Source: Acidobacteriota bacterium
Lineage (GTDB): Bacteria > Acidobacteriota > Terriglobia > UBA7540
Assembly: GCA_004298155.1 (NCBI GenBank)
Contig: SCRD01000024.1
Span: 186,001 to 250,000, forward strand
Reading direction: 5' to 3'
Length of the DNA: 64,000 nucleotides
Shown here: piece after piece, positions 1 to 64,000 of the stretch
Numbering within the stretch: the first letter of the stretch is position 1
How the letters are laid out: each line of letters begins with the position of its first letter
Made by a program: the position numbers and the translations under genes
The notes under the pieces: model-generated
Seen by the model: the letters and a program-made list of their open reading frames with translations, nothing else
Told to the model about the DNA's origin: nothing
Databases searched by the model: none

Positions 1-1893
1 ATCGAGCATGCGGGTAAGGACTCGATCGAGATGGAAGTCAAGCCGTACGCACTGGAGCAGGTCGCAAAACTCCGGGCAGCGGTCGAGCAGCAAGACTTCG
101 AAGAACTCTTTCGTCTGCTCGGCACTTCCGATTACCAGCGGGTCTTTCGCGCAGGCGAAGAGCCGGAGCCTGTGGAGTCGGAATACACGAGTGTCGAGAA
201 CACGATCCTCGAAGCGGTGCTCAAGGCCGACCCGACAGGCTTCGTCTTGGGCCACCCCTGGGTCAATTCACAGCTCGCGCGCCGTTTCGCACACTGGGCA
301 TTCAAGGTGTGCACGGCGGGCGGATTCTCGCTTCCGGCGTTCGCCCTCGCGGACGACGGATTCCTGATCTGCCACCAGGGTGAAGTCTATTCAGGTTCGG
401 ACTGGATGCCAAAGGAAGCGGCGAGTACGAATCTTCCATGCCGCGATCTCTTGGTTGTCCGCTACCCGATCCGCAGGAAAGACGACCTGCTGCCGCTATT
501 CAGTCTCGGGCCTGAGGAAACACTCAAGCTCCTCGTGGCCGAGTTGCAGCAGGCAGGCTGCGGGATGAGCGAGGCGAAAGCACTCGATGAGGTCCTCCAG
601 CGGCAACTGCGCCTCGAAGGAACCCTCACGCTTCATTCCGAAACTGCCAAGCGCAATGGCGGGGACTACGACTTCGACTGGGTGTGTGTGGTCGAGGGCG
701 ACAAGTTCCCGCGCTTTGTTCGCGACCGGTTTGGTTACACCGAACAGGCCGCGAACCAGAAAAACAAACTCAAGAAGAAACAAAGTCCGTGGTGGAACCT
801 GCCTCAGGTGGCGCTCCAGGCTAAAGGAAACCAGATTGGAGCGATCACTGATCTCAAGACCTCGTGTGTCGCGGCAGGGCGCCACGATTTGGCTGAGCAG
901 CTGGCCCTCGAACTGCAAGCTGCTCTCGACCAACTGAAACACGGGACGAAGCCGGACCGCGAAGTTATACAAGCGATTCGCGCTCAGGTCCCAAAGGCCC
1001 CGTGGCTCGGCTTGAAGGACAAGGAACGGGTGCGCGACCTCCCGGTCCACGTCGAAGTCCCTCCAACCGATGCCGTGGGCGAACTCTACAACTTCGTCCG
1101 AAAGGAGATCCAGGAATTCTTTTCGGACGAGACAGTGCGGCCGATCGAAGACTTTCGCGGGTTGATTGCCGCAGGGCACTTTACTCGCGAAATGGATGCG
1201 GAGGCCGCCCAGGTCAACCGGATCTATGCCGCGAACATCAGCATGATCCTGGCGCGTATTGAAGCTTACCGGGAAGCGCTTGAGAAGGCGCAGGCGGAGC
1301 TTGAGGCCGTGAAAGACGACCCGAAAGCTCGCAAGCAGGCGATCTTCAAGCGCAACCAGGCGGCTTCCGCGCTCAACTTCTACCGGCGAGAGCGGTCGCG
1401 CCAGGAAGTGAAGGCGTTGATCACTTTCGTCCAGAAATGGGCGAGCCAGAAGACGGCGAACCGAGAAGGGTGGCTGCAGGCGCTCTACAACCGGACCACC
1501 TGTGGCAAGGGCAGCGGCTCGATTGTCTTCTACGCTTTCCCGCAGGAAATCGTGGACCAGATCGTCGCGCGAACCGGAGGACGTCCGATCCGAGTCCATA
1601 TCCCCGAAGCGTGCGACGGCGAGGTAAGGATTGACTCGGAAGGCCGCGTCTTCCTCATCAATCCTTGCCCCGGCCCGGACGGCCAAGTCCAGGAGCGCGA
1701 ACTCTTCGAGGTGCAAGTCAGCCCGAAAGGCGAAGTGCTTCGCGACTTCGGTCGCAAGGGCCGGCCGGTGATCGTCGAACGAGTCCGGCCCTTCCCCATT
1801 GAGGCTGGCAGGAGCGTTGTTCAAAACGGGACGGTGGTTTTTCCCGGGACGGTACAGCGCCCCAAGGTCCAGGGGAGAAAGGCTGTCAACTAA
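1..1893 (+). CDS. RNA-polymerase-like protein (QDE-1/YonO-type core), 5' truncated
   Basis: The frame is open from base 1, so the N-terminus lies outside the window; residues are counted from the ATG at 31. In order one sees RYPIRR (144-149), GG followed by DYDFD (212-216), NQIG (267-270) and ALDQLKHG (298-305). This order matches the second double-psi beta-barrel and downstream region of cellular RNA-dependent RNA polymerases and YonO-like phage RNA polymerases, where the metal site is DxDGD, followed by an IGxI stretch and an AxDxxKxG stretch. All three aspartates are kept; the usual Gly is Phe. Residues 385-470 look like a long helix or coiled coil, and a beta-rich C-terminus follows. It is followed 71 bases later by a conjugation gene. 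The family call is mine from motifs; activity is inference. Confidence 0.55.
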   Translation: MEHAGKDSIEMEVKPYALEQVAKLRAAVEQQDFEELFRLLGTSDYQRVFRAGEEPEPVESEYTSVENTILEAVLKADPTGFVLGHPWVNSQLARRFAHWAFKVCTAGGFSLPAFALADDGFLICHQGEVYSGSDWMPKEAASTNLPCRDLLVVRYPIRRKDDLLPLFSLGPEETLKLLVAELQQAGCGMSEAKALDEVLQRQLRLEGTLTLHSETAKRNGGDYDFDWVCVVEGDKFPRFVRDRFGYTEQAANQKNKLKKKQSPWWNLPQVALQAKGNQIGAITDLKTSCVAAGRHDLAEQLALELQAALDQLKHGTKPDREVIQAIRAQVPKAPWLGLKDKERVRDLPVHVEVPPTDAVGELYNFVRKEIQEFFSDETVRPIEDFRGLIAAGHFTREMDAEAAQVNRIYAANISMILARIEAYREALEKAQAELEAVKDDPKARKQAIFKRNQAASALNFYRRERSRQEVKALITFVQKWASQKTANREGWLQALYNRTTCGKGSGSIVFYAFPQEIVDQIVARTGGRPIRVHIPEACDGEVRIDSEGRVFLINPCPGPDGQVQERELFEVQVSPKGEVLRDFGRKGRPVIVERVRPFPIEAGRSVVQNGTVVFPGTVQRPKVQGRKAVN

Positions 1894-1964
1894 CCAAGCG
1901 TCCAGGGGGCCCCGTGAGTGGGGCTTCCTGGACCTAACCTTTAGTCGAGGAAGGAAGTACGGAG

Positions 1965-2819
1965 ATGAAAAAACAAATGCTTTATGCCTTGATCGTCCTC
2001 GTGGCGGCTGCATTGCCAGCCTTCGGCCAGAAGGTTGTGACCCAAAAGCCCGGTAGCACGGCCATCACTCGCGTTGAGACCGCGCTCAACCATCTCACGG
2101 TGGTCGAACTTGCGGAGCCCGTCTTGTCGGTTGCGTCGGGAAGCCAGGCTTTCCGGGTCGAGTGGCGCCAAAACAAGGTCTTCATCGAACCGACTGAGGC
2201 GAGCGTCTCGACGAACCTGTTTATCTGGACGAAATCCGGACGGCTCAACTACGAGCTCGAACCTGCGGGAGAGGTTGCCCGGATGGATTTTGCTATTGAT
2301 CAGCCGCCAGTCGCCCCCCCGGCGATCAAGGCTCTTGCCGCTAAACGAGACCCGTCAAGCCGTGAAAAACGAATGGAGGCGGCTTTGCTGGACGCGACAC
2401 CGGTCCAAATGAGTGACTACAAGGCACAATGGAACCGTGTCCAACTGCTGGTCAAGGACATCGTACGCCGCGATGGCCGGCTCTTCATTCGGTACGCGAT
2501 GGTGAATTCGACAAACCACCCTTTTGAAATCTCAAGCCCACAGGTATTCCTTCTTGAATCGCCCCGCAGCCCGATAAGCCTTATTGGACAGCGCAACTTC
2601 CAGCTTCCGGATTCCGAGGCCGCGAGGATTGAAAGCGCCAGACAAGTCTCTCTCGATGTCATCCATCAGGAAGTCGAGACCCCGAAGGTCAAACCGGGCG
2701 AGGAAGCCGTGGGAATCGTAGAGGTGGAAGCTCCCGCTGCCGGTCAGGGTCCGACCGTTCTTCGCATCGTTCTTCCCGATAGCAGGCATGGAGAGATATC
2801 GGCCACGTTTGTGCTTTAA
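1965..2819 (+). CDS. VirB9/TrbG/TraK-like periplasmic secretion-channel protein
   Basis: 284 residues with a clear Sec signal peptide (MKKQ, hydrophobic core, AFGQ cleavage region near residue 22). The first half is beta-rich, and the stretch FIEPTEASVSTNLFIWTKSG (about residues 74-93) resembles the N-terminal domain of VirB9/TrbG proteins, where a TNL-x-V/I strand precedes an aromatic strand. These proteins form part of the outer-membrane core of type IV secretion. The C-terminal half (from about 150) is another beta domain. A Shine-Dalgarno-like aaggaag lies before the ATG. It sits between the polymerase-like gene and small membrane proteins, followed by the coupling ATPase, which supports a transfer role. 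No lipoprotein VirB7 or VirB10 is recognised nearby. Confidence 0.5.
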   Translation: MKKQMLYALIVLVAAALPAFGQKVVTQKPGSTAITRVETALNHLTVVELAEPVLSVASGSQAFRVEWRQNKVFIEPTEASVSTNLFIWTKSGRLNYELEPAGEVARMDFAIDQPPVAPPAIKALAAKRDPSSREKRMEAALLDATPVQMSDYKAQWNRVQLLVKDIVRRDGRLFIRYAMVNSTNHPFEISSPQVFLLESPRSPISLIGQRNFQLPDSEAARIESARQVSLDVIHQEVETPKVKPGEEAVGIVEVEAPAAGQGPTVLRIVLPDSRHGEISATFVL

Positions 2820-2846
2820 CGTGAGCCGGCATCGTTGCGGTCAATA

Positions 2847-3110
2847 ATGGAATCCGTTCAGAACAACTCGGTGCCTCGAGAGCACGAAGAGACCACGCGT
2901 GAAGTCCACCACCGGCTTGTCAGTTACTTGTCAGGCCGCCTGGACCTCGGGCTCGACAAGATGCTTTTGAACCTCGCGCTTGAGCCTGCGAATCCCTTTG
3001 ACCCGAAACGGAAGAGGAAATTCAGGAAGGGTTTTGTGCTTGTCTTGTTGGTCGCATCAGGGCTTGCGGCCACGTTCGTCTACTTCAACTTCTTCCCAGG
3101 TGCTCGATGA
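2847..3110 (+). CDS. Small single-span membrane protein of the transfer operon
   Basis: 87 residues from the ATG at 2847; an upstream in-frame TTG has no ribosome site. The first 55 residues are hydrophilic, then a basic KRKRKFRKG stretch precedes one membrane helix (about 60-82), giving a predicted N-in topology. Its stop overlaps the ATG of the next gene by 4 bases, so the two are translationally coupled. Small membrane proteins between VirB9-like and VirD4-like genes are often accessory parts of a conjugation apparatus, but no family is recognised. Confidence 0.6.
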   Translation: MESVQNNSVPREHEETTREVHHRLVSYLSGRLDLGLDKMLLNLALEPANPFDPKRKRKFRKGFVLVLLVASGLAATFVYFNFFPGAR

Positions 3111-3469
3111 TCGAGGTCAGAAGCTACAACGGACTGGTAATTTTGCGGGCCAAAGCCGGCCGTGACCACCATGGCCTGTTTCGAGGGCTTCGCGAGCTGC
3201 TGCGGGCTGTTGGAGAAAGACTCGGAGCCGCAACGTTTTGGATGGCAGGGCTCAGTCCTCTCTATGTCCTTTATGATGCAGTGCTTCAGAGGTCTCACGA
3301 GCCGTTGGATCCGCTTTCCTGCTTGGCCCTCATCGGCTCAGGCGTATCCTTTATATATATCCCCCTCTACCTTACAGGCCAACCAGGACGCCGCTTGTCC
3401 CTGACCACAACTCTGCTCATTGGTGCTGGGCTCGCGGCGGGTCTCGTCGGGTTGTGGACTTCCGTATAG
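3107..3469 (+). CDS. Membrane protein with about three helices, transfer operon
   Basis: 120 residues. Hydrophobic segments lie around residues 45-62, 72-88 and 98-118. The start ATG overlaps the stop of the preceding gene (ATGA). It is followed by the VirD4-type gene after 15 bases. The position resembles that of small inner-membrane partners of coupling proteins or of TrbC/VirB3-sized components, but no diagnostic motif is visible. Function unknown. Confidence 0.6.
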   Translation: MIEVRSYNGLVILRAKAGRDHHGLFRGLRELLRAVGERLGAATFWMAGLSPLYVLYDAVLQRSHEPLDPLSCLALIGSGVSFIYIPLYLTGQPGRRLSLTTTLLIGAGLAAGLVGLWTSV

Positions 3470-3484
3470 ATCAAGGATGGCTTT

Positions 3485-5281
3485 ATGAAAAGCGGCCGTA
3501 ACCATGAGCAGCCTCCGTTGCTTCAGGATGCCGGCGCAATCGTGGCCTTCATTATCTTTGGCCTAGTCAGCCTGGTTTGGTATATCGCGCGCTCGCGGTA
3601 TCTCCTTACCGACCGGCAATGCGCGGAAGCCTTCTGTTATTTCATCATTCTCGCTGTCGGGTCCTTCTGTGGAGTCTTGGTCATTGCGACAGCCCGCTCG
3701 CGGCGGGAGCAGCAATGGCCTCACCCTTTTCTCGCCATCTCGCCGCGCCGGGATGCGCGCACCTGCCGGAAGGCTTGGCAGCAGAATTCCGTGGTCCTTG
3801 GCTACGCCGTGCACGGGAAACCATGGCTCTGGCCTGACCGCATTCGCGTGCTGCAAGGCTTGGTGCTCGGGCTAACCGGTATGGGTAAGACCACCTTGCT
3901 CAAGAGCATCATCACGCAGGACCTGATGCGGGTGATTGACACGCCCGAAGGGCCAAAGCGCATGCCGATTCTAATCCTCGATGGCAAGGGGGAGCACGAG
4001 TTTTTCGAGGAGTTGCTGCCTTACATCCATCGGGCGGGACGGCTCGACGACCTGCAGATCCTCGATCCCTCTCGCCCCGATATCTCGGCGCGGTATAACC
4101 CCTTCTCCTGCACGGCCGACGACTACATGCCGGTCGTCAATATGGTCTTTGGCTCCTTTAATCTGCATGACGAGTTTTTCTCGAAACACCAGCTCGTCTA
4201 TTTGGGGGACATCGTTCGTGTCCTGGTCTACACCGGCTGCAAATTCAACTTTTACGACGTCCTGGTCATGGCGATTGACCGTGAAGTGTTGAAGGAACAA
4301 GTCGAAAAGGCCATCCACGAGATCGAACGCACGCCCAACATCACCTTGCAGAGGCGGCTCAACTTCGAGATGTCGGTGAAGAATCTCTATCAGTCCTTCC
4401 AGGACCGCGAGCGCGTCGAGAAGATTCAGGGCATGCTCAACGAGTGCATGACCTTTTTGGACGACGAGCTCTCGATCATCACCGGGACTTACGATGACGT
4501 GTTGTCGCTCGACGAGGTGATTGAGAAGGGTCAAATCCTCTTTATCAGCCTCAACGTGAACAAGAACACAGAGCCCGTCAAGGCGCTCGGGAAGATGTTG
4601 TTGCAGAACGTCCAGCTGGTTGTCGGTAAGCGCTACGAGAAGGGCGGCGCTCGGGCGGGCAGCCGTCCGATGACCAGCATCATCATGGATGAATTCGCCC
4701 CCTTTGGCTACGCCAACTTCGCGCACATCTTGCAGACCGCCCGCGGGACAAACACCTCTTTCCTGTTCTCCATGCAAAGCGTCCCGCAATTGCTCCGCGT
4801 CGGCAAGGGATTCAAGGAGGAAGTCACCTCAGCGGCGAACACCATCATCACTTTTAAGACGCATGACGAGACGACGGCGGACTACTTCCTGCAGGCTTCG
4901 GCCCTGCACCCGGTGACCAAGCGCACGCGGTCCGTACGCCGGCTGAAATTCTTTGGCTATGAGAAGTATGAGGAGACCGGCCACGCCACGGAGCGGGAAG
5001 ACATGGAGACCCGGGCGATGGACATGCACATCAAGAACCTGCCCAAAGGCCAGGTGGAATTGCTGATGACGGACGAAATCGAGGGCACTCTGCATACGAC
5101 GCTCAGCGTCCGGCCGCCCGCCGATATTTGGAAAGAGGGGTTCGCGCCGGAAGTGTTCCCGCGACTCCTCCAGTCGCGAGCTGACTCGACCAAGGGCGCC
5201 CATCTGCGGTTTAAGAATCTGGAGATGGCGAACCGCCACGGCAGGCGGGCAAACCTCGGGTGGGGCTCGGGGGCTTTATGA
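3485..5281 (+). CDS. Type IV coupling ATPase (VirD4/TraG family)
   Basis: 598 residues. Two N-terminal membrane helices (about 17-35 and 50-70) anchor the protein. Walker A GLTGMGKTT lies at about 129-137. ILDGKGEHEFF follows at about 162-172, and a Walker B-type IIMDEFAPFG at about 399-408. TARGTNTSFLFSMQSVPQL after it matches the sensor region of the VirD4/TraG group. These hexameric ATPases bring the relaxase-DNA complex to the type IV channel at the inner membrane. Length and motif order are normal. The last 4 bases overlap the next gene start, so the operon continues. High confidence in the family; whether it is VirD4 or a mobilisation-type TraG cannot be told from this window. Confidence 0.9.
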   Translation: MKSGRNHEQPPLLQDAGAIVAFIIFGLVSLVWYIARSRYLLTDRQCAEAFCYFIILAVGSFCGVLVIATARSRREQQWPHPFLAISPRRDARTCRKAWQQNSVVLGYAVHGKPWLWPDRIRVLQGLVLGLTGMGKTTLLKSIITQDLMRVIDTPEGPKRMPILILDGKGEHEFFEELLPYIHRAGRLDDLQILDPSRPDISARYNPFSCTADDYMPVVNMVFGSFNLHDEFFSKHQLVYLGDIVRVLVYTGCKFNFYDVLVMAIDREVLKEQVEKAIHEIERTPNITLQRRLNFEMSVKNLYQSFQDRERVEKIQGMLNECMTFLDDELSIITGTYDDVLSLDEVIEKGQILFISLNVNKNTEPVKALGKMLLQNVQLVVGKRYEKGGARAGSRPMTSIIMDEFAPFGYANFAHILQTARGTNTSFLFSMQSVPQLLRVGKGFKEEVTSAANTIITFKTHDETTADYFLQASALHPVTKRTRSVRRLKFFGYEKYEETGHATEREDMETRAMDMHIKNLPKGQVELLMTDEIEGTLHTTLSVRPPADIWKEGFAPEVFPRLLQSRADSTKGAHLRFKNLEMANRHGRRANLGWGSGAL

Positions 5282-6081
5282 AGCGATACGGCTTGCTGGT
5301 GTTTTCGCTGATTGCACTTACAGCGCCGGCTCCTGGCGAGACGCGAATCCCTGCCAGGCCGCTGGCTCCCGCAGTCGAGCCGAATCGTGGCCTTCGCCCC
5401 TACCAGCCGCGCGGTTTGTACCAAAATACCTGGTATGACGCACTGTTTCGGCAGTTTAACCCCGAACACCGGAACTGGGGCGACTGGATCGAGCAGCGGC
5501 GCCAGATGTTCCTCGATGCCTCGGCGCGGAATCCGTACTTCAAATACAGTTTCATGGTCACTATGCTGCTGCTTCTTGCAATGGGGACCTGCGCAAAGCT
5601 GTATTACGACCTGTGCAAGAGAGATTGGATCAGCGCCGAGAAATTGAGGGACGCCTCGAACCACGACCGCCGGTCGCGCGCGGCAGCCGGCGAAGCCATC
5701 CGCCGGTATAACGACCACATTGAGAAATGTAACCGCGTCATCGAAGCTCAGGAAGCAGGATTGGCGATGTCCGCGGCAGCCGCGGGTTCCGACGCCGAGT
5801 CGCTGCACGCTGAGCTAGAGGAAACCCGTAAGAAGCTTAGCGAGGTTACAAGAGAAAGGGACCAAGTGAAGGCCGAGCTAGACAGGACCAAGTTGACTGT
5901 GGCCGACCTCTCGCTGAAGGTGGAGTCGCTTGCGAGGAAAGGCAATGGCCAAGCGGCTGACGCCAAAGGCTCGGCAGATGCGAGCGTAGCGACTCACGCC
6001 GAACTGATGCAGCACATTAGCAACCTTCAACAGCAGTTGCACGTTGAGCGCGAGAAGAACAAGAGGCTCAAGGGTGGGTAG
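5278..6081 (+). CDS. Exported/membrane coiled-coil protein of the transfer operon
   Basis: 267 residues from the ATG at 5278, which overlaps the coupling-protein stop by 4 bases. An N-terminal signal-like helix (residues 1-20, ending in APGET) is followed by a proline-rich linker, a second membrane helix (about 91-110: MVTMLLLLAMGTC), then a long coiled coil from about 150 to the end, broken by an Ala/Gly-rich linker near 220-235. Such two-span coiled-coil proteins are seen next to coupling proteins and may tether or scaffold the channel. No named family recognised. Confidence 0.7.
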   Translation: MKRYGLLVFSLIALTAPAPGETRIPARPLAPAVEPNRGLRPYQPRGLYQNTWYDALFRQFNPEHRNWGDWIEQRRQMFLDASARNPYFKYSFMVTMLLLLAMGTCAKLYYDLCKRDWISAEKLRDASNHDRRSRAAAGEAIRRYNDHIEKCNRVIEAQEAGLAMSAAAAGSDAESLHAELEETRKKLSEVTRERDQVKAELDRTKLTVADLSLKVESLARKGNGQAADAKGSADASVATHAELMQHISNLQQQLHVEREKNKRLKGG

Positions 6082-6086
6082 TTGAC

Positions 6087-6623
6087 ATGCTCGTAGGTGT
6101 GGCCGGATTCGGAAGCGTGTGGCGCCGGCGCGTGCAAGGTGAAGCGAACGATCCCAAGCGTCTTGCACGTGCGGCGTACTTCAATACGACCGGTGTCATG
6201 GTGAACGGGAAGATCGTCCGCCACCGCGAGATCGCAGGGCATGTCCGGTTCAATGGCGCTAGCGGATTCAACGCCAACTACCCAGGCCGGATGATTGGCA
6301 AGGTATTCGAGTGCGAGGAGCCGTGCTTGTGGAACGGACAGAACAAGGTGTTCTTCCGCCGTCTCGCGCCAGCACATGCTCAGCCAGATTGCTTGCTGGT
6401 TGTCGTCAAGTCGCAAGAGGTCGGGCGCGTTCATGTCGGCGCCGAAGGCTGGAAGTCGGAAGAGAGTTTCCTGATCTCCTTTAGCAAATGGCGCGACCAG
6501 CAGGAAGCATTGCTGCTCATGCCGTGCGGAAACTGGGTGCGAACAGAATTGGGACGGTTGGTTCTCGTGCGCGATGAGCAGGTTCCGTGGCATGCGCGCC
6601 TGAGATTCGAGGTTATTGACTGA
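6087..6623 (+). CDS. Conserved-looking element protein, function unknown
   Basis: 178 residues, starting 5 bases after the preceding stop, with its own stop overlapping the next ATG. The sequence is mixed alpha/beta with a basic N-terminus (WRRRVQ) and no signal or membrane segment. Alternating aromatic and basic residues in the middle (GRMIGKVFECEEP, NKVFFRRL) suggest a small beta-barrel. Tight coupling with the replication-relaxation-like gene suggests that the two act together. I do not recognise a family. Confidence 0.6.
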   Translation: MLVGVAGFGSVWRRRVQGEANDPKRLARAAYFNTTGVMVNGKIVRHREIAGHVRFNGASGFNANYPGRMIGKVFECEEPCLWNGQNKVFFRRLAPAHAQPDCLLVVVKSQEVGRVHVGAEGWKSEESFLISFSKWRDQQEALLLMPCGNWVRTELGRLVLVRDEQVPWHARLRFEVID

Positions 6624-7384
6624 TGGCATATCCGGCCGGGTACATCCAGCTCAACAATAAGCGCGACGTCCCCCTGCTGAAAGAAGTGCTTCACGCAGGC
6701 TTTGTGACGCACGCTCAGTTGTTCGAGTTGATGCAATTCGCTGGCATCGAGTCCTGCCGGGAGGCCTTCAATTGGCGAGTGAAGCGCCTCGCCGACCACG
6801 CGCTTCTATTGCACCACGACGTGCCGAGCTTTGGCAGGAACTTCGTCTATTCGCTTGGACCGAGCGGCGTCATGCACCTGACAAGCCTGGGGGTTTCTTG
6901 CGTGGGCATGACGACCGGATTTGTTCCGGTGCGGGACGCGTCCCGCGTTGCTCATTCAGTTGACGTGACGGACATCCGGCTGCACTTGCTGCGCGCCGGC
7001 CTGCTCAGAGAATGGCACTCAGAGGTCGACGTCCGGGCGCGCAACGACCTGACCAGCTACAGGTTCGCCAAGGATTATGACAGCATCATGACACTCGCCG
7101 TGCGCGGCCGCGAGGTGAAGGTAGCGCTCGAATACGAGCGCCAGCCGAAGGCCAAGAAAAGGTACGCCGTGATTCGGGAGACCATTGAAAACGAGCGGCG
7201 AGTGGACCGGTTCCTTTATCTCTTTCCGGAATACAAACTTCTGTGGTTTGTGCACGGATTGTTCCGGAAGACGGCTCGAAAAATGTGCTTCGGCCTCGCG
7301 TATGAACTTGAGCGCGACCTGCTCGAAACGCGCGTCGTCAACCCGCAGATGCGCTTCGCGACGCTCGAAGCGGCCCTCGAGTAG
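6623..7384 (+). CDS. Replication-relaxation-like protein (winged helix plus nuclease-like fold)
   Basis: 253 residues. The N-terminal 85 residues read as a winged helix that senses a start-to-stop order of LKEVLHAGFVTHAQLFELM and a wing ending FVYSLGPSG. The C-terminal half contains KDYDSIMTLAVRG, KVALEYERQPK and KRYAVIRE, a D...ExK-like pattern of the PD-(D/E)XK fold seen in the replication-relaxation family of plasmids. These proteins are found near coupling proteins and are thought to help DNA processing at oriT. Start codon overlaps the previous stop. The family call is moderate because the motif spacing is judged by eye. Confidence 0.5.
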   Translation: MAYPAGYIQLNNKRDVPLLKEVLHAGFVTHAQLFELMQFAGIESCREAFNWRVKRLADHALLLHHDVPSFGRNFVYSLGPSGVMHLTSLGVSCVGMTTGFVPVRDASRVAHSVDVTDIRLHLLRAGLLREWHSEVDVRARNDLTSYRFAKDYDSIMTLAVRGREVKVALEYERQPKAKKRYAVIRETIENERRVDRFLYLFPEYKLLWFVHGLFRKTARKMCFGLAYELERDLLETRVVNPQMRFATLEAALE

Positions 7385-7820
7385 CCCTACCAATGCTTTT
7401 GCTCCTTTTTTGCGCCACTTTCTCGATATTTTGAGGCTAGCCGTAAGTCCTTGCCCTCCAGCGGCTTGCGCTCTGACTACTATGCTCGCGTGTCGTTTTC
7501 GCACCGAAAACGACACGTTCGCTGCCGCGCGCCGCGCGCGCCGGTGTGCGTCGGCGTGCTGAGTTGCTGCGCTACGTCCCGACGATTTCGTGTGCGCACG
7601 TTCGCGTGGATTGACCAGATAGCGATGACAAGTTGCGCAGAGGCCGTGACGGTTGCAGCGACTTGATAGAACTGTGCATTGGCGTACAGATGGTCGCGGC
7701 GTGTGCGCCCACCAGGCTGACGGTCGAGCGCAACGAGACCTCGGCCAATTGCCACGTGTTGCCGCTTCGCTGTGGCGACATGAGCACGACCATGACGATT
7801 AGAGAGGAGGTGAACGTGCA
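7385..7820 (+). other. Intergenic region with a perfect hairpin
   Basis: About 436 bases without a convincing gene. It contains a perfect inverted repeat (7489-7517), GC-rich alternating cg runs just after it (about 7520-7545), and ends in a strong Shine-Dalgarno (gaggaggtg) for the split RNase HI gene. It may hold the operon end and a promoter or DNA-processing site. Confidence 0.5.
7489..7517. repeat. Perfect 13-bp inverted repeat, 3-base loop
   Basis: The arms cgtgtcgttttcg (7489-7501) and its exact complement (7505-7517) are separated by cac. It lies about 105 bases after the last transfer-type gene. It has no U-tract, so it is not a textbook intrinsic terminator; a protein-binding or single-strand processing site is possible. 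Confidence 0.8.
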
Positions 7821-8020
7821 ATGCGTGAAGTAACCATCGTGACGGATGGAAGTTGTATTGGAAACCCCGGCCCTGGCGGCTGGGCTTGTATTCTCCGTTG
7901 TGGGAACGAGGCACGTGAGCTGAGCGGCAGCAATGGAGAAACAACTTCCAACCGCATGGAGTTGATGGCTGCTATCGAAGGGCTGCGTGCACTGAAGGCG
8001 CCATGCCTCGTACATTTGGT
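7821..8020 (+). pseudogene. rnhA: RNase HI, 5' part, interrupted by RIT element
   Basis: Residues 1-67 are the N-terminal half of RNase [17 protein letters not shown] carries the first catalytic Asp and [12 protein letters not shown] carries the catalytic Glu and part of the substrate-binding helix. After HLV the homology stops at 8019/8020 and the frame runs on into the mobile element, with a stop at 8168. The remaining part of the gene is at 11518. RNase HI removes RNA from RNA-DNA hybrids. The split leaves the second Asp and His-Asp region on the other fragment, so the enzyme should be inactive unless the insert is removed. Confidence 0.9.
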
Positions 8021-8049
8021 CAGCTTCTGTGTTGGAACACAGAAGCTGA
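8020..8049. repeat. Terminal palindrome of the RIT element
   Basis: A perfect 14-bp inverted repeat with a 2-base centre (8020-8033 and 8036-8049) lies exactly at the left junction. Each arm contains cttctgt, the unit that also forms the right end. It is likely the binding site of one of the three recombinases. Confidence 0.8.
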
Positions 8050-8112
8050 CTTCTGTTGTTTCCGCCGTTCTGTTGTGGCCGTCGCGTGGGCACCGCACTA
8101 GTGTCGAGTTTT

Positions 8113-8153
8113 GCGGCTCAAGAGGCCACATAAGTGAAAGCCTCTTGAGCCGC
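8113..8153 (-). terminator. Hairpin downstream of the recombinase trio
   Basis: A perfect 14-bp inverted repeat (8113-8126, 8140-8153) with a 13-base loop lies 41 bases after the stop of the last recombinase gene in its reading direction. The stem is GC-rich but no clear T-run follows, so it may instead be a subterminal recombinase site. Confidence 0.5.
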
Positions 8154-8194
8154 GCTGACCACGAATAGTTGCCGTCTGCCTGCAAAGGGAAAAC

Positions 8195-9235
8195 TCACAG
8201 GTTCTTGAGGAAATCCATCAGCCCTTTGTTTTTCCGCCATCGCTTCCCACGGCTCCGTCCCTTGATTTCGCAATGAGCAAGGGCCTTGGCCTTCATCTCC
8301 AAATCAACCTCCGCATAAATATTAGTAGTGTCTACGGATACATGGCCGAGCCACGCGCGAATCGTATTGATATCGACGCCGGCGCGAAGCAAATGGGTGG
8401 CTGTGGAGTGACGAATAGAGTGCGGACTTACCCGCTTGCCTTTCAGCGTCGTGATTGCAACCGCGGCCTTGTCGGCGTAGCGCCTGACCAAGCCATGAAT
8501 GCCAAATCGTGTTATGGGTTGGCGGCAGCGATTCAGGAAGGCTCGCTCCCCGTCGGCTCGACCGGAGATTAGAGGCAGCAGTTCTTTTGCGGTTTGAGGC
8601 CAGAGCGGACAGATCCTCACCCTTCCTCCTTTGCCGTGGATTTTGACCGAAGAGTTGTCTGTTTGAGGATCGCGAGCGAGGCGAAGGTCAGCGATGGCAA
8701 CTTGAGCGGCTTCGGCCGCACGGGCCCCCGTGTTATATAGGAAAAGAAGCAGCGCGCGGTCCCTACAGCCCTGCGCCGTGTAGGTGTCGGGCGCCTTGAG
8801 CAGTGCCTCCATCTCCGGTCTTTCCAAGTAAGTCCTTGCCGGACGTGTCGTTTTCTTAAAGGGGATGCTTCGTATTTGACCGCACCAATCCAAATGCTCC
8901 GCGCTGTGTTCGCCGATGAAGCGCGCGAGCGCGTGGATCGCAGCAAGGCGCTGGTTCTGCGTCGTCGGTTTACAGTGATGCGTTTCTTCAAGCTCCTTTA
9001 AGAATAGTCGCACAATCTGGGGGCTGACTTGGGAAACTTGAAGTTGATCGACCACGACACCTGCATGAGATGCGGCGAGCGGAAGAAGTCGGGTTAGCGT
9101 GTCTCGGTAGCTCTGCTGGGTGCTGCGAGCCAGATTTCTGTCAGTCACTAGGTGCTCCAGTAGGAAGCGACGAACCCAAGGACCGAGCTGGTTGTGATCA
9201 GTCATGCCACACCTCCCCAAATACGTATTTTTCAA
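8195..9235 (-). CDS. ritC: Tyrosine recombinase, third of the RIT trio
   Basis: 346 residues with an N-terminal SAM-like core-binding domain and a C-terminal catalytic domain. Catalytic residues are visible: the Arg in TGARAAE, the H-x-x-R box in PHSIRHSTATH, the GHVS His and the Tyr of TTNIYAEVD. It makes or breaks DNA strands through the Tyr. It overlaps the second recombinase by 38 bases and ends with a lysine-rich tail. In RIT elements the three enzymes are thought to act together on the terminal repeats; their individual roles are unknown. Confidence 0.9.
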   Translation of the reverse strand: MKNTYLGRCGMTDHNQLGPWVRRFLLEHLVTDRNLARSTQQSYRDTLTRLLPLAASHAGVVVDQLQVSQVSPQIVRLFLKELEETHHCKPTTQNQRLAAIHALARFIGEHSAEHLDWCGQIRSIPFKKTTRPARTYLERPEMEALLKAPDTYTAQGCRDRALLLFLYNTGARAAEAAQVAIADLRLARDPQTDNSSVKIHGKGGRVRICPLWPQTAKELLPLISGRADGERAFLNRCRQPITRFGIHGLVRRYADKAAVAITTLKGKRVSPHSIRHSTATHLLRAGVDINTIRAWLGHVSVDTTNIYAEVDLEMKAKALAHCEIKGRSRGKRWRKNKGLMDFLKNL

Positions 9236-10145
9236 ATCGAGCCGAGGCTTCGCGGAGCAACTCCGGCGTCATAGTCAGGTACTTCTGAGTGGCGGCAACG
9301 GTGTAATGCCCAAGGTATGTGGATAATCGCGGCAGAAGCCTCTGAACGTCCGCGCCTTGGGCGTACCACGCAGTCAACCTGTGGACTGCCGAGGAATGGC
9401 GAAGGTCATGGAGCCGCGGTTGGTAGCGGCCCCCGTCCGACCGCCTGACACCGGCCATGGCGCGAAGCTCAGAGAACGCTTGCCGGATAGTAGGCAACAG
9501 AAGCCGGGCTCCTTTTCGATCGACAAAAAACGGCGCGTCATCTGTTCGGGTTCCGTGACAGCGGAGTGTCCGATGCCAGTAATTCGACAGCACCCGGTTT
9601 AGATCTGATCCAACAGGAACGAGGCGTGTCTTGTAAAACTTAGTCTCACGGATGGTTAGAACGGCATTGTGAGTATCGACGTCAGCCTGGTTGAGATTTA
9701 CAGCTTCACTGATACGGAGAGCGGCGCCGTAGAGGGTCAGCAGGATCGCCCGGAAGGTATCCGGTTCCAGGTGCAACCCCTGCTTTCGGTAGCGATTCGC
9801 TGCGTCGAGGAGGCCGCGAATTTCATCGCGGGAGTAGATGTAAGGTACCAATGAGGCTGGACGCTTGGGAAGGTAGGCGGGAAGGGGCGTTTCGGTCGCG
9901 TAACCTCGACTGATCGCGTACCGATATAGGGCAGCCAGGATGTAATATTTGTGGCGCCAGTAATCCGTGAACGGCCCGCTGCCATTTAGGAAGGCGAGTA
10001 CCTGATCCTTGCCTATGGCCGGGAGTTCAGTGTTGGCACCCAGGGCCCGAGCGAACGCACCGAGAATCTTCGCCCCAGAACCAAAGTCGGAACCAGAGGA
10101 TCTTTTGAGAACAACATATTCATTTGCTAGATCATGGAGAGTCAT
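9198..10145 (-). CDS. ritB: Tyrosine recombinase, second of the RIT trio
   Basis: 315 residues. The catalytic pattern is complete: Arg in YGAALRISEA, LHDLRHSSAVH, LGHYTVAATQKYL with the nucleophile Tyr. A short insertion (GADVQRLLPRLS) lies between the H-x-x-R box and the GHY motif, as in other middle members of recombinase trios. Its start overlaps the stop of the first recombinase by 4 bases (ATGA), which indicates translational coupling. N-terminal residues 1-90 form the core-binding domain. Confidence 0.9.
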   Translation of the reverse strand: MTLHDLANEYVVLKRSSGSDFGSGAKILGAFARALGANTELPAIGKDQVLAFLNGSGPFTDYWRHKYYILAALYRYAISRGYATETPLPAYLPKRPASLVPYIYSRDEIRGLLDAANRYRKQGLHLEPDTFRAILLTLYGAALRISEAVNLNQADVDTHNAVLTIRETKFYKTRLVPVGSDLNRVLSNYWHRTLRCHGTRTDDAPFFVDRKGARLLLPTIRQAFSELRAMAGVRRSDGGRYQPRLHDLRHSSAVHRLTAWYAQGADVQRLLPRLSTYLGHYTVAATQKYLTMTPELLREASARFEKYVFGEVWHD

Positions 10146-11380
10146 AGTAAGCCCTCCAATGAGAGATTCGCCACCTCACGCAGCGCGTGGAGGTCCAGTT
10201 TGGCGTATATCGCGGTTGAAAAAACGCTGCGATGGCCGAGATGATCGCCGATCTCCTTCATGGATAGTCCTTCGGCCAGGAGTCGGCAGGCGCAAGCATG
10301 TCGAAGAGAATGCGCCCCGTACCATTTCAGACGAACTCCCATAGGCTTCAGCCGTCGCCTGACCATCACCCCGATCGCGTGCGGAGTAAATGGACGGAGA
10401 GGTGCCGATAGTCTGATGAAGACCTCCCGAAATTGAGTACGTGGCCTGACTTGCCTGACGTAACGTAGGATCGCCTCGGCGAGGTCTTCCGCGAGAGGAT
10501 ACACATCGGCCCTCTCCGGCGATTTGGACCGGCGGACTTGAATTCTTTGTTTCTCCCAATCGATATCGTCCAGCGTCAGCCTCTGGACTTCGCTCGCCCG
10601 CAAGCCGTAGACGGCGAGTAAGAGGAGAATAGCCCTGTCGCGAATGTCAGCAGGCCGGTTGGTTTGAGTGCTTGCGCACAACCGCCTAACGGTTTCCCAA
10701 TCAGGGCCAGCGGGTAGATTCTCACCTTTATATATTCGGGGAGCGATTATCTGAGCAGCCAAGCCCGAAGGACACAAGCCTCGCTGCTCTCCGTACGCGA
10801 GAAATGCACGCAGGACCTCCAAATTTGCCTTCATGGTTCTTCGGGACCACCGCTTCTCCTCAAACCGAGATACGACAATCTGATCGAGATGCTTAATTGA
10901 GAGATTGCGCAGATCTATGTGCCTATTCCAAAGATGGTCCAGAAAGTTCCGAACTACCTTGCGTCGCAATTCGATGGTTACAGGTGCAAAACCTCTCTCA
11001 TCGCGCATGAATTGGGAAAACTGGGATATGACCTGGGCGTAAGGATGCGCCGTGGGTGCGGGTGCTTTTAACCAGCCCAAGAATTTTAGCCATTCGGTCG
11101 CCTGATGTGTGAATCGGTATCGAGACAATTGAAGGTGCAGCAGCGGTTGCCGAGACGCCCAGCGTTGGGCGGCCTCATCTATTTCCTCAAGTGTGACGGG
11201 CCTTTCCCCTGACAACTTTAGGTAAGCCATCACCTTCAACTGGTAGTTGGCGGCGAGCTTCAGCGAAGAATGGCTGTAACCGGCCTCCGCGCGATGGGCA
11301 AGAAAACGATCGCGCTCGGGGAATAGCGGCGCTTCGATGTACTTGACAACGTAAGAGTGGGTATACAGCTTCTCTAGCAT
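10142..11380 (-). CDS. ritA: Tyrosine recombinase, first of the RIT trio
   Basis: 412 residues, the longest and first of the three. It has an extra N-terminal region of about 110 residues before the core-binding domain, then Arg in VYGLRASEVQRL, HSLRHACACRLL, LGHRSVFSTAIYAKLD with the nucleophile Tyr. An aaggaga Shine-Dalgarno stands before its ATG, and the promoter should lie in the 130 bases between the gene and the right end of the element, so the trio is probably self-transcribed away from the right border. Confidence 0.9.
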   Translation of the reverse strand: MLEKLYTHSYVVKYIEAPLFPERDRFLAHRAEAGYSHSSLKLAANYQLKVMAYLKLSGERPVTLEEIDEAAQRWASRQPLLHLQLSRYRFTHQATEWLKFLGWLKAPAPTAHPYAQVISQFSQFMRDERGFAPVTIELRRKVVRNFLDHLWNRHIDLRNLSIKHLDQIVVSRFEEKRWSRRTMKANLEVLRAFLAYGEQRGLCPSGLAAQIIAPRIYKGENLPAGPDWETVRRLCASTQTNRPADIRDRAILLLLAVYGLRASEVQRLTLDDIDWEKQRIQVRRSKSPERADVYPLAEDLAEAILRYVRQVRPRTQFREVFIRLSAPLRPFTPHAIGVMVRRRLKPMGVRLKWYGAHSLRHACACRLLAEGLSMKEIGDHLGHRSVFSTAIYAKLDLHALREVANLSLEGLL

Positions 11381-11517
11381 GGTCGATTCTCCTTTTCGGA
11401 AGATTGGACTGCCTCGACCAATATTGAAGCGCAGTTATGTGTTGTTTGCGTCGACGCCGAGTGCGGGCTGACTATCTTGCGGGTACCTGCGCCACAGAAG
11501 CTCGGGCAGAACAGAAG

Positions 11518-11768
11518 TGAGTGATTCTCAATACCTGAAGAAAGGAATCACGGAGTTCCTTCCGAGATGGAAAGCTAACGGCTGGGTCAAGCGCAATGGC
11601 GAGCCTGTGCTGAACCAGGACCTTTGGGACCAGCTCGATCAGCTCGCTCAGAAGCACGAGATTCAGTGGGAATGGACCGCCGGCCATGGCGATCACGCCG
11701 ACCAGAACCGCGCCGACCGGTTGGCGCTTCAGGCTGCGCGTTCCCAGGCCGCGCTGCGAGCAGGATGA
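11518..11768 (+). pseudogene. rnhA: RNase HI, 3' part
   Basis: Reads SDSQYLKKGITEFLPRWK, then WTAGHGDHADQNRADRLA, the second catalytic Asp, the handle region and the catalytic His/Asp of RNase HI. With the 67 residues before the RIT insertion the protein would have about 149 residues, close to the usual 150-155, and the junction is in frame. The ORF begins with a chance GTG formed at the element border and has no ribosome site. Confidence 0.9.
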
Positions 11769-11897
11769 GGAACGTGTTCTTAGCTATTGTGTGCAGTAGG
11801 CCCCGCGCTCGCCAGCGCATGTTGATGTTGGCGGCTTACGTTGTCCTTCAACTCCGAGAGTGCACCTTTTCCTATCTCTGTTCGTGGCACTGAACTA

Positions 11898-14800
11898 CTA
11901 CAGTCCCAATTCGATGGCCTTTTCAAACTTCCCGAAACGTAACGCTAGCGTCGGCAGGACAAGGAGGTTGAGAGCAGTCGAAGTGAGAAGCCCCCCAAGG
12001 ATAACAATCGCCATGGGGCCCTCGATCTCGCGCCCCGGATCCCCGCTGCCAATCGCTAAGGGCAGGAGACCCAAGCCGGTGACAGTTGCTGTCATAAGAA
12101 TCGGCGCCAAGCGCTCCGAAGCTCCCCGGATGGCAGCCTCCAGGCCCCAGGACATCCCCTCTTCTGAAACGAGATGCTCATAGTGCGAGATGAGCATGAT
12201 CGAATTGCGCAACGTAATGCCGAACAGCGTGATGAAGCCGATCAGCGAGCCGAGAGAAAGCGACCGGCTGGTGATGAAGACAGCAAGGATTCCCCCCACC
12301 AGCGCAAACGGTAAATTGGCCAGGACGAGCAGAAGATTGCGGTAATTCATCATCACGATGGAAAGCAGCAAGATGATGAGCAAACCCGCCAGAACCGAGT
12401 TAACCATCAGTTGCCGGCGCGATTTGGCCTGGGCTTGGGCGGTGCCGGTGAATTCAAAATACGTGTCGGCAGGGAGCTTCACTTTGGACTGGATTTCCTG
12501 CTGGGCCTGCTGGACGAAGGAATTCACGGCGCGGCCCGAAACGTTCAGCGTAATGGTCTGCACTCTCCGACCACCATTGTGCAGGATGACGTAGCGCCCG
12601 GACGTTTCATAAACATCGGCAAGCTGGCCGAGAGAAACATAATTTCCGGCGGGGCTTTGAAGCAGCAGGGAGGCGACATCCGGAGGGTCCTGGCGCTCGG
12701 CGGGATCGAGAACGACCGTGACGTTGAACACTTGGTTGCTTTGATACACCTGGCCTACATTGAGCCCGCCAAAGGCGGTTTGAATGGCATCGAACGCGGA
12801 AAGCGGGTCAAAGCCCCAGCGAGCGAGCCTTTGGTGGCGGAGCTTGATGGCTACCTGCGGGGTTCCAGGAGGCGATTGAATCTGGACCGCCCGCGCGCCG
12901 GGCACGGAGCGGAGGACATTAGCCACCCGCTGAGATTCCTGGTCGAGAACATCCAGGTTCGGGCCGTAAATATTGAGCACCACGGCGGCGGTATAGCCCG
13001 AGAGAATCTCCTCCATTCTCTCCGCCAGAAACGTGTTGACCGTAAACGTGAGTCCCGGAAACTTTTTGATCGCTTGACGAATGCCTGCCAGCGCCGCCCT
13101 ATTCTGCTTGCCATTGAGGCCTGGCTTGAGATCTACGCCAATCTCGCTGGCGTAGGGTCCGCGGGTCTCGAGGAGCGCCGCCCTGCCGGCTTTTTGTGCG
13201 ACCCGGCGAACGTAGGGAACCTTCAGCAGGGCGGCCGTGACTTGATTACCGATCCGAACCGATTCATTGAGCGACGTCCCCGGCACGTCGGTCATGTGAA
13301 CGATGTAATGCCCCTCAGCGAAGTCAGGCAGAAAGGTCGAGCGGAACGTCGGCAGCGCAGCGAGCCCGAGCACGGTCAGCACGGTCGCGCCTGCGATGAC
13401 CAGGACCGGCGCCCGCTCGACCACCATCAGCACGCGGCGGTAGCCCGCCTTGAGCCATCGCACAAACGGAGGCTCTTCTTTCGCAAGGGTCTTCCGGCTG
13501 AGGAGTGTCATCGAAAGAACCGGTGTGACGGTCAGGGCGACGAGCAGCGAAGCCAGCACTGAAAGGATATAGGCAGTTCCGAGCGCGCGGAAGAGCGCAC
13601 CCGGAATACCACTCATCATCAAAATCGGGATAAAGACCAGCACGACGGCAAATGTCGCATAGACGACGGCGCTGCGGACCTCGATGGAGGCGTCGAAAAC
13701 CACGCGAATGGCGGGCCGTGGATTTTCGGCGTGGCGGTTTTCGCGCAGACGCCGAAGGATGTTTTCCACGTCAATCACCGCGTCATCCACGACCTCGCCG
13801 ATGGCAATAGCGAGGCCGCCAAGCGTCATGGTGTTGAGCGTGAAGCCCATGTGCTCCATCACTGTGACCGCCGCGAGGAGCGAAAGCGGGATGGCCGTGC
13901 AGGAGATGGCCGCCGTTCGAAAATCAAAGAGAAAAAGAAAAATGACCACGATCACCAGAATCGCCCCGGTCGTGAGCGAAGAGCGGATGTTGGAAAGCGC
14001 CGTTTCGATAAAATTGGCCGGGCGAAAAAGCGCCGGGTACACCCGGATGCCCTGGCGGGCGAGCGCGGGACGAAGCCCGTTGAGCGCATCGTCAAGACTC
14101 TGGGTGACCTGCAATGTATTCGCTCCGTATTGCTCGGAGACTGCCAAGATGATGCCAGGCTTCCCCATGACCGTGGCTGCGCCGATGGGTGGCGCCGGGC
14201 CTTCGACCACATGCGCCACCTGGCCCAGCGTCACGTTGGCGCCGTTCTCGTGGATGAGGACCGTAGAGGCCAACTCCCCGGCGGTGACCGACTGACCTTC
14301 CGGGTGAAGGATGAACCGCTGGTTGGCTGTCTCGATGAAGCCGGCGCCACGCAGGCCGGTCGCTCGGCGAGCTGCTGCCAAAACGTCGTTCACGCTGAGG
14401 TCGTATTGAACGAGACGTTGGGGAATGAATTGAACCTGGTATTGCTTGACTTGGCCGCCGAAGATGGAAACGTTCGCCACGCCGGGGACAGCCCGCAGCG
14501 TGGGCCGGACCACCCAATCAGCGACGGTCCTCAGTTGCATCAGGGACCGGGTCTCAGAAGTTAGCCCTAATTCCAGAACATCAGCGGTTGAGCTGGTGAG
14601 CGGCGTCATGATGGGCGCATGGACCCCGGCAGGCAAGCTGGTTTCGACCGTTGCCAGTTGCTCGGCCACCAACTGCCGGTCCAAGTAAACGTTGCTGTTC
14701 GGTTCAAATACCACGTTTACAAGTGAAATGCCCTGAATGGATTTCGACATCAGTGACTGGATTCCTGTGACGCCGTTGATGGCGAATTCGATCGGTTGGG

Positions 14801-14996
14801 TCACGAGCAGTTCGACCTGTTCGGGTGAAAGGCCGGGGGCTTCGGTCTGAATCGAGACGACAGGGGGCGCGAACTCAGGAAACACGTCATACTTGGCGCG
14901 GGTCAGCGTGTAAACCCCGTAGCCCAGGAGCGCAGCGGCCAGCGCCAGGATGATTCCCTTGCGTCGCAGAGCGGTACGAACAATGGCACTCAGCAT
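11898..14996 (-). CDS. Heavy-metal RND efflux pump, inner-membrane subunit (CzcA/CusA type)
   Basis: 1032 residues from the ATG at 14996; a longer frame upstream overlaps the preceding gene and is basic and unlike the family. One N-terminal helix (IILALAAALLGYGVY), a large porter domain, the helix-4 motif GEVVDDAVIDVEN (charged D/D/D/E relay of proton-driven metal pumps) and a second half with the same layout are all present. It exports metal ions or other cations from the periplasm or cytoplasm using the proton gradient, together with the fusion protein and outer-membrane channel encoded upstream. Length is usual for the family. The substrate cannot be read from the sequence. Confidence 0.9.
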   Translation of the reverse strand: MLSAIVRTALRRKGIILALAAALLGYGVYTLTRAKYDVFPEFAPPVVSIQTEAPGLSPEQVELLVTQPIEFAINGVTGIQSLMSKSIQGISLVNVVFEPNSNVYLDRQLVAEQLATVETSLPAGVHAPIMTPLTSSTADVLELGLTSETRSLMQLRTVADWVVRPTLRAVPGVANVSIFGGQVKQYQVQFIPQRLVQYDLSVNDVLAAARRATGLRGAGFIETANQRFILHPEGQSVTAGELASTVLIHENGANVTLGQVAHVVEGPAPPIGAATVMGKPGIILAVSEQYGANTLQVTQSLDDALNGLRPALARQGIRVYPALFRPANFIETALSNIRSSLTTGAILVIVVIFLFLFDFRTAAISCTAIPLSLLAAVTVMEHMGFTLNTMTLGGLAIAIGEVVDDAVIDVENILRRLRENRHAENPRPAIRVVFDASIEVRSAVVYATFAVVLVFIPILMMSGIPGALFRALGTAYILSVLASLLVALTVTPVLSMTLLSRKTLAKEEPPFVRWLKAGYRRVLMVVERAPVLVIAGATVLTVLGLAALPTFRSTFLPDFAEGHYIVHMTDVPGTSLNESVRIGNQVTAALLKVPYVRRVAQKAGRAALLETRGPYASEIGVDLKPGLNGKQNRAALAGIRQAIKKFPGLTFTVNTFLAERMEEILSGYTAAVVLNIYGPNLDVLDQESQRVANVLRSVPGARAVQIQSPPGTPQVAIKLRHQRLARWGFDPLSAFDAIQTAFGGLNVGQVYQSNQVFNVTVVLDPAERQDPPDVASLLLQSPAGNYVSLGQLADVYETSGRYVILHNGGRRVQTITLNVSGRAVNSFVQQAQQEIQSKVKLPADTYFEFTGTAQAQAKSRRQLMVNSVLAGLLIILLLSIVMMNYRNLLLVLANLPFALVGGILAVFITSRSLSLGSLIGFITLFGITLRNSIMLISHYEHLVSEEGMSWGLEAAIRGASERLAPILMTATVTGLGLLPLAIGSGDPGREIEGPMAIVILGGLLTSTALNLLVLPTLALRFGKFEKAIELGL

Positions 14997-14997
14997 G

Positions 14998-16074
14998 TCA
15001 GTCCTCGTCTCCTTCCCGCGCGCTAGGCGCTGGAAGCTCGGAACTCGACTCGATGGCAAAAAGCTGCTGCGCACCGCGGGTGATGACCTTGTCGCCGGAC
15101 GAAAAGCCCTGAGAAACAAAAAAGCCGCCTGCTACCGGCCTGTCCGTTGGAACCATCCGCCGGGTAAACTCGCTGGCGGCAGTTTGTTCGTAGACCCACG
15201 CCTCGCCCTCCCACCAGACAACAGCGGAAGATGGAATCACAACGCCGACGAGGCGAGGGCCGGCAGGGAGATGCGCAATCAAATTAAGCCCCGGCTCGAG
15301 CGCGCCTTGCGCTCGTGCCACAAATAAAAAGCTCGCGCCCTGAATGCGGGGATCGACTCGCGGAAAGCGGGAGACCAGCGTTGCCGGAGCACGCGCGCCG
15401 TTCGGAATTTCGAGTGAAACCTCACCCGGCGCTGTCGCAACCCCGTCCGCCGGCAATGTGACCTGGACCAGCATGTCCCGCCGGTTGAGGATGCGGTTGA
15501 GGGAAGGGGAATCGTCGGTGACCCATCTCGCGATCTTGTCCCCCCAGTTCTGCAGCACGCTGGCCGTCTGGTACTTCAGATTCTGCCGCGCCGTCCGAAC
15601 ATCGGTTTGATCGTTATGGAGCATTCCCTCTCCGGCCTGGAAGGCCTTTGCGGAGACGTTTTGCTGCCTTGCGTAGAGAGCTTTCAGGCGGTCATATTCA
15701 GACTGCGAGACGCTCAGGTTGTTCTCTGCTTTGCGCAGATTCGCCAGGGCCGCGGCGTAGCTCGTCGTCAGGTTCACGAGGCCCTGGACGTCAAGCACCA
15801 GGGCCGGCGCGGCGACTTCCTTCTGCTCGCGCGCGGCTTGGAGCGGAACGGCTTTCAAGCCCAGGCGCTGCTGCGCTTCCGGACTCAGTTTGATGACCGC
15901 CTTCCCGTTCTCGACCGCCACGTGGGAAGGCGTTTTAATGGCTTCTTCCTTTCCCTCTTCTTCATCCTGAGCGGGAGGATCCTTCCGCGTCCGGGCGAAC
16001 GTGCGAATCAGCACAATCACCATCAGCATGGCGAACGCTGCCGCAAAAATTGACCTTGAAATTGGGCTCCTCAT
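14998..16074 (-). CDS. RND periplasmic adaptor (membrane fusion protein)
   Basis: 358 residues from the ATG at 16074, which overlaps the stop of the channel gene by 4 bases; the longer upstream frame is a shadow. One N-terminal helix (SIFAAAFAMLMVIVLIR), an acidic linker (QDEEEGKEE), a barrel/lipoyl region, a helical hairpin (about 105-165, with LRKAENNLSVSQSEYDRLKA) and a C-terminal beta-barrel. CzcB/CusB-type adaptors join the pump to the TolC-like channel. One base separates its stop from the pump start. The lipoyl half looks short, so the hairpin follows soon after the strand VAAPALVLDVQG. Confidence 0.85.
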   Translation of the reverse strand: MRSPISRSIFAAAFAMLMVIVLIRTFARTRKDPPAQDEEEGKEEAIKTPSHVAVENGKAVIKLSPEAQQRLGLKAVPLQAAREQKEVAAPALVLDVQGLVNLTTSYAAALANLRKAENNLSVSQSEYDRLKALYARQQNVSAKAFQAGEGMLHNDQTDVRTARQNLKYQTASVLQNWGDKIARWVTDDSPSLNRILNRRDMLVQVTLPADGVATAPGEVSLEIPNGARAPATLVSRFPRVDPRIQGASFLFVARAQGALEPGLNLIAHLPAGPRLVGVVIPSSAVVWWEGEAWVYEQTAASEFTRRMVPTDRPVAGGFFVSQGFSSGDKVITRGAQQLFAIESSSELPAPSAREGDED

Positions 16075-17489
16075 GGCGCCTCCTTTTGAGGTGTTTGCGA
16101 ATTCGATTTCGGGATAGCTAGGGGTGCGGCCTCGCCCGGCCCCAGCGGTCGCTGGACGGCGTCTTCGAGCTGGCCTAGCGCCTGTTGCGCCTGATTCAGG
16201 GACTGGAGCGCCACGCCGGCCGCGGCAACGCTTTCCAGCCGGACGCCGTTGAGCGCCAGCCAGTCCGCTTCGCCCACAGTGACCGATTGCCGCGACAGTG
16301 GATCGAGGACGCCGCGAATCTGGCGGACGGACTTCTGCGCATCTTGCCATTCGGCGAGCGCTGAGCGATAGCGCGCGAGCGCCGCTTCACTCTGGGCGAT
16401 CGTCTGCGACTGCACCGCCATGAACTGAGCTCCTGCCAGCTTGCGCCCGGCCTCGGCCTGCGCAATCGGGCCCTGATTTCGATTGAAGATCGGCAGCACC
16501 GCCGCGAGTCCGGTCGTGAAGAAATTGCCGCCTTCCTCAAATGTGTAGCCTGGCCCAATCTGGAGGTTTGGATGCTGCCGGGCAATTTCAAGCTGGAGAG
16601 CGGCCTCCGCGGCCGCGTATTCGGCCAGAGCTTGCCGGATGTCCAAGCGGTTGAGCACGGCTTCGCGTTGGATCATCTGGGGCGAAAGCGATGCGGTGGT
16701 GGGCGGATGGGCGAATCCCGGCCAGTCCAGCCGGATACCGTCAAGCGCCCGTTCCGGCACGCCGACCGCCGCGGCGAGCGCGGCGTGGTCCTGCAAGATA
16801 CGGCCCTCCGCGACGCGCGTGGCCAATCGTGCATTGAGAAGGCTTGTCTCGGCGGCAGCCGCGGTGGGACGCGAGATCTCGCCCGCCACCAACCGCACGC
16901 TGAGGCCATGAACTTGCAGGACGCGCAGGTTCTCCTCGGCGTGAGCGAGTTCTGCCTGCTCCCGGTCGAAGAAGTAATTCACCAGCGCCGCTCGGACGCC
17001 GCTGCGCACCTTCCATGCCGTGGCGGCCAAGTTGAAGCGCGCCGCTTGGCTGAGCGCCCTGGCTTGCTTGATTTTGTAACCCCGGCGCCCTGCCGTCTGG
17101 ACCGGTACATTGAAATGGAAATCCAACAGGTAAGGGCTGGGGATGCCAGGAGTCAAGCTCACCGTTGGATTCGGCCGCATGCCCGCGGTAATGATGGCGG
17201 CCTGCGCCGCTTCCGCCTGAGCGCGGGCAACTTGCATTTGTGGATTGAAGTAATAAGCGGCGAGGGCCAGCTCGTTCAGGCTCCATTTCCTGAGTGGCCA
17301 TGCGGCGAGCGGGTGACCGAGATTCTTCTCTATGAATTGCTTAAGCCCGGCATTGCTAAGCGTGCGGCTTTCAAGTTCTGTCGCCGTCGCGGGAGGCGAA
17401 AGCGGCTCGGGATGATAGCGCTGGACTGGCGCGCAAGCGGTCAACGTCAACGCTACGACGCTCATGATAATGGATTGGATAGGCTTCAT
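16071..17489 (-). CDS. Outer-membrane efflux channel (TolC/CusC family) lipoprotein
   Basis: 472 residues from ATG 17489. A lipobox LTAC follows a hydrophobic signal (SVVALTLTAC), so it is probably lipidated at Cys. Two TolC-type repeats with long helices are visible (for example QMQVARAQAEAAQAAI and the repeated ALARYRSALAEWQDA), as in CzcC/CusC proteins. It forms the trimeric exit duct for the pump. It is the first gene of the efflux operon after a 180-base gap from the small membrane protein. A high-confidence member by repeat pattern and context. Confidence 0.85.
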   Translation of the reverse strand: MKPIQSIIMSVVALTLTACAPVQRYHPEPLSPPATATELESRTLSNAGLKQFIEKNLGHPLAAWPLRKWSLNELALAAYYFNPQMQVARAQAEAAQAAIITAGMRPNPTVSLTPGIPSPYLLDFHFNVPVQTAGRRGYKIKQARALSQAARFNLAATAWKVRSGVRAALVNYFFDREQAELAHAEENLRVLQVHGLSVRLVAGEISRPTAAAAETSLLNARLATRVAEGRILQDHAALAAAVGVPERALDGIRLDWPGFAHPPTTASLSPQMIQREAVLNRLDIRQALAEYAAAEAALQLEIARQHPNLQIGPGYTFEEGGNFFTTGLAAVLPIFNRNQGPIAQAEAGRKLAGAQFMAVQSQTIAQSEAALARYRSALAEWQDAQKSVRQIRGVLDPLSRQSVTVGEADWLALNGVRLESVAAAGVALQSLNQAQQALGQLEDAVQRPLGPGEAAPLAIPKSNSQTPQKEAP

Positions 17490-17666
17490 AAACCTCCTTC
17501 CCGTCTCGACTGCGGCAGGCGCCACTCACAGATGGCGTGAATGAAATGGGCCAACGACATCAGTCGCAGCTTTAAGCCCTGCGCTTACAGCCGAGAGTGT
17601 TGATCAAGTTGTAGAAAGGGACTGCCCGCGCGCGCCGAGGCGCGGACACGAAATCGAGGAAGGGGA

Positions 17667-17984
17667 TTAAATCCGGAGAGCAACCGGAGGCGAGTGGACG
17701 CTCCTGACCTGCCTGAGCCAATCGTCACCGGCGAGATTCCTAACGACCGATGTGGGCCGGCATAGTGCGGTGGGAAGAACTCGGCGAGCACGCATCAGGC
17801 GTCGCAAAGCAATCATGACCGCGAAGCCGGCAGCCAGTAATGTTAACGCACCTGTGACCGAGTGTACGATGTCGTGAGGTCGCCTCGGAAAGTGATCCCA
17901 GTGGTCCACCGTTTCAAAGAGCGGACCTCCAAGGTACGCCGACAATAGAAGGAGAAGAATAAATTTGACCCAACGAGGACGCAT
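17667..17984 (-). CDS. Small two-helix membrane protein before the efflux operon
   Basis: 105 residues from the ATG at 17984, chosen because the in-frame extension upstream lacks a ribosome site. Two hydrophobic helices (FILLLLLSAYLGG and LTLLAAGFAVMIALRR) are separated by a conserved-looking polar loop with WDHFPRRPHDIVH that carries several His/Asp and could bind metal. It faces the same way as the efflux genes and may be part of their operon. A similar short protein is often next to metal efflux genes, but I cannot name the family. Confidence 0.5.
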   Translation of the reverse strand: MRPRWVKFILLLLLSAYLGGPLFETVDHWDHFPRRPHDIVHSVTGALTLLAAGFAVMIALRRLMRARRVLPTALCRPTSVVRNLAGDDWLRQVRSVHSPPVALRI

Positions 17985-18273
17985 ACCTCGCTCATTATAG
18001 CATGCCCTCTGCTTCGCCTCCTTACAAACTCGCAGAGCATAGAGTATGCAACTCGGGAACTTCGCAAGAGGCTTGCAAATCCGTGACAAGCTAACAACCT
18101 TTGCGTCGAGCTTCAAGAAAGAAGCGGCCTCGCCAAGTCGTGCTCCTAAACTGCGGATAGTGGGTCTCGGCCTCCGTGCTCTTTATACGGTCGGCCAAGT
18201 ACTGGTTTTAGCGTTGTGGCTGTTCCTATTCGCGTTTTTACAAACCCCGATTCCCATTTCTCAAGGAGGCTCT

Positions 18274-18663
18274 ATGTTCGGTCGAATGTCAGCTACAATC
18301 CTCACCCGGCTCGACGCCGGAAAGGATCTGGAAACGGCCGTGGCGGAATTGCTGGCCATTGGCGATTACCCACAAATTGCTCGCTGGATCCAGTTTCCAA
18401 CCGGCGTGGCGCTGTTCCTGGTGGTTCCCGGAGACCCGGAGTCCGGGGCCATTTACGTTTATGACCGTCGCGAGGGGGTCTGGTACTGGGTGGATTTTGA
18501 TGACCAGAAGTATTCCGGCTACAGCCTTGCCGACCTCGACGTGCTGCTCGAGGAATGCCACTTCTTGCGGCTTGTCGAAAATCCTCGCTTGCTCCGCGAC
18601 CGGGAATGGTTTGTTACTCCTGGCCGCACACCCGTCAGCCAACAGGTTGGCGCAAGCTGTTGA
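18274..18663 (+). CDS. Conserved-looking hypothetical protein
   Basis: 129 residues. The ATG at 18274 is chosen because of a strong aaggagg at 18263-18269; a longer frame from 18046 adds a hydrophobic stretch without any ribosome site. The protein is acidic and aromatic-rich, with IYVYDRREGVWYWVDFDDQKY near the middle, and probably soluble. No family recognised. It stands alone between the efflux operon and the ParDE pair, transcribed away from the former. Confidence 0.6.
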   Translation: MFGRMSATILTRLDAGKDLETAVAELLAIGDYPQIARWIQFPTGVALFLVVPGDPESGAIYVYDRREGVWYWVDFDDQKYSGYSLADLDVLLEECHFLRLVENPRLLRDREWFVTPGRTPVSQQVGASC

Positions 18664-18804
18664 AGCAGTTCTTTTTGCAGTACCAAAGACCCGGGTCTTG
18701 GCGATCTCAGGACGGCTTGCGCACGCTACGAGCGACACTCAGTCCTTGACCCGTTATGCGGGGCGGGAATACGGTGGTACTATGAGAAAGAAGGGGAATT
18801 GACC

Positions 18805-19065
18805 ATGCCTATCACCCTGCGTCCGGAGCACGAACGGCTCATTTCCGAGGCGTTGCGTTCCGGCGCCTACCAGAGTCCCGAAGAGGTTATCAAGCGGGCG
18901 CTGGAACTGCTCCGCGACCGAGACGCATGGCTCGCCGAGAATCGCGCCAAGATCGAAGAAGGTTACGCTGCCGCTCAGCGAGGAGAACTCATCGACGGCG
19001 ACCAAGTCCGCGCCCAAATGGACGAGAGAAAACGTGCCTGGCTGGCTGAACAGCGAAAGGCATGA
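18805..19065 (+). CDS. parD: ParD-type antitoxin
   Basis: 86 residues. The N-terminal PITLRPEHERLISEAL and SPEEVIKRALELL match the ribbon-helix-helix DNA-binding fold of ParD/CopG antitoxins, followed by a helical toxin-binding tail with acidic ends (LAENRAKIEEGYAAA). The ATG at 18805 is preferred over a TTG two codons upstream. The stop overlaps the toxin start by 4 bases, the standard order for ParDE. It should repress its own promoter with the toxin. Confidence 0.85.
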   Translation: MPITLRPEHERLISEALRSGAYQSPEEVIKRALELLRDRDAWLAENRAKIEEGYAAAQRGELIDGDQVRAQMDERKRAWLAEQRKA

Positions 19066-19376
19066 GCGACTATCAGTTCACGCCTCAAGCAGTTGATGAT
19101 CTTTTTGAAATCTGGATTTACATCGCCCACGACAATCTTGAAGCGGCTAACCAAGTGGAAGACGCCGTTTACAAAGCTTGCGCCTTCCTGGCCGAAGGGC
19201 CTCTGCGCGGGCAGACCCGTGAGGATTTGACGAAGCTTCCGCTTCGGTTTTGGACGGTCCAAGCCTTTCCGAATTACATTATCGTGTACGATCCCGCGAC
19301 CCACCCTTTGCAAATCATCCGCATCCTTCACGGCAGTCGGGACATTCTGGCGATTCTCGGAGAGGGTAACCCGTAA
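19062..19376 (+). CDS. parE: ParE/RelE-superfamily toxin
   Basis: 104 residues of the RelE/ParE fold: FTPQAVDDLFEIWIYIAHDN at the N-terminus is the typical ParE helix (VDDLxxIWxYI), and FPNYIIVYDPATHPLQIIRILHGSRDI is the C-terminal strand pair with the HGSRD motif. ParE poisons gyrase; RelE relatives cut mRNA at the ribosome, and the sequence is closer to ParE by the IW/YI pattern. Located on a transferable element, the pair likely supports maintenance. Confidence 0.85.
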   Translation: MSDYQFTPQAVDDLFEIWIYIAHDNLEAANQVEDAVYKACAFLAEGPLRGQTREDLTKLPLRFWTVQAFPNYIIVYDPATHPLQIIRILHGSRDILAILGEGNP

Positions 19377-19696
19377 GCTGGGGACTGCCCTCGACCTACA
19401 AAATAACCCGCCTGTAAGCCGCGATTCCGAATGAGATGAATCGCCTCGCGGAACCGCCTCGAGAATCGGCAGTAAGTCCCTCCATCTTAGCCACTTAGCC
19501 CAGCGTTTCCCGGGTCCCCGTTCCTCGCACCGAAAATTTGACAAGAATTCTCTTCTGGAGTATCCAAGAGTCAGGTTTCTCGCATCTCGCCTCGCCGGGG
19601 TTGCAGGCGGTACGTCTGCTCTGAGTACCCCGTCCAGTTCTTCTTTCCTAATTCAGTGTTGCTGACAGTACCGGCTGCCAGAGAAAGGAGTCAGCC
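19377..19696 (+). other. Intergenic region, no gene seen
   Basis: About 320 bases. No coding potential, repeat or clear terminator is seen. It probably carries the promoter of the primase gene; a gaaaggag Shine-Dalgarno stands just before the GTG at 19697. Confidence 0.4.
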
Positions 19697-20668
19697 GTGG
19701 ATTCCCAAGTCTTGGACAAGATCGCTCGCGACTATTTTGTGCTGTTTGTAAACCGCCGCGCCTATACCGTCCAGGCGGCGCGCCCTGACCCGGAAACCGG
19801 CCGGCACTACTACTACCGGCCGACGGCAAAGGGGATCGGGCAGCCGCTGGCTCTCTCTCACGAAACGGTTCGGCGCCACCTTGAGGGCCAAGTCACCATC
19901 GCTTTGTATGCGATCAACCCCTCGACGCAATGCTGCAAGTGGATAGCAATTGACGCCGATTATAAGGACGCCCTCGAAGACCTGCTGAAGCTGAACTTTT
20001 ACCTGAGCCGGGATGGTGTTTCCGGCGCGCTCGAGAAAAGCCGGCGTGGAGGGCATTTGTGGGTCTTCTTCGATACGCCGCAGCGGGCTCGATCCTGCCG
20101 GGTCTACGTCTATGACTTGGCCCTTCGGCTGGGAGTTCCGGTCAAGGGAAACGGTCTGCCGGAGGGGATCGAGATCTTCCCGAAGCACGATGAACTGAAG
20201 CGAGGCGAGTTTGGAAACGCCATCCGTGGACCGCTCGGAATTCATCGGGCGGTGAACCGCATGTATTGGTTCTACGGGGCGGACTACGAACTCGAAAAGC
20301 AACTGGCTTACCTGACGCAGCTCCCCAAGGTGTCGAGCAGTCAGCTTGAGGCCTTAATCGCCGGGAGGGAAGGTCCGCCACAACCTTCCCCGCGCGAAAT
20401 TCGAGGGGAGGCGCTCCGTAAAAATTCCGGGAACGGTGGTCGGTGCGAGTTTCGCATTTTGGAGCACATCGGCACACAGCTGCGCAAAGTGGGACGCAAT
20501 TACGTGACGCAGTGCCCATCGTGCGCAGCCTCCGGCCACGACCGGAGTGGAGACAATCTGGCGGTCTCGATTGAGGAGCCGCAGAAATACATCTGCTGGG
20601 CGGGTTGCACGAAAGAAATGATCCGCGCAGCACTGGGATGTCCCGTGCAGGCAGCGCGGATCGCATAG
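19697..20668 (+). CDS. Archaeo-eukaryotic-type primase (TOTE-like) with zinc finger
   Basis: 323 residues, GTG start. Motif I is WIAIDADYKDA (IDAD at 85-88), motif II is SRRGGHLWVFF (H120), motif III is IEIFPKH (E159). These are the metal- and nucleotide-binding motifs of the archaeo-eukaryotic primase superfamily in the TOTE-conflict-system form. A C-terminal zinc finger (CPSCAASGH then CWAGC, about 267-300) resembles the CHC2 finger of DnaG-type primases and should bind DNA. It would make primers or fill gaps for element replication. Unlike TOTE proteins there is no fused helicase; an SNF2-type helicase lies elsewhere in the element. High confidence in the fold, moderate for the subfamily. 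Confidence 0.75.
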   Translation: MDSQVLDKIARDYFVLFVNRRAYTVQAARPDPETGRHYYYRPTAKGIGQPLALSHETVRRHLEGQVTIALYAINPSTQCCKWIAIDADYKDALEDLLKLNFYLSRDGVSGALEKSRRGGHLWVFFDTPQRARSCRVYVYDLALRLGVPVKGNGLPEGIEIFPKHDELKRGEFGNAIRGPLGIHRAVNRMYWFYGADYELEKQLAYLTQLPKVSSSQLEALIAGREGPPQPSPREIRGEALRKNSGNGGRCEFRILEHIGTQLRKVGRNYVTQCPSCAASGHDRSGDNLAVSIEEPQKYICWAGCTKEMIRAALGCPVQAARIA

Positions 20669-20686
20669 GAGCCTTGGATAACTGCG

Positions 20687-20914
20687 ATGGAATGCGACAA
20701 GCCGAATTGGGCTCCGCTCGAAGCTAAGGGCGGACTGGAATTATGCAGCGAATTTATGTGGATGATGCGACGGTCTGGAATTGAGTTTTTCAAACATATT
20801 CGCACGCGGCGCTACTTGCTGCTCGATTCCGATGGCCGGTGCTACAGGCGGACCGCGAATGGATTTGAGGTGGCGGATCTGAGGACCGAGCTCAAACGCG
20901 CGAGGGGAGAGTGA
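20687..20914 (+). CDS. Small hypothetical protein after the primase
   Basis: 75 residues, ATG start 18 bases after the primase stop. The stretch HIRTRRYLLLDSDGRCYRRT is basic and beta-like; no motif recognised. It overlaps the following start by 4 bases, so it is likely the second gene of the primase operon. Confidence 0.5.
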   Translation: MECDKPNWAPLEAKGGLELCSEFMWMMRRSGIEFFKHIRTRRYLLLDSDGRCYRRTANGFEVADLRTELKRARGE

Positions 20915-20916
20915 CG

Positions 20917-21603
20917 ATGAAACCGAGACCGCAATCTGGGGCACACCGCGGACTGCAATTGCCCCGCAGGGCGCTGCGGCGATTGACAGAGGCCGGAATC
21001 TATGTCCAGCCCTCCGTGAGCTTGGAGTACCAGCAATTCGCAAAGCGTTATGTGGTCCGAGGCGTTGAATCGGGCGGCGCGGTCGAGGCTTTGGGAAGGT
21101 ACGTCACGTTCTGCGGCGATCAGGGTGAGCCGCTGCCGTGGCTCCATCCGCTTGATGGAATCGGAGTCAACGGTGTCCATGCGCTCGTAATCGCTCCTTC
21201 GCTCGTGCGAGTCGAAATGTTTCGCCGCGGGCAGACCTACGACCTCTCGATTTCGCGAATTGCTCCGGGGAAGGTCAGCAACGGAAAACGCCCGCCCTTG
21301 GAACGCACCACGATCTTCCACGCTGAGGAGGGATTTCTCGCCGCCGACCTCGCAAAAAGGGGGCGCAGCCAGAAAGAAATCGTTACGCCAACGTTTTACT
21401 CTCGCGCTGGCGAACCCCTGATGGTTCCTAATCAATTTGAGGCGGTGATGAAGGCCGTCACCGCTGCGGTGCTGTGTTTTCGTTGCACGCACTCGCATTA
21501 CTTGCGCACTCCCGAAGCATCCGGCTCCGAGACCTTGAGGTTGCAAAATGCTCAGGAGAATTTCGCCGGAGCAGATTCCGACAAGGGAGGGACGCATTCG
21601 TGA
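20917..21603 (+). CDS. Hypothetical protein, primase operon
   Basis: 228 residues from ATG 20917; GTG at 20911 in the same frame overlaps the previous stop (gtga) and is the other possible start. The sequence has many beta strands and a mid-region with LPWLHPLDGIGVNGVHAL. The C-terminal end carries CFRCTHSHYL, a possible metal pair but not a standard finger. I do not recognise a family. Its stop overlaps the next GTG start by 3 bases, continuing the operon. Confidence 0.6.
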   Translation: MKPRPQSGAHRGLQLPRRALRRLTEAGIYVQPSVSLEYQQFAKRYVVRGVESGGAVEALGRYVTFCGDQGEPLPWLHPLDGIGVNGVHALVIAPSLVRVEMFRRGQTYDLSISRIAPGKVSNGKRPPLERTTIFHAEEGFLAADLAKRGRSQKEIVTPTFYSRAGEPLMVPNQFEAVMKAVTAAVLCFRCTHSHYLRTPEASGSETLRLQNAQENFAGADSDKGGTHS

Positions 21604-21911
21604 AACGGTTCTTGCTGGGTACGTTCGCATGCCTCGTGATTGTCATGGCTTCTGTGATGCTGGCCGCACAATGGCCCACCCTCTTCTGGCTGCTGGTGGC
21701 CAGCATGGGCCTCTATCTGTTCTTTGGCCGCAAGGCGGAAGTGGAATTTCGTATTGGTGTTGGCGGGACCAAAGAAAGGCGGCTCTACGGAGCCTTGGTC
21801 TGGAAGCGTTGGGACCGACTGCTAGAAAGAGCCGACGGGGCGAGTCGGACGAGTCTGAAGCAGGCGTTGCTGGGAGGGATGGGTGATAGCGGTGGGCGAT
21901 GTGCGAATTGA
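21600..21911 (+). CDS. Small membrane protein
   Basis: 103 residues from the GTG at 21600 (overlapping the previous stop, gtga); the longer frame upstream lies inside the previous gene. Two close hydrophobic segments (FLLGTFACLVIVMASVMLA and LFWLLVASMGLYLFFG) form a helical hairpin, followed by a basic, soluble tail. Function unknown. Confidence 0.6.
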   Translation: MKRFLLGTFACLVIVMASVMLAAQWPTLFWLLVASMGLYLFFGRKAEVEFRIGVGGTKERRLYGALVWKRWDRLLERADGASRTSLKQALLGGMGDSGGRCAN

Positions 21912-22092
21912 GATAGCACTGCGGATCCATTTGCGCGGCACAGTGAAAGAACTTGCTTCGTTTATGGAAACGCTCAATTCGTCAGCGGTCGTAGTCGGCA
22001 TTGGCGGCGAGATGCTCTGTGACGGGGGAAAGTCCGAGAAAGCACAAGAGCTTTGTGAACGGTTTAGGGTCGGAACGGGAAAGCGCGGCTGA
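21883..22092 (+). CDS. Short hypothetical protein
   Basis: 69 residues with a GTG start overlapping the end of the membrane-protein gene; a second GTG at 21892 is equally possible. Alternating pattern VRIEIALRIHLRG then a helix with KELASFMETLNS suggests a small alpha/beta fold. Its stop touches the next ATG, as expected for an operon gene. No family recognised. Confidence 0.45.
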   Translation: MIAVGDVRIEIALRIHLRGTVKELASFMETLNSSAVVVGIGGEMLCDGGKSEKAQELCERFRVGTGKRG

Positions 22093-22703
22093 TGAGATTC
22101 GCACCACGAGGACGCACGCTCGGAGAGGCGTTGACCGGAGGGCTGATCCTCCTGCTGCTTCTCGTTTGCTGTGTGCTGCTCGTCGGGAGCGGTCCCATGG
22201 GAATCTTGCTCTCTTGTGTCGGTTTGTGTCTCACGGGTCTGGCGTGGGTCTATACGAAAGTAATTTCTGGCGAATTCCCAGAAGTGGAAACACCGTTTTC
22301 GAAGCGTGTGTCAAAGCCTCCTGTGCGAAGCGAGAGCGGCATCAAGCGGGATGCCAGCGCCTGGGGATGCTCCGAGGAAGTCGCCATGAAGCTGCACCAC
22401 CTTGAGAAACATGTGAACGAATTGGTGGTCTGCAACGTCCTTGGGCGGCTGGCAGATCTCGAACGGCAGGATGAAAGGCGAACTCGGGTGGAGTGGTCCG
22501 AATTGCGCGATGTATGGCGCAAGCTGGTCCGGGACCCAGCCACGGATGAGAAACTGCGTCAGGCGTGCCTTGAGTGGCTCGCGAAATACCCGGAGACCCT
22601 GGACTACTTGCCAAAAAAGCTTAAGGAGATGGGGCTACTGCAAGAAAAGGAGTTGCCGGATGACTGGGAGGAACGTGAGTTACGGAAACATCGCATTCAG
22701 TAG
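22092..22703 (+). CDS. Membrane-anchored hypothetical protein with helical tail
   Basis: 203 residues. Two hydrophobic segments at about 15-33 and 36-55 (LILLLLLVCCVLLVG) are followed by a long soluble helical domain, charged and Glu/Arg-rich, with a heptad-like pattern between 100 and 160. It ends the primase operon, 126 bases before the MBL gene. Not recognised. Confidence 0.6.
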   Translation: MRFAPRGRTLGEALTGGLILLLLLVCCVLLVGSGPMGILLSCVGLCLTGLAWVYTKVISGEFPEVETPFSKRVSKPPVRSESGIKRDASAWGCSEEVAMKLHHLEKHVNELVVCNVLGRLADLERQDERRTRVEWSELRDVWRKLVRDPATDEKLRQACLEWLAKYPETLDYLPKKLKEMGLLQEKELPDDWEERELRKHRIQ

Positions 22704-22829
22704 CCTTTTTTGCCTTGCGAGTACACGCGTGGAAGACTCCGTGGTTTTTCTCCTCCTCACGCTGGGTAACTGCTACGCGCCCAGGCGAGGCAGCCATTTT
22801 GAAGTTGTCGAGCGCAGAAGGAGCTTGAG

Positions 22830-23756
22830 ATGCGAATCAAATGTTGGGGTGTGAGGGGCTCGATCCCGACGCCAGAACGTCGAAATTCCCGCTACGGGGG
22901 AAACACACCTTGCGTCGAGGTCCGGCTGGATGATGGCACGCTGATTATTCTGGATTGCGGAACCGGCTTGCGCCCGCTCGGTAAGAGTTTGGTCCGCAAC
23001 GCCGCTGGCGCGCCCATTCGTGCCCACATTTTCCTGACTCACTTCCATTGGGATCACGTTCAGGGCATGCCCTTCTTCCTGCCCTTCTATTCGCCACTTA
23101 ATACATTCGTGATTCGTGCCGCAACGTGGCGCCGCCAGGAGTTAGAGGCGGTCATCAAGCGTCAAATGGCGTATCCATTCTTTCCTGTCAGCGCGGAGAA
23201 AATGTGCGCCACTCGCCATTTACCGCAGGACGAGGAATGGCCCGTCAAAGCATCTTCTGCGACCGTCAAATTCGCCCCATTGAACCATCCGCAAGGCTGT
23301 GTCGCCTACCGGATTGAAGCGGACGGCTCGGCCTTCGTCTATGCCACTGACACCGAGCCCGGCTCACACGAGCATGACCGCACCATCCGGGATTTGGCAA
23401 AGGGCGCTAATGCCCTTGTGTACGACGCGCAATACACGCCAGCGCAACTATCTCGGCAGAAGAAAGGCTGGGGACACAGTTCCTGGCTTGAGGGAACCCG
23501 GATCGCAAGCGAGTCGAATGTGAAGAGGCTGATTCTTTTTCATCATGACCCGGATTCCGACGACTCGACCCTTGATTCTCTGGTCGAAGAAACGCGTGAG
23601 GAGTTCCCTGACGCCTGGGCCGCAGCCGAAGGCATGGCCTTGACACTTCGCGACGGGGCGGTCGTCGAAGAATCGGCTGCTGACAGCCGCCAAGATGAAG
23701 CTGAACCTGTCATTTTATCAGCCGACTCAATTCCCGCCACAGCGCGTCTTACCTGA
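22830..23756 (+). CDS. Metallo-beta-lactamase-fold hydrolase (PhnP/RNase Z-like)
   Basis: 308 residues. The metal site is FLTHFHWDHVQGMPF (H-x-H-x-D-H), with a preceding LDCGTG loop and the later Asp in YATDTEPG and His of FHHDPDSDD. The N-terminal IKCWGVRGSIPTPERR, with GGNTPCV, is the mark of a PhnP/RNase Z-like branch that cuts phosphodiesters, also found in cyclic-nucleotide or anti-phage contexts. Substrate unknown here. It stands as its own transcription unit with a ggagcttgag ribosome site. Confidence 0.8.
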   Translation: MRIKCWGVRGSIPTPERRNSRYGGNTPCVEVRLDDGTLIILDCGTGLRPLGKSLVRNAAGAPIRAHIFLTHFHWDHVQGMPFFLPFYSPLNTFVIRAATWRRQELEAVIKRQMAYPFFPVSAEKMCATRHLPQDEEWPVKASSATVKFAPLNHPQGCVAYRIEADGSAFVYATDTEPGSHEHDRTIRDLAKGANALVYDAQYTPAQLSRQKKGWGHSSWLEGTRIASESNVKRLILFHHDPDSDDSTLDSLVEETREEFPDAWAAAEGMALTLRDGAVVEESAADSRQDEAEPVILSADSIPATARLT

Positions 23757-23819
23757 ATGAACGCAGGAGGGTGGGATGAGGCGCTGGACAAGATGATGTA
23801 AGCACAGGAGGCGGCGCAC

Positions 23820-24341
23820 ATGGAGGCCATTGATCCGACAACCCAAGAAGGCATGAGGATATTGACTCTTCGCGCGGTGGAGTTCTGCCGGAAGGAACTC
23901 GAAACGTCCGGCGACTTCGAGCAGCACTTCGGCCTGCGTGTCGGGAGTAAAACCGAGGATTTTAAGCTGTCCACCTGGGCCGCGGCGAGTTCACTGACGC
24001 GGATCTTTGAGGAGGCCCACAAGGAAGCTCAGCGCGCCCACGCCAATACGCTCATTCTGATGTTGCGCCGGCCGATGGCCTCTCTAAACCGCCAACTTGC
24101 TTTAGAGCTATGGGACTCCATCCTCGTCGTGACCCAAACGGAAAGACGCACCGCCATCGCCATGCTGCCGTTCCGGAAGACGAATGCGGGTCTCGAGTTC
24201 GCCGAACTCCAGAAGGGCGAGTGTGAAACCGAGACGGTTGCTACACCGCAGGTCATTTTCCAGAACCTCGGATATGTGGCTGATGCCCGAGCGCTCGATG
24301 ACGTGAGAAAAGGGCGAGGTCGCGCGTGCATCTGGAACTAA
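23820..24341 (+). CDS. Hypothetical protein
   Basis: 173 residues, ATG after a weak agg-rich ribosome site. Predicted mostly helical in the first half, then strand-rich (SILVVTQTERRTAIAMLPFR). No signal, membrane or metal motif. Between the MBL hydrolase and the NrdJ-type domain, same strand. Function unknown. Confidence 0.55.
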   Translation: MEAIDPTTQEGMRILTLRAVEFCRKELETSGDFEQHFGLRVGSKTEDFKLSTWAAASSLTRIFEEAHKEAQRAHANTLILMLRRPMASLNRQLALELWDSILVVTQTERRTAIAMLPFRKTNAGLEFAELQKGECETETVATPQVIFQNLGYVADARALDDVRKGRGRACIWN

Positions 24342-24389
24342 CTGCGAAGCTTTCATGTCACAGACGTCCAGACGGGCCAAGGAGTTGAA

Positions 24390-25007
24390 ATGAAGACCGG
24401 AACAGAAACACGGCCAACAACGGCGGTCGAGGCGGCTGTACAACCCAAGCCTAACGACTCAGCGAGACATGAACCCTTCCGGCGGCGTCTCCCAGACGAA
24501 CGCAAGGCTATCGTCCATCATTTTTCGGTGGGCGGACACGAGGGCTACCTGATGGTCGGGCTGTACGATGACGGCCAGCCGGGCGAAATCTTTATTCGTA
24601 TGGCCAAGGCCGGCTCGACGATCGCAGGACTTATGGATTCATTCGGAATCGCTGTTTCCCTCGGCATTCAGTACGGCGTGCCGCTTTCGATTCTCTGCGC
24701 CAAATTCAGCCACACGCGCTTCGAACCTAGCGGCTGGACCGGCGTCAAAGAAATCGGCTACGCGAAGTCGATTATGGATTATATCGCGCGCTGGCTCGCA
24801 TTGAAGTTTCTCCCGCCGCCGACTCCCTCCCCAACGGGCGCCGGAGCTGAGGCGACAGCTCCGGCACCCGCTCACCCGTCTGCAAGCGGGCTGGGCGACG
24901 CAGAGAGCGACGCGCCAGCGTGTAAGAGTTGCGGCGCCATTATGGCCAGCAGCGGGGCGGGCTACCGCTGTGAGAATTGCGGCAGCACGAGCGATGATTT
25001 GCAGTAA
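24390..25007 (+). CDS. Free-standing C-terminal (TSCPD) domain of B12-type ribonucleotide reductase
   Basis: 205 residues. Residues about 45-145 (GHEGYLMVGLYDDG, GEIFIRMAKAGSTIAGLMDS, LGIQYGVPLSIL, TRFEPSGWT) match the C-terminal TSCPD region of NrdJ. A proline-rich linker and a CxxC...CxxC zinc ribbon (CKSCG, CENCG) follow, as in NrdJ tails. There is no catalytic barrel in the window. In NrdJ the tail carries extra Cys that reduce the active site; here the positions expected before YRC and at the very end are Ala and Asp (SGAGYRC, STSDDLQ), so the reducing pair seems lost. It could assist a chromosomal NrdJ or have a separate, perhaps nucleotide-related, role. Confidence 0.75.
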   Translation: MKTGTETRPTTAVEAAVQPKPNDSARHEPFRRRLPDERKAIVHHFSVGGHEGYLMVGLYDDGQPGEIFIRMAKAGSTIAGLMDSFGIAVSLGIQYGVPLSILCAKFSHTRFEPSGWTGVKEIGYAKSIMDYIARWLALKFLPPPTPSPTGAGAEATAPAPAHPSASGLGDAESDAPACKSCGAIMASSGAGYRCENCGSTSDDLQ

Positions 25008-25243
25008 AACACCGCAAGCGAAGTTCCCACGTCATATCGCGCAGTTTTCCTCCTGGGGATGAGGCCCTTCCCACTGTGATTTGACCATTGCCCGCGAGCA
25101 TCTATAACTTCCCGCCGATTCCCGTTTCGCATTTCCCCAAAAGACTTTCAAAAAGCCTTGGCGATCTACACATCTCGCCGCCGGCCGTCCGTAAACCTGA
25201 CCACACACCACGGCCGTAAACCCCGGCCACAAAAGGAATTTTA

Positions 25244-25435
25244 GTGTTCAAGGAATGGATCGAAAAGCATTTCAAATTGTTTGGAATTTTGCTTCTTATT
25301 CTCGCGGCGCTGAACGGCTGGATTGCTTATGAGATTTTTCTCGACTACCCGATCATGGCTTTGGCAAATGGCGCGATGGCAGTGGTCATCGTCCTGGGAG
25401 TGGCCCTGTCCCGCGGAACCGGCGAGCCCAAGTGA
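25244..25435 (+). CDS. Small two-helix membrane protein
   Basis: 63 residues, GTG start. Two membrane helices (LFGILLLILAALNGWIA and IMALANGAMAVVIVLGVAL) with a short loop. The upstream 236 bases (25008-25243) hold no gene. Function unknown; the very short length makes the call less certain. Confidence 0.45.
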   Translation: MFKEWIEKHFKLFGILLLILAALNGWIAYEIFLDYPIMALANGAMAVVIVLGVALSRGTGEPK

Positions 25436-25534
25436 GAGCTGCCAGAAAGAAATGTCCGGTGAATCAAGAGAAAGCAAAACTCATGACGGGCCTCCGAGGG
25501 CCTGATTGTCTGGAGCTTGAGGAGAGGAGATGCG

Positions 25535-25870
25535 ATGCGTTACGAGACGACCGGACAATCAATGCTCTTCCGTGATTCTTGCACGGATGCCAAGGCCAAA
25601 GGGACGAACTCCATTCCCAGCCCGGAATCCTCCGCACCTGCCTTGAGTCCCGAAGCCGTGCGCGGGCCTCACTCGCAGGAGACTTCGCCCTCACGAACCG
25701 TGTCCCCGCTCGCCCACTTGTCTCTGAAGGAAACCTGCGGATACTGTGGACGCGAAGTCCACCCGCCCGGCTGCGTCATACCGGACTACGAAGAGCTTGG
25801 GGCCTTCTGCAACCAAGACTGCGCTGACAGACGCTTTCGGATGTATCTGGAGGAGGCCGAAGATACTTGA
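25535..25870 (+). CDS. Small protein with a Cys-rich C-terminal finger
   Basis: 111 residues from the ATG at 25535 (aggagag upstream). The first 65 residues are Ser/Pro-rich and probably disordered. The C-terminal part has CGYCGREVHPPGC then AFCNQDCADRR, a likely zinc finger with four or more Cys. Its end overlaps the - strand Met-rich gene by 95 bases; one of the two C-termini may be artefactual. Function unknown. Confidence 0.5.
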   Translation: MRYETTGQSMLFRDSCTDAKAKGTNSIPSPESSAPALSPEAVRGPHSQETSPSRTVSPLAHLSLKETCGYCGREVHPPGCVIPDYEELGAFCNQDCADRRFRMYLEEAEDT

Positions 25871-26192
25871 ACCATATGATCTCAGTCGCGTGAGCGGACG
25901 CGGGCCCGCAATCGTCGCAAAGCCTGGCTAAGGGGCTTGCTCCCCCCACCTGCGCCTGGAAAACTGCCACGAGACGGTCCACCATCTCACGGGCTAGTTT
26001 TTGGCGGTCCTCGGGCTTCATCTCTGCCATGATCATGCCGAGACACTTCGGCATCATTGTCGTCACGAAGCGAATCCGCTCATCGGCGGTCATACCCCTT
26101 AACATCTGCTCCATCATGGCGTTCATCATGTCCGGCATATCCTCGGGCTTGGCCATCTGGTCCATCACTTTCTCCATCATCTCTTTCATCAT
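25776..26192 (-). CDS. Methionine-rich protein downstream of methyltransferase
   Basis: 138 residues. The first 58 residues contain 18 Met, mostly as MM or MxxM (MMKEMMEKVMDQM, DMPDMMNAMMEQM), in amphipathic helices. This spacing is known from copper- or silver-binding segments, but here no signal peptide is visible, so it is probably cytoplasmic. The C-terminal 50 residues lack this bias and run into the opposite gene; the original end may be lost. The start overlaps the methyltransferase stop by 4 bases (ATGA), so the pair is translationally coupled. Confidence 0.6.
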   Translation of the reverse strand: MMKEMMEKVMDQMAKPEDMPDMMNAMMEQMLRGMTADERIRFVTTMMPKCLGMIMAEMKPEDRQKLAREMVDRLVAVFQAQVGGASPLARLCDDCGPASAHATEIIWFKYLRPPPDTSESVCQRSLGCRRPQALRSPV

Positions 26193-26881
26193 GCCGATCC
26201 CATCTCTCGTTCCTTGTGCAGTGTCACACGGTAGAGCTTCCGTGGCAGCCCACCCTCCTCGAATTCATCGATGCTGACAATGTCGTATCCTCTTGCGAGC
26301 TGCCGCATTTTTTCGACGCTGAAGAAGTGTACGATGAACCCGCCCACCTCATACATGTCCTCTCCGCGATGGATTCCAGTTCCGTAGTGGGGGTCCTTCG
26401 TATGCCGAACCGTGTAAACATTAAGGCCTCCTGGCCTGAGAACGCGCCGGATTTCTTGCGAAAGACCGTCGAGTTCCGCAGTGGTAAGCGCCATACAAAA
26501 CAACATGTGTGAGTAGCAACAGTCGAACGCGTTGTCGCCAAAGGGAAGGGGCTGTCTCACGTCGTGCCGAAGCGCCATAATCCGGTCTGTCAGGGCTATC
26601 GCCCTGGCCTTCGCCGTGATGGTCTCAACCGCTGTCTGGGAATAATCCAGCACCGTGACGTGAAAGCCCTCGCTGGCGAAGAACAACGTGTCGCGGCCCT
26701 GTCCCCCGCCGAGTTCCAGCAGACTCGTCTTGCCTTCCCTTTTGAACAGTCCTCCCGCCGTCATAGCTGGCTCGCTGGGTTTGCCGCCAAACATCTCGGG
26801 CTTTTCAGAGAATGTCTTCTCCCAATGGGCCGATTGTGAGTTTAGTATCTCAGCCGACGTCTTGGAGTCTCTTGAGCTCAT
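26189..26881 (-). CDS. Class I SAM-dependent methyltransferase
   Basis: 230 residues from the ATG at 26881 (MSSRDSKTS); the upstream extension of the frame has no homology. Motif I is LLELGGGQGRDTLFFA, the acidic motif II end is VTVLDYSQ, motif III is ALRHDVRQPLPFGDNAFD. It resembles small-molecule methylases such as those acting on thiols, tellurite or arsenite (TehB-like). The partner gene encodes a Met-rich protein, and copper, sulfur and efflux genes lie nearby, so metal or metalloid methylation is plausible but inferred. Confidence 0.75.
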   Translation of the reverse strand: MSSRDSKTSAEILNSQSAHWEKTFSEKPEMFGGKPSEPAMTAGGLFKREGKTSLLELGGGQGRDTLFFASEGFHVTVLDYSQTAVETITAKARAIALTDRIMALRHDVRQPLPFGDNAFDCCYSHMLFCMALTTAELDGLSQEIRRVLRPGGLNVYTVRHTKDPHYGTGIHRGEDMYEVGGFIVHFFSVEKMRQLARGYDIVSIDEFEEGGLPRKLYRVTLHKEREMGSA

Positions 26882-27034
26882 ATCCCACGGCCTCGATTGT
26901 AGGCCACGTTTTTCGCGCTTCAAAGCAAAAATCAGCTTCGCCGACACCGACAACGGATTGAAGGCAAAGCAATTCTCCGCACGCGGGGAGATATGGATGG
27001 CCCATGTGGCCCATGCCAATTAGGAGGTGTTGCT

Positions 27035-28147
27035 ATGGAGTTTTCTGCTGATACGAAATGCCTTGCTGAAGCCCTCGACCAGGTTCAGGATGCGGTGGAA
27101 AAGAAGAGCACGATTCCCATCCTGTCCCATGTCCTGGTCGAAGCTTGTGCCACCGGGCTTCGTCTCGCAGCCACCGACCTCGAAGTAGGTATTCGATCGT
27201 TTTGCCCGGCACAGGTCAAGACGCCCGGCAGCGTTGCTGTCCCGGCCCGCCGTTTGCTCGAAATCGTGAAGTCTCTGCCCGAAGCGGGCGTTCGCGTCCG
27301 TGCTCTGGAGAACCATTGGGTCCAGGTCAGCGCCGCCCGGTCTGTCTTTAAGCTAGCGGCGCTCGCCAGGGACACCTTCCCGGCTTTGCCCGACGTTCCC
27401 AAGGCGCTGGCTGAAGTGCCTGCCGGCGTGCTGGCCGGGCTGATTGATCGCACCGCGTTCGCCATCTCGATCCAGGAATCGCGCTACACCTTGAACGGCG
27501 CGCTGCTGGTTCTCAAGCCGGGCAGCGTTGAGATGGTAGCGACCGACGGGCACCGGCTGGCGCTAGCGGGGCGCGATACCGATGTCGGCGCATTGAAGAA
27601 TGATGAGCGACTCTTGGTTCCCAAGCGCGCCGTGGTCGGGCTGCGTCGCCTGGCGAACGCTCAGCAAGCGGACAGTTCCATCCATATCGCCAAGGACGAC
27701 AGCCATCTGTTCTTCTCGGCCAGAGATTCCATCCTTATCACGCGGATCATCGCCGGGCAATTTCCCAACTACGAAGCCGTTCTGCCCAAGTCCAATACCA
27801 TCACAGCGACACTGGACGCGGCAGCGATGCGGGAATCGCTGCGGCGGGTCGCGCTGCTCGCGTCAGAGCAGACGCACGCGGTCTGCCTGGCCCTGGAGTC
27901 GGGCCGGCTCACGCTGTCCACGTCGGGCGGTGATGCGGGCGAGGCCTCGGAGTCGTTGGATGCGGCATACAGCGGAGAGCCGATGCGAGTGGGCTTCAAT
28001 GCGTCGTTCCTGCTGGACTTGCTTGGCGTCGTAAAGACCGGGGGCGTCGAGATCGCTTTGAAAGACCCCGAAAGCGCAGTGGAGTTCCGTCCGGCAGATC
28101 AGACGCAGTGCCGGCACAGATGCGTTGTCATGCCGATGCGGATTTGA
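27035..28147 (+). CDS. dnaN: DNA polymerase III beta sliding clamp
   Basis: 370 residues from the ATG at 27035, with taggaggt directly upstream; the frame upstream is a shadow. Three-domain DnaN pattern is visible: TIPILSHVLVEA in domain 1, TAFAISIQESRYTLNGALLVL and ATDGHRLALA in domain 2, GQFPNYEAVLP at the domain 2/3 link, and a C-terminal PMRI in place of PMRL. The clamp holds the polymerase and repair enzymes on DNA. This is probably an element-encoded copy next to other element replication genes, not the chromosomal dnaN beside dnaA. Confidence 0.9.
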   Translation: MEFSADTKCLAEALDQVQDAVEKKSTIPILSHVLVEACATGLRLAATDLEVGIRSFCPAQVKTPGSVAVPARRLLEIVKSLPEAGVRVRALENHWVQVSAARSVFKLAALARDTFPALPDVPKALAEVPAGVLAGLIDRTAFAISIQESRYTLNGALLVLKPGSVEMVATDGHRLALAGRDTDVGALKNDERLLVPKRAVVGLRRLANAQQADSSIHIAKDDSHLFFSARDSILITRIIAGQFPNYEAVLPKSNTITATLDAAAMRESLRRVALLASEQTHAVCLALESGRLTLSTSGGDAGEASESLDAAYSGEPMRVGFNASFLLDLLGVVKTGGVEIALKDPESAVEFRPADQTQCRHRCVVMPMRI

Positions 28148-28192
28148 AGGAGCCCCGGCTCTGTATTTTTGACAACAGCCTGGAGAACTGCA

Positions 28193-28891
28193 ATGACATG
28201 CCTTGATTGTGGGAACCAGATCGAAGAAGGCAGGAAAGACCGCCCACCGATTGACGCCAAGTTCTGCTTGAGATGCCGATCCGAGCGGCGACGCAGGACG
28301 AGGCTCAAATACGTTTGGCTGCCTCAGCACGATGCTTACATGCGTGCTCACTACCACGGCGGCCTTCATCAGCGCGGGCGCGTCATCAAGGAACTGGTTC
28401 GGCAGACCGGATTCCCGCGCTGGTACATCAAGCGGCAGGCGCAACGCCTGGGATTGACCATGCACCCTGACCGCAGGCCTTGGTTCCAGGTCGAACTCGA
28501 AGTGCTCGACAGGTTGCTCGTAAAAGTTTCGGCAGGCACAATCGCGAAGCGGCTGAAACGCACCGAAACTTCGGTGGTGATGAAGATCAAATCGCTGGGC
28601 CACACGCGAAGAGTTAGAGAGGGCTACACCATGCGTGACCTTGAACTTTGCCTGGGCGAGGACCACCACAAAATTCAGAAGTGGATTGCGAACTGCTGGC
28701 TCCGGGACCGGTTGCAGGGCACGGACCGCCACAACGGAAATGGGCACGATATTCACCGCTTCTGTGAGAAGGATATCGTGCAATTCATCAAGTGCCATCC
28801 CCAGGAAATCAATCTTGGCAAGGTGGACCAAGTGTGGTGGTTGGACCTTTTCGTCTTGAAGGGTACAACGATGGATTGGAGCCGCCACTGA
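28193..28891 (+). CDS. Zinc-finger/helix-turn-helix DNA-binding protein
   Basis: 232 residues from ATG 28193. An N-terminal finger (CLDCG then CLRCR) is followed by a repetitive basic region with a helix-turn-helix appearance (RVIKELVRQTGFPRWYIKRQ) and a second one (TIAKRLKRTETSVVMKIKSLG). The C-terminal half has RDLELCLGEDHHKIQKWI, again HTH-like. It may be a transcriptional regulator of the element. It follows the clamp gene by 45 bases and may be co-transcribed. Its stop marks the point where the methyltransferase remnant of the sulfur cargo begins. Confidence 0.55.
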   Translation: MTCLDCGNQIEEGRKDRPPIDAKFCLRCRSERRRRTRLKYVWLPQHDAYMRAHYHGGLHQRGRVIKELVRQTGFPRWYIKRQAQRLGLTMHPDRRPWFQVELEVLDRLLVKVSAGTIAKRLKRTETSVVMKIKSLGHTRRVREGYTMRDLELCLGEDHHKIQKWIANCWLRDRLQGTDRHNGNGHDIHRFCEKDIVQFIKCHPQEINLGKVDQVWWLDLFVLKGTTMDWSRH

Positions 28892-29085
28892 GCGGTCAAC
28901 ACCGGTGACTCGCGCGCCTCGCTTGCACGACGAAATTGAGTACGTGCCGTCACCGCAGGCGACATCCAGCACCATTCTCTCGTGGAGGTCACCAGAGAGG
29001 CCGAAATAGCACCCTGCTCAAGCTGCTCCGTAAGCCTGCCGACCGCTGTCGCGCGCCAGCGGGCATAATCTTCGGGTTTAATCAC
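28889..29085 (-). pseudogene. Truncated and frameshifted SAM methyltransferase
   Basis: Read from 29085 leftwards, one frame gives IKPEDYARWRATAVGRLTEQ and after an indel near 28995 a second frame gives SGDLHERMVLDVACGDGTY and GARVTGVDRS. Together these form the start of a class I methyltransferase through motif I and the VTGVD motif II. Homology stops at 28889, exactly at the stop of the opposite gene. It is downstream of, and on the same strand as, the SQR-like operon, so it looks like its last gene, cut by the cargo boundary. Confidence 0.75.
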
Positions 29086-29141
29086 CGCGCATTCCTCTCT
29101 GAGCAGCTTGTGGTACCAAAGCGGTCAAAAGGATGGCCCAT

Positions 29142-30383
29142 CTACAGGACAAGCGGTATGCCGTAGGCTTTGGCGCCGAGCTTGAGCATCACGCCCAGAA
29201 CTCCATGCCTCATCCCAAACGGCGCTAGCCACCACTGTTCGAACAACACCTTGCCGAGATGCCATGTCTTGCCGATTTTTCGAAGTTGCACTTGGGGAGA
29301 GGGCTCAGCGAAGAAATTCCCAAACGCGAAGCCGGCCAGGTCCTCTCCGGCCTCCAACATGCAGTACCCATCCGCACAAAATTCTGCTTGTGCACTTGTC
29401 CCTGCAATTTCCTGAGCAATACGACGAGCTACGATCTGGGCTTCGGCATGCGCGAACACGCCGGCCTTCGGCAGCATCAAGGGCGTGTCTGGCTTCCAGC
29501 GGCCCGGCAGAGGTATGGCTGTAATGTCGCCGATCGCATAAATGTTGGGATGCTTGGTTTCAAGCGTCGCGCGATCAACGGGAATCCAGCCGGCTTCATT
29601 CGCGAGTCCCGACTGGCGAACTACGCTGGGGCTACGGTGCGGGGGAATCGTCACGAGCAAGTCGCAGTGGAAGGTTTCCTTGCCCTCAAAGCGAAGCTCG
29701 CGGGAGTTTGGGTCGAAGTGAGTCAGCTTGTGGCTTGGATGAAAAGTGATGCCCTTCGTTTCGAGCATCTGGCGAACCGCTGCGCCAAGCTCGGGGCCCG
29801 CCACAGGGAGCGGCAGCGGTTCGGGAGTAAACAGGTGGATATCCACTTTGTTGCGCATTCCTCGCTTGCGAAAGGAGTCTGAGATGAGCATGGCTCCTTC
29901 GTGCGGCGCTCCAGGGCATTTGTATGGCAGCGAACTGATCACAATGGCTACCTTCCCACCCGCAAACGAGCTCAACGCTTCGTGCAACCTCGCCGCGCCA
30001 TCGGCGGTGAAAAACGTGTGCGAAGCATTTGCGAGATCAGGGATCAATTCAGGCGCAAGCTCCGCGCCGAGCGAGATGATCAAGTCGTCGAAGTTCAAGG
30101 TTCCAGCGGAAGTTTCAACTCGCCGGTCCGCTGGATTGATGGCCAGCACTTCGCCCTCGATTACTTCGATTCCAGGCCGTACCAGGTTGCGCACGTCGCG
30201 AGTGATCTGGGCCTGCTTGCGGTCTCCGGTCATCAGCCACAGGAACGACGGCGCAAAGGCATGCCGAAGGTTCCTCTCAACCAACAAAACCCGGTGATCA
30301 CGGCCTAACATCCGGCGCAGTTCATTGGCGGCAACAAGTCCGCCGACGCCGGCACCCAGGACCACGACAGTTCTGCCACTCAT
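29142..30383 (-). CDS. Sulfide:quinone oxidoreductase-like FAD enzyme
   Basis: 413 residues. FAD-binding GAGVGGLVAANELRRML at the N-terminus, a second GD motif (YAIGDITAIPL), a Cys in SLPYKCPGAPHE (C156) that matches one SQR redox Cys, and another in CADGYCMLEAG near residue 342. A helical C-terminus (GKVLFEQWWLAPFG) suits peripheral membrane binding. SQR oxidises sulfide and passes electrons to quinone, forming persulfide or sulfur. The neighbours (rhodanese regulator, DsrE-like, cytochrome c) agree with sulfur oxidation. Which SQR type cannot be decided by eye. Confidence 0.8.
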   Translation of the reverse strand: MSGRTVVVLGAGVGGLVAANELRRMLGRDHRVLLVERNLRHAFAPSFLWLMTGDRKQAQITRDVRNLVRPGIEVIEGEVLAINPADRRVETSAGTLNFDDLIISLGAELAPELIPDLANASHTFFTADGAARLHEALSSFAGGKVAIVISSLPYKCPGAPHEGAMLISDSFRKRGMRNKVDIHLFTPEPLPLPVAGPELGAAVRQMLETKGITFHPSHKLTHFDPNSRELRFEGKETFHCDLLVTIPPHRSPSVVRQSGLANEAGWIPVDRATLETKHPNIYAIGDITAIPLPGRWKPDTPLMLPKAGVFAHAEAQIVARRIAQEIAGTSAQAEFCADGYCMLEAGEDLAGFAFGNFFAEPSPQVQLRKIGKTWHLGKVLFEQWWLAPFGMRHGVLGVMLKLGAKAYGIPLVL

Positions 30384-30457
30384 CGAACTCCTCCTTCGCG
30401 TGTGCTGTCCAGCCCGCTCGCGCTTCGATCACTTACGGGCCACGATGGTTGATACCC

Positions 30458-31210
30458 TTATGGCTTCGCCCGAGCCGCGTCCTGAAGAAATTCAGTGATC
30501 GTTCGGAGTGTCGCGGCATCTGGAACGCTCTTTCCCATTGCCACCATGTTCTTATGCATGCGCACCACGACTTGCGGCCACTGCTGCGCCGTATGCTGCC
30601 GCGGGTCAGGCAAGGCGTGACACTGAGCGCAGGTAGCAGCAAAAAGGATTGCGCCTTTGGTTCGCGGCGAAGGCAGAGCGCCCGGCTGGATGGATTTGAG
30701 GGAATGCTCTTTCAAGTATGCAACGATGATTTCTTGCTCATGAGCTGAAGGGGCCTTTACGTTCATCATCCCCATCATGCCGTTCCCGCTCGTGCCCCCC
30801 ATCATTCCCTTCATTCCCATGCCACCCATATTCCTCATCATGCCCATGCCGCTCATTCGAGAACACATGGACATCCTTTGGAACATCCTGTCGGCAACCC
30901 CAGGCCATTCGCCCGCCGAATGCATCGAGGGGCTGGGCAAGTTGTGACATTGGACGCAGTATTTTGCTATCAGCTTCGCGCCCTCGCTGCCCGGCGCAGG
31001 AAGATCGCCGGGTTTGATGCCCGCGGGCACAACACCGGACATCATCGAGCGCATCATCTGCTGCATTGAATTCTGCCCCGCCGCCGTGCTGGGGTCGGCG
31101 CTGGCGGACTGCTCCGCGCCAGCAGGTGGCTCAGGGCGGGCGAGCAGGTAGGTAAATGCGCTGGCGGCAAGTACGAAACCAAGCAAGAGATAAGTCCCTT
31201 TCTTTCGCAT
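30458..31210 (-). CDS. Dihaem cytochrome c with methionine-rich insert
   Basis: 250 residues from ATG 31210. An N-terminal membrane or signal helix (GTYLLLGFVLAASAFTYLLA) is followed by CVQCH (85-89) and CAQCH (194-198), two class I haem sites. Between them, residues 108-149, lies a Met/Gly-rich stretch with MGMMRNMGGMGMKGMMGG that could bind copper or act as a flexible linker. It is periplasmic, membrane anchored or processed. Its place beside the SQR-like gene suggests it takes part in electron transfer; the Met-rich insert between two haem domains is unusual. Confidence 0.8.
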   Translation of the reverse strand: MRKKGTYLLLGFVLAASAFTYLLARPEPPAGAEQSASADPSTAAGQNSMQQMMRSMMSGVVPAGIKPGDLPAPGSEGAKLIAKYCVQCHNLPSPSMHSAGEWPGVADRMFQRMSMCSRMSGMGMMRNMGGMGMKGMMGGTSGNGMMGMMNVKAPSAHEQEIIVAYLKEHSLKSIQPGALPSPRTKGAILFAATCAQCHALPDPRQHTAQQWPQVVVRMHKNMVAMGKSVPDAATLRTITEFLQDAARAKP

Positions 31211-31275
31211 CTTCTCATTCTCCTCTCCCGTAAAGTTCACGCCGCCCGGTTCCCTTGAATGTAGCGACGCCCCGC

Positions 31276-32142
31276 TTACTCAGCCAACTGGGTGCGGTCC
31301 CCATATTCCTCACGCTCCGGCCGCGAGCCCTCCGGCAGCCGCCAATACTCCTTCTGCCGCCGGAACGGCAACAGTAGGAGCGGGAAGACTCCCAACTCGT
31401 TTTCGTTCCTGTACGCGGGGACGCCTATTGTGATCTGGTCCTGCGGAACGTTTAGACGGAGCGTGCCGTGGAGTCGATCCCAAATGTTGAATAGGTTGGT
31501 GTAGTTCGAGTTGGCCTCGGCGGCAACCATGGAATGGTGAATCCCGTGCATCCGAGGCGTGATGATGAGCCAGACCAGCACCCGCTCCAGCCGGTAGGGC
31601 AACCGCCAATTGCTGTGCTGGAAGGCGACTGATCCCTCGTAGACCACCTCATAGACAAGCACGGCAACGGCGCCGGCCCCGAAAAGCAACACCCCAGCCA
31701 CGCGGAACAAACCGCTCAGGAACATCTCGCCGAAATGGAAGCGGAGCCCGGTTGACACGCCCAGGTCCAGATCCGTATGGTGCACGTTGTGGAGCCGCCA
31801 CAGCAGCGGCACCTTGTGGCTGAGCACGTGCCAGACGTACAGCAGATAGTCCATGAACAGGAACGAGAGCACGCCGTGCAACCACGGGGGCATCGGGATG
31901 ATGTTCAGCACGCCGAAGTGCGCCCAATAAGCGGCCGCCAGTTCTGCAGGGATTAGCCCCAGGCGCAAGACCAGGAACGCCGGCACGGAGACCGCCGCGT
32001 TGATGATGACTCGCCGGAAGATGCTCTGGGTCCGCCGCCGCAGTGGGCGCCGGTATTGCAACACCAGGAGCAAGGCGAACAGAGAGAAAAGTATCGGCCC
32101 GCCGTACTTGTCCAAAATCGCGTTATATATCTGGTAGGGCAT
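31276..32142 (-). CDS. Sterol desaturase/fatty acid hydroxylase family membrane protein
   Basis: 288 residues, several membrane helices (GPILFSLFALLLVL, NAAVSVPAFLVLRLG, and others). Histidine boxes HVLSH, HNVHH and HGIHH in the right order form the di-iron site of the family, which hydroxylates or desaturates lipids such as sterols, carotenoids or fatty acids. The start at 32142 is ATG. The substrate is not readable. It is the middle gene of the sulfur operon; membrane lipid change during sulfide or metal stress is only a guess. Confidence 0.8.
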   Translation of the reverse strand: MPYQIYNAILDKYGGPILFSLFALLLVLQYRRPLRRRTQSIFRRVIINAAVSVPAFLVLRLGLIPAELAAAYWAHFGVLNIIPMPPWLHGVLSFLFMDYLLYVWHVLSHKVPLLWRLHNVHHTDLDLGVSTGLRFHFGEMFLSGLFRVAGVLLFGAGAVAVLVYEVVYEGSVAFQHSNWRLPYRLERVLVWLIITPRMHGIHHSMVAAEANSNYTNLFNIWDRLHGTLRLNVPQDQITIGVPAYRNENELGVFPLLLLPFRRQKEYWRLPEGSRPEREEYGDRTQLAE

Positions 32143-32172
32143 CAGCGGTTTCCCGGAAACGAGCTTTCGAGC

Positions 32173-32523
32173 TCAAAACACCAGGACCTTGTCAGCTTCT
32201 TGAGTCCAGGCAGTCAGTTCGTCGAGCGAGCTTCGTTTTGTTCCTTGGGCGATGAAGTCAGACTTGATACCGCGAGCGTCCATGCAACTCCCGCAAATGC
32301 CGATCCTGGCGCCCTTGGTGGCCAAACCCTTCAGCATCCGCTCAATGTTGTAATAGCCGTTCGGCGTTGATTGTCCGGCCACGGCGCAAGCTGCAGCATC
32401 ACCCATCAGGAAGACCGAGACGGCCGTTCCTTCTTGCTTGGCCAGAGACCCTGCCAAACGCAGACCGTTATAACTGCGCTCAGAACCGTAAGGCGCGTCG
32501 TTGAGTACGATCAGATATTTCAT
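32173..32523 (-). CDS. DsrE/DsrF-like sulfur-carrier family protein
   Basis: 116 residues from the ATG at 32523; the long upstream frame is not coding. A Rossmann-like fold YLIVLNDAPYGSERSYNGLRLA, VSVFLMGDAAACAV and a Cys pair in GICGSCMDARG match DsrE-like proteins, where the Cys carries persulfide. With the SQR-like flavoprotein and the rhodanese regulator it is consistent with intracellular persulfide handling. Which side chains are active is inferred. Confidence 0.8.
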   Translation of the reverse strand: MKYLIVLNDAPYGSERSYNGLRLAGSLAKQEGTAVSVFLMGDAAACAVAGQSTPNGYYNIERMLKGLATKGARIGICGSCMDARGIKSDFIAQGTKRSSLDELTAWTQEADKVLVF

Positions 32524-32612
32524 TGCGATGTCCCCCATGTAATGATTCGGGTCAGCCTGCCTGGCGGACTCCGTGAAAGTCGTGGCATGTCGCATCGAGG
32601 AAGGGTACGGCC

Positions 32613-33290
32613 TTACCGGGATTCCTCCCCAATAGCAACCGGAAGTCCGAGTGCTCTCCACTCCGGTATCCCGTCTTCCAGGCGCAGGGCGCGAAAGCCT
32701 TTCGCTTTCAAAACCTCCACCGCCTTCGTGGCGAGAACACAATAAGGGCCCCGGCAGTAGGCCACGATGTCTTGATTCCTGGGGAGCTTTGACAGGTGCG
32801 ACTTCAAATGCTTGAGAGGTATGGACAGGGCGCCCGGAATGTGTCCCGCTCGGTACTCTTCTGGCGGACGTACGTCAAGGACAACTACCTCACCTTTGCG
32901 AACTCGCCTGAGGAGCGCTTTCTTCTTGACCGGCTCAAGCCGCTCAGGGCCCTCTCCGAACTGCCTGACAATGGATTCGACTTCCGCCAGACGAATTTCC
33001 GCGAGAGCTCGCAACTTCTGAAAGAACTCGCAAACCGCCACATCCGCCAAACGATAAGTTACATACAACCCTTGCTTTTCTGCTTCCACCAGCCGCGCAC
33101 TGCGGAGCACCTGAAGGTGCTGCGAAGCGTTAGCCGCCGTCAGACTGGCTTCTTTCGCAAGCGCTTCAACTGTCCGCGGACCCTGGCATAAGAGGTCCAA
33201 CAGCTCGAGCCTGGGTGGACTGGCGACCGCCTTGCCAATCCTGGCAAGCTGTTCATAGATCGCATTTTTGAAGTTGGGCGACGCACTCAT
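32613..33290 (-). CDS. ArsR-family regulator fused to a rhodanese domain
   Basis: 225 residues. An N-terminal winged helix (about 1-95: SPPRLELLDLLCQGPRTVEALA, NASQHLQVLRSARLVEAE) is followed by a rhodanese domain (about 125-220) with GHIPGALSIPLKHLKSHL and the active-site loop CRGPYC. Cys35 and Cys87 sit in helices where sulfide-sensing ArsR proteins such as BigR/SqrR hold their redox pair. Sensor plus persulfide transferase in one chain suits a sulfide-responsive repressor. It should control the divergent promoter upstream, where AT-rich inverted repeats are seen. Confidence 0.85.
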   Translation of the reverse strand: MSASPNFKNAIYEQLARIGKAVASPPRLELLDLLCQGPRTVEALAKEASLTAANASQHLQVLRSARLVEAEKQGLYVTYRLADVAVCEFFQKLRALAEIRLAEVESIVRQFGEGPERLEPVKKKALLRRVRKGEVVVLDVRPPEEYRAGHIPGALSIPLKHLKSHLSKLPRNQDIVAYCRGPYCVLATKAVEVLKAKGFRALRLEDGIPEWRALGLPVAIGEESR

Positions 33291-33319
33291 AAAGTATTCA
33301 ATAGTATACTTTAATACTA
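33291..33319. promoter_or_regulatory. Operator repeats before the ArsR-rhodanese gene
   Basis: Directly upstream of the start codon lie overlapping inverted repeats: aaagtat (33291-33297) with atacttt (33306-33312), and tagtat (33302-33307) with atacta (33314-33319). The AT-rich palindromes stand out against the GC-rich surroundings and have the shape of ArsR-family operators. They are placed to repress the sulfur operon. Confidence 0.65.
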
Positions 33320-33374
33320 AAGGAGCCGTTTGTCAATAGCTGTGGCGTGACAAGACCAGAACGGGAGGACCGAC

Positions 33375-33719
33375 ATGGCCGGGGAAATCAACGGTTTACG
33401 CCTGATACCAGAAGCGGCAGGGGAGAGCTCGGGGAACTGCGCAGCAGAAATGGCTCGCAGGGGCAGTAGCACTGAAAACGCGCGTCACGGATTCAATCGC
33501 TACCTCTACGAGAATTTGTTGTGCCATGTCGAATCCCAAATCGAAAGTTGGAACCGAAGGGCTGTACGCGAGCCGAACCCCGAGGCCGGCCACGCGCTCT
33601 GGCTCAAGGCGGAAGGCTTGGGATACGCACTCCGCCTGCTCTACGCCTTTGAACCTGAGTTTCGAGAACTCGTTGAATGCGCGAAGCGTGCCGCAACCGG
33701 CGGTGTTATCCAACGATGA
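33375..33719 (+). CDS. Hypothetical protein preceding the DUF1257 operon
   Basis: 114 residues, ATG with a gggagga site. Mixed, mostly helical, and soluble. It precedes the DUF1257 gene by 40 bases and may be its first operon member. No family recognised. It restarts the + strand element genes after the sulfur cargo. Confidence 0.5.
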   Translation: MAGEINGLRLIPEAAGESSGNCAAEMARRGSSTENARHGFNRYLYENLLCHVESQIESWNRRAVREPNPEAGHALWLKAEGLGYALRLLYAFEPEFRELVECAKRAATGGVIQR

Positions 33720-33759
33720 TTCGTGGTAGGAGCACGGACACAGCAACAGGAGGTTGGCA

Positions 33760-34176
33760 ATGTCAAAATATGGTTGCGTCGAAACCGTCGTCCGGAACGA
33801 GAAGTACCTTGTCGAGACCCTCAAGGAGATGGGCTATGAAGTCGAAGTCCACCCGGCGGGCGCGAGGCTGAACTCATATTACTCGGAACAAGAGAGGAAA
33901 GTCGTCAACATCATTGTCCGGCGCGCACAACTGCGCGGGGCGTTCGGCGACATTGGGTTTGCCCGGCAACCGGACGGCAGCCTCGCCATGATCGCGGATG
34001 AACTCGATGACCACTGCGGCTACGGGGCGAAGTGGCTTGGACGCGTTCAGCAGCTTTACAAGGAAAAGCAAACGCTCGCCATGGCCCGAGCCAAGGGCTA
34101 CATCCTGAAGAAGCGCGAAGTGATCCAGACCTCGGAAGGACAGCAGGTGCGGCTGCAATTTGCCGCGCGGAGGTAA
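33760..34176 (+). CDS. DUF1257 (Ycf35-like) protein
   Basis: 138 residues from the ATG at 33760, with caggaggt upstream; a TTG two codons earlier is less likely. KYGCVETVVRNEKYLVETL and GYEVEVHPAG at the N-terminus match the DUF1257 pattern (TxIxxxxxLxxALxxLG). DUF1257 is known from cyanobacteria and plastids (Ycf35), often beside DUF2997; molecular role unknown. It is followed 5 bases later by a DUF2997 gene. Confidence 0.65.
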   Translation: MSKYGCVETVVRNEKYLVETLKEMGYEVEVHPAGARLNSYYSEQERKVVNIIVRRAQLRGAFGDIGFARQPDGSLAMIADELDDHCGYGAKWLGRVQQLYKEKQTLAMARAKGYILKKREVIQTSEGQQVRLQFAARR

Positions 34177-34181
34177 GCACG

Positions 34182-34373
34182 ATGCAGGAAAAAACCATCA
34201 CGATCACCATCGACGAGCAAGGGAATTCGACTCTCGACCTGAACGGCTTCGCAGGACAGGGATGTGAAAGGGTCTTTGAGGACTTTCGTGGCGGCGACGC
34301 GGTGAAACTGGAGCGCAAAAAGCCCGCCTATTACACCGGCCAAGAGATCGAGCAAGAACATAGCCAGCGGTAA
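34182..34373 (+). CDS. DUF2997 small protein
   Basis: 63 residues. KTITITIDEQGNSTLDLNGF followed by GQGCERVFEDF matches DUF2997 (xIxxxIDxxGNxxxxxxGxxGxxC), a small family usually encoded next to DUF1257. The single conserved Cys in GQGC is present. Partners with the preceding gene are expected. Function unknown. Confidence 0.7.
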   Translation: MQEKTITITIDEQGNSTLDLNGFAGQGCERVFEDFRGGDAVKLERKKPAYYTGQEIEQEHSQR

Positions 34374-34385
34374 AGGGGGCTTGCG

Positions 34386-34988
34386 ATGCTTCTTCATGCG
34401 TTGATTCCCGCCAGCCGCGCTAATGGGCCAGGCCTCCGGGCCGTGGTGTTTTTCCAGGGTTGCAATTTGGGCTGTCGGGGGTGTTGGAACAAACACTCGC
34501 ATCGCTTTTCCGGAACTGAAGAGGCGGTTGATGCCGTTGCTCATCAAATCCTCCGCGCCTTCGCAGACTATAACTTGGAAGGCGTCACCTTCTCCGGTGG
34601 CGAGCCAATGCAACAAGCAGATAGCTTGCATGGCTTGATGCAGAATCTGCACCGCCAAGCGCCAGAGCTGAGCTTTGGCATGTTCAGCGGCTACACCGAA
34701 CGCGAACTCGATGGCGGGCTCTACTGGACTTGGAAAGAGCTGTCGCCTCCTCAGAAGCGAAGATTGTGGAATGAAGTCCGCGGGCTACTCGACTTCGCGG
34801 TTCTCGGCCGCTTCAACCAGAATCAGCCAAGCACGCTGCCGTTGCGCACAAGCCGGAATCAGGTTCTTCGGCTGTTCAGCAACCGCCATACGGCTGCGGA
34901 TTTCAGCGAGCAGTTGGTTGAGGTCAGCATTCACGAAGGCGGGCGAGCGGAACTAACCGGATTTCCGGTTCTTGGGTGGAGTCAGTAG
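34386..34988 (+). CDS. Radical-SAM protein, NrdG/activase-like
   Basis: 200 residues. GCNLGCRGCWNKHS supplies the CxxxCxxC ligands of the [4Fe-4S] cluster, and GVTFSGGEPMQQ is the GGEP motif that binds the amino group of SAM. The short length and the sequence VVFFQGCNLGC fit the anaerobic ribonucleotide-reductase activase or the related single-cluster activases. No NrdD-type reductase is in the window, so the partner is unknown. Together with DUF1257, DUF2997 and an AAA+ protein this recalls a linked set of genes whose biochemistry is not settled. Start ATG 34386 follows a ggggg site. Confidence 0.75.
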   Translation: MLLHALIPASRANGPGLRAVVFFQGCNLGCRGCWNKHSHRFSGTEEAVDAVAHQILRAFADYNLEGVTFSGGEPMQQADSLHGLMQNLHRQAPELSFGMFSGYTERELDGGLYWTWKELSPPQKRRLWNEVRGLLDFAVLGRFNQNQPSTLPLRTSRNQVLRLFSNRHTAADFSEQLVEVSIHEGGRAELTGFPVLGWSQ

Positions 34989-35049
34989 AACCGTTCTTTG
35001 CCTGTCCGATTATTTCCCCTTCGAGTCGTGTGCGAAAGGAGTACCGAAT

Positions 35050-36585
35050 ATGATTCGGTCTATGGAAGAGTTTGCGTCGGCGTTCCACGCCGCGCGCTGT
35101 GTCTCAACTCCGCTTGTGGCAGTACGCACGGCGGACCCGGCAAGCACAACGCATTTTGTCATCGAAGCTCTCAAGCAAGGCTGTGAGCTTCCGCCGCTCC
35201 TCAAATGGGATGTGATGCGAGGCCTCTACGCGGTCAGAAAGGACAGCACCGACGAATTGGCGCGGGTGTTGGGCGACCGTGAGGCGGCGACGGTCGGGCC
35301 CGCGGACGCGCTGCTCCTGGCGCAGCAGCTTTGCGAGGACGGGCTCCTGCTTTACACAAACGCCCACCGGTTCTGGAACGACCCCGGGGTGATGCAAGGG
35401 ATCTGGAACCTGCGTGACCCGTTTAAGGCGACGGGCCGGATGCTGGTTCTGTTGGCGGCGCCTGGTGCAACGTTGCCGGCGGAATTGGGGCAGGACGTCC
35501 TCGTACTCGATGAGCCTCTTCCCTCAACCAGACACCATGAGCAAATCGTGCGGGAGACTTTCAAGGCGGCTGAACTGGAGGAGCCTGAGCGCTGCGTGAT
35601 TGATAAGGCGGTAGACGCTCTGATCGGGCTGGCTGCCTTCCCGGCCGAACAGGCGCTGGCGATGTCGCTGGTCAAGCGCGAGCTTGATGCGGAAGACCTT
35701 TGGGAACGGAAGCGGCAGATCATCGAACAGACGCCGGGCCTGTCAGTGTGGCGAGGTGGCGAGACCTTTGAAGATATTGGCGGGGTCGAGGCCGTCAAGA
35801 ATTTCTTACGAGCAGTGCTCGCGGGCGTCGATTCTCCGCGCGTTATCGTCTTCATCGATGAGATCGAGAAGGCGTTCGCGGGAACGGGAACGGACCTCTC
35901 GGGCGTCAAGACGGAGATGACGGGTACGATCCTGACGTTTATGCAAGACCGGGAAGCGGACGGAGTCGTTTTTATTGGGCCGGCTGGCAGCGCCAAAAGT
36001 GCGACCGCGAAGGCCACGGGCGGCACGGCAGGCATTCCCACGATTGCTTTTGACCTGGCGGCCATGGAGAGTTCTCTTGTTGGCGCTTCAACCGAACGGC
36101 TGCGCACGGCGCTTAAGATCATCGACGCGGTATCGCAAGGGCGGATGCTGTTCATTGCGACGTGCAATTCGATCGCAAGCTTACCGCCCGAGCTGCGCCG
36201 GCGCTTTACACTCGGCACGTTCTTCTTCGACCTCCCAACGGCCGAAGAGCGCGAGACGATCTGGCGAATCTATCTCAAGAAGTACGACGTGTCGGGCGAC
36301 CTGCCAAACGATGAAGGCTGGACAGGCGCGGAAATCAAAGAGTGCGCGCGGAAGGCGCACCGGCTGGGGATGACTCTTGCCGAGGCGTCGCGCTACATCG
36401 TGCCGGTTTCCCGTTCCGCGGCTGAGCAGGTCAAGGCGCTTCGGCAGATGGCCTCTGGGAAATTTATCAGCGCCTCGACGCCCGGCCTTTACAGATACCA
36501 AGAGGAAATCGCTGCCCAGGGGCGTCGCGTGATCCGCCGAAACGAACCTCTCACCCTCCTGCCACCATCGAAATCACAGGCCTGA
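35050..36585 (+). CDS. AAA+ ATPase with permuted motif order (Walker B before Walker A)
   Basis: 511 residues from ATG 35050 with aaaggag upstream. Residues 1-230 form an N-terminal domain unlike the AAA+ core, with alternating strands and LLVLDEPLP-type segments. The core begins with EDIGGVEAVKNFL (241-253), then Walker B VIVFIDEIEK (265-274), then Walker A GPAGSAKS (310-317), then sensor 1 FIATCNS (368-374) and the Arg-finger ELRRRF (381-386). In ordinary AAA+ proteins (including Ycf46, which it resembles in wording such as FIDEIEKAFAGTG and GTILTFMQD) Walker A comes before Walker B. The two blocks are swapped here, and all key residues are kept (Lys316, Asp270, Glu271, Arg383-385). It should still bind ATP if the fold is permuted. 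Confidence 0.85.
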   Translation: MIRSMEEFASAFHAARCVSTPLVAVRTADPASTTHFVIEALKQGCELPPLLKWDVMRGLYAVRKDSTDELARVLGDREAATVGPADALLLAQQLCEDGLLLYTNAHRFWNDPGVMQGIWNLRDPFKATGRMLVLLAAPGATLPAELGQDVLVLDEPLPSTRHHEQIVRETFKAAELEEPERCVIDKAVDALIGLAAFPAEQALAMSLVKRELDAEDLWERKRQIIEQTPGLSVWRGGETFEDIGGVEAVKNFLRAVLAGVDSPRVIVFIDEIEKAFAGTGTDLSGVKTEMTGTILTFMQDREADGVVFIGPAGSAKSATAKATGGTAGIPTIAFDLAAMESSLVGASTERLRTALKIIDAVSQGRMLFIATCNSIASLPPELRRRFTLGTFFFDLPTAEERETIWRIYLKKYDVSGDLPNDEGWTGAEIKECARKAHRLGMTLAEASRYIVPVSRSAAEQVKALRQMASGKFISASTPGLYRYQEEIAAQGRRVIRRNEPLTLLPPSKSQA

Positions 36586-36745
36586 ATAGCGGTTGCTAGA
36601 CGGTGCACGGGTCGCCCGTGGATTTTCGACCAGTACCTATTGGCAAGGCAACCAGCTTGTGCGTAACACCTTGGCCCTCGCGCCGCTTAAGGGTAGTTAT
36701 GGAGTGGCTGTTCGCGATAAGGACGAAGCCTTATGCAATCAAGGC

Positions 36746-37117
36746 TCATCGCAAAGAGTGACGGCTCTCAGCGTTTTGAGCGAAGAGGACACTCAGCCTC
36801 CCAGCCCGGCGTCGCGGGGCGGGCTTTACGACAATTTCCACGTCCCTCCCTAAGCTTGTCAGGCAGCGCAGTAGCCGTCGCTCTGAAACCCCTCGAAATT
36901 GTCCTTTGAGCAGTTTCGAAATCTTCGGCTGAGTCAGGCCCAGCAGTTCTGCCGCTTTGTCTTGGGTGAGGCCGCGCTGCCGGATAATGTCTCCAATTTT
37001 CGTGACGAGCTGAGCCTTCACCATCATGTCGTCAGGGTCTGGGTAGCCAAGGTCAGCATAGACATTCCGACGGCCTTCCTGAATGGAAACGCCGTGGATG
37101 ATCCGTTCTTTTCTCAT
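36746..37117 (-). CDS. XRE-type antitoxin (HigA-like)
   Basis: 123 residues. A helix-turn-helix is visible in IIRQRGLTQDKAAELLGLTQ PKISKLLKGQ-type sequence (about residues 47-75), typical of XRE antitoxins. The start overlaps the toxin stop by 4 bases. Toxin gene first then antitoxin is the HigBA order. It should repress its own promoter together with the toxin. The C-terminus is rich in Arg. Between 36586 and 36745 no gene is seen. Confidence 0.75.
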   Translation of the reverse strand: MRKERIIHGVSIQEGRRNVYADLGYPDPDDMMVKAQLVTKIGDIIRQRGLTQDKAAELLGLTQPKISKLLKGQFRGVSERRLLRCLTSLGRDVEIVVKPAPRRRAGRLSVLFAQNAESRHSLR

Positions 37118-37482
37118 GATTCCAACTCCTTGGCGGCCTCCTCAGCCGCCTTCATCCGTTGCCGGATTAAATCAAGGTCAGCTTTGGGCGTAGCGATGCC
37201 TCGCTTGGCTTTTTTCTGAAATACGTGGAGGACAAAGACGGCGCGCTCAAAGCGCACCGTATAGACTGCCCGATAGCTGTTTCGCTCCCAATCCTCAACA
37301 ATTTCCAACACACCTGCCGACCCGAACCCCTTCAACGGCTTGGCTTGTTCGTGCTTCCTGCTGATCTGCGCGAGGTAGAGCGCATACCCGAAAACGTCAA
37401 CAACGCCTTCAGGAAGCGCCAGCAAATCCCTCTTGCTGCTCCCCACCCAGTACAACGGCTTCAGCTTCGGGGGTTCCTCCAT
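37114..37482 (-). CDS. HigB-like phage-derived toxin (RelE superfamily)
   Basis: 122 residues from the ATG at 37482 (MEEPPKLKPLYW); an upstream extension adds unlikely residues. LKPLYWVGSSKRDLLALPE, VVDVFGYALYLAQIS and VLEIVEDWERNSYRAVYTVRF match Gp49/HigB-type toxins. Members cleave mRNA at the ribosome. It pairs with the XRE antitoxin encoded just downstream with a 4-base overlap. Confidence 0.8.
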   Translation of the reverse strand: MEEPPKLKPLYWVGSSKRDLLALPEGVVDVFGYALYLAQISRKHEQAKPLKGFGSAGVLEIVEDWERNSYRAVYTVRFERAVFVLHVFQKKAKRGIATPKADLDLIRQRMKAAEEAAKELES

Positions 37483-37622
37483 CACCACTGCCAGAATATA
37501 CCCAAATGGGCATACTGACAAGGGAAATCCACTGCTTGTCGGCTCGTGACAGCTCAGCCTTCTTCTATATGACGGTTTGTCCTCACAGGACCGTAAGACA
37601 CTTCCTTCTTGGAGTCTGATTT

Positions 37623-38537
37623 ATGGCAACAGCACCGATGATCGTTAACCTTGAAACGCCGGGCGAGGATCTGGCTCGGAAGACCGTATTTGTCAAGCTT
37701 CACCTCGGCCTATTGGGCAACAGTCGCAAGGTGAGCTCGGCCCAGGTGGAGGTGGATGCGGACAAGAACCTCATCCGTGTCTCGAAGACCCTTCTCGATT
37801 CTCCGGAACTGCAAGCAATCCGGAAGCTCGATGGCGACCTGCGACGCTACCTCTACGACATGTGTCTGCCCTTCGAGGCGGGGATCCATCTGCTTCCCAT
37901 TGGCCTGATCGAGACAGTCGACGCCAGGCTTCATGAATTCGAAGCGAATCGCGAGGACCTGGTCGAAGTATTCTTTGCCGCTTATCCGCGATTGTGCGAG
38001 GAGGCGGCCGGGCGCCTGCGGACCCTCTACAACCCGCTCGACTACCCGCCCGTCGCGGAGGTTCGCTCTGAGTTTACCTGCTCGTGGCAATACATCAGCT
38101 ACGGCGTTCCTCACCAACTGCGCGAGGTCTCGGAGCGAATGTTCCTGGACGAGCGCGACAAAGCTGCCCAGCGGATGTCGGAAGCGTACACCGAAGTCCG
38201 GCAAGTGCTGCGGGAAGCCATGGTCGAATTGGTCGCTCACCTCCGGGACCGGCTCACGGACCAGCCGGACGGCACGCCGCAGCGGTTGCACGAAACGACA
38301 GTCCAGAAGCTGAGGGAATTTCTGAACACATTTGATTTCCGCAACGTCACGAATGACCAGGAACTGAAGGAGCAGGTCGAGCAGGCGCGCGCGCTACTGA
38401 CCGGGACGACCACGGATGCGATTCGAAATACAACCGACCTGCGATCGCGGGTTCGCGAAGGGATGGCAGAGATAGCCGACCGTATGGAGACGATGGTGTC
38501 GGACCGCGTGGGGCGGAAGTTTCGGTTCGAGGCATAG
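37623..38537 (+). CDS. Element protein of unknown function (DUF3150-like)
   Basis: 304 residues. Mainly helical, with a long charged C-terminal coiled coil (about 175-290). The N-terminal GLLGNSRKVSSAQVEVDADK and LLDSPELQAIRKLDGDLRRYL match the general look of DUF3150 proteins, found on plasmids and near recombination genes. It precedes the SSB gene by 400 bases on the same strand. The family call is low to moderate. Confidence 0.5.
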   Translation: MATAPMIVNLETPGEDLARKTVFVKLHLGLLGNSRKVSSAQVEVDADKNLIRVSKTLLDSPELQAIRKLDGDLRRYLYDMCLPFEAGIHLLPIGLIETVDARLHEFEANREDLVEVFFAAYPRLCEEAAGRLRTLYNPLDYPPVAEVRSEFTCSWQYISYGVPHQLREVSERMFLDERDKAAQRMSEAYTEVRQVLREAMVELVAHLRDRLTDQPDGTPQRLHETTVQKLREFLNTFDFRNVTNDQELKEQVEQARALLTGTTTDAIRNTTDLRSRVREGMAEIADRMETMVSDRVGRKFRFEA

Positions 38538-38684
38538 AGGGTTTGGTCTGAGCTGAATCCAATAGGGCACAGCGCAATTTCTCCAATTGTGGTCAGGCTG
38601 GCTTCAGCGTTCGAACCGTTGCCTTCCGTCAGTGTGAGGGGTGGCGGACGGGGGGCAACTGGAAGGAACTTACCGAGGTGAGGC

Positions 38685-38948
38685 ATGACACGACTGATCG
38701 ATCGCCGGAGGCGGTTGGTGTTGGAGACGCCGCTGCTAATCGGCAAGCGGCCGCTGGTGGCTCGGGTGGAGCCATGGGGACTTGACCTTCGTCAGAAGGG
38801 GTGCCATCAGAAGTTTTCCATTACGTGGGCGCAGGTATGGAATCGGGCCGCAATCATTGCTGCGGCGCAGAGGCGCGCTGAGCGCTGCAAGCGAGGTTCG
38901 AGGAAAGTAAAAGTGTTCGCGAAAGGGGACAAAATATTATGGGCGTGA
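38685..38948 (+). CDS. Small basic protein overlapping the SSB gene
   Basis: 87 residues, ATG at 38685 after a gaggtg site. Strongly basic with SITWAQVWNRAAIIAAAQRR, possibly nucleic-acid binding. Its last 10 bases overlap the SSB start. No family recognised. Confidence 0.4.
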   Translation: MTRLIDRRRRLVLETPLLIGKRPLVARVEPWGLDLRQKGCHQKFSITWAQVWNRAAIIAAAQRRAERCKRGSRKVKVFAKGDKILWA

Positions 38949-39397
38949 ACAAGGTGATTTTAGTGGGCCATTTGGGAAAGGACCCGGAAGTGAAATACAC
39001 GGCGTCGGGTGCCGCAGTCTGCCGTTTTTCTCTGGCGACCAACGAGACCTTCAAGAACAAGGCCGGCGAAGTCCAGAAGCGGACCGAATGGCACTCGATC
39101 GTGGCTTGGGGGAAACTCGCTGAAATTTGTGGTGAGTACCTCACCAGATCCAAGCAAGTGTACATCGAGGGATCCATTCGGGCCGGAAAGTGGACGGACC
39201 GTGACGGCAACGAACGCAAGTCATATGACATCGTTGCCCGATACATGCAGATGCTTTCCCCCGCTGCAAACGGCAACGCGGCGAAATCCAAGACTGAAAG
39301 TGCCAAGCCTGCGCCGCAGGCCGGGGCGTCTCAGGGGGCAGTGCAGTCCTCGGAGGAGGATAACCCCTTCGAAGAAGAGGAATCAGTTCCATTCTAA
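38939..39397 (+). CDS. ssb: Single-stranded DNA-binding protein
   Basis: 152 residues. The OB-fold starts KVILVGHLGKDPEVKYT and includes EWHSIVAWGKLAEIC and the strand KQVYIEGSIR. A flexible Ala/Ser/Gln-rich linker is followed by the acidic tail EEDNPFEEEESVPF, which serves as docking site for partner proteins (DnaG, RecO, exonuclease I). It coats single-stranded DNA during transfer and replication. Exonuclease I, its known tail partner, is encoded nearby on the opposite strand. Element-borne by context. Confidence 0.95.
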   Translation: MGVNKVILVGHLGKDPEVKYTASGAAVCRFSLATNETFKNKAGEVQKRTEWHSIVAWGKLAEICGEYLTRSKQVYIEGSIRAGKWTDRDGNERKSYDIVARYMQMLSPAANGNAAKSKTESAKPAPQAGASQGAVQSSEEDNPFEEEESVPF

Positions 39398-39739
39398 AAC
39401 GGGGGTTCGGGACCATGTCCACTTTGGTGATGGATTCAGCCCCCTCCTCTGGCTTGTTGCCTTTTCCTGTTCCGGCCGTTCGTCGCCGTTTTCATCTTCT
39501 CTTTTTGCGTTTGTTTTTCTGTGGGGCAGTTGGAACGGAGTCTTGCGGCGTCCGTGATGGCGGCGCACCTGCTCCACTAGAGTTGCACAATGACTTCCGA
39601 GTGCGCCGTATTCCGACCGGAAAGGAAGATCGGTAAACACTGGGCGACAAGGCAGGACCGATCTGCCAAATCGGAGGCAAATCCTGCAAGTTACGGCGAC
39701 TTGCTTCGGTGGCAATCGTTCAGGCGCTGACGTATGTGA
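39398..39739 (+). other. Intergenic region, no gene supported
   Basis: About 340 bases between convergent SSB and exonuclease genes. A short + strand frame of 73 codons exists but has no ribosome site and an unlikely composition. Nothing else is seen. Confidence 0.4.
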
Positions 39740-41146
39740 TTATTTCGCGTGCGTGAGCGCCTGTTTATGGCGCTCGCGAAGATACTGATCGTGTTCTCGG
39801 AGCAGTTTCAACTCCGCTCCCGACGCGGTCGCTAACATTTCTTCAAGCTGCTCAAGAGCTTTGGGCAAGGTCAGCCACGATATATCCTCGCCCTGCCCTA
39901 GAAGCCGCTTCGCGGCGGCCACTTGATGTTTTCGGCATATAGTTTTGTCCAAGAGAGCAGGCCGTTCGAAGTGGATTAACTGCCTGCCAATCGTCCTCAG
40001 GCGCAGGTCTTGGAATCTTTCAACTATCGCATACCGCCTAGACCACTCCGCTTCATGAAATGCGTCCATCAGTTTCTCGTCTGCTTCCTCGAAGAAACCG
40101 TCGTAAATCTGCTTTTCAATATGAGGCGAACTTGGGTACTCCTCCTTCAAAGATTCGAAAGCAGAAATCAGGCGCTGACGGAGTGCGGCATCCGCCTGTA
40201 ACGTCTTTGCGCGGCGCTCCAATTCTTTCAGGCCGTGCTCTAGCCCTTTGCAGCTTTTCGGGGCGTCTTCGGCAGGAAAGAGCATGGGTGCGGCATTTGA
40301 TTTTAGCCTGCGCAGCGGCTTTGGCGACCGATCAAGGCGCGCTGCGAGCTGCGCTTCGGAGAGCGCCAGCAATGATTTGGGATCGACACTGAGATCGTAA
40401 ATATACCATTCGACACTATTTTTTTTGTTCTGTCCAATTGTCGTGACAATGTATGAAAACGGGTTGCCAAAGAAAAAGTCGCTCACGCAGAACACGCGCT
40501 CCTCGGTTATGTAATTGGCGACGGCAGCCTTCGTGCTAAAACGCATGAAAGAAGACCAAATGTCTGGTGCCTTCTCAATGATAAGGCGGCAGAGAAACAT
40601 CGTAGCCTCAACGTCGCCCATTGCGCTGTGTGCCCGGTCGTGTTTGAACCCATTAGCGGGCGCAACGCGGTCCAGTTTGAAGACTTTCTGGCCTTCTTCG
40701 TCGGTAGGGAATTTAAGAGCGGCAGGAGCGAAGATGCTGCACGCCTGCGCTATGCGCATGAGATCGGAGCGAGTATTTCCATCGCGATTGGTGAGATATG
40801 GGTTGTGCAGGGTCTTGTAGAGGGCCTGGCGAACCAAGTCCTCGTCAAATGCAATCGAGTTCCAACCAATGAACAGGGCCGGAGACCATGACAGCAACCT
40901 CGCGCGAATGACGCGAATCATCTCATAATGCGACGGCAAGGACGGATCGGTGAGCTGAGAAACTTTCACGCCGGTAACGCGCATCGCGCCGGGCGCAGGT
41001 ACTACATGAGGCAAGAGGCGGCAGCGAATCTCAAAGCGATCAATCTCTTTGAGGTCCGCGTCGGTCCGAATGGCCGCAAATTGCAAAATTTGATCGAAGA
41101 AGGTCGCGGTGCCGGTGGTCTCTGTATCATAGAAAATGAGACTCAT
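39740..41146 (-). CDS. Exonuclease I-like 3'-5' DNA exonuclease (DEDDh)
   Basis: 468 residues. The motifs FYDTETTG (DxE), FIGWNSIAFDEDLV (the second Asp) and HDRAHSAMGDVEAT (HxAxxD) are the DEDDh active site of exonuclease I (SbcB). The middle KNSVEWYIYDLSVDPKSL and the C-terminal helical domain with LKEEYPSSPHIEKQIYDGFF also match SbcB. It degrades single-stranded DNA from the 3' end and is stimulated by the SSB tail. Length agrees with the family (about 475). Start ATG at 41146; upstream lies a long inverted repeat. Confidence 0.9.
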   Translation of the reverse strand: MSLIFYDTETTGTATFFDQILQFAAIRTDADLKEIDRFEIRCRLLPHVVPAPGAMRVTGVKVSQLTDPSLPSHYEMIRVIRARLLSWSPALFIGWNSIAFDEDLVRQALYKTLHNPYLTNRDGNTRSDLMRIAQACSIFAPAALKFPTDEEGQKVFKLDRVAPANGFKHDRAHSAMGDVEATMFLCRLIIEKAPDIWSSFMRFSTKAAVANYITEERVFCVSDFFFGNPFSYIVTTIGQNKKNSVEWYIYDLSVDPKSLLALSEAQLAARLDRSPKPLRRLKSNAAPMLFPAEDAPKSCKGLEHGLKELERRAKTLQADAALRQRLISAFESLKEEYPSSPHIEKQIYDGFFEEADEKLMDAFHEAEWSRRYAIVERFQDLRLRTIGRQLIHFERPALLDKTICRKHQVAAAKRLLGQGEDISWLTLPKALEQLEEMLATASGAELKLLREHDQYLRERHKQALTHAK

Positions 41147-41166
41147 AGCCCGCCTCCCTCAAATGA

Positions 41167-41365
41167 CTAGAAGCCATTGCAAAACCCCCTGTAGCCCATT
41201 GAAACGAAGGCAATTGGGATGACGATTCGCGGTTTAGGGGAGTCGAGCGGAAATGTCCTACTGAAAACAAAGGGGTTAACTCCACGCCCTGCTCTCTCAT
41301 CCCCGATCACTCGGGCTTAGCTAAGCAAATCAACAAGTTACATTGGGTTTTGCAATGGCTTCTAG
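41167..41365. repeat. 21-bp perfect inverted repeats around 157 bases
   Basis: Arms at 41167-41187 and 41345-41365 are exact complements, both beginning or ending with ctagaagcc. The 157-base centre has no gene but contains a 12-base palindrome (gcttagctaagc) near its right side. The right arm overlaps the last codons and stop of the ImmA-like gene; the left arm lies 20 bases upstream of the exonuclease start. It could be a MITE-like insertion, an invertible segment or a long stem in RNA. Confidence 0.8.
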
Positions 41366-41886
41366 AAACGATTCCTGATTCTGTACTCCAATGCCTGCTT
41401 GCTCACCCGGAACTTTTTCGCAAGTTCTTCGATAGGCCCCTCATCGTCAATGTCGAATTTCTTCCCGGCCAACACTTGGTCAATCAATTTACGCGGCATC
41501 AAAAGCTCTGCTGCAAATTGATTGGCTTGAATTTCAAGCAGCTCTGTTCCGGTTGCCGATTTTGGATCGCGCATCAGCACTGGGAAATTCTTATCGACGT
41601 GAACCGTACTCGTAATCATTTCTCGATGAAGTTCCAGATGTCCCAGTTCATGCGCAATCGTGAATCGTTGGCGATTGGGGTGATGCAGCGAGTTGACCCC
41701 GATGATAGGAACTCCATCTTTGATATAAACCATTCCAGCCAACTCGTCGTCAAACGGCGAAAATCGTACCTGAGCGCCTAGCGCCTTGGCGACTTTCTCT
41801 ACCGGCGTGGGCGCGGATTGAATGCCAATGCGAGCGAGAAGCTGCCGCGCACAGGCATATGGATCATCGACGCTTGGATTTGGCAC
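41362..41886 (-). CDS. ImmA/IrrE-type zinc metallopeptidase
   Basis: 174 residues. FTIAHELGHLELH (HExxH zinc motif) and QANQFAAELLMP (the Glu ligand helix) are typical of ImmA/IrrE proteins, which cut or inactivate the partner XRE repressor on stress signals. It overlaps the XRE gene start region by 23 bases and its stop codon lies in a 21-bp inverted repeat. It probably controls the divergent ubiquitin-like operon through the XRE protein. Length is usual. Confidence 0.85.
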   Translation of the reverse strand: MPNPSVDDPYACARQLLARIGIQSAPTPVEKVAKALGAQVRFSPFDDELAGMVYIKDGVPIIGVNSLHHPNRQRFTIAHELGHLELHREMITSTVHVDKNFPVLMRDPKSATGTELLEIQANQFAAELLMPRKLIDQVLAGKKFDIDDEGPIEELAKKFRVSKQALEYRIRNRF

Positions 41887-42238
41887 GTTTTCCCTTCCTC
41901 GCTTGGATTTGATTCGTATCTACTTGCTCAAAGAAGCGCGTTATCTGCTCCTTCTCTTGCGCCTTCAGGCCACTCGGCAGCGGCAATTCAGTGCGCTCCG
42001 TCCGCAAATGATCGGGCGGTGGCTGTGGCAGGAGATCAGCAGGCGTCTTCAATTGTAGCGCAACAGCGAATTTGTAAAGCTGGTGGACCAGTACGCTCTG
42101 CCGCCCAATCTCGACGTTGGCGAGCGATCCCCTGGAAATGCCAAGTTTGCCTGCCAGTTCCTTCTGCTTCAGGCCGAGCGTCTCTCGTCGCTCTTTAATC
42201 ACTGCACCAATATGCTTGTAGATGGGGTCGGGACTCAT
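41864..42238 (-). CDS. XRE repressor, partner of the ImmA-like peptidase
   Basis: 124 residues from ATG 42238 (MSPDPIYKHIG). HTH: IKERRETLGLKQKELAGKLG and SRGSLANVEIGRQSV. The C-terminal half is proline-rich, then basic. It lies head-on with the Ubl operon, 162 bases away. A -35 TTGACA (42277-42272) and a -10 TATATA (42254-42249) lie so close to this ATG that the message should be leaderless or nearly so, which would also explain why no ribosome site is seen. Confidence 0.8.
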   Translation of the reverse strand: MSPDPIYKHIGAVIKERRETLGLKQKELAGKLGISRGSLANVEIGRQSVLVHQLYKFAVALQLKTPADLLPQPPPDHLRTERTELPLPSGLKAQEKEQITRFFEQVDTNQIQARKGKRAKSKRR

Positions 42239-42248
42239 CGCGTGTTTA

Positions 42249-42277
42249 TATATACTCCCCAACACGGGATATGTCAA
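42249..42277 (-). promoter_or_regulatory. Promoter of the XRE-ImmA operon
   Basis: TTGACA and TATATA with 17 bases between them, read on the - strand, ending 10 bases before the ATG. Tandem acacgcaa repeats (42282-42289 and 42300-42307) lie just upstream, between the two promoters, and are probable repressor sites. Confidence 0.7.
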
Positions 42278-42325
42278 GCGTACACGCAATGCGCGTATTA
42301 CACGCAACAGATATGTGTGTTATAC

Positions 42326-42355
42326 TTGACACAATTGGAATTTTAGTGCTACTAT
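42326..42355 (+). promoter_or_regulatory. Promoter of the ubiquitin-like operon
   Basis: TTGACA at 42326-42331 and TACTAT at 42350-42355, spacer 18, followed by a 45-base leader with gcctaaggagac before the ATG at 42401. It is divergent from the XRE promoter and shares the acacgcaa repeats, so XRE control is likely. Confidence 0.65.
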
Positions 42356-42400
42356 GGAATTGTTGATTGAGCCAGCGCGACAGCGCCTAAGGAGACCGAT

Positions 42401-42673
42401 ATGCATGATGAAACTGAAACCAGCTCTCGTAATCAGGAGCACTCGCCTCTGGAAAAGGACCTTGTGACCGTGGTTTTCAAAAAAGAGGAGTTCAAGATTC
42501 CGGAGGACTGCTACACGACCGAGCAACTAATCGCCAAGTTCCCAATTGAGCCGGGGTACCTGCTCAATCTCAAGGTAGACGGGGAGCTTGTGACACTGAA
42601 GCCTGGGCAGGAAACCTGCGTGAAAAACGGCATGCACTTCTACAGCCAGGTACCGGGAGGAGGCTCTTCGTGA
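42401..42673 (+). CDS. Ubiquitin-like modifier (single multiubiquitin-type domain)
   Basis: 90 residues. The beta-grasp pattern KDLVTVVFKKEEFKIPE, then YTTEQLIAKFPIEPGY, LNLKVDGELVTLKPGQ, CVKNGMHFYSQVPGG resembles the multiubiquitin (polyubl) domain, in which a motif of DGxxxxLxxG and NGMxF occurs. It ends GGGSS, so a short tail follows the di-Gly and may need removal by the JAMM protease encoded two genes later. Single domain, unlike the tandem arrays of many polyubl proteins. Its stop overlaps the next GTG start. Confidence 0.75.
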   Translation: MHDETETSSRNQEHSPLEKDLVTVVFKKEEFKIPEDCYTTEQLIAKFPIEPGYLLNLKVDGELVTLKPGQETCVKNGMHFYSQVPGGGSS

Positions 42674-43008
42674 CAGACCCTACGGCTGAGTTTGCTGCAA
42701 TCCAGGCGATGCACCCGAGCGCCTCTCTTCACACGGAAGGCGGGAACCCGGTGGTGCTTCTGCCCAATTTCAAGTTTCGCGCCGGCGGCAGAGCCGTGGA
42801 AATGGCGCTGCTGCTATATCCTTCGGCGCACAGCGGCTACGTCACCCGACTGTTTTTTGAGCGAAAGCTTGAGGGCGTGGGTAAAAGCCAGAATTGGAAG
42901 GAACACACCGTGCTCAGCCGCAAATGGTGGGCTCCTTCCTGGAAGGATGTCGTCGCCGCCCAGCCATGGACCAGCATGCTGGGGGCACATTTACGGGCGG
43001 TCGCATGA
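42670..43008 (+). CDS. E2-like protein without cysteine
   Basis: 112 residues, GTG start that overlaps the Ubl stop. The pattern FKFRAGGRAVEMALLLYPSAH followed by VTRLFF, NWKEHTVLSRKWWAPSWKDV and a C-terminal helix matches bacterial E2-fold proteins of polyubl operons. No Cys is present anywhere, so it cannot act as a classical thioester E2; a His-based or scaffold role has been discussed for the family. Its stop overlaps the JAMM gene start (ATGA). Confidence 0.65.
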   Translation: MTDPTAEFAAIQAMHPSASLHTEGGNPVVLLPNFKFRAGGRAVEMALLLYPSAHSGYVTRLFFERKLEGVGKSQNWKEHTVLSRKWWAPSWKDVVAAQPWTSMLGAHLRAVA

Positions 43009-43508
43009 CTGTCCACCTCAAGATGACGCGCCGCCTGATGGAGACAATCAGGCGTGACCTGGCCCGGCCCCATCCCTTTGCGCATGAACGCGTCGGGTTT
43101 ATTTCCGCAGGCCTGTCATCGGCCGATGATGACCTATGGATTCTTGCGCGCAGCTATCGTGCGGTACCTGACGGCGATTACCTCCGTGATCCATCCGTTG
43201 GCGCAATGATGGGGCCGGATGCGATCCGCAAGGCTCTTCAGTGGGCCATGTCGGACGGCGTGGCGATTTTTCACGTGCATACGCACGGCGGCTGCGGACG
43301 ACCTCGCTTCAGTGGCATCGACCTGCGAGAGCAGGCAAAATTTGTACCGAACTTTTTTCAGATTGCTCCTCAATGTCCGCACGGTGCGCTGGTAATGAGC
43401 GATAACTCCGCCTACGGCCACATCTGGCTGGATGGCGATAAGCCCTGCGAGGTTATTACCGGCTTCGTGGAAGTTGGTTCCCCCCTCAGTACCTGGAGCG
43501 CCGTATGA
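43005..43508 (+). CDS. JAMM/JAB metallopeptidase
   Basis: 167 residues. HVHTH (90-94), S103 and D106 in FSGIDLREQ form the zinc-binding motif and Glu28 (HERVGF) is the catalytic Glu. In ubiquitin-like operons this enzyme trims the Ubl tail or removes it from targets. The ATG at 43005 overlaps the E2-like stop and was preferred over a longer, out-of-place upstream frame. Its own stop overlaps the E1-like start, so the whole set is translationally coupled. Confidence 0.85.
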   Translation: MTVHLKMTRRLMETIRRDLARPHPFAHERVGFISAGLSSADDDLWILARSYRAVPDGDYLRDPSVGAMMGPDAIRKALQWAMSDGVAIFHVHTHGGCGRPRFSGIDLREQAKFVPNFFQIAPQCPHGALVMSDNSAYGHIWLDGDKPCEVITGFVEVGSPLSTWSAV

Positions 43509-44425
43509 CCCGTTTCGATCGTCAAAGCTTCCTTGGCGCGGATAGTGAAAGCAGACTTTATGCGGCAACGCTCGGCCTCGTTGGCCTGGGCGGTGGCGGC
43601 TCACATATAGTTCAGCAAACAGGCCATCTCGGAATTGGCGGATATGTCGTAGTCGATCCCGATCACATCACCGAAACCAACACGAACCGCCTCATTGGAG
43701 GCGCACTGGCTGACCTAAAAGCAGTGACAACTAAAGTCGCCATTGCCGAACGCCTCATTCGGGGGCTCCAGGAGCACCCGCGAATCATCCCCGTGCATGA
43801 TACCTGGCACAATGCGACGGGAGAATTGAAGCGTTGCGACATCATTGTCGGTGCCGTCGATTCATTCAAAGAACGCGAACAGCTTGAACGCTTCGCACGC
43901 AGGCACTTGATCCCCTATATCGACATAGGGATGGACGTACACGATTTGGGCGACAAAACCTATCTTATCGGGGGCCAGGTTATTCTTTCCATGCCCGGCA
44001 AGGCTTGCATACGTTGCTGCGGGCTGATTACCGAGGAACGATTGACACTGGAAGCCAACAAATACGGAGCGGCAGGAAGTCGCCCACAAGTTGTGTGGTC
44101 AAACGGTGCGCTGGCTTCAGCCGCTGTCGGACTCATCGCTCAACTCCTGACGCCCTGGTTCAAGGAGCCGCCCGAGTTTGTATACCTGGACTATGATGGC
44201 AATCGCGGAACGCTCGTACCTAATGACCGGATGGAACTGCTCCGCAATAAAATTTGCCCGCACCATCCACCCGAAGAGACAGGTGATCCGCTTTTCGATG
44301 TGCGCGAGTTCAATAGGCTCACAGCAGACTTGGCGCTGAGGAAAGGCAAGCTCGCGTCCACGCCAGCTCCGACCAGTTTTTGGAAAAAGCCATTGGCCGT
44401 AATTGCTAAGTTTCTCGGCCTCTAG
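43505..44425 (+). CDS. E1-like (ThiF/MoeB-family) activating enzyme
   Basis: 306 residues. GLVGLGGGGSHIVQQTG is the nucleotide-binding loop, VDPDHITETNTNRL includes the Asp and Arg that bind ATP, and KACIRCCGLI supplies Cys candidates for thioester formation. It would adenylate the Ubl C-terminus. The C-terminal residues 230-306 differ from ThiF and carry KICPHHP, a possible extra metal pair. Good support from position with Ubl, E2-like and JAMM genes. Confidence 0.85.
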   Translation: MTRFDRQSFLGADSESRLYAATLGLVGLGGGGSHIVQQTGHLGIGGYVVVDPDHITETNTNRLIGGALADLKAVTTKVAIAERLIRGLQEHPRIIPVHDTWHNATGELKRCDIIVGAVDSFKEREQLERFARRHLIPYIDIGMDVHDLGDKTYLIGGQVILSMPGKACIRCCGLITEERLTLEANKYGAAGSRPQVVWSNGALASAAVGLIAQLLTPWFKEPPEFVYLDYDGNRGTLVPNDRMELLRNKICPHHPPEETGDPLFDVREFNRLTADLALRKGKLASTPAPTSFWKKPLAVIAKFLGL

Positions 44426-44442
44426 CCGAAAGGAGAAAACTT

Positions 44443-44727
44443 ATGGCAGACGTAAGAGTGACCTGTATCACGAAACCACACCCGCAGAGCCCCCATGAAC
44501 ATATTACTCACCTCGGGAATCCGGCCGTCGGGTGGAAATGGACCCGCGAGCAAGTTATCGCCAGCATCGACGCACGAACCAACACATTCTTTGTTATCGA
44601 TCCCAACACCGGCAAGCGGTCCGACGTTGGAGTCGTCCGCGTTGCCGGCAGAGACCCTTACCTGCGCACCCATGCGGATGGAGACTGGAACGATAATCTT
44701 CTGTCACTAAGTCAGTGCCCGTTATAA
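44443..44727 (+). CDS. DUF3892 protein
   Basis: 94 residues. VTCITKPHPQSPHEHITHLGN, AGRDPYLRTHADGDWNDNLL and SLSQCPL match DUF3892 (CIxKpN..S.HExIxxxG ... YLRTxxDGxxxDNLLxLPxC). Small member of operons with ubiquitin-like components; role unknown. It has a gaaaggag ribosome site 17 bases after the E1-like gene. Confidence 0.8.
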   Translation: MADVRVTCITKPHPQSPHEHITHLGNPAVGWKWTREQVIASIDARTNTFFVIDPNTGKRSDVGVVRVAGRDPYLRTHADGDWNDNLLSLSQCPL

Positions 44728-45268
44728 GGAAAACGAGCCCTTTGAGGAATTGTGGTGAACGGTACCCGGTGCGATAGATCACGAGTAATGTGGGATAGAT
44801 CCCCTGTAACGGCGTAGCGTTTACCTTGCCTCCGGGTGTATGGTCGCCGACTCGGAAGTTATGGCCCAGGCGCTTCTGCTGAAAAGAGAGCCGTCGGACG
44901 CAGTGTCCGTATTATCGGAAATGTGATCGGCTGCCCGTTCTCGGCGGCGGAGCGAGTCGCAGCACAAGGCTGTCGATTCTGACCACGAAAGCGGCCGACC
45001 TGCCGGGAGAACGCCTCACCAGCTTGCCAGATTCCGAAAACCAAACGCCCATGCGCACCGTGAAATCTGTTTTCATGTCCACGGCCTGAGTTCCCCGCCC
45101 TTGCACTTGCCCCCTCGGAGACCCTTTTCCAAGTAGTTCCGCGACGCGAGCGTCCTGCCGATGTGCGGCCTCACACCGGTGGGACCAACTCGATGTCCTC
45201 ACACCGGGACCGGGCTGCTTCTATCGACGTGCGCACCTTTCAAATCTTGTTCCAAGGAGCAAATTTCA
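44728..45268 (+). other. Intergenic region with a short tandem repeat
   Basis: About 540 bases without a convincing gene. A direct repeat cctcacaccgg at 45169-45179 and 45197-45207, 28 bases apart, lies before the next gene and could be a regulator site. The rest shows nothing I can name. Confidence 0.4.
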
Positions 45269-46642
45269 ATGATCATCGGCGTTACTCACGACTCTGACGG
45301 CCGCGCGGTGCAGCGGCTTTCGGTTTCCACCAAGGTCGCCATCGGCATGCCGCCGCAAGGCGACCGTAATTATCCCTGTAAACTTGACCACTTTGTGTTC
45401 CTGCGCAAGAAGAAGACCCCTAAAGGGGTGGAGTGGGAACCCGACCCCGAACTGATGCGGCACTATGGCAGTGAGTGTCGGGCGGTCCAGATCATGCTGA
45501 TCGATGACGACATTGACAACGTCTTCCCCACCGCATACGCCTGGTGGACGGCTATCGAGCGGAAATGCTGGGGTGATGGGACGTGCGCCACGCGCCGCAC
45601 GCCGGCGCACCTGGGCGGGGAGCACTGGGCGCCCTGCGGCAGCCAGTGTCCGGAGCTTGTCGCTGGCCTCTGCAAGCCGAGCGGCGATCTGCGGTTCGTG
45701 CTGGCGGATTTTCCCCGCCTGGGGAGCATCTGCCGCATCCACACCAGTTCTTACCGTTCGATCCGCCAAATCCACTCGGCCCTCGAAGAGATTCGGACCT
45801 TCACGGGCGGCCGCTTGGCTGGCATTACAGCGAAGCTTGTGGTGCGCCCGGAGGAGGCGGCGTACTTCGACCGCAAAGAGCAGCGGAAGAAAACGACCAC
45901 CATCTGGGCCTTGAGCCTGGAAGTGGACGGCGAGGACATTCGCAAGCTGGTCGCCAACTTGACCGGCAACGCGCGGCTGTTTGCGGAGACGCGGCGGCGG
46001 CTTGGCTGGGGCGACCGGGCGATTGAAGTGGTGGAGGACGAAGACGATCGGGCGCCGGAAATTACCGCCGAGTTTTACCCCCCACCGGAGAACGGCTCCG
46101 ATACAAGTGAATCATCGAATCCGTGCAACGCAACCGCGGGAGCCACCTCTGTTCCTGCCGTTCGTGACCCGGGGCGCAAGCCCGCTTTTGCAGCGTCGAA
46201 CGATCGAACGAAGCGTGTGCCCAAGGGTCCAATCAGGGAACCGCAGCGCAAGACGGAGCCAGCCCAGAGTCACAGCAATGCCGTGGATGCACCGAGCCCT
46301 GCGAATGGAAGCGGTGGGGGCATAGCGCAGCCTGCACCAACCGTCAACACCAGTCCCAACACAGCCGCAAACGGCTCTCGGCCCAAGGCCACACTGCGAG
46401 GTCTTGTCGGCCCATCCGAGCCAGATGCTTCGGGCAATGCGATCCACCGCAACGGCAATGGCGTCGAGTACGTGGTGTTCAAGATGCGGCAAAACGGCTC
46501 GGCGAACACAATCTACTGCAACAACCCGGAACTGATGCCGGAGATTGCCCGGCGTCAGGGCCATGAGGCCGAGGCGCGCGTTGCAGTGGTCACGGACAAA
46601 GATCGTCAGTACTACGTCCTGTCTGGTTTCGTGGAGGGTTAA
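45269..46642 (+). CDS. Recombination-directionality-factor-like (phiC31 Gp3-like) protein
   Basis: 457 residues from the ATG at 45269 (aaggagc upstream). The core KLDHFVFLRKKKTPKGVEW, YGSECRAVQIML, CWGDGTCATRRTPAHLGG and DFPRLGSICRIHTSSY-type segments follow the layout of Gp3-like directionality factors: a KLDxF strand, a Cys cluster (C, CG, C, C in the middle) and a PxLG segment. A long Pro/Ser-rich linker (about 280-395) leads to a C-terminal domain. Such proteins turn serine integrases from integration to excision. No serine integrase lies in this window. Alternative: a nuclease-associated plasmid protein of the same family. Confidence 0.55.
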   Translation: MIIGVTHDSDGRAVQRLSVSTKVAIGMPPQGDRNYPCKLDHFVFLRKKKTPKGVEWEPDPELMRHYGSECRAVQIMLIDDDIDNVFPTAYAWWTAIERKCWGDGTCATRRTPAHLGGEHWAPCGSQCPELVAGLCKPSGDLRFVLADFPRLGSICRIHTSSYRSIRQIHSALEEIRTFTGGRLAGITAKLVVRPEEAAYFDRKEQRKKTTTIWALSLEVDGEDIRKLVANLTGNARLFAETRRRLGWGDRAIEVVEDEDDRAPEITAEFYPPPENGSDTSESSNPCNATAGATSVPAVRDPGRKPAFAASNDRTKRVPKGPIREPQRKTEPAQSHSNAVDAPSPANGSGGGIAQPAPTVNTSPNTAANGSRPKATLRGLVGPSEPDASGNAIHRNGNGVEYVVFKMRQNGSANTIYCNNPELMPEIARRQGHEAEARVAVVTDKDRQYYVLSGFVEG

Positions 46643-46645
46643 GCC

Positions 46646-47296
46646 GTGGGCATTGATTTCACTTTCGACACTGAGCGCCACCTCTATCTTGTCCAGGGAA
46701 GGCCCGTGCCGAGCGTCACCCAGGTGCTGCACTCGGCCGGGCTCTCTGCTGATTACTCCTTGGTCGCACCCGAAGTGCTCGATCGTAAGCGCATCATCGG
46801 GGAATACGTTCACAAAGCCACGCAGTACCTCGACGAAGGCTGCCTCGATCTGGAGACGGTGGACCCCGACATTCAGGGTTACCTGGCAGGCTACGAAAAA
46901 TTCATTCGCGAATCAGGCTTTCAGCCACAACTGATCGAACACCGGCTGGTCGGCCGCATTAACGGCATGCTTTCTGGCGGGACGATTGACCGCGCAGGGT
47001 CGATGGCCGGCAAGCTGTGGATCATAGACTTGAAGTGCATTGAGCGGCTCTACCCTGCCTTTGCCCTCCAAACCGCTGGATACGAACTGCTGCTGCCAAA
47101 GCCCGTAGTGCCTCCCTTCAAGTACGACCGTGCCGTGCTGCAGTTGAGGCGCGACAGGTCATACAAGCTCACCGCGTACAGCGACCTCGCTGATCTCGAT
47201 GTCTTCCGGGCGGCGCTGGTGGTCACGGCGTGGAAAATGAATCACGGCATGGACATTCAAACGGGCGCTCGGACGGACCTCGACGAAGCTGCGTAG
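46646..47296 (+). CDS. PD-(D/E)XK nuclease, exonuclease-like
   Basis: 216 residues, GTG start 3 bases after the previous stop. FTFDTERHLYLVQGRPVPSV and HRLVGRINGMLSGGTIDRAG, then LWIIDLKCIERLYPAFALQT-type sequence show the D...DxK plus Q motif of PD-(D/E)XK nucleases related to Cas4/RecB. Tyr-rich TAGYELLLP follows. It likely cuts single- or double-stranded DNA ends in recombination with the coiled-coil protein encoded next. Confidence 0.7.
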   Translation: MGIDFTFDTERHLYLVQGRPVPSVTQVLHSAGLSADYSLVAPEVLDRKRIIGEYVHKATQYLDEGCLDLETVDPDIQGYLAGYEKFIRESGFQPQLIEHRLVGRINGMLSGGTIDRAGSMAGKLWIIDLKCIERLYPAFALQTAGYELLLPKPVVPPFKYDRAVLQLRRDRSYKLTAYSDLADLDVFRAALVVTAWKMNHGMDIQTGARTDLDEAA

Positions 47297-47382
47297 AAGT
47301 TCTGGCCGCTGGATTCTGACCCGCGGGGTTTCTTCCCTCAGCGAACCCATACACAACAAAACATCTTTGGAGGTGTCAGCTC

Positions 47383-48228
47383 ATGGAGACTGCTATCACT
47401 CTTATCAGCCCGCCTGAACTCAATTTGGCGGACGAGGAGAAAGCAGAACTTTCTGCCCTCGTCCAGGCGAGGCTGGAGGAAACGAAGACACTCACGGTGG
47501 TCTCGACCGACGAGCAGTTTCAAAACGCCGGGGAGCAAGCAAAAACGATAGCCCAGTTGCGGTCGCGCCTCGAGAGCGTGATGCGACCGTACATCGACTT
47601 TTGGCATCGAGGTCACAAGGCTAACACGCAGTTGTTAGCTACTCTCGATGGCCCGCTCGAAGCGCGCGAACGGTCAATCAAGCAGGGCCTCGCCCGATAC
47701 CAGCGCGAAAAGGAGGAGGCACGGCGCCGGGAGGAGGAGCGGCTGCGGCGAGAAGCTGAAGACCTGCGCCGTAAACTCGCGGAGGAAGATCGCAAGCGAA
47801 GGGAAATGGAGGCTGATGCCGCCAAGCGAAAGCTTGAAGAGGAGGCGCTTGCCGAGGCCGCCGCGCGCGAGGCCGAAGGTGACCACGAAACGGCCGCCTT
47901 GATTCTGAATCACGCGGTCGAGCAACTTGAAACCTTACCGGAGCCTGTGCCTTCCGTGCCGATCGTACTCGTAGCTCCGGTAGCGCAGGCGACTGCGCCG
48001 AAGGTCCATGGCGTCGGGTTTCGCGAAGTTCCCAAGTGGCGCATGCAGTGCGGCCACGAACGCGCAGACGACCCGAAGTGCCCCACATGCCAGTCCGTTC
48101 CGCGCGAGTATCTCGTGCTCGATCCCAAGCGCGTCCAGGCACGCGTCAACGGCTTCGGGATCAACGCGAACATCCCAGGTATCGAGGTCTGGATGGAATC
48201 CCAGACAAGCGTTCGGAGAAAATTCTGA
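47383..48228 (+). CDS. Coiled-coil element protein with a Cys pair
   Basis: 281 residues. Residues 100-165 are a strongly charged coiled coil (RREEERLRREAEDLRRKL and repeats). A zinc-like pair (CGHERADDPKCPTC) lies at about 229-242. The N-terminal LISPPELNLADEEKAELSAL resembles phage proteins that work with single-strand annealing. Function unknown; it follows the nuclease on the same strand. Confidence 0.6.
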   Translation: METAITLISPPELNLADEEKAELSALVQARLEETKTLTVVSTDEQFQNAGEQAKTIAQLRSRLESVMRPYIDFWHRGHKANTQLLATLDGPLEARERSIKQGLARYQREKEEARRREEERLRREAEDLRRKLAEEDRKRREMEADAAKRKLEEEALAEAAAREAEGDHETAALILNHAVEQLETLPEPVPSVPIVLVAPVAQATAPKVHGVGFREVPKWRMQCGHERADDPKCPTCQSVPREYLVLDPKRVQARVNGFGINANIPGIEVWMESQTSVRRKF

Positions 48229-48390
48229 ACTGGCTCAGAAGTATTAAGGCATCCGGGCTGCACAGTTGCCGGATTTCCGCAGCTTGTATCTACCCATCTT
48301 GGCGCGGGATGAACTGAGCGTGGGCCTATATAGGTGTTCAGGAATATGGAAGACAATGCTGCGGGGCGCACCTCCACGTGGACGGCACGT

Positions 48391-49332
48391 CTACTGTGCC
48401 TGAATGTCGATCGCCAGCAGGCTGATCGCATAGATGTTTTGCAGGGCTTGCGCCAGATCGACATTACGCAGGGCGATCATCTTCACGTCGGCATCGCCGC
48501 CGAGCGCGGCAAGTTGTTTGGTGGCTGAGGTGCCCTTCAGGCACAGCCCCTTCAGGGGCTTGCCGATGTCAGGGCTGTCGAAGTTGAACGTCGCGGGCGC
48601 GTTCGAGTTCGGCTGGAGATCGGCGCCGCTGATGCGGCCGGCGACCGAAACGTAATTCTCGTCCTGCCCGTCCATGCCACAAAACGTGAGCGTGTCGCTA
48701 GCCGAATCGTACCGCACCTGGATTTTGTTGTCTTGGGCCTGGAGCGGATGCGGAGAGGTCCAAGTATGGATGGACGGCTGATCAGGGATATCCACGTCGA
48801 ACGCCTGCATCTGACCATCAATTGCGACCGCGCGAACTGGATGAATTTCGAAAATGTGCGCGTCGTCATTGGAGCGGAATCCCGGATGCTCGAACAAGCA
48901 ACGGAAGAAGCCGTTGACTGTGAGCGTAGCACCGATGCTACCCTGAAAACGCGTCAGCCAGTCGGCGGCGTTCTGCAGCTCGCAGGCAATGTGCGGTTGA
49001 AGCTGTTTGGTGCCGAGGTCGAAATGCAGATCGCCGTCGCCTTCGATGGTGTAGGCCCCGTTGTGCGCGGCGAGGCGGGCCTGGCGTTGATTCGAACCGG
49101 TCAGCTCCACGAGCTGCTTTTTCAGCAGCGTTCCGGTAACGGTGACATCCTGCAAAGCGGCGAGCCGCGAGGCATTCGGCACGATAATCGACTTCTGTGC
49201 CCTGCGCTGAATGGAATAGCCATTGACCAACGGCGACAGCCCGCGGGCCGGGAGCATGCCCGCATTCAGCGCTCCGGCGGCTCGACGGTGCGGCACCGGT
49301 GGTTTCCTGTGAACCTGCGCTTTCCGCTTCAT
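48391..49332 (-). CDS. Hypothetical protein, opposite strand
   Basis: 313 residues from ATG 49332; the upstream part of the frame is not convincing. Beta-rich, with repeated short strands and a region LVNGYSIQRRAQKS that looks like a peptide or phage-structure motif. Not recognised. It is transcribed against its neighbours. Upstream (49333-49702) lie 370 bases with no gene that should carry divergent promoters for this gene and the PRTRC cassette. Confidence 0.45.
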   Translation of the reverse strand: MKRKAQVHRKPPVPHRRAAGALNAGMLPARGLSPLVNGYSIQRRAQKSIIVPNASRLAALQDVTVTGTLLKKQLVELTGSNQRQARLAAHNGAYTIEGDGDLHFDLGTKQLQPHIACELQNAADWLTRFQGSIGATLTVNGFFRCLFEHPGFRSNDDAHIFEIHPVRAVAIDGQMQAFDVDIPDQPSIHTWTSPHPLQAQDNKIQVRYDSASDTLTFCGMDGQDENYVSVAGRISGADLQPNSNAPATFNFDSPDIGKPLKGLCLKGTSATKQLAALGGDADVKMIALRNVDLAQALQNIYAISLLAIDIQAQ

Positions 49333-49702
49333 TGTCCGCCTCCTGATCGAAGAGGTTTGCGAAATTATACAGCGCCTAGCCACCATTCACGACAAATTTG
49401 AAGAAAGCTGACTCTTTCTGGGATAAGCTGTGCGCCTCAGCTCCGCACTCGTTGCCTGGGCTCTCATAGCTTTCCAATGTTTGAAACCGTGGGACATAAA
49501 TTGTCCTGCGTTCACAAGCTGGTCGCGCTCCCTTCCAGATAATGTCCCGCATTGCAATATATTTCAAATGGGGAGGAGCCGCAGCCCTCAAAAACAGATG
49601 TCGCTTCCTGCTGAGTCATGTGGTCTTTATATCGGGAGTCTTTCTTTTCGGCATTCAGCAACTGAAGCATACCCAAAACCAACAATCAAGGAGGACCTAT
49701 TC
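49333..49702. other. Divergent intergenic region before the PRTRC cassette
   Basis: About 370 bases. Less GC-rich than its surroundings. It should hold promoters for both directions. A caaggaggac ribosome site precedes the GTG at 49703. No repeat is seen. Confidence 0.4.
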
Positions 49703-50173
49703 GTGTTTACTGAACTCATGCCGCTTCTCGCCGAACGCACCGTGCTCATCACGGTGGCTCGGGAGAGCGACACAACCATTCGACTCAATGTTTGTCCTAA
49801 GCGCACTTCGGAAAGCGAAAACACCGCCCTCTCGACACCGTTGAGCTTTGTCGGGACGCCGGAAGAACTGGACCGGGACTTTGCAAAGGAGCTCGCTGCT
49901 TACGTGGGTACTCACCGCCAACTGGGCAGCACGCTTGCGCAGGCAAAAGTCACCATGGAAGCTGCGGCCAAGGCTGCGCAAGAAGAAGCCAAGCGTAAGG
50001 CTGACGAGCGGCGAAAGCCGAAGCAGTCGGCCACCACGTCGGCTCCTGAATCCACGACGCAGCCCGCAGCTTCTGCCAGCCCCGATCCCTCGCCGACGGC
50101 TGCCTCTAATCTGTTTGGGGCAGCGCCGGCCGAACTAGTCCAATCCCAAAAAGAAGGAGGTCTACGCCTGTGA
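49703..50173 (+). CDS. PRTRC system protein E
   Basis: 156 residues, GTG start. FTELMPLLAERTVLITVARE and ALSTPLSFVGTPEELDRDFA match PRTRC protein E, with a helical middle and a Pro/Ala/Ser-rich tail (ASASPDPSPTAASN). PRTRC cassettes (ParB-related, ThiF-related) occur on plasmids and genomic islands; protein E has no known activity. The stop overlaps the next gene's GTG. Confidence 0.8.
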   Translation: MFTELMPLLAERTVLITVARESDTTIRLNVCPKRTSESENTALSTPLSFVGTPEELDRDFAKELAAYVGTHRQLGSTLAQAKVTMEAAAKAAQEEAKRKADERRKPKQSATTSAPESTTQPAASASPDPSPTAASNLFGAAPAELVQSQKEGGLRL

Positions 50174-50373
50174 CTGTCAACCCAACGGAGAGAATATTTT
50201 CTTACGCAGGGCTTTCGCTCCCGGATTTGAATCGCAAGATGTCGCCCGAAGAAATTAAGGCGGCATATTCGACTCAGTACCCGGAACTTGCTACCGCCGC
50301 CATCAATGGTCCCGAAGCGGTGGGTGACAAGTTGAGGTACGAGTTCGTCCGCGCGATTGGCGCCAAAGGCTAA
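50170..50373 (+). CDS. PRTRC system protein C (ubiquitin-like)
   Basis: 67 residues. FSYAGLSLPDLNRKMSPEEI, YSTQYPELATAAINGPE and LRYEFVRAIGAKG match PRTRC protein C, a small beta-grasp protein. It ends in KG rather than GG. It is the presumed modifier for the ThiF- and E2-like members of this cassette. GTG start overlaps the E-gene stop. Confidence 0.85.
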   Translation: MTVNPTERIFSYAGLSLPDLNRKMSPEEIKAAYSTQYPELATAAINGPEAVGDKLRYEFVRAIGAKG

Positions 50374-50378
50374 GCGCC

Positions 50379-50615
50379 ATGCGGAAAATAACCCGCAATT
50401 CAAAAACCACACGGGAGGCGGTCCTCGCTGAACTTGCACTCATGGCCGAGGGCCGCCACCCAGAGTGTCAGAACATCACAGGGAGATTTGTCAGGTGTCC
50501 ACATCTACAGCGAGCTACCAAAATTCTGGCCGATGCAATTCAAGTGGAATCCTATCGCCAGCTTGCGAAGCGGGAACAAATTCCGGCGCCTCCGGGCTGG
50601 CTCCTGCCCATCTGA
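50379..50615 (+). CDS. Small PRTRC-linked hypothetical protein
   Basis: 78 residues between PRTRC C and PRTRC F, overlapping the F start by 1 base. Contains a His/Cys group (HPECQNITGRFVRCPH) that might bind metal. Not recognised from the standard PRTRC set. Confidence 0.5.
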   Translation: MRKITRNSKTTREAVLAELALMAEGRHPECQNITGRFVRCPHLQRATKILADAIQVESYRQLAKREQIPAPPGWLLPI

Positions 50616-51577
50616 TGGGCCAGGCGAGCGGGGTCATTCTGCCGAAACTCGACGGAGCGCCAGTCGAATACCGCATCTCATCAGAAGACCCGCGTGCCAT
50701 CAAGCTGGCTCAAACCCTGACCATCATCGGAATCGCAGACCCGTGCGATTGGGAAGAAGCCAAACGAAGTCCCGCAGGTTATGTGCAAGCAGCCTTGATG
50801 CGTTGGCTCGCCTTACACGGAGGCGGCCAAATTCAGCAGAGCTTTGCGCTCAACGCTACGATCAGCGGCAGTCCGGACCTGTACTGCGGCGAAGAAGGCC
50901 GGCAGGAGTTGCTGTATCTCATGGTTGATCCTGACTCGGCTGGGTACATGATTCTCGGGCCGACACTTGATAGGCTGGAGCATATTCACCCGCGTCTCCC
51001 GGCAACCTTTTATCACCAATTTGTCGGCGCCATACAGCGATGGGAGCGTCTGTACGATTATCGCGATGCCCAGGACCGAGTGGAAATATTGCGAGAATGG
51101 GCCGAAGGAGAAGCAGACCAGGAGCAGTATGAGTTTCCTGACGTTGAAAGCTGCATTCCAGCGTCAATGAAGCTGAGGCCCCTTTCGGAGAAACAGGTGC
51201 AGCGGATTGCTGACAGCACAGATGACCAATTGTGCCGTCAACTTCTGCAGGCGGCGCTCGATTTGAACAGGGTTTCGCGAAGGGTCCGTCGTCCCGAGAT
51301 CAGCGAAGATACGCGAGAGGCGCTCATGGATTCAAATCCACCGCTGCCCGCTCTGCTCGTCAGCTTCAAGCGCCATGACTCGGTGTGCGCCTGCTACGAC
51401 GACGAGTCGCAAGCTTTTTTGGAGGCCACCCCCGAACCCAATCTCATCGTGGAAATCAATCCTGCCGGTTGCGCGAGCGTCCGGCGGGCATTTGACACGC
51501 TCGCAGTCCTGTGCGAGACGATGGCCGCTGCAAGCCGAGTGGCGGCGTTATTGCCCGGCAACGAGCAGGAAGGGTAG
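50615..51577 (+). CDS. PRTRC system protein F
   Basis: 320 residues from ATG 50615. KLAQTLTIIGIADPCDWEEA, ATFYHQFVGAIQRWERLYDY and CYDDESQAFLEATPEP match PRTRC protein F. Several His/Cys are scattered but no metal motif is clear. Role unknown. It overlaps the preceding stop, and the B gene follows 11 bases later. Confidence 0.75.
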   Translation: MGQASGVILPKLDGAPVEYRISSEDPRAIKLAQTLTIIGIADPCDWEEAKRSPAGYVQAALMRWLALHGGGQIQQSFALNATISGSPDLYCGEEGRQELLYLMVDPDSAGYMILGPTLDRLEHIHPRLPATFYHQFVGAIQRWERLYDYRDAQDRVEILREWAEGEADQEQYEFPDVESCIPASMKLRPLSEKQVQRIADSTDDQLCRQLLQAALDLNRVSRRVRRPEISEDTREALMDSNPPLPALLVSFKRHDSVCACYDDESQAFLEATPEPNLIVEINPAGCASVRRAFDTLAVLCETMAAASRVAALLPGNEQEG

Positions 51578-51588
51578 GAGGTATGGGG

Positions 51589-52296
51589 ATGGAGGCTCAT
51601 GTCCAGATCGGTGCAAGCGCGAATCTGCAGCTACGTCACGCCTTGCTTGTGTACACGGACCAGCAGAGGGCATTTGCGACTTTGCACGACATTATCAGCC
51701 AGGAAGAAGGCGCTCCACTTCTCGCCCCTGCCCAGCCGCTTAGTTTGGGCTTCCTTCGACGGCTGGCGGAGGGGCTTGGTAACCACGTTGTCCCGGAAGT
51801 CCTACCTGAAAATGTTTTGGCACGGACGGCAGAGATGATCGTCTGGTGGAGCCCGGCGGCGCTCCGAATCATGTTCTTTGGGGACGCTGACGAGCAGGCG
51901 AGGAAATTGAACGGCCTGAACTTCCCACATCCTCCGCTCGTGTTCAAAGTCCGCGGGCAGGAGCTTTTCGTGCGAGCTCTTGAGAAGAACGTCCGCCCCT
52001 GCCCCGATACACCGCTCAAAACGGCTCCTTACTGGAATACGGCCGGCGACGACGGAAGAGTCTGTTTAGGGACGACGCGGGCGCCGGAAAGCCAGTCGGT
52101 TGATTCCATCAAACCCTGGCAAGCCGCATTCTTCCAGAGCTCTTTTACGCATCCTCTGGGCGCCGTCCGGCTGACCCATCACAAAGAAGGTTTCATCGGA
52201 CTCTGGTGCGCTCTGGCGGGCAAGCAGGTATTCCCGGCGCATTTCCTAACTGACGCGAGGGAGACTCTGCGGGAATTCGTCGCCCGAGAGCGGTGA
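51589..52296 (+). CDS. PRTRC system protein B (E2-like)
   Basis: 235 residues from the ATG at 51589. The aggagg at 51576-51581 is one base from another ATG at 51583 and seven from 51589, so the second fits better. FLRRLAEGLGNHVVPE, TAEMIVWWSPAA and DDGRVCLGTTRAPESQS match PRTRC protein B, whose Cys (in RVCLG) is the candidate catalytic residue of its E2-like fold. Confidence 0.8.
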   Translation: MEAHVQIGASANLQLRHALLVYTDQQRAFATLHDIISQEEGAPLLAPAQPLSLGFLRRLAEGLGNHVVPEVLPENVLARTAEMIVWWSPAALRIMFFGDADEQARKLNGLNFPHPPLVFKVRGQELFVRALEKNVRPCPDTPLKTAPYWNTAGDDGRVCLGTTRAPESQSVDSIKPWQAAFFQSSFTHPLGAVRLTHHKEGFIGLWCALAGKQVFPAHFLTDARETLREFVARER

Positions 52297-52299
52297 GCC

Positions 52300-53145
52300 A
52301 TGGATACACACAGGCTGCATGAAGAATTGCTGCAACGCGAAGTGCGCGTACTTGTCGTTGGGTGCGGCGGCAACGGGAGCGCCATCCTCACCGGATTGCC
52401 ATACCTTCACAGCGCCATGCTGGCGCAAGGCCATCCTTATGGACTGCATGTGACTGTGATGGACGGGGATACTGTTTCGCCGTTCAATTCTGTCCGCCAG
52501 CCTTTCGGGAGGAGCGAGGTGGGATTAAACAAAGCCATCGTGCTGGTGAACCGGATCAACCTCTTTTGGGGGCTGAACTGGCAAGCCATTCCGCAGGCGC
52601 TGACTCCTCAGACGCTCGCGCCATCTTACGTTGGTTATGGTGAACCGCATTTGCGGCCGGACATCGTCATCGGCTGTGTGGACACGCGCGCAGCACGGGC
52701 GATGATTGCCCAGAGCACGGCGGGCTTCAGCGGCGTGGGCTACTACATGGATTTAGGCAACTCAGCATCAACCGGGCAGTTTGTCCTAGGCGAACCCCTG
52801 AACGAGAGGAACAAACGATCCAGGACCCGCCTGAGAACTCTCATGGAGTTATTCCCTGAAGTGGCCGACCCTGCTCTTGACGATGACAACGAGCCAAGCT
52901 GTAGCGCGATCGATTCCCTTGAACGGCAACATAGCTTCGTGAATGGCGTCCTCGCCCAGCACGCCTTGGCGTTGCTCGCCGGGTTGTTCCGGTATGGGCA
53001 GCTCGCTTTTCATGGGGCTTTCATTGACGTAGCCGAAACGCGTTCAGTGCCGTTGCCAGTGGACCCGAAGGTTTGGAGGCGTATCAGATCGGGGCGAGGA
53101 AAGACGAGATGTTTGAATTCAAAGCAAGCGCAAAGCGACCCGTAA
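52300..53145 (+). CDS. PRTRC system ThiF-family protein
   Basis: 281 residues. VLVVGCGGNGSAILTGLPYL is the nucleotide-binding loop; MDGDTVSPFNSVRQPFGRSE includes the acidic and Arg residues that bind ATP; VIGCVDTRAARAMI follows. A C-terminal acidic stretch and SCSAIDSLERQH carry Cys candidates. It is the E1-like member of the cassette. Start ATG lies 3 bases after the B-gene stop. Confidence 0.9.
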   Translation: MDTHRLHEELLQREVRVLVVGCGGNGSAILTGLPYLHSAMLAQGHPYGLHVTVMDGDTVSPFNSVRQPFGRSEVGLNKAIVLVNRINLFWGLNWQAIPQALTPQTLAPSYVGYGEPHLRPDIVIGCVDTRAARAMIAQSTAGFSGVGYYMDLGNSASTGQFVLGEPLNERNKRSRTRLRTLMELFPEVADPALDDDNEPSCSAIDSLERQHSFVNGVLAQHALALLAGLFRYGQLAFHGAFIDVAETRSVPLPVDPKVWRRIRSGRGKTRCLNSKQAQSDP

Positions 53146-53304
53146 GCGTCCGTCGGCTGGGAGGCTTGCCCAGCACACCTTACGCGGAACGCTCTTCTGA
53201 TCAACGAACCTAGTGAACTCCGGCCTCGCTCTGTGTCTGCCAAGTAATCTCAGTTGGAAATTCTGCGACTCCTTTTGGACCATGCGACCGGCTGACCGTC
53301 CCCT

Positions 53305-53742
53305 TCACCTCTTCTGGGGAGCAGTTGCCTTTTTGACCAGCGCCGTCGCTTTCTTCGCGTCGTCCTCCGTCGCAAACCCGATGGTAGCGGCATATCGCTT
53401 TCCGACCACATGTGCGACCAGAAAAGTCAGATTTAATCCGGCGTCCGCCATGGTCTGCGCGATTTTGTGCGCCAAACCGGGTATGTTATCACCTTCAACC
53501 AGAAGCGTAGGAATTGAAGAGGCGGAAAGCCCCGCTTGCTCCGCTGCCGCGGCCAACTTCTTACCCACCACCGGGTGCAGCTCGATCATCGCCTTCGCCT
53601 CATTCCCTGGATAGCGGTACGCCATCAGGACTTGCAGATCAGCCCCTGCCTTGGTGAGTGGTTCGAGTGCCTGGGCCAGCGCGCCCACTTGGTTGTCAAC
53701 CTCTTTACGCCAAAGCACAATCTTCTTCACCGTCAGACTCAT
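53305..53742 (-). CDS. ACT-domain protein
   Basis: 145 residues from the ATG at 53742 (MSLTVKK). It resembles a pair of ACT-like domains: TVKKIVLWRKEVDNQVGALAQ and LVEGDNIPGLAHKIAQTMAD followed by LNLTFLVAHVVGKRYAATIGF. ACT domains bind small ligands, often amino acids. Function unknown. The gene is convergent with the PRTRC cassette. Confidence 0.75.
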   Translation of the reverse strand: MSLTVKKIVLWRKEVDNQVGALAQALEPLTKAGADLQVLMAYRYPGNEAKAMIELHPVVGKKLAAAAEQAGLSASSIPTLLVEGDNIPGLAHKIAQTMADAGLNLTFLVAHVVGKRYAATIGFATEDDAKKATALVKKATAPQKR

Positions 53743-53779
53743 GTGACTCCTCCCGGCCACGTCTTGAAAAACGCGGCCT

Positions 53780-55315
53780 TCATCTGCTGGTACTATCATC
53801 CGCTGGCTCGCCCAGCTTATCAAGGAGCACCTCTAACCAAGCTCCCGAGTTAACACCATGCACAATCCGGCCCAGGAAACCAAGCGGCCCAGCAACGGCT
53901 TCGCGGTTCCGCCGAATATCCTCTTTGCTTACGCGGACGTACAGGGCGAGAAAGGATTCCATGCTGCGCGGCTTGCCGAATAGATAAGTCGCGTGGCCTA
54001 ATTGTGGCGTTTCCACCACCACGCCACTGGCGACTTCAAATATAAATTCGCTACGGAAGAGGTAAAGCCTGCGGGCGCGCTTGGCAAGCTGCTGGTAGAA
54101 GAACGGGTCGTAGTCTGGCTGCCAAGTAATCTGCGTAACATCAAAGTCGCCCGGCACGCCTATCTGTCCCAGGGTTCGCTCCAGTTCCGCCTTTTCGACG
54201 GGCTCACGTTCAATCCTCGCCCGGATCATTTCCAGCCCGCGTGAATACTGCCCGAAGCGATGGTAGGTCTTACGCGCCGCGGCGACTTGCTCTGGCACGT
54301 TGGCAGGCAAAGTAATCTGCAATCGACTGGGCAAGGCACTCTCCCACTTCACCAGGGCCCATTCCCCTCCCCCCGTTCGGTACTTGCCTGCCTGCACAAA
54401 CGTGGCGTCAATTTCCACCTTTGCGCCCAGCAGGTGCTTCCATTGGTTCCAGTTCTGGTCCCAAACTAACGGCATGGTTGCTTGGTCAACGATAAGTTCC
54501 AGCTTCCGCCTCGCATCGCGATAGATGGCGTGATCACAGTAGAAGTCGAATTTCCGCAGAGCGGCGCGGAAACGCCGTTGTTGCGTTTCCGGGCGAAAGG
54601 CCAGGACGCGCGTGGCAAAGAACGTCTGCCCATCCCGCGAGCGGTCACCACTCACGAGAAGCGAGCCGAAGCCGCCGTAAGGAAACACGACCGGGGCTTC
54701 CGGATCTTTCATCAAGGCGTCGTAGCAAGCCCTCAGCTCCGGGTGCGCGATAATGTTGTAGGCACGTTCGAGCGCCGCGAGGGCACCTTTACTTCCAGGC
54801 TGCTTCTGAAGCTCTAGTTGCCGAATCTTGAATGCCAGACGCAACTCTGCGGGGCCCGCAGTTGAAATCGTCCCCAACACGTCGTACAGAGTCGGTTGCT
54901 TATTCCATTCGCGGTGCCGGTCGGCGACGTAGAAGTAGTCGCGCAACACTTGACAGGGGAGATGCACTGCTCGAATTCCCAGTCGGTGCTGAATCGTCTC
55001 CGCTACCACAAACAGTTCTTTCCGCTTGTCCTCTTTCGGTTGGGTCACGTGGCCAATCGGCACTTGGTAGATCTCGCGCAGTTGCCGAGACGCCGGAGCC
55101 TTGCGAACGTGAATTTCCACCTGACCGGAGCCCAGCGGGAACTGAATCTCGTCGCCGGAACTCAGATATCGCGCCAGAAAACTTGGCACCAAAACTGGCG
55201 CACCCCGGCTCAACGTGCACTCGGTGGCGCCGTCTTGTTGTCTGACGCCAACGATACGGCCGCGATGAATGGTTTCGCCGGCTGCGGTTTGTGGCTCAGG
55301 GCTGGCTTGCATCAA
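53780..55315 (-). CDS. Large hypothetical protein with a J-domain-like segment
   Basis: 511 residues. Residues about 140-200 (TLYDVLGTISTAGPAELRLA, LERAYNIIAHPELRACYDAL) look like a DnaJ domain without its HPD tripeptide. The rest is beta-rich with IYRDARRKLELIVD and TYHRFGQYSRGLEMI helices. No other motif is recognised. It lies opposite to the following genes and is separated from them by about 100 bases. Function unknown. Confidence 0.6.
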   Translation of the reverse strand: MMQASPEPQTAAGETIHRGRIVGVRQQDGATECTLSRGAPVLVPSFLARYLSSGDEIQFPLGSGQVEIHVRKAPASRQLREIYQVPIGHVTQPKEDKRKELFVVAETIQHRLGIRAVHLPCQVLRDYFYVADRHREWNKQPTLYDVLGTISTAGPAELRLAFKIRQLELQKQPGSKGALAALERAYNIIAHPELRACYDALMKDPEAPVVFPYGGFGSLLVSGDRSRDGQTFFATRVLAFRPETQQRRFRAALRKFDFYCDHAIYRDARRKLELIVDQATMPLVWDQNWNQWKHLLGAKVEIDATFVQAGKYRTGGGEWALVKWESALPSRLQITLPANVPEQVAAARKTYHRFGQYSRGLEMIRARIEREPVEKAELERTLGQIGVPGDFDVTQITWQPDYDPFFYQQLAKRARRLYLFRSEFIFEVASGVVVETPQLGHATYLFGKPRSMESFLALYVRVSKEDIRRNREAVAGPLGFLGRIVHGVNSGAWLEVLLDKLGEPADDSTSR

Positions 55316-55416
55316 GCCGAGCGTACCACGACACCACAGGGTGTCAAATTTCCGTGGACCTCATTAACCCTTGTATTTTCTGGGTGTTATAGAAGGGACC
55401 CAAGCCGAGTAATCGC

Positions 55417-55737
55417 ATGGCCCAAGTTTCGACGTCATGGCCTCCGGAGGAGACAAACTACGTGAGAACTTTGTTTGAGGTAGGGGAATTGGTCACTACG
55501 CGCGGGGCGCTTGAGGCGCTTTTGCGAGCACGGCAGTCACCCGCGGAATTCCTCGAACGACATGTGCGCGGCGACTGGGGAGATTTGTGCGTAGAAGACA
55601 TCGCTGAAAATGAATTTGCCATCGCCCATGGACTCCGGTTGTTCAGCAGTTACGCCACGTCGCTCGGAGAAAGAATTTGGTTGATCACAGAAGCAGATCG
55701 ATCGGTCACAACCTTCCTCTTGCCAGACGAGTACTGA
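55417..55737 (+). CDS. Small plasmid-type hypothetical protein
   Basis: 106 residues, ATG start. ALEALLRARQSPAEFLERHV, GDWGDLCVEDIAENEFAI and TEADRSVTTFLLPDEY recall a small protein common on plasmids and islands, whose function is unknown. Its ribosome site is weak. Placed between the J-like gene and the methylase-like gene. Confidence 0.65.
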   Translation: MAQVSTSWPPEETNYVRTLFEVGELVTTRGALEALLRARQSPAEFLERHVRGDWGDLCVEDIAENEFAIAHGLRLFSSYATSLGERIWLITEADRSVTTFLLPDEY

Positions 55738-55840
55738 TTCCAATCCCGAAGGAAGAGGTTAACGTCGCGGGTATCAGCACACCTCTCAAAATTCGTAGTA
55801 CCCTCCCCTAATCCATCTGTTGCTTCCAGGAGTTCACCGT

Positions 55841-57028
55841 ATGTCACGTCCTCAAAATAAATTGCGTATGGGCTATTTCCCCCTCCCCGAAGCCGAGGCC
55901 CAGCGCATTCGACGACACTTGGTGTATGGCGATGCCGACTTTTGCGCACTTGATCCATGCGCGGGTGAAGGTCAAGCCCTGGCGACGATTACAGCGGGCG
56001 CAGCGGGCCACCGCTACGGCATCGAACTCGACGCGAACCGGGCGGAGCAGGCACGGACAAGGACGGACCAACTGATTTACGGCAGTTGCTTCGACGTCGA
56101 CTGCCGGGCAGAGTCATTCTCCCTTCTATACGAGAACCCGCCTTACGACGATGCCATGAGAGATGAGGGCACGGCCCAGAGGCTCGAAGAACTGTTCCTT
56201 CAACATACCTACCGCTGGCTCAAGCCTGGAGGCGTGCTCATTCTGGTTATCCCTGTCTCTCAGCTCGCGGTTTGCGGGAACATCCTGTCTGTCCAGTTCA
56301 AGGACATTGAAGTGTTCCGCCTCAGTGAACCAGAAAGTGCGCGTTACAAGCAGACCGTGGTCTTCGGTGTGCGTCGCAGCCGGCGGGAGCGCGAGCGTTT
56401 GCAGGAGCGCGAGATCAGCTGGTGGCGGCTGGAGTTTGGACGCAAATCCCGTAACCCCGATGCGCTACCTGTGCTCACCGATCGGCCGGACCGTCTGTAT
56501 CCCGTGCCTGAAGCCGCGCCCATTGAACTCGTCCACCGGGGCTTGCCAGTCGATGAAATCGAGGATCTACTTCCCAAGTCTCCCGCCTACCGCCAGGCGC
56601 GGCGCATTCTGTTTGCTGCGGAATCCCACGAGAGGGGGCGGCCCGTCACGCCGCTCCACCAAGGTCACGTCGCGATTTGCGCGGTGAGTGGAATGCTCGA
56701 TGGAATCTTCGGCGAAGGCGACTTGCGACACCTCGCTTGCTGGCAAGCGGTGAAGACCATCCTACGTCTTGAAGAAGAGGATGACGAAGGCGTCACCACC
56801 ATCCGCGAGAAAGAGCAATTCTCGCACTGCCTCAACCTTCTCTTCATGGATGGAAGGACCGCAGTACTGACAGCCGACGCGCCTACCGGAGAGGACGACA
56901 ATGCGGCCTGCAACCAAACGGCATCAACTCAGGCCATCGCGGACGCAGCGGTAACCGGAACCGCGGACGTGCCACGCGCAGTCAGGAAATTCCGTCTCGA
57001 GGAGGTGAGAGATGAAGAACGCGCATGA
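55841..57028 (+). CDS. DNA methyltransferase-like protein (DUF6094)
   Basis: 395 residues from the ATG at 55841 (MSRPQNKLRM). ALDPCAGEGQALATI is motif I of class I methyltransferases and YENPPYDD is the N-P-P-Y/F catalytic motif of N6-adenine or N4-cytosine methylases. The C-terminal 200 residues form a separate domain. DUF6094 proteins of mobile elements have this plan. It should modify element DNA or act as a modified-fold binding protein. The end overlaps the next gene by 17 bases. Confidence 0.75.
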   Translation: MSRPQNKLRMGYFPLPEAEAQRIRRHLVYGDADFCALDPCAGEGQALATITAGAAGHRYGIELDANRAEQARTRTDQLIYGSCFDVDCRAESFSLLYENPPYDDAMRDEGTAQRLEELFLQHTYRWLKPGGVLILVIPVSQLAVCGNILSVQFKDIEVFRLSEPESARYKQTVVFGVRRSRRERERLQEREISWWRLEFGRKSRNPDALPVLTDRPDRLYPVPEAAPIELVHRGLPVDEIEDLLPKSPAYRQARRILFAAESHERGRPVTPLHQGHVAICAVSGMLDGIFGEGDLRHLACWQAVKTILRLEEEDDEGVTTIREKEQFSHCLNLLFMDGRTAVLTADAPTGEDDNAACNQTASTQAIADAAVTGTADVPRAVRKFRLEEVRDEERA

Positions 57029-57701
57029 GCGCTTCGGGTGGCTTGAGTTCACGCGGGCGATGAAAGACACCACGGTGCGTGTTCGGCTGCGTCTTGACCG
57101 CTGTATCGCTGAGGTTGACGAGGAAGAGCGGAACGGAAAGTTGCATCTGCTGTCTGTTCTGGGGGGAGATTCCGACGTCGCCGCCGTGTGGGCAGCGGTG
57201 CACCAGAACCAATCATTCAGGGTGGAGGGACCCGGCCTCCCAAACCTCGAATCCAGTCTGGGAGACAAGGCGGAGTGCCATCGCGGGAGCCTGAGCATCG
57301 CCGACCGGAAGCGCCCGGTGCGACACCTGGTGGCCGTCTCCGCTGAGCTTGCTCAAACGCGCCTGGGCGCGGCCACCGAGAACAACCGCACCATCCTCTC
57401 TGACAACGACCCAGCCTTCGTCCTCTACCGCTTGTCAGAGCGCTTTGGGTTGCCCGTCGTTCCAGAGTGGGCAGATTGGTTCATGAGCGAGATGAAGCGA
57501 CGCAGGGCGATTCGTCCGCTCGCCGGACTGGGTTGCTCGCCGGTGCTGATCGCCGGCACGAAGGCAAGATTCCTCAGCTGGATTTCGCGTGGGCTGCGTC
57601 GTGACGAGATCCGCTTTCCAGCACTAAACGGCCCTGTTCGATGGCCGCCAATGGCGGGCTTCCTTGACCCGGAGCGCACACGATCTTTGAACGCCGCGTG
57701 A
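57012..57701 (+). CDS. Hypothetical protein after the methyltransferase
   Basis: 229 residues, ATG inside the end of the methylase gene with gaggtgag upstream. Mixed alpha/beta; no motif recognised. The stretch VPEWADWFMSEMKRRRAIRPL is near the middle. It may act with the methylase. Confidence 0.55.
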   Translation: MKNAHERFGWLEFTRAMKDTTVRVRLRLDRCIAEVDEEERNGKLHLLSVLGGDSDVAAVWAAVHQNQSFRVEGPGLPNLESSLGDKAECHRGSLSIADRKRPVRHLVAVSAELAQTRLGAATENNRTILSDNDPAFVLYRLSERFGLPVVPEWADWFMSEMKRRRAIRPLAGLGCSPVLIAGTKARFLSWISRGLRRDEIRFPALNGPVRWPPMAGFLDPERTRSLNAA

Positions 57702-57886
57702 TCTTCGTCAGGTTGCGATTTTCAACTCGGCGAGAGCGCGCGGGCTGGACTAAGCAGTTCTATCGAGGACTCTGCCGTGCTGCGGAGCGGCCGTTGTCGT
57801 TGGCCTCGGCCCGACAGACGGTCCCTGCGATGCAGTTCAGGTAACAAGTTCCCACCGACTCTTTCCCCTTTCAATCAAAGCAGGAG

Positions 57887-60247
57887 ATGCCCCTTCACAT
57901 GGAACCGCCTATCGACATTAATAGCTATTTGCGCGTGTTTGGCAACGAGCTTGGAGAGCGAATCCTCAAGTCCTTTCCGCCTTTGCACGGCGCCCGGGAT
58001 CCGTCTTCGCCGCTGCTCAGGAATCTGCTGCGCAAGCCTTATGCGGCCCAGACCGTCGCCGTTATGGGCGTCGTGCGCCTGCTCGCCCAGGCTCGTTCGG
58101 CCGCTGTCGTGGCAGAGTGTGGCACGGGCAAGACTCTGATTTCGCTTGCCAGCGTCTATGTCGCCGCCAACGGCAAGCCGTTTACGGCCCTCGCCATGGT
58201 GCCGCCTCATCTGACCATGAAATGGTGCCGTGAAGCTCTTCTGACAATCCCGCGCTTGCGCGTCTTCCTGATCGACGGTTTGCGGGACGCGAAGTCAACC
58301 AGCCTAAACGGTATCCACGAGGTCAAGATTCGGCACGGTCGCGTTGTTCGCGAAGGACTAAAGATCACGCTAACGGACCTGCGGTCGCGCAAGAACTACC
58401 CGAGCGCCCGCGCGCGCTGGGATGAGATCTGCCCGTCCCCGGCGCTGTTCGTTATCTCGCGCGAGACCGCGAAGCTGGGTTATTTCTGGCGCCATGCTTA
58501 CAACATAGCGCAGTCGGGACGCTACCAGGGCAGCGTGGTCAATCCCGACACGGGGCAGCCGATCTACAGCGGAGAGAAAGACGAAAGGGTTCTTTCCTCG
58601 GATTTCAAGAAGGCCCGGCTGAGCGAGTGGATTGGACCTGCGGGCGAGACGGTCGAAGCCGACGTGAAGGTGCGGCGCAAGGTGTTCAGTCCGCTGTGGC
58701 AGGCCGACCGCTCGAAAGTGCGAAGATACGCTCCCATCGAGTTTCTCGGACGCCATCTCAAGGGTTTCTTCGACTTTGCCATCGCTGACGAGGCCCATGA
58801 GCTCAAGGGCGGGGATACCGCACAAGGCAACGCCCTCGGCACGCTCGCAAGCTGTGCCAAAAAAATCCTCATTCTGACCGGCACGCTCCTGGGCGGTTAT
58901 GCCGATGACGTTTATGAGATTTTGTTCCGCCTCGAACCCGGAAAGATGGTTGAGCATGGGTTCGAACATGGCGAGGGCGTTGGGCCGTTTATGGAGACCT
59001 ACGGCCTGCTCGAAACAATTACCACGATCGAGCCGGCCGAGAACGCTTGCTCTGAGGCCAAAGTAACCCGGCGCGTGCGTCGGCGCCCCGGTGCTTCGCC
59101 TCTGCTATTTGGCGACTTCTTGATGCCGCTGACAGCCTTTCTTTCGCTCGAAGACATCGCTTATGTGCTGCCGCCCTACCGGGAGGTGGTGGTCCGCGTG
59201 GAGATGGACGAGGAGCTTAAGAGGGCGTACGGCGAGCTTGAAGAGGCGATCAAGAAAGCCCTCCAGGAGCACCGCGGTAACCCGTCTGTCGTGAGCGTCG
59301 GGATGAATGCTCTGCTCCTTTACCCCGACCGGCCGTTCGGCCTCGGCACGCTATTCGGCTCCGAGTTCAATCCGGAGACGCAACGGCGGGAGCGCTTCGT
59401 GGTAGCCGAACCGGAGGACCTGGATGAGGGTGTGCTCTATGCCAAGGAGCGGCGGCTCGTAGAGGAAATCAAATCGAGCCTGAGCCGTGGCCGCAAGGTT
59501 CACGTGTTTGCGGTTTATACCCGGACTCGAGACGTGACCCGGCGGCTCGAACGTATCCTCCAGCGCGAGGGAATCCGTGTTGCCGTCCTCACCAGTGACG
59601 TGAAACCTGAGTTGCGCGAGGCCTGGTATGAGCGGCAGTCACGCCAGGGCGTTCAAGTCGTAATCGCGCACCCGAAGCTGGTGAGTCTGGGACTTGATCT
59701 CCTCGATTACCCGGACCTGATTTTCTGGGAGACGGGCTACTCGCTGTACACGCTGCGCCAAGCAAGCCGACGCTCGTGGCGCATTGGCCAGACCGAGGAG
59801 GTTACGGTCAAGTACTTTGCTTACGCGAATACGGCGCAGGAAACCTGCCTCCGACTGATGGGCCGGAAGCTCTTGGTCGCCCTTGCAATGGAAGGCAAGT
59901 TTTCGACCGAAGGCTTGCAAGCCGTGGGCGAGGACGACGATTTGCTGATGGCGATGGCACGCGAGCTGGTGACTGAGAAAGGCATCGGTGAGACCGCCGA
60001 CCTCGTCTGGCGAGACATTCAGCAGCAGAACGCGGCATTCGCCCATGCGTTGCCAGAGAGAGTTGAAATTGAGGACGAGACGCCACTCGAAGCAGTTGTT
60101 CTTCCGCAAGAGCCACTGTCGGCGGTCGTCGATCAATTGCTCCTGTTTGGCGCCTCGCTCGCCAAATCCTCGATCCGCAAGGACGCCGCAGGCCGCAGGC
60201 GTTCTGTGGAGCCGTGCGTTGACAACCAGCAGCTCAGGCTGTTCTGA
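57887..60247 (+). CDS. SNF2-type helicase/ATPase
   Basis: 786 residues. Walker A VAECGTGKTLISLA at about 75-88; ADEAHELKGGDT (motif II, DEAH) near 300; LILTGTLLGG (motif III); a second RecA domain with RKVHVFAVYTRTRDVTRRLE and the C-terminal RQASRRSWRIGQTEEVTVKYF (motif VI), typical of SNF2-related proteins. SNF2 relatives move along or remodel DNA-protein complexes rather than separate strands, but mobile-element versions can also restrict foreign DNA. It follows the methylase-like gene and may form a modification-linked pair. 57702-57886 holds no gene. Confidence 0.85.
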   Translation: MPLHMEPPIDINSYLRVFGNELGERILKSFPPLHGARDPSSPLLRNLLRKPYAAQTVAVMGVVRLLAQARSAAVVAECGTGKTLISLASVYVAANGKPFTALAMVPPHLTMKWCREALLTIPRLRVFLIDGLRDAKSTSLNGIHEVKIRHGRVVREGLKITLTDLRSRKNYPSARARWDEICPSPALFVISRETAKLGYFWRHAYNIAQSGRYQGSVVNPDTGQPIYSGEKDERVLSSDFKKARLSEWIGPAGETVEADVKVRRKVFSPLWQADRSKVRRYAPIEFLGRHLKGFFDFAIADEAHELKGGDTAQGNALGTLASCAKKILILTGTLLGGYADDVYEILFRLEPGKMVEHGFEHGEGVGPFMETYGLLETITTIEPAENACSEAKVTRRVRRRPGASPLLFGDFLMPLTAFLSLEDIAYVLPPYREVVVRVEMDEELKRAYGELEEAIKKALQEHRGNPSVVSVGMNALLLYPDRPFGLGTLFGSEFNPETQRRERFVVAEPEDLDEGVLYAKERRLVEEIKSSLSRGRKVHVFAVYTRTRDVTRRLERILQREGIRVAVLTSDVKPELREAWYERQSRQGVQVVIAHPKLVSLGLDLLDYPDLIFWETGYSLYTLRQASRRSWRIGQTEEVTVKYFAYANTAQETCLRLMGRKLLVALAMEGKFSTEGLQAVGEDDDLLMAMARELVTEKGIGETADLVWRDIQQQNAAFAHALPERVEIEDETPLEAVVLPQEPLSAVVDQLLLFGASLAKSSIRKDAAGRRRSVEPCVDNQQLRLF

Positions 60248-60761
60248 TTGTTCCGCTTGGTCAGCTCCCGTCTTTCCAAGCTGTGGCGCATCAACGTAAA
60301 GCGGGAGGGAGCGTGGACTGAATCCCGGATCAGTGGCACCCCTTTGAGCCCTGCATAAATCCTGGTCTCCAGCACTCGTGTGTGCAGCTTGTGTGCGACG
60401 TTTACCTCCTGATGACAAACCTGAATGAGGGAGAATCCGGACCCGCTCGCCAAACAAAAACAGTCAAGTTTAACGCGAGCCGAAAACCTTGTGAGCGACC
60501 GCTCCATCATTCCTGGAGGTCTGGAGCAATCCAGCACTCGTCAGGTTTGATCGTCTGAAGGGCAAAGCGCCCAGCGATAAAGACGCTGTGGCAACCACAA
60601 GCCTTTGCAGTACTTTCACGGAGAGGGTCTATTAGCTTCCCGAATTCGGCACCTCACTCATGAATCATTCACGGCGCATTCAGCGTCACAACGGAGCACG
60701 AAAGCAGACCATGCGTGTTCGCAATTTTTCAATGGCTTGCAGGCCTACTTTCTAAGGAATA
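60248..60761 (+). other. Intergenic region, no gene seen
   Basis: About 510 bases. Several short frames exist but none has a ribosome site or good composition. It is the probable edge between element and cargo or chromosome. Confidence 0.4.
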
Positions 60762-62174
60762 TCAAAAGAGGGACGGTCGCGCAGCACCGCCAAGCAATGA
60801 CGGGTTCATCAGGGCTATGGTGTGGGAGCCTTCGCTGCCTCCCCAGGCGAACAGAAAAAAGACCTGCGGGAGCCCGCCGGCACGAAGGGTAACACCCACG
60901 GAATAGCTGTGTTCGAGGTTGTCGAAATTGATTCCGCCACGATTGAGCGCAACCTTGCCGCCGTCCACGCCGAAAGTGAAGCCGAGCGGGCCATAGATGG
61001 AATGCTCGAAACTCCCTTGAAGCAAGAGCAGATCGGGGCCACGGAAGCGGTAGTCCTGATAGCTAGGCAGGGAAATGTTGTTGTTGATATCCGCCCCACC
61101 CAGTGTGGGATCGAAATAGAATGGAACAGCGTGGCCAGCGGGAGCGATGGATTCAGAAATCAAGAGGCGCGCTGTAAAACTGCCTTCGCGGTTTCGCGTG
61201 ATCTGCGGGCAAGCCTGATTGTTGGGATCGATCGAGCAGTCGTCGGGGCCGTTCTGGGGGCGGGTGGCCAGCGATCGAGTGGTGCCGTAGATTGGGAATT
61301 TGTGCGACAGGTCGGCGGTAAGGCGGCGGAACGAGAACCGGGAATCGCCGCCGGCGACATACTGCTGAAAGCTGATGAAATAGTTGAGTTGGACGTGATT
61401 GCCGTAAGCTGGCTGCAGCCGGATTCCTTCGCCAAACTGCGCAAAGCCCGGCTGGCTGGTAAGCCCGGGGGCAGTGGCTTCAGTGTATATCTGCTGAATC
61501 GAAGAGCCTGGATGGCCACCGCTAGGGCGGAGCGCGACAAAACGACCGTTCATCTCGCCGTAGAGTGAAAGCCGAAGCCAGCGGGAAGCAGGGATTGGGA
61601 CAGTGGCGTTGATTCCAGCGACCGTCTCCCGCATCCCGAAAAATGACCGCGCAGCCTGGGTGGTGGACGGGCCGAGGCCGAAGAAATCAAGTTCGTTGAG
61701 GGAAATTCCCTCTGTATACAAGTTAAAGTATGGCCGCGTCAAGTAAAAGGGATTCAATGACTGCGGATTAATTGGTCTACCATGATGTACTGAGATTGGA
61801 GGCTCCCCTGTGTAAATGGCCTTCATATAAACGCCAGCGCGCCACGAACCGTTGGCTGAACCCACTGCATCTACGTCCGTGCTAAGCCGCCAGGAATTGT
61901 TTGGCGTCGCATGCGCTATAAATGCGGCGCCAGCCCCAAATCCGTTCTCGGGTGCGATACTGCCAACCGCAATATGCAAAGGATGATCGGTGAAGAGAAG
62001 GTCGCCGCAGTCAGGGATGTCAGAGAGCGCCAAATTCTCACAGCTTTTTTGGAATCGGTCGGCCTCGCCGCGGAAACCCGCTCCGAGCTTGGATTCGTTT
62101 TGTGCTCGGGAAGAAGGTGCAAAGGTCAAAATCGCAATGAGAATGAGAAGATCACGGAAGACAGCCTTCCTCAT
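60762..62174 (-). CDS. Outer-membrane beta-barrel protein
   Basis: 470 residues. Signal peptide (DLLILIAILTFAPSSRA, cleavage near residue 24), then alternating aromatic strands ending LPQVFFLFAWGG and a C-terminal Phe. Strands such as QYVAGGDSRFSFRRLTADLS suggest a beta-barrel, perhaps of the surface-antigen type. The start overlaps the preceding small gene's stop. Function unknown; location in the outer membrane is likely. Confidence 0.75.
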   Translation of the reverse strand: MRKAVFRDLLILIAILTFAPSSRAQNESKLGAGFRGEADRFQKSCENLALSDIPDCGDLLFTDHPLHIAVGSIAPENGFGAGAAFIAHATPNNSWRLSTDVDAVGSANGSWRAGVYMKAIYTGEPPISVHHGRPINPQSLNPFYLTRPYFNLYTEGISLNELDFFGLGPSTTQAARSFFGMRETVAGINATVPIPASRWLRLSLYGEMNGRFVALRPSGGHPGSSIQQIYTEATAPGLTSQPGFAQFGEGIRLQPAYGNHVQLNYFISFQQYVAGGDSRFSFRRLTADLSHKFPIYGTTRSLATRPQNGPDDCSIDPNNQACPQITRNREGSFTARLLISESIAPAGHAVPFYFDPTLGGADINNNISLPSYQDYRFRGPDLLLLQGSFEHSIYGPLGFTFGVDGGKVALNRGGINFDNLEHSYSVGVTLRAGGLPQVFFLFAWGGSEGSHTIALMNPSLLGGAARPSLF

Positions 62175-62425
62175 GTCTTGACCTTTCTGGCAAGGTGGGG
62201 ATGGAGGACCGCAGTGACTTTCCTCGCGTATTCTGCAACATCCCCCTCGGTCTTGAGTTCGTTGAGGTCAGTCGCCAGAAGCACCTCGACGTCAGCATGA
62301 TGTTTTATGAGCCCTTGCCGGAGGTGAGCCGCCTGAGCCTGCAAAAGGATCCCAGCGGGGCGGTGCTTGTTGAAAGAGTCGGGGGAGGGCCTAGGAACCT
62401 TGATAATTTTATTTGTTCTGGGCAT
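62171..62425 (-). CDS. Small hypothetical protein coupled to the barrel gene
   Basis: 84 residues. Basic, helical, with HHADVEVLLATDLNELKTEG and EYARKVTAVLHPHLA. Its stop overlaps the barrel start by 4 bases (ATGA), so it is likely a real operon gene. No family recognised. Confidence 0.5.
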   Translation of the reverse strand: MPRTNKIIKVPRPSPDSFNKHRPAGILLQAQAAHLRQGLIKHHADVEVLLATDLNELKTEGDVAEYARKVTAVLHPHLARKVKT

Positions 62426-62437
62426 CGCAATCCTCGG

Positions 62438-63694
62438 CTACGATAGATCGAAATATGGACAGTCGTCGTCGGGCTGCCGGTCGTCGGTAAGTAGATCAAG
62501 GAAGGTTTGCGCGGCCTTTTCGCGCTGGGTGGCGGTGAGGAATTTCTGTCGGTCCTCCGGCGACAACGTATTCGGATCATAATCCGACTGGATCCACTGC
62601 ATCACCGTCGCAGGGATTGATGCGTGCTCGAACGTGCGGCCATTCTGCTCGTACGGACCGGGGACAATGAAGCCTTTGTGAACCCAGGGAGAAACAAGTA
62701 CCGCTGGCACGCGAACGCCTAGCCGGTCGAATGCAAAGGGCGCCCCAGTGCCAGTGTCCTGCGCCATCGCGGTGTATCCATCAGGGATGCACGCGGGCGG
62801 AAAGACGTGGTCGAAAATACCGCCGTGTTCGTCATAAACGACGAGCAATGCGGTGCTATTCCAGAGCCGCTCATTATCGAAAATTGCGTCATAGACCATC
62901 CCTATGAATCGTTCGCCGTGCTGCACATTATGATCCGGATGTTGATCAGAGGCTGGTTCTTCGCCGCCCTGACCGTCGTGGTCGCTATAGTTAGGCTCAA
63001 CAAAGCTGTAATCAGGCAGATCGCCCGACTTACAATCGGCGAGGAACTGGTCGAAGGTGCCAAAAATCTCCGGCTGGTTCTTCAGCAGATTCATAATTTC
63101 TGTCGTGGAACTAGGTCCGTCGTAGTAGTAGATGCGCGCGGTTCGTCCGGCCACCAGCGCTCGTTCATAGATGCTGTACGGAGGAGACTTCCAATAAAAA
63201 ATATCCATCCCCACCCGCCCGAATGAGGTACCGTAATGGGCGAAAGCCCGATTGCAGACAGTTGGCCCCGGAATGGAAGAAAACCAGCCGTTGAACACGA
63301 CGAACTGCTTGGCAAGGGTCGTCAAAACAGGCAACTTTTCCGGTGGGAAGTAGTGCATAATCTTGTGCGAGTTCGCGACGTTCTTTTGTTGTTGGTAATA
63401 GTCTTTGATGAATCCTTGCATGTTGGCTTTGCGGTCGGCATCTTCTTGCCCGCCAAAAATCTGCAAGTCCACACCTTGAAAATGGTGGTCTGGGTCAGGG
63501 TCGAGCTGGCCCTGGTATTCAGCTAATGGCCGCACAGCGATCTGTGCTCCGGTCGTATCCGGATTGGACTCAGTACTGGTCAGTCCGTCAATAGCTGGAA
63601 TTTCCGCCTTTAAGCCTCCCAGCATGTGGTCGAACGACCGGTTCTCCATCATCAAAACTACGATGTGCCTGAGATTGTCCAGCCCCTTGGCCAT
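62438..63694 (-). CDS. Phospholipase C/acid phosphatase-type phosphoesterase
   Basis: 418 residues. HIVVLMMENRSFDHMLGG is the alkaline-phosphatase-superfamily motif of phospholipase C and AcpA-type enzymes; the later LLVVYDEHGGIFDHV and RVPAVLVSPWVHKG supply the other metal-binding groups. No signal peptide is visible from this start (MAKGLDN), which is unusual for this exported family; the start at 63694 has a taat-rich upstream region and may be preceded by a missed signal. It hydrolyses phosphomono- or diesters. Confidence 0.85.
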   Translation of the reverse strand: MAKGLDNLRHIVVLMMENRSFDHMLGGLKAEIPAIDGLTSTESNPDTTGAQIAVRPLAEYQGQLDPDPDHHFQGVDLQIFGGQEDADRKANMQGFIKDYYQQQKNVANSHKIMHYFPPEKLPVLTTLAKQFVVFNGWFSSIPGPTVCNRAFAHYGTSFGRVGMDIFYWKSPPYSIYERALVAGRTARIYYYDGPSSTTEIMNLLKNQPEIFGTFDQFLADCKSGDLPDYSFVEPNYSDHDGQGGEEPASDQHPDHNVQHGERFIGMVYDAIFDNERLWNSTALLVVYDEHGGIFDHVFPPACIPDGYTAMAQDTGTGAPFAFDRLGVRVPAVLVSPWVHKGFIVPGPYEQNGRTFEHASIPATVMQWIQSDYDPNTLSPEDRQKFLTATQREKAAQTFLDLLTDDRQPDDDCPYFDLS

Positions 63695-63882
63695 AATTAA
63701 TCCCTATTTAGCCGAATTTAGCCGAGTAGGCAGCCCTGTTGATCTGCTGCGCCCCGCCCCTTGCCGGCGATTTCCATTTCCAGCGCTTCATCCCCCATTA
63801 TCATATACGTGAGTGCTAGGGAGCACAATCGGACCGTATGACCTGCATGCCGGAACGGACGAGGCGAGTGGTTAAGTTTGCT

Positions 63883-64000
63883 TCATCTAAAGCTCTCAAG
63901 TTTCGGAGCAGGTCCGCTTTGAGCCGTCAACTCCCATAATTCATCCAAATCTAATCTTTCGTGGCTTAAGAACCAGTTCTGTCCGCGGCTCATCCGGATA
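63883..64000 (-). CDS. Possible C-terminal end of a gene cut by the window
   Basis: On the - strand an open frame runs in from the window edge and ends at a TGA at 63883: RGQNWFLSHERLDLDELWEL and AQSGPAPKLESFR. Composition is protein-like, but only about 38 residues are available. Bases 63695-63882 show no other gene. Confidence 0.3.
   Translation of the reverse strand, partial: IRMSRGQNWFLSHERLDLDELWELTAQSGPAPKLESFR

Follow-up and report, generated by a model that had tools for sequence, protein, structure and literature searches.

A Ycf46-like AAA ATPase family with the Walker B block ahead of the Walker A block

We analysed a 64,000-nucleotide stretch of an Acidobacteriota genome (the window) and found an ATPase, P0001, laid out as N-terminal domain, Walker B block, Walker A block and then sensor 1 with the C-terminal lid. 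At least 118 distinct proteins have this order and keep their catalytic residues; the swapped Ycf46-like family therefore looks like a real, so far undescribed rewiring of the AAA+ core, which is among the most conserved of molecular motors. We put at roughly 0.8 the probability that P0001 is a functional Ycf46-like AAA ATPase in which two adjacent core segments, β1/Walker A-α1-β2-α2 and β3/Walker B-α3, were exchanged once in an ancestor, with the ends unmoved.

The ATPase gene starts with the ATG at 35050, which has an AGGAG-like site on its 5' side, and its stop codon is at 36583-36585. A sequence-only reading of this DNA had described a 511-residue protein with Walker B encoded before Walker A in a continuous open frame, and had argued against a sequencing error. 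The start site and the relatives confirm this description, and its residue numbering agrees with ours (Table 1). In P0001, FIDEIEK lies 40 residues ahead of GPAGSAKS, which is followed by β2, the pore-loop-like motif SLVG, sensor 1 and ELRRRF. The Walker A, Walker B, sensor 1 and Arg-finger motifs of the AAA+ superfamily and its classic AAA clade are all present, and all are conserved in an alignment of 118 sequences, whereas the motifs do not follow the usual sequence Walker A - Walker B - sensor 1. The Pfam AAA match to P0001 (2e-12) is split into three broken stretches.

Table 1. Features of the ATPase gene and its module partners in the window
Feature	Position	Strand	Basis or remark
DUF1257 (Ycf35-type) protein	33754..34176	+	Pfam PF06868, 1.8e-8
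DUF2997-like protein, 63 aa	34182..34373	+	Pfam PF11211, sub-threshold (0.093); PHROG 23133
NrdG-like radical-SAM / 4Fe-4S protein	34386..34988	+	Fer4_12, 1.6e-27; NrdG, 3.8e-24, below cut-off
ATPase P0001 with permuted core	35050..36585	+	511 aa; ORF and translation
N-terminal domain, residues 1-239	35050..35766	+	Profile matches to canonical Ycf46-like proteins
Walker B block, residues 265-303, ahead of Walker A	35842..35958	+	D270/E271 near-invariant
Walker B motif FIDEIEK, residues 268-274	35851..35871	+	
Walker A block, residues 304-365	35959..36144	+	P-loop 310-317, pore-loop SLVG 342-345, α2
P-loop (Walker A) GPAGSAKS, residues 310-317	35977..36000	+	
Sensor 1, Arg-finger region, lid motif GWTGAE and C-terminus, arranged as usual	36145..36585	+	
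Sensor 1 motif FIATCNS, residues 368-374	36151..36171	+	
Arg-finger region ELRRRF, residues 381-386	36190..36207	+	
DUF3150-family helical protein, 304 aa	37623..38537	+	Conserved synteny in swapped loci

The same order was found in other genomes by profile search, a check that the sequence-only reading had suggested. Among 60 related genomes searched, the collinear relatives at 87, 73, 62 and 76% identity all carry Walker B first, and more distant relatives carry Walker A first. We scanned 84,980 species genomes, with 37 loci as the result, and IMG/VR, with 30; the viral collection then added 80 and 80 further, overlapping ones. The swapped-family profile has 242 matches; each of the 230 full-length ones (230/230) is a single collinear domain, and these collapse to 118 distinct proteins, P0001 among them, with no exception to the order. 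The carriers include phages, mobile elements of Acidobacteriota and independently assembled MAGs. Among them are the closed chromosome of Nitrospira moscoviensis (NZ_CP011801), a Chthonomonas MAG, a 'Deltaproteobacteria' MAG and the isolated phage Tunturi_3 (PP885686), whose relative at 45% identity came from a search of phage records. The phylum-level spread seen here is a lower bound.

Across the 118 swapped proteins, K316, G345, N373 and R385 are invariant (118/118 each), D270 is kept in 116 (Glu in the other two) and E271 in 117 (Asp in one). Between P0001 and its close relatives, dN/dS is 0.09-0.12 over the whole protein and 0.03-0.08 in the swapped blocks, where purifying selection is strongest.

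We also notice some unusual loci. The N. moscoviensis chromosome holds the module of permuted ATPase and DUF3150 protein in two copies (L053 and L054). Contig C191 of genome G084 carries a canonical (L375) and a swapped (L094) Ycf46-like gene about 12 kb apart, at 19147-20610 and 32015-33520. In several MAGs, the swapped-type genes L005, L018, L047 and L048 lack about 110 N-terminal residues (ORF of 376 aa), with a TGA reported within the match for two of the four; these may be decayed copies, or shortened forms in which the N-domain is incomplete.

The closest canonical-order homologues of P0001 are Ycf46-like ATPases (PHROG 8638), found in cyanobacteria, plastids, phages and plasmids. They resemble P0001 in length and in the AAA motifs GG..K, P-loop, DE, sensor 1, R-finger and G(W/F)(S/T)GAE, and they share its N-domain and C-terminal lid, with profile matches in 16 of 16 relatives. 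The N-domain of 230 residues, regarded earlier as distinct to P0001, is therefore a common possession. They differ in that Walker A precedes Walker B in all 117 sampled, an order not followed by P0001, and in the linker from the GG motif to the P-loop, which is mostly 35 residues long.

When searched with the swapped profile, 16 canonical proteins match in four pieces: the N-domain, 298-356 (block A), 258-297 (block B) and 360-470. Exchanging the blocks in silico turns the four pieces into one match in 16 of 16, with a gain of 43-53 bits. The public PHROG 8638 model has the canonical order: it aligns with canonical proteins without a break (493 bits for L021, and 303 bits), whereas swapped proteins match in four pieces at 138-151 bits. 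Because the pieces rejoin on un-swapping and PHROG 8638 agrees, the rearrangement, as judged from these profiles, is a transposition in which two neighbouring inner blocks change places and the junctions lie shortly before core strands. Of the two layouts proposed earlier, a block swap or a circular permutation, the former stands on the profile un-swap and the unmoved termini, and the latter is ruled out, for the N-domain and the lid stay in place and only two inner blocks are exchanged. A circularly permuted P-loop NTPase has its old termini joined and new ones inside the domain, which is not the arrangement of P0001. The GTPases YqeH, RsgA and RbgA show that a P-loop NTPase core can be naturally permuted and still function (PMC2741578); they are GTPases with a circular permutation, whereas P0001 is an AAA+ ATPase with exchanged inner blocks and fixed ends.

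A tree built from 87 swapped and 117 canonical proteins puts all the swapped ones in one clade, with none misplaced. Trees of the separate regions also give one swapped clade (support: N-domain 0.82, A block 0.97, B block 0.99, C-terminus 1.00), and all are consistent with a single origin of the swap. The C-terminal tree places the canonical ATPase L022, from a Ca. Manganitrophus plasmid, as sister of the swapped clade (support 0.98), a placement absent from the other partial trees. L022 resembles the swapped proteins in its DUF1257-DUF2997-DUF3150 module and in its short linker from the GG motif to the core, 25 residues against 26 in 116 of 118 swapped proteins and 35 or more in nearly all other canonical ones; it differs in its canonical order. 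L376, the ATPase of the Thermovibrio plasmid pTHEAM01, has canonical order, a short linker as read by eye, and DUF2997 nearby. The simplest path to the swap may be a tandem duplication of A-B, after which the first A and the second B were lost. No duplicated-block intermediate (A-B-A or B-A-B) occurs among the 117 canonical and 118 swapped proteins. We suppose that the exchange was a single event, in an ancestor whose carrier was probably a plasmid or phage.

Structure prediction of P0001 (AlphaFold2, built on 47 relatives) gave a mean pLDDT of 85.5, above 90 in both motif regions, and a pTM of 0.72, with all five core strands assigned. The predicted AAA+ fold is confident and p97-like, and its AAA part superposes on p97 D2 (Z 16.7, 2.6 Å, 198 residues), in an alignment that is apparently sequential and blind to the position of the Walker B strand. 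Residues 4-472 of the model align with the p97 D1-D2 tandem (Z 18.6, 4.9 Å, 399 residues). Because the whole chain aligns in this way, the N-domain is probably a degenerate, D1-like AAA+ module without a P-loop. P0001 thus shares with p97/Cdc48, a tandem AAA+ unfoldase, the predicted two-module layout, the AAA fold and the pore loop; it differs in a first module without a P-loop, a permuted second module and the absence of an N-terminal cofactor domain. In mean-field DCA of the swapped set, the normal sheet order shares first place among 60, whereas in the canonical control it comes 32nd, and there is hardly any correlation between the two families' maps. Since the method fails on the canonical control, we give covariation little weight.

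The most likely fold is an ordinary AAA+ sheet with re-routed connections, in which α3 would lead from β3 to β1 and α2 from β2 to β4. The conservation of the motifs and the confident folding suggest that the Walker motifs meet at one ATP site, where K316, D270/E271, N373 and R385 would still act together with the neighbouring subunit. The chain would then be p97-like, with a dead AAA-like first module and one live permuted module bearing the pore-loop motif SLVG.

Several other explanations of the swapped order were weighed. The window genome is in 29 contigs and probably metagenome-assembled, and the order could in principle reflect an error of assembly or sequencing, or a frame that is chimeric in a single MAG. 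This idea has practically no chance of being right: the order recurs across all the distinct proteins, in independent assemblies, in a closed isolate chromosome and in an isolated phage, and the low dN/dS of the ATPase speaks against it too. The assembly rearrangement that the sequence-only reading named as a refutation is itself refuted by the relatives. It is extremely unlikely that the motifs were misread, with FIDEIEK belonging to an N-terminal AAA domain and the second domain having merely lost its Walker B. The resemblance of the N-domain to a degenerate AAA+ module would fit such a misreading, but the N-domain has, by eye, its own degenerate β3 (LLLYTNAH) and its own sensor-1-like strand. 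Moreover, profile positions 258-297 are a contiguous match to the second-domain Walker B block of canonical Ycf46-like proteins, and the N-domain of these relatives is without that block.

Other alternatives accept the swap and question its consequences. Domain exchange classically arises through swapped connections, and the rearrangement might favour an exchange of β3-α3 between neighbouring subunits, so that the Walker B block acts in trans. We regard this as very unlikely, given that the monomer prediction confidently places all elements and that the linkers are short, with 26 residues between the GG motif and the Walker B Asp. The rearranged connections could also misplace catalytic groups and leave a pseudo-ATPase that binds ATP without hydrolysis, as a nucleotide-gated scaffold. 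Such a protein is improbable: the Walker B Glu, the sensor 1 Asn and R385 are kept almost without exception in sequences that have diverged widely, which is difficult to account for unless ATP is hydrolysed. A functional ATPase with exchanged inner blocks remains our preferred explanation.

The neighbours recognized by the sequence-only reading, DUF1257, DUF2997 and a radical-SAM protein, are borne out by profile matches and synteny. The DUF3150 protein, which it did not list, is a very constant partner of the ATPase. We compared 113 non-redundant swapped loci, of which 82 exceed 11 kb, with 83 canonical loci. In the 82 longer swapped loci, the partners are DUF1257-like (79), DUF2997-like (78), DUF3150 (76) and NrdG-like radical SAM (22); the 83 canonical loci have DUF1257 in 34 and DUF2997 in 35 (about 40%), radical SAM in 17 and DUF3150, rare there, in 8. 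The commonest order in swapped loci is ATPase>DUF1257>DUF2997>(rSAM)>DUF3150 on a single strand. The ATPase, DUF1257, DUF2997 and DUF3150 genes are a conserved four-gene module, with the radical SAM optional.

Members of the DUF3150 partner family match Pfam DUF3150 in 14 of 24 cases. The AlphaFold2 model of the DUF3150 protein (pLDDT 85) is mostly helical with a β hairpin, and a structural search with its C-terminal helical bundle returned unspecific matches only (best Z 9.7). In phage Tunturi_3, the DUF3150-type partner ORF96 (L024 15693-16652) is named 'HNH endonuclease' in its GenBank entry, but a Pfam search finds no such domain in it. In the window, two overlapping genes on the opposite strand lie between the ATPase and DUF3150 and break the usual operon: an HTH_37 protein (36746-37117, -) and, by eye, a small HigB/RelE-type toxin-like protein (37114-37521, -), together a possible toxin-antitoxin pair. 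In cyanobacteria, DUF2997 and DUF1257 (ycf35) cluster with the ferredoxin gene fed7 (PMC4284462). Because of this clustering and the radical SAM in the module, there are hints of an iron-sulphur connection.

The window looks like an integrative/conjugative element, with genes for a XerC-type recombinase, a T4SS coupling protein, PRTRC ThiF, PRTRC B and an SSB-like protein. The regions 51511-53145 and 43505-44425 of this element encode PRTRC system protein B and ThiF and a second ThiF/E1-like protein. Most Bryobacterales genomes that carry the swapped ATPase also have PRTRC ThiF, as do many genomes of Acidobacteriota with the ATPase gene. We considered the ubiquitin-like PRTRC system as a necessary partner of the ATPase and rejected this, because PRTRC ThiF is absent from 12 of 12 phage contigs carrying the swapped ATPase; PRTRC thus seems to go with the host element rather than with the ATPase.

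A defence role was likewise considered and rejected, PADLOC matches being weak and partial only; the match to the Iet anti-phage ATPase (IteA/IetA) covers residues 355-440 only, at 25 bits against a cut-off of 510. We propose that the ATPase is a ring-forming protein remodeller with a single live ring of permuted AAA modules, on the assumption of a hexamer and a protein client, which works with DUF1257 and DUF2997 as adaptors or clients and with DUF3150 as a structural partner. That its client is encoded by the element or by a phage is a tentative proposal, and we consider it rather doubtful. Also short of an even bet is the idea that the swap rewires the motor of a fully active enzyme, so that hydrolysis would be coupled to substrate movement by a route that no described AAA+ protein uses. 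The pore-loop helix α2 would then lead directly to the sensor 1 strand, as would the Walker B helix α3 to the P-loop strand. If so, this would be a naturally evolved re-threaded AAA+ fold that arose before the family spread through phages and several phyla.

AAA+ proteins are taken to have a fixed motif order, Walker A - Walker B - sensor 1, and detection profiles are built on it; proteins with the swapped order therefore match current models in pieces only. We found no account of a permuted AAA+ ATPase in the literature searched (open-licence PMC papers). The phage and plasmid module of ATPase, DUF1257, DUF2997 and DUF3150 is related to the Ycf35/Ycf46 genes that algal plastids retain to this day. 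That a large, old family departs from the order and keeps its catalytic residues indicates that the AAA+ fold tolerates re-threading at the centre of the core, very probably with its function preserved as far as the conserved residues tell. With the swapped family, nature provides a way to test what strand connectivity means for motor coupling and folding.
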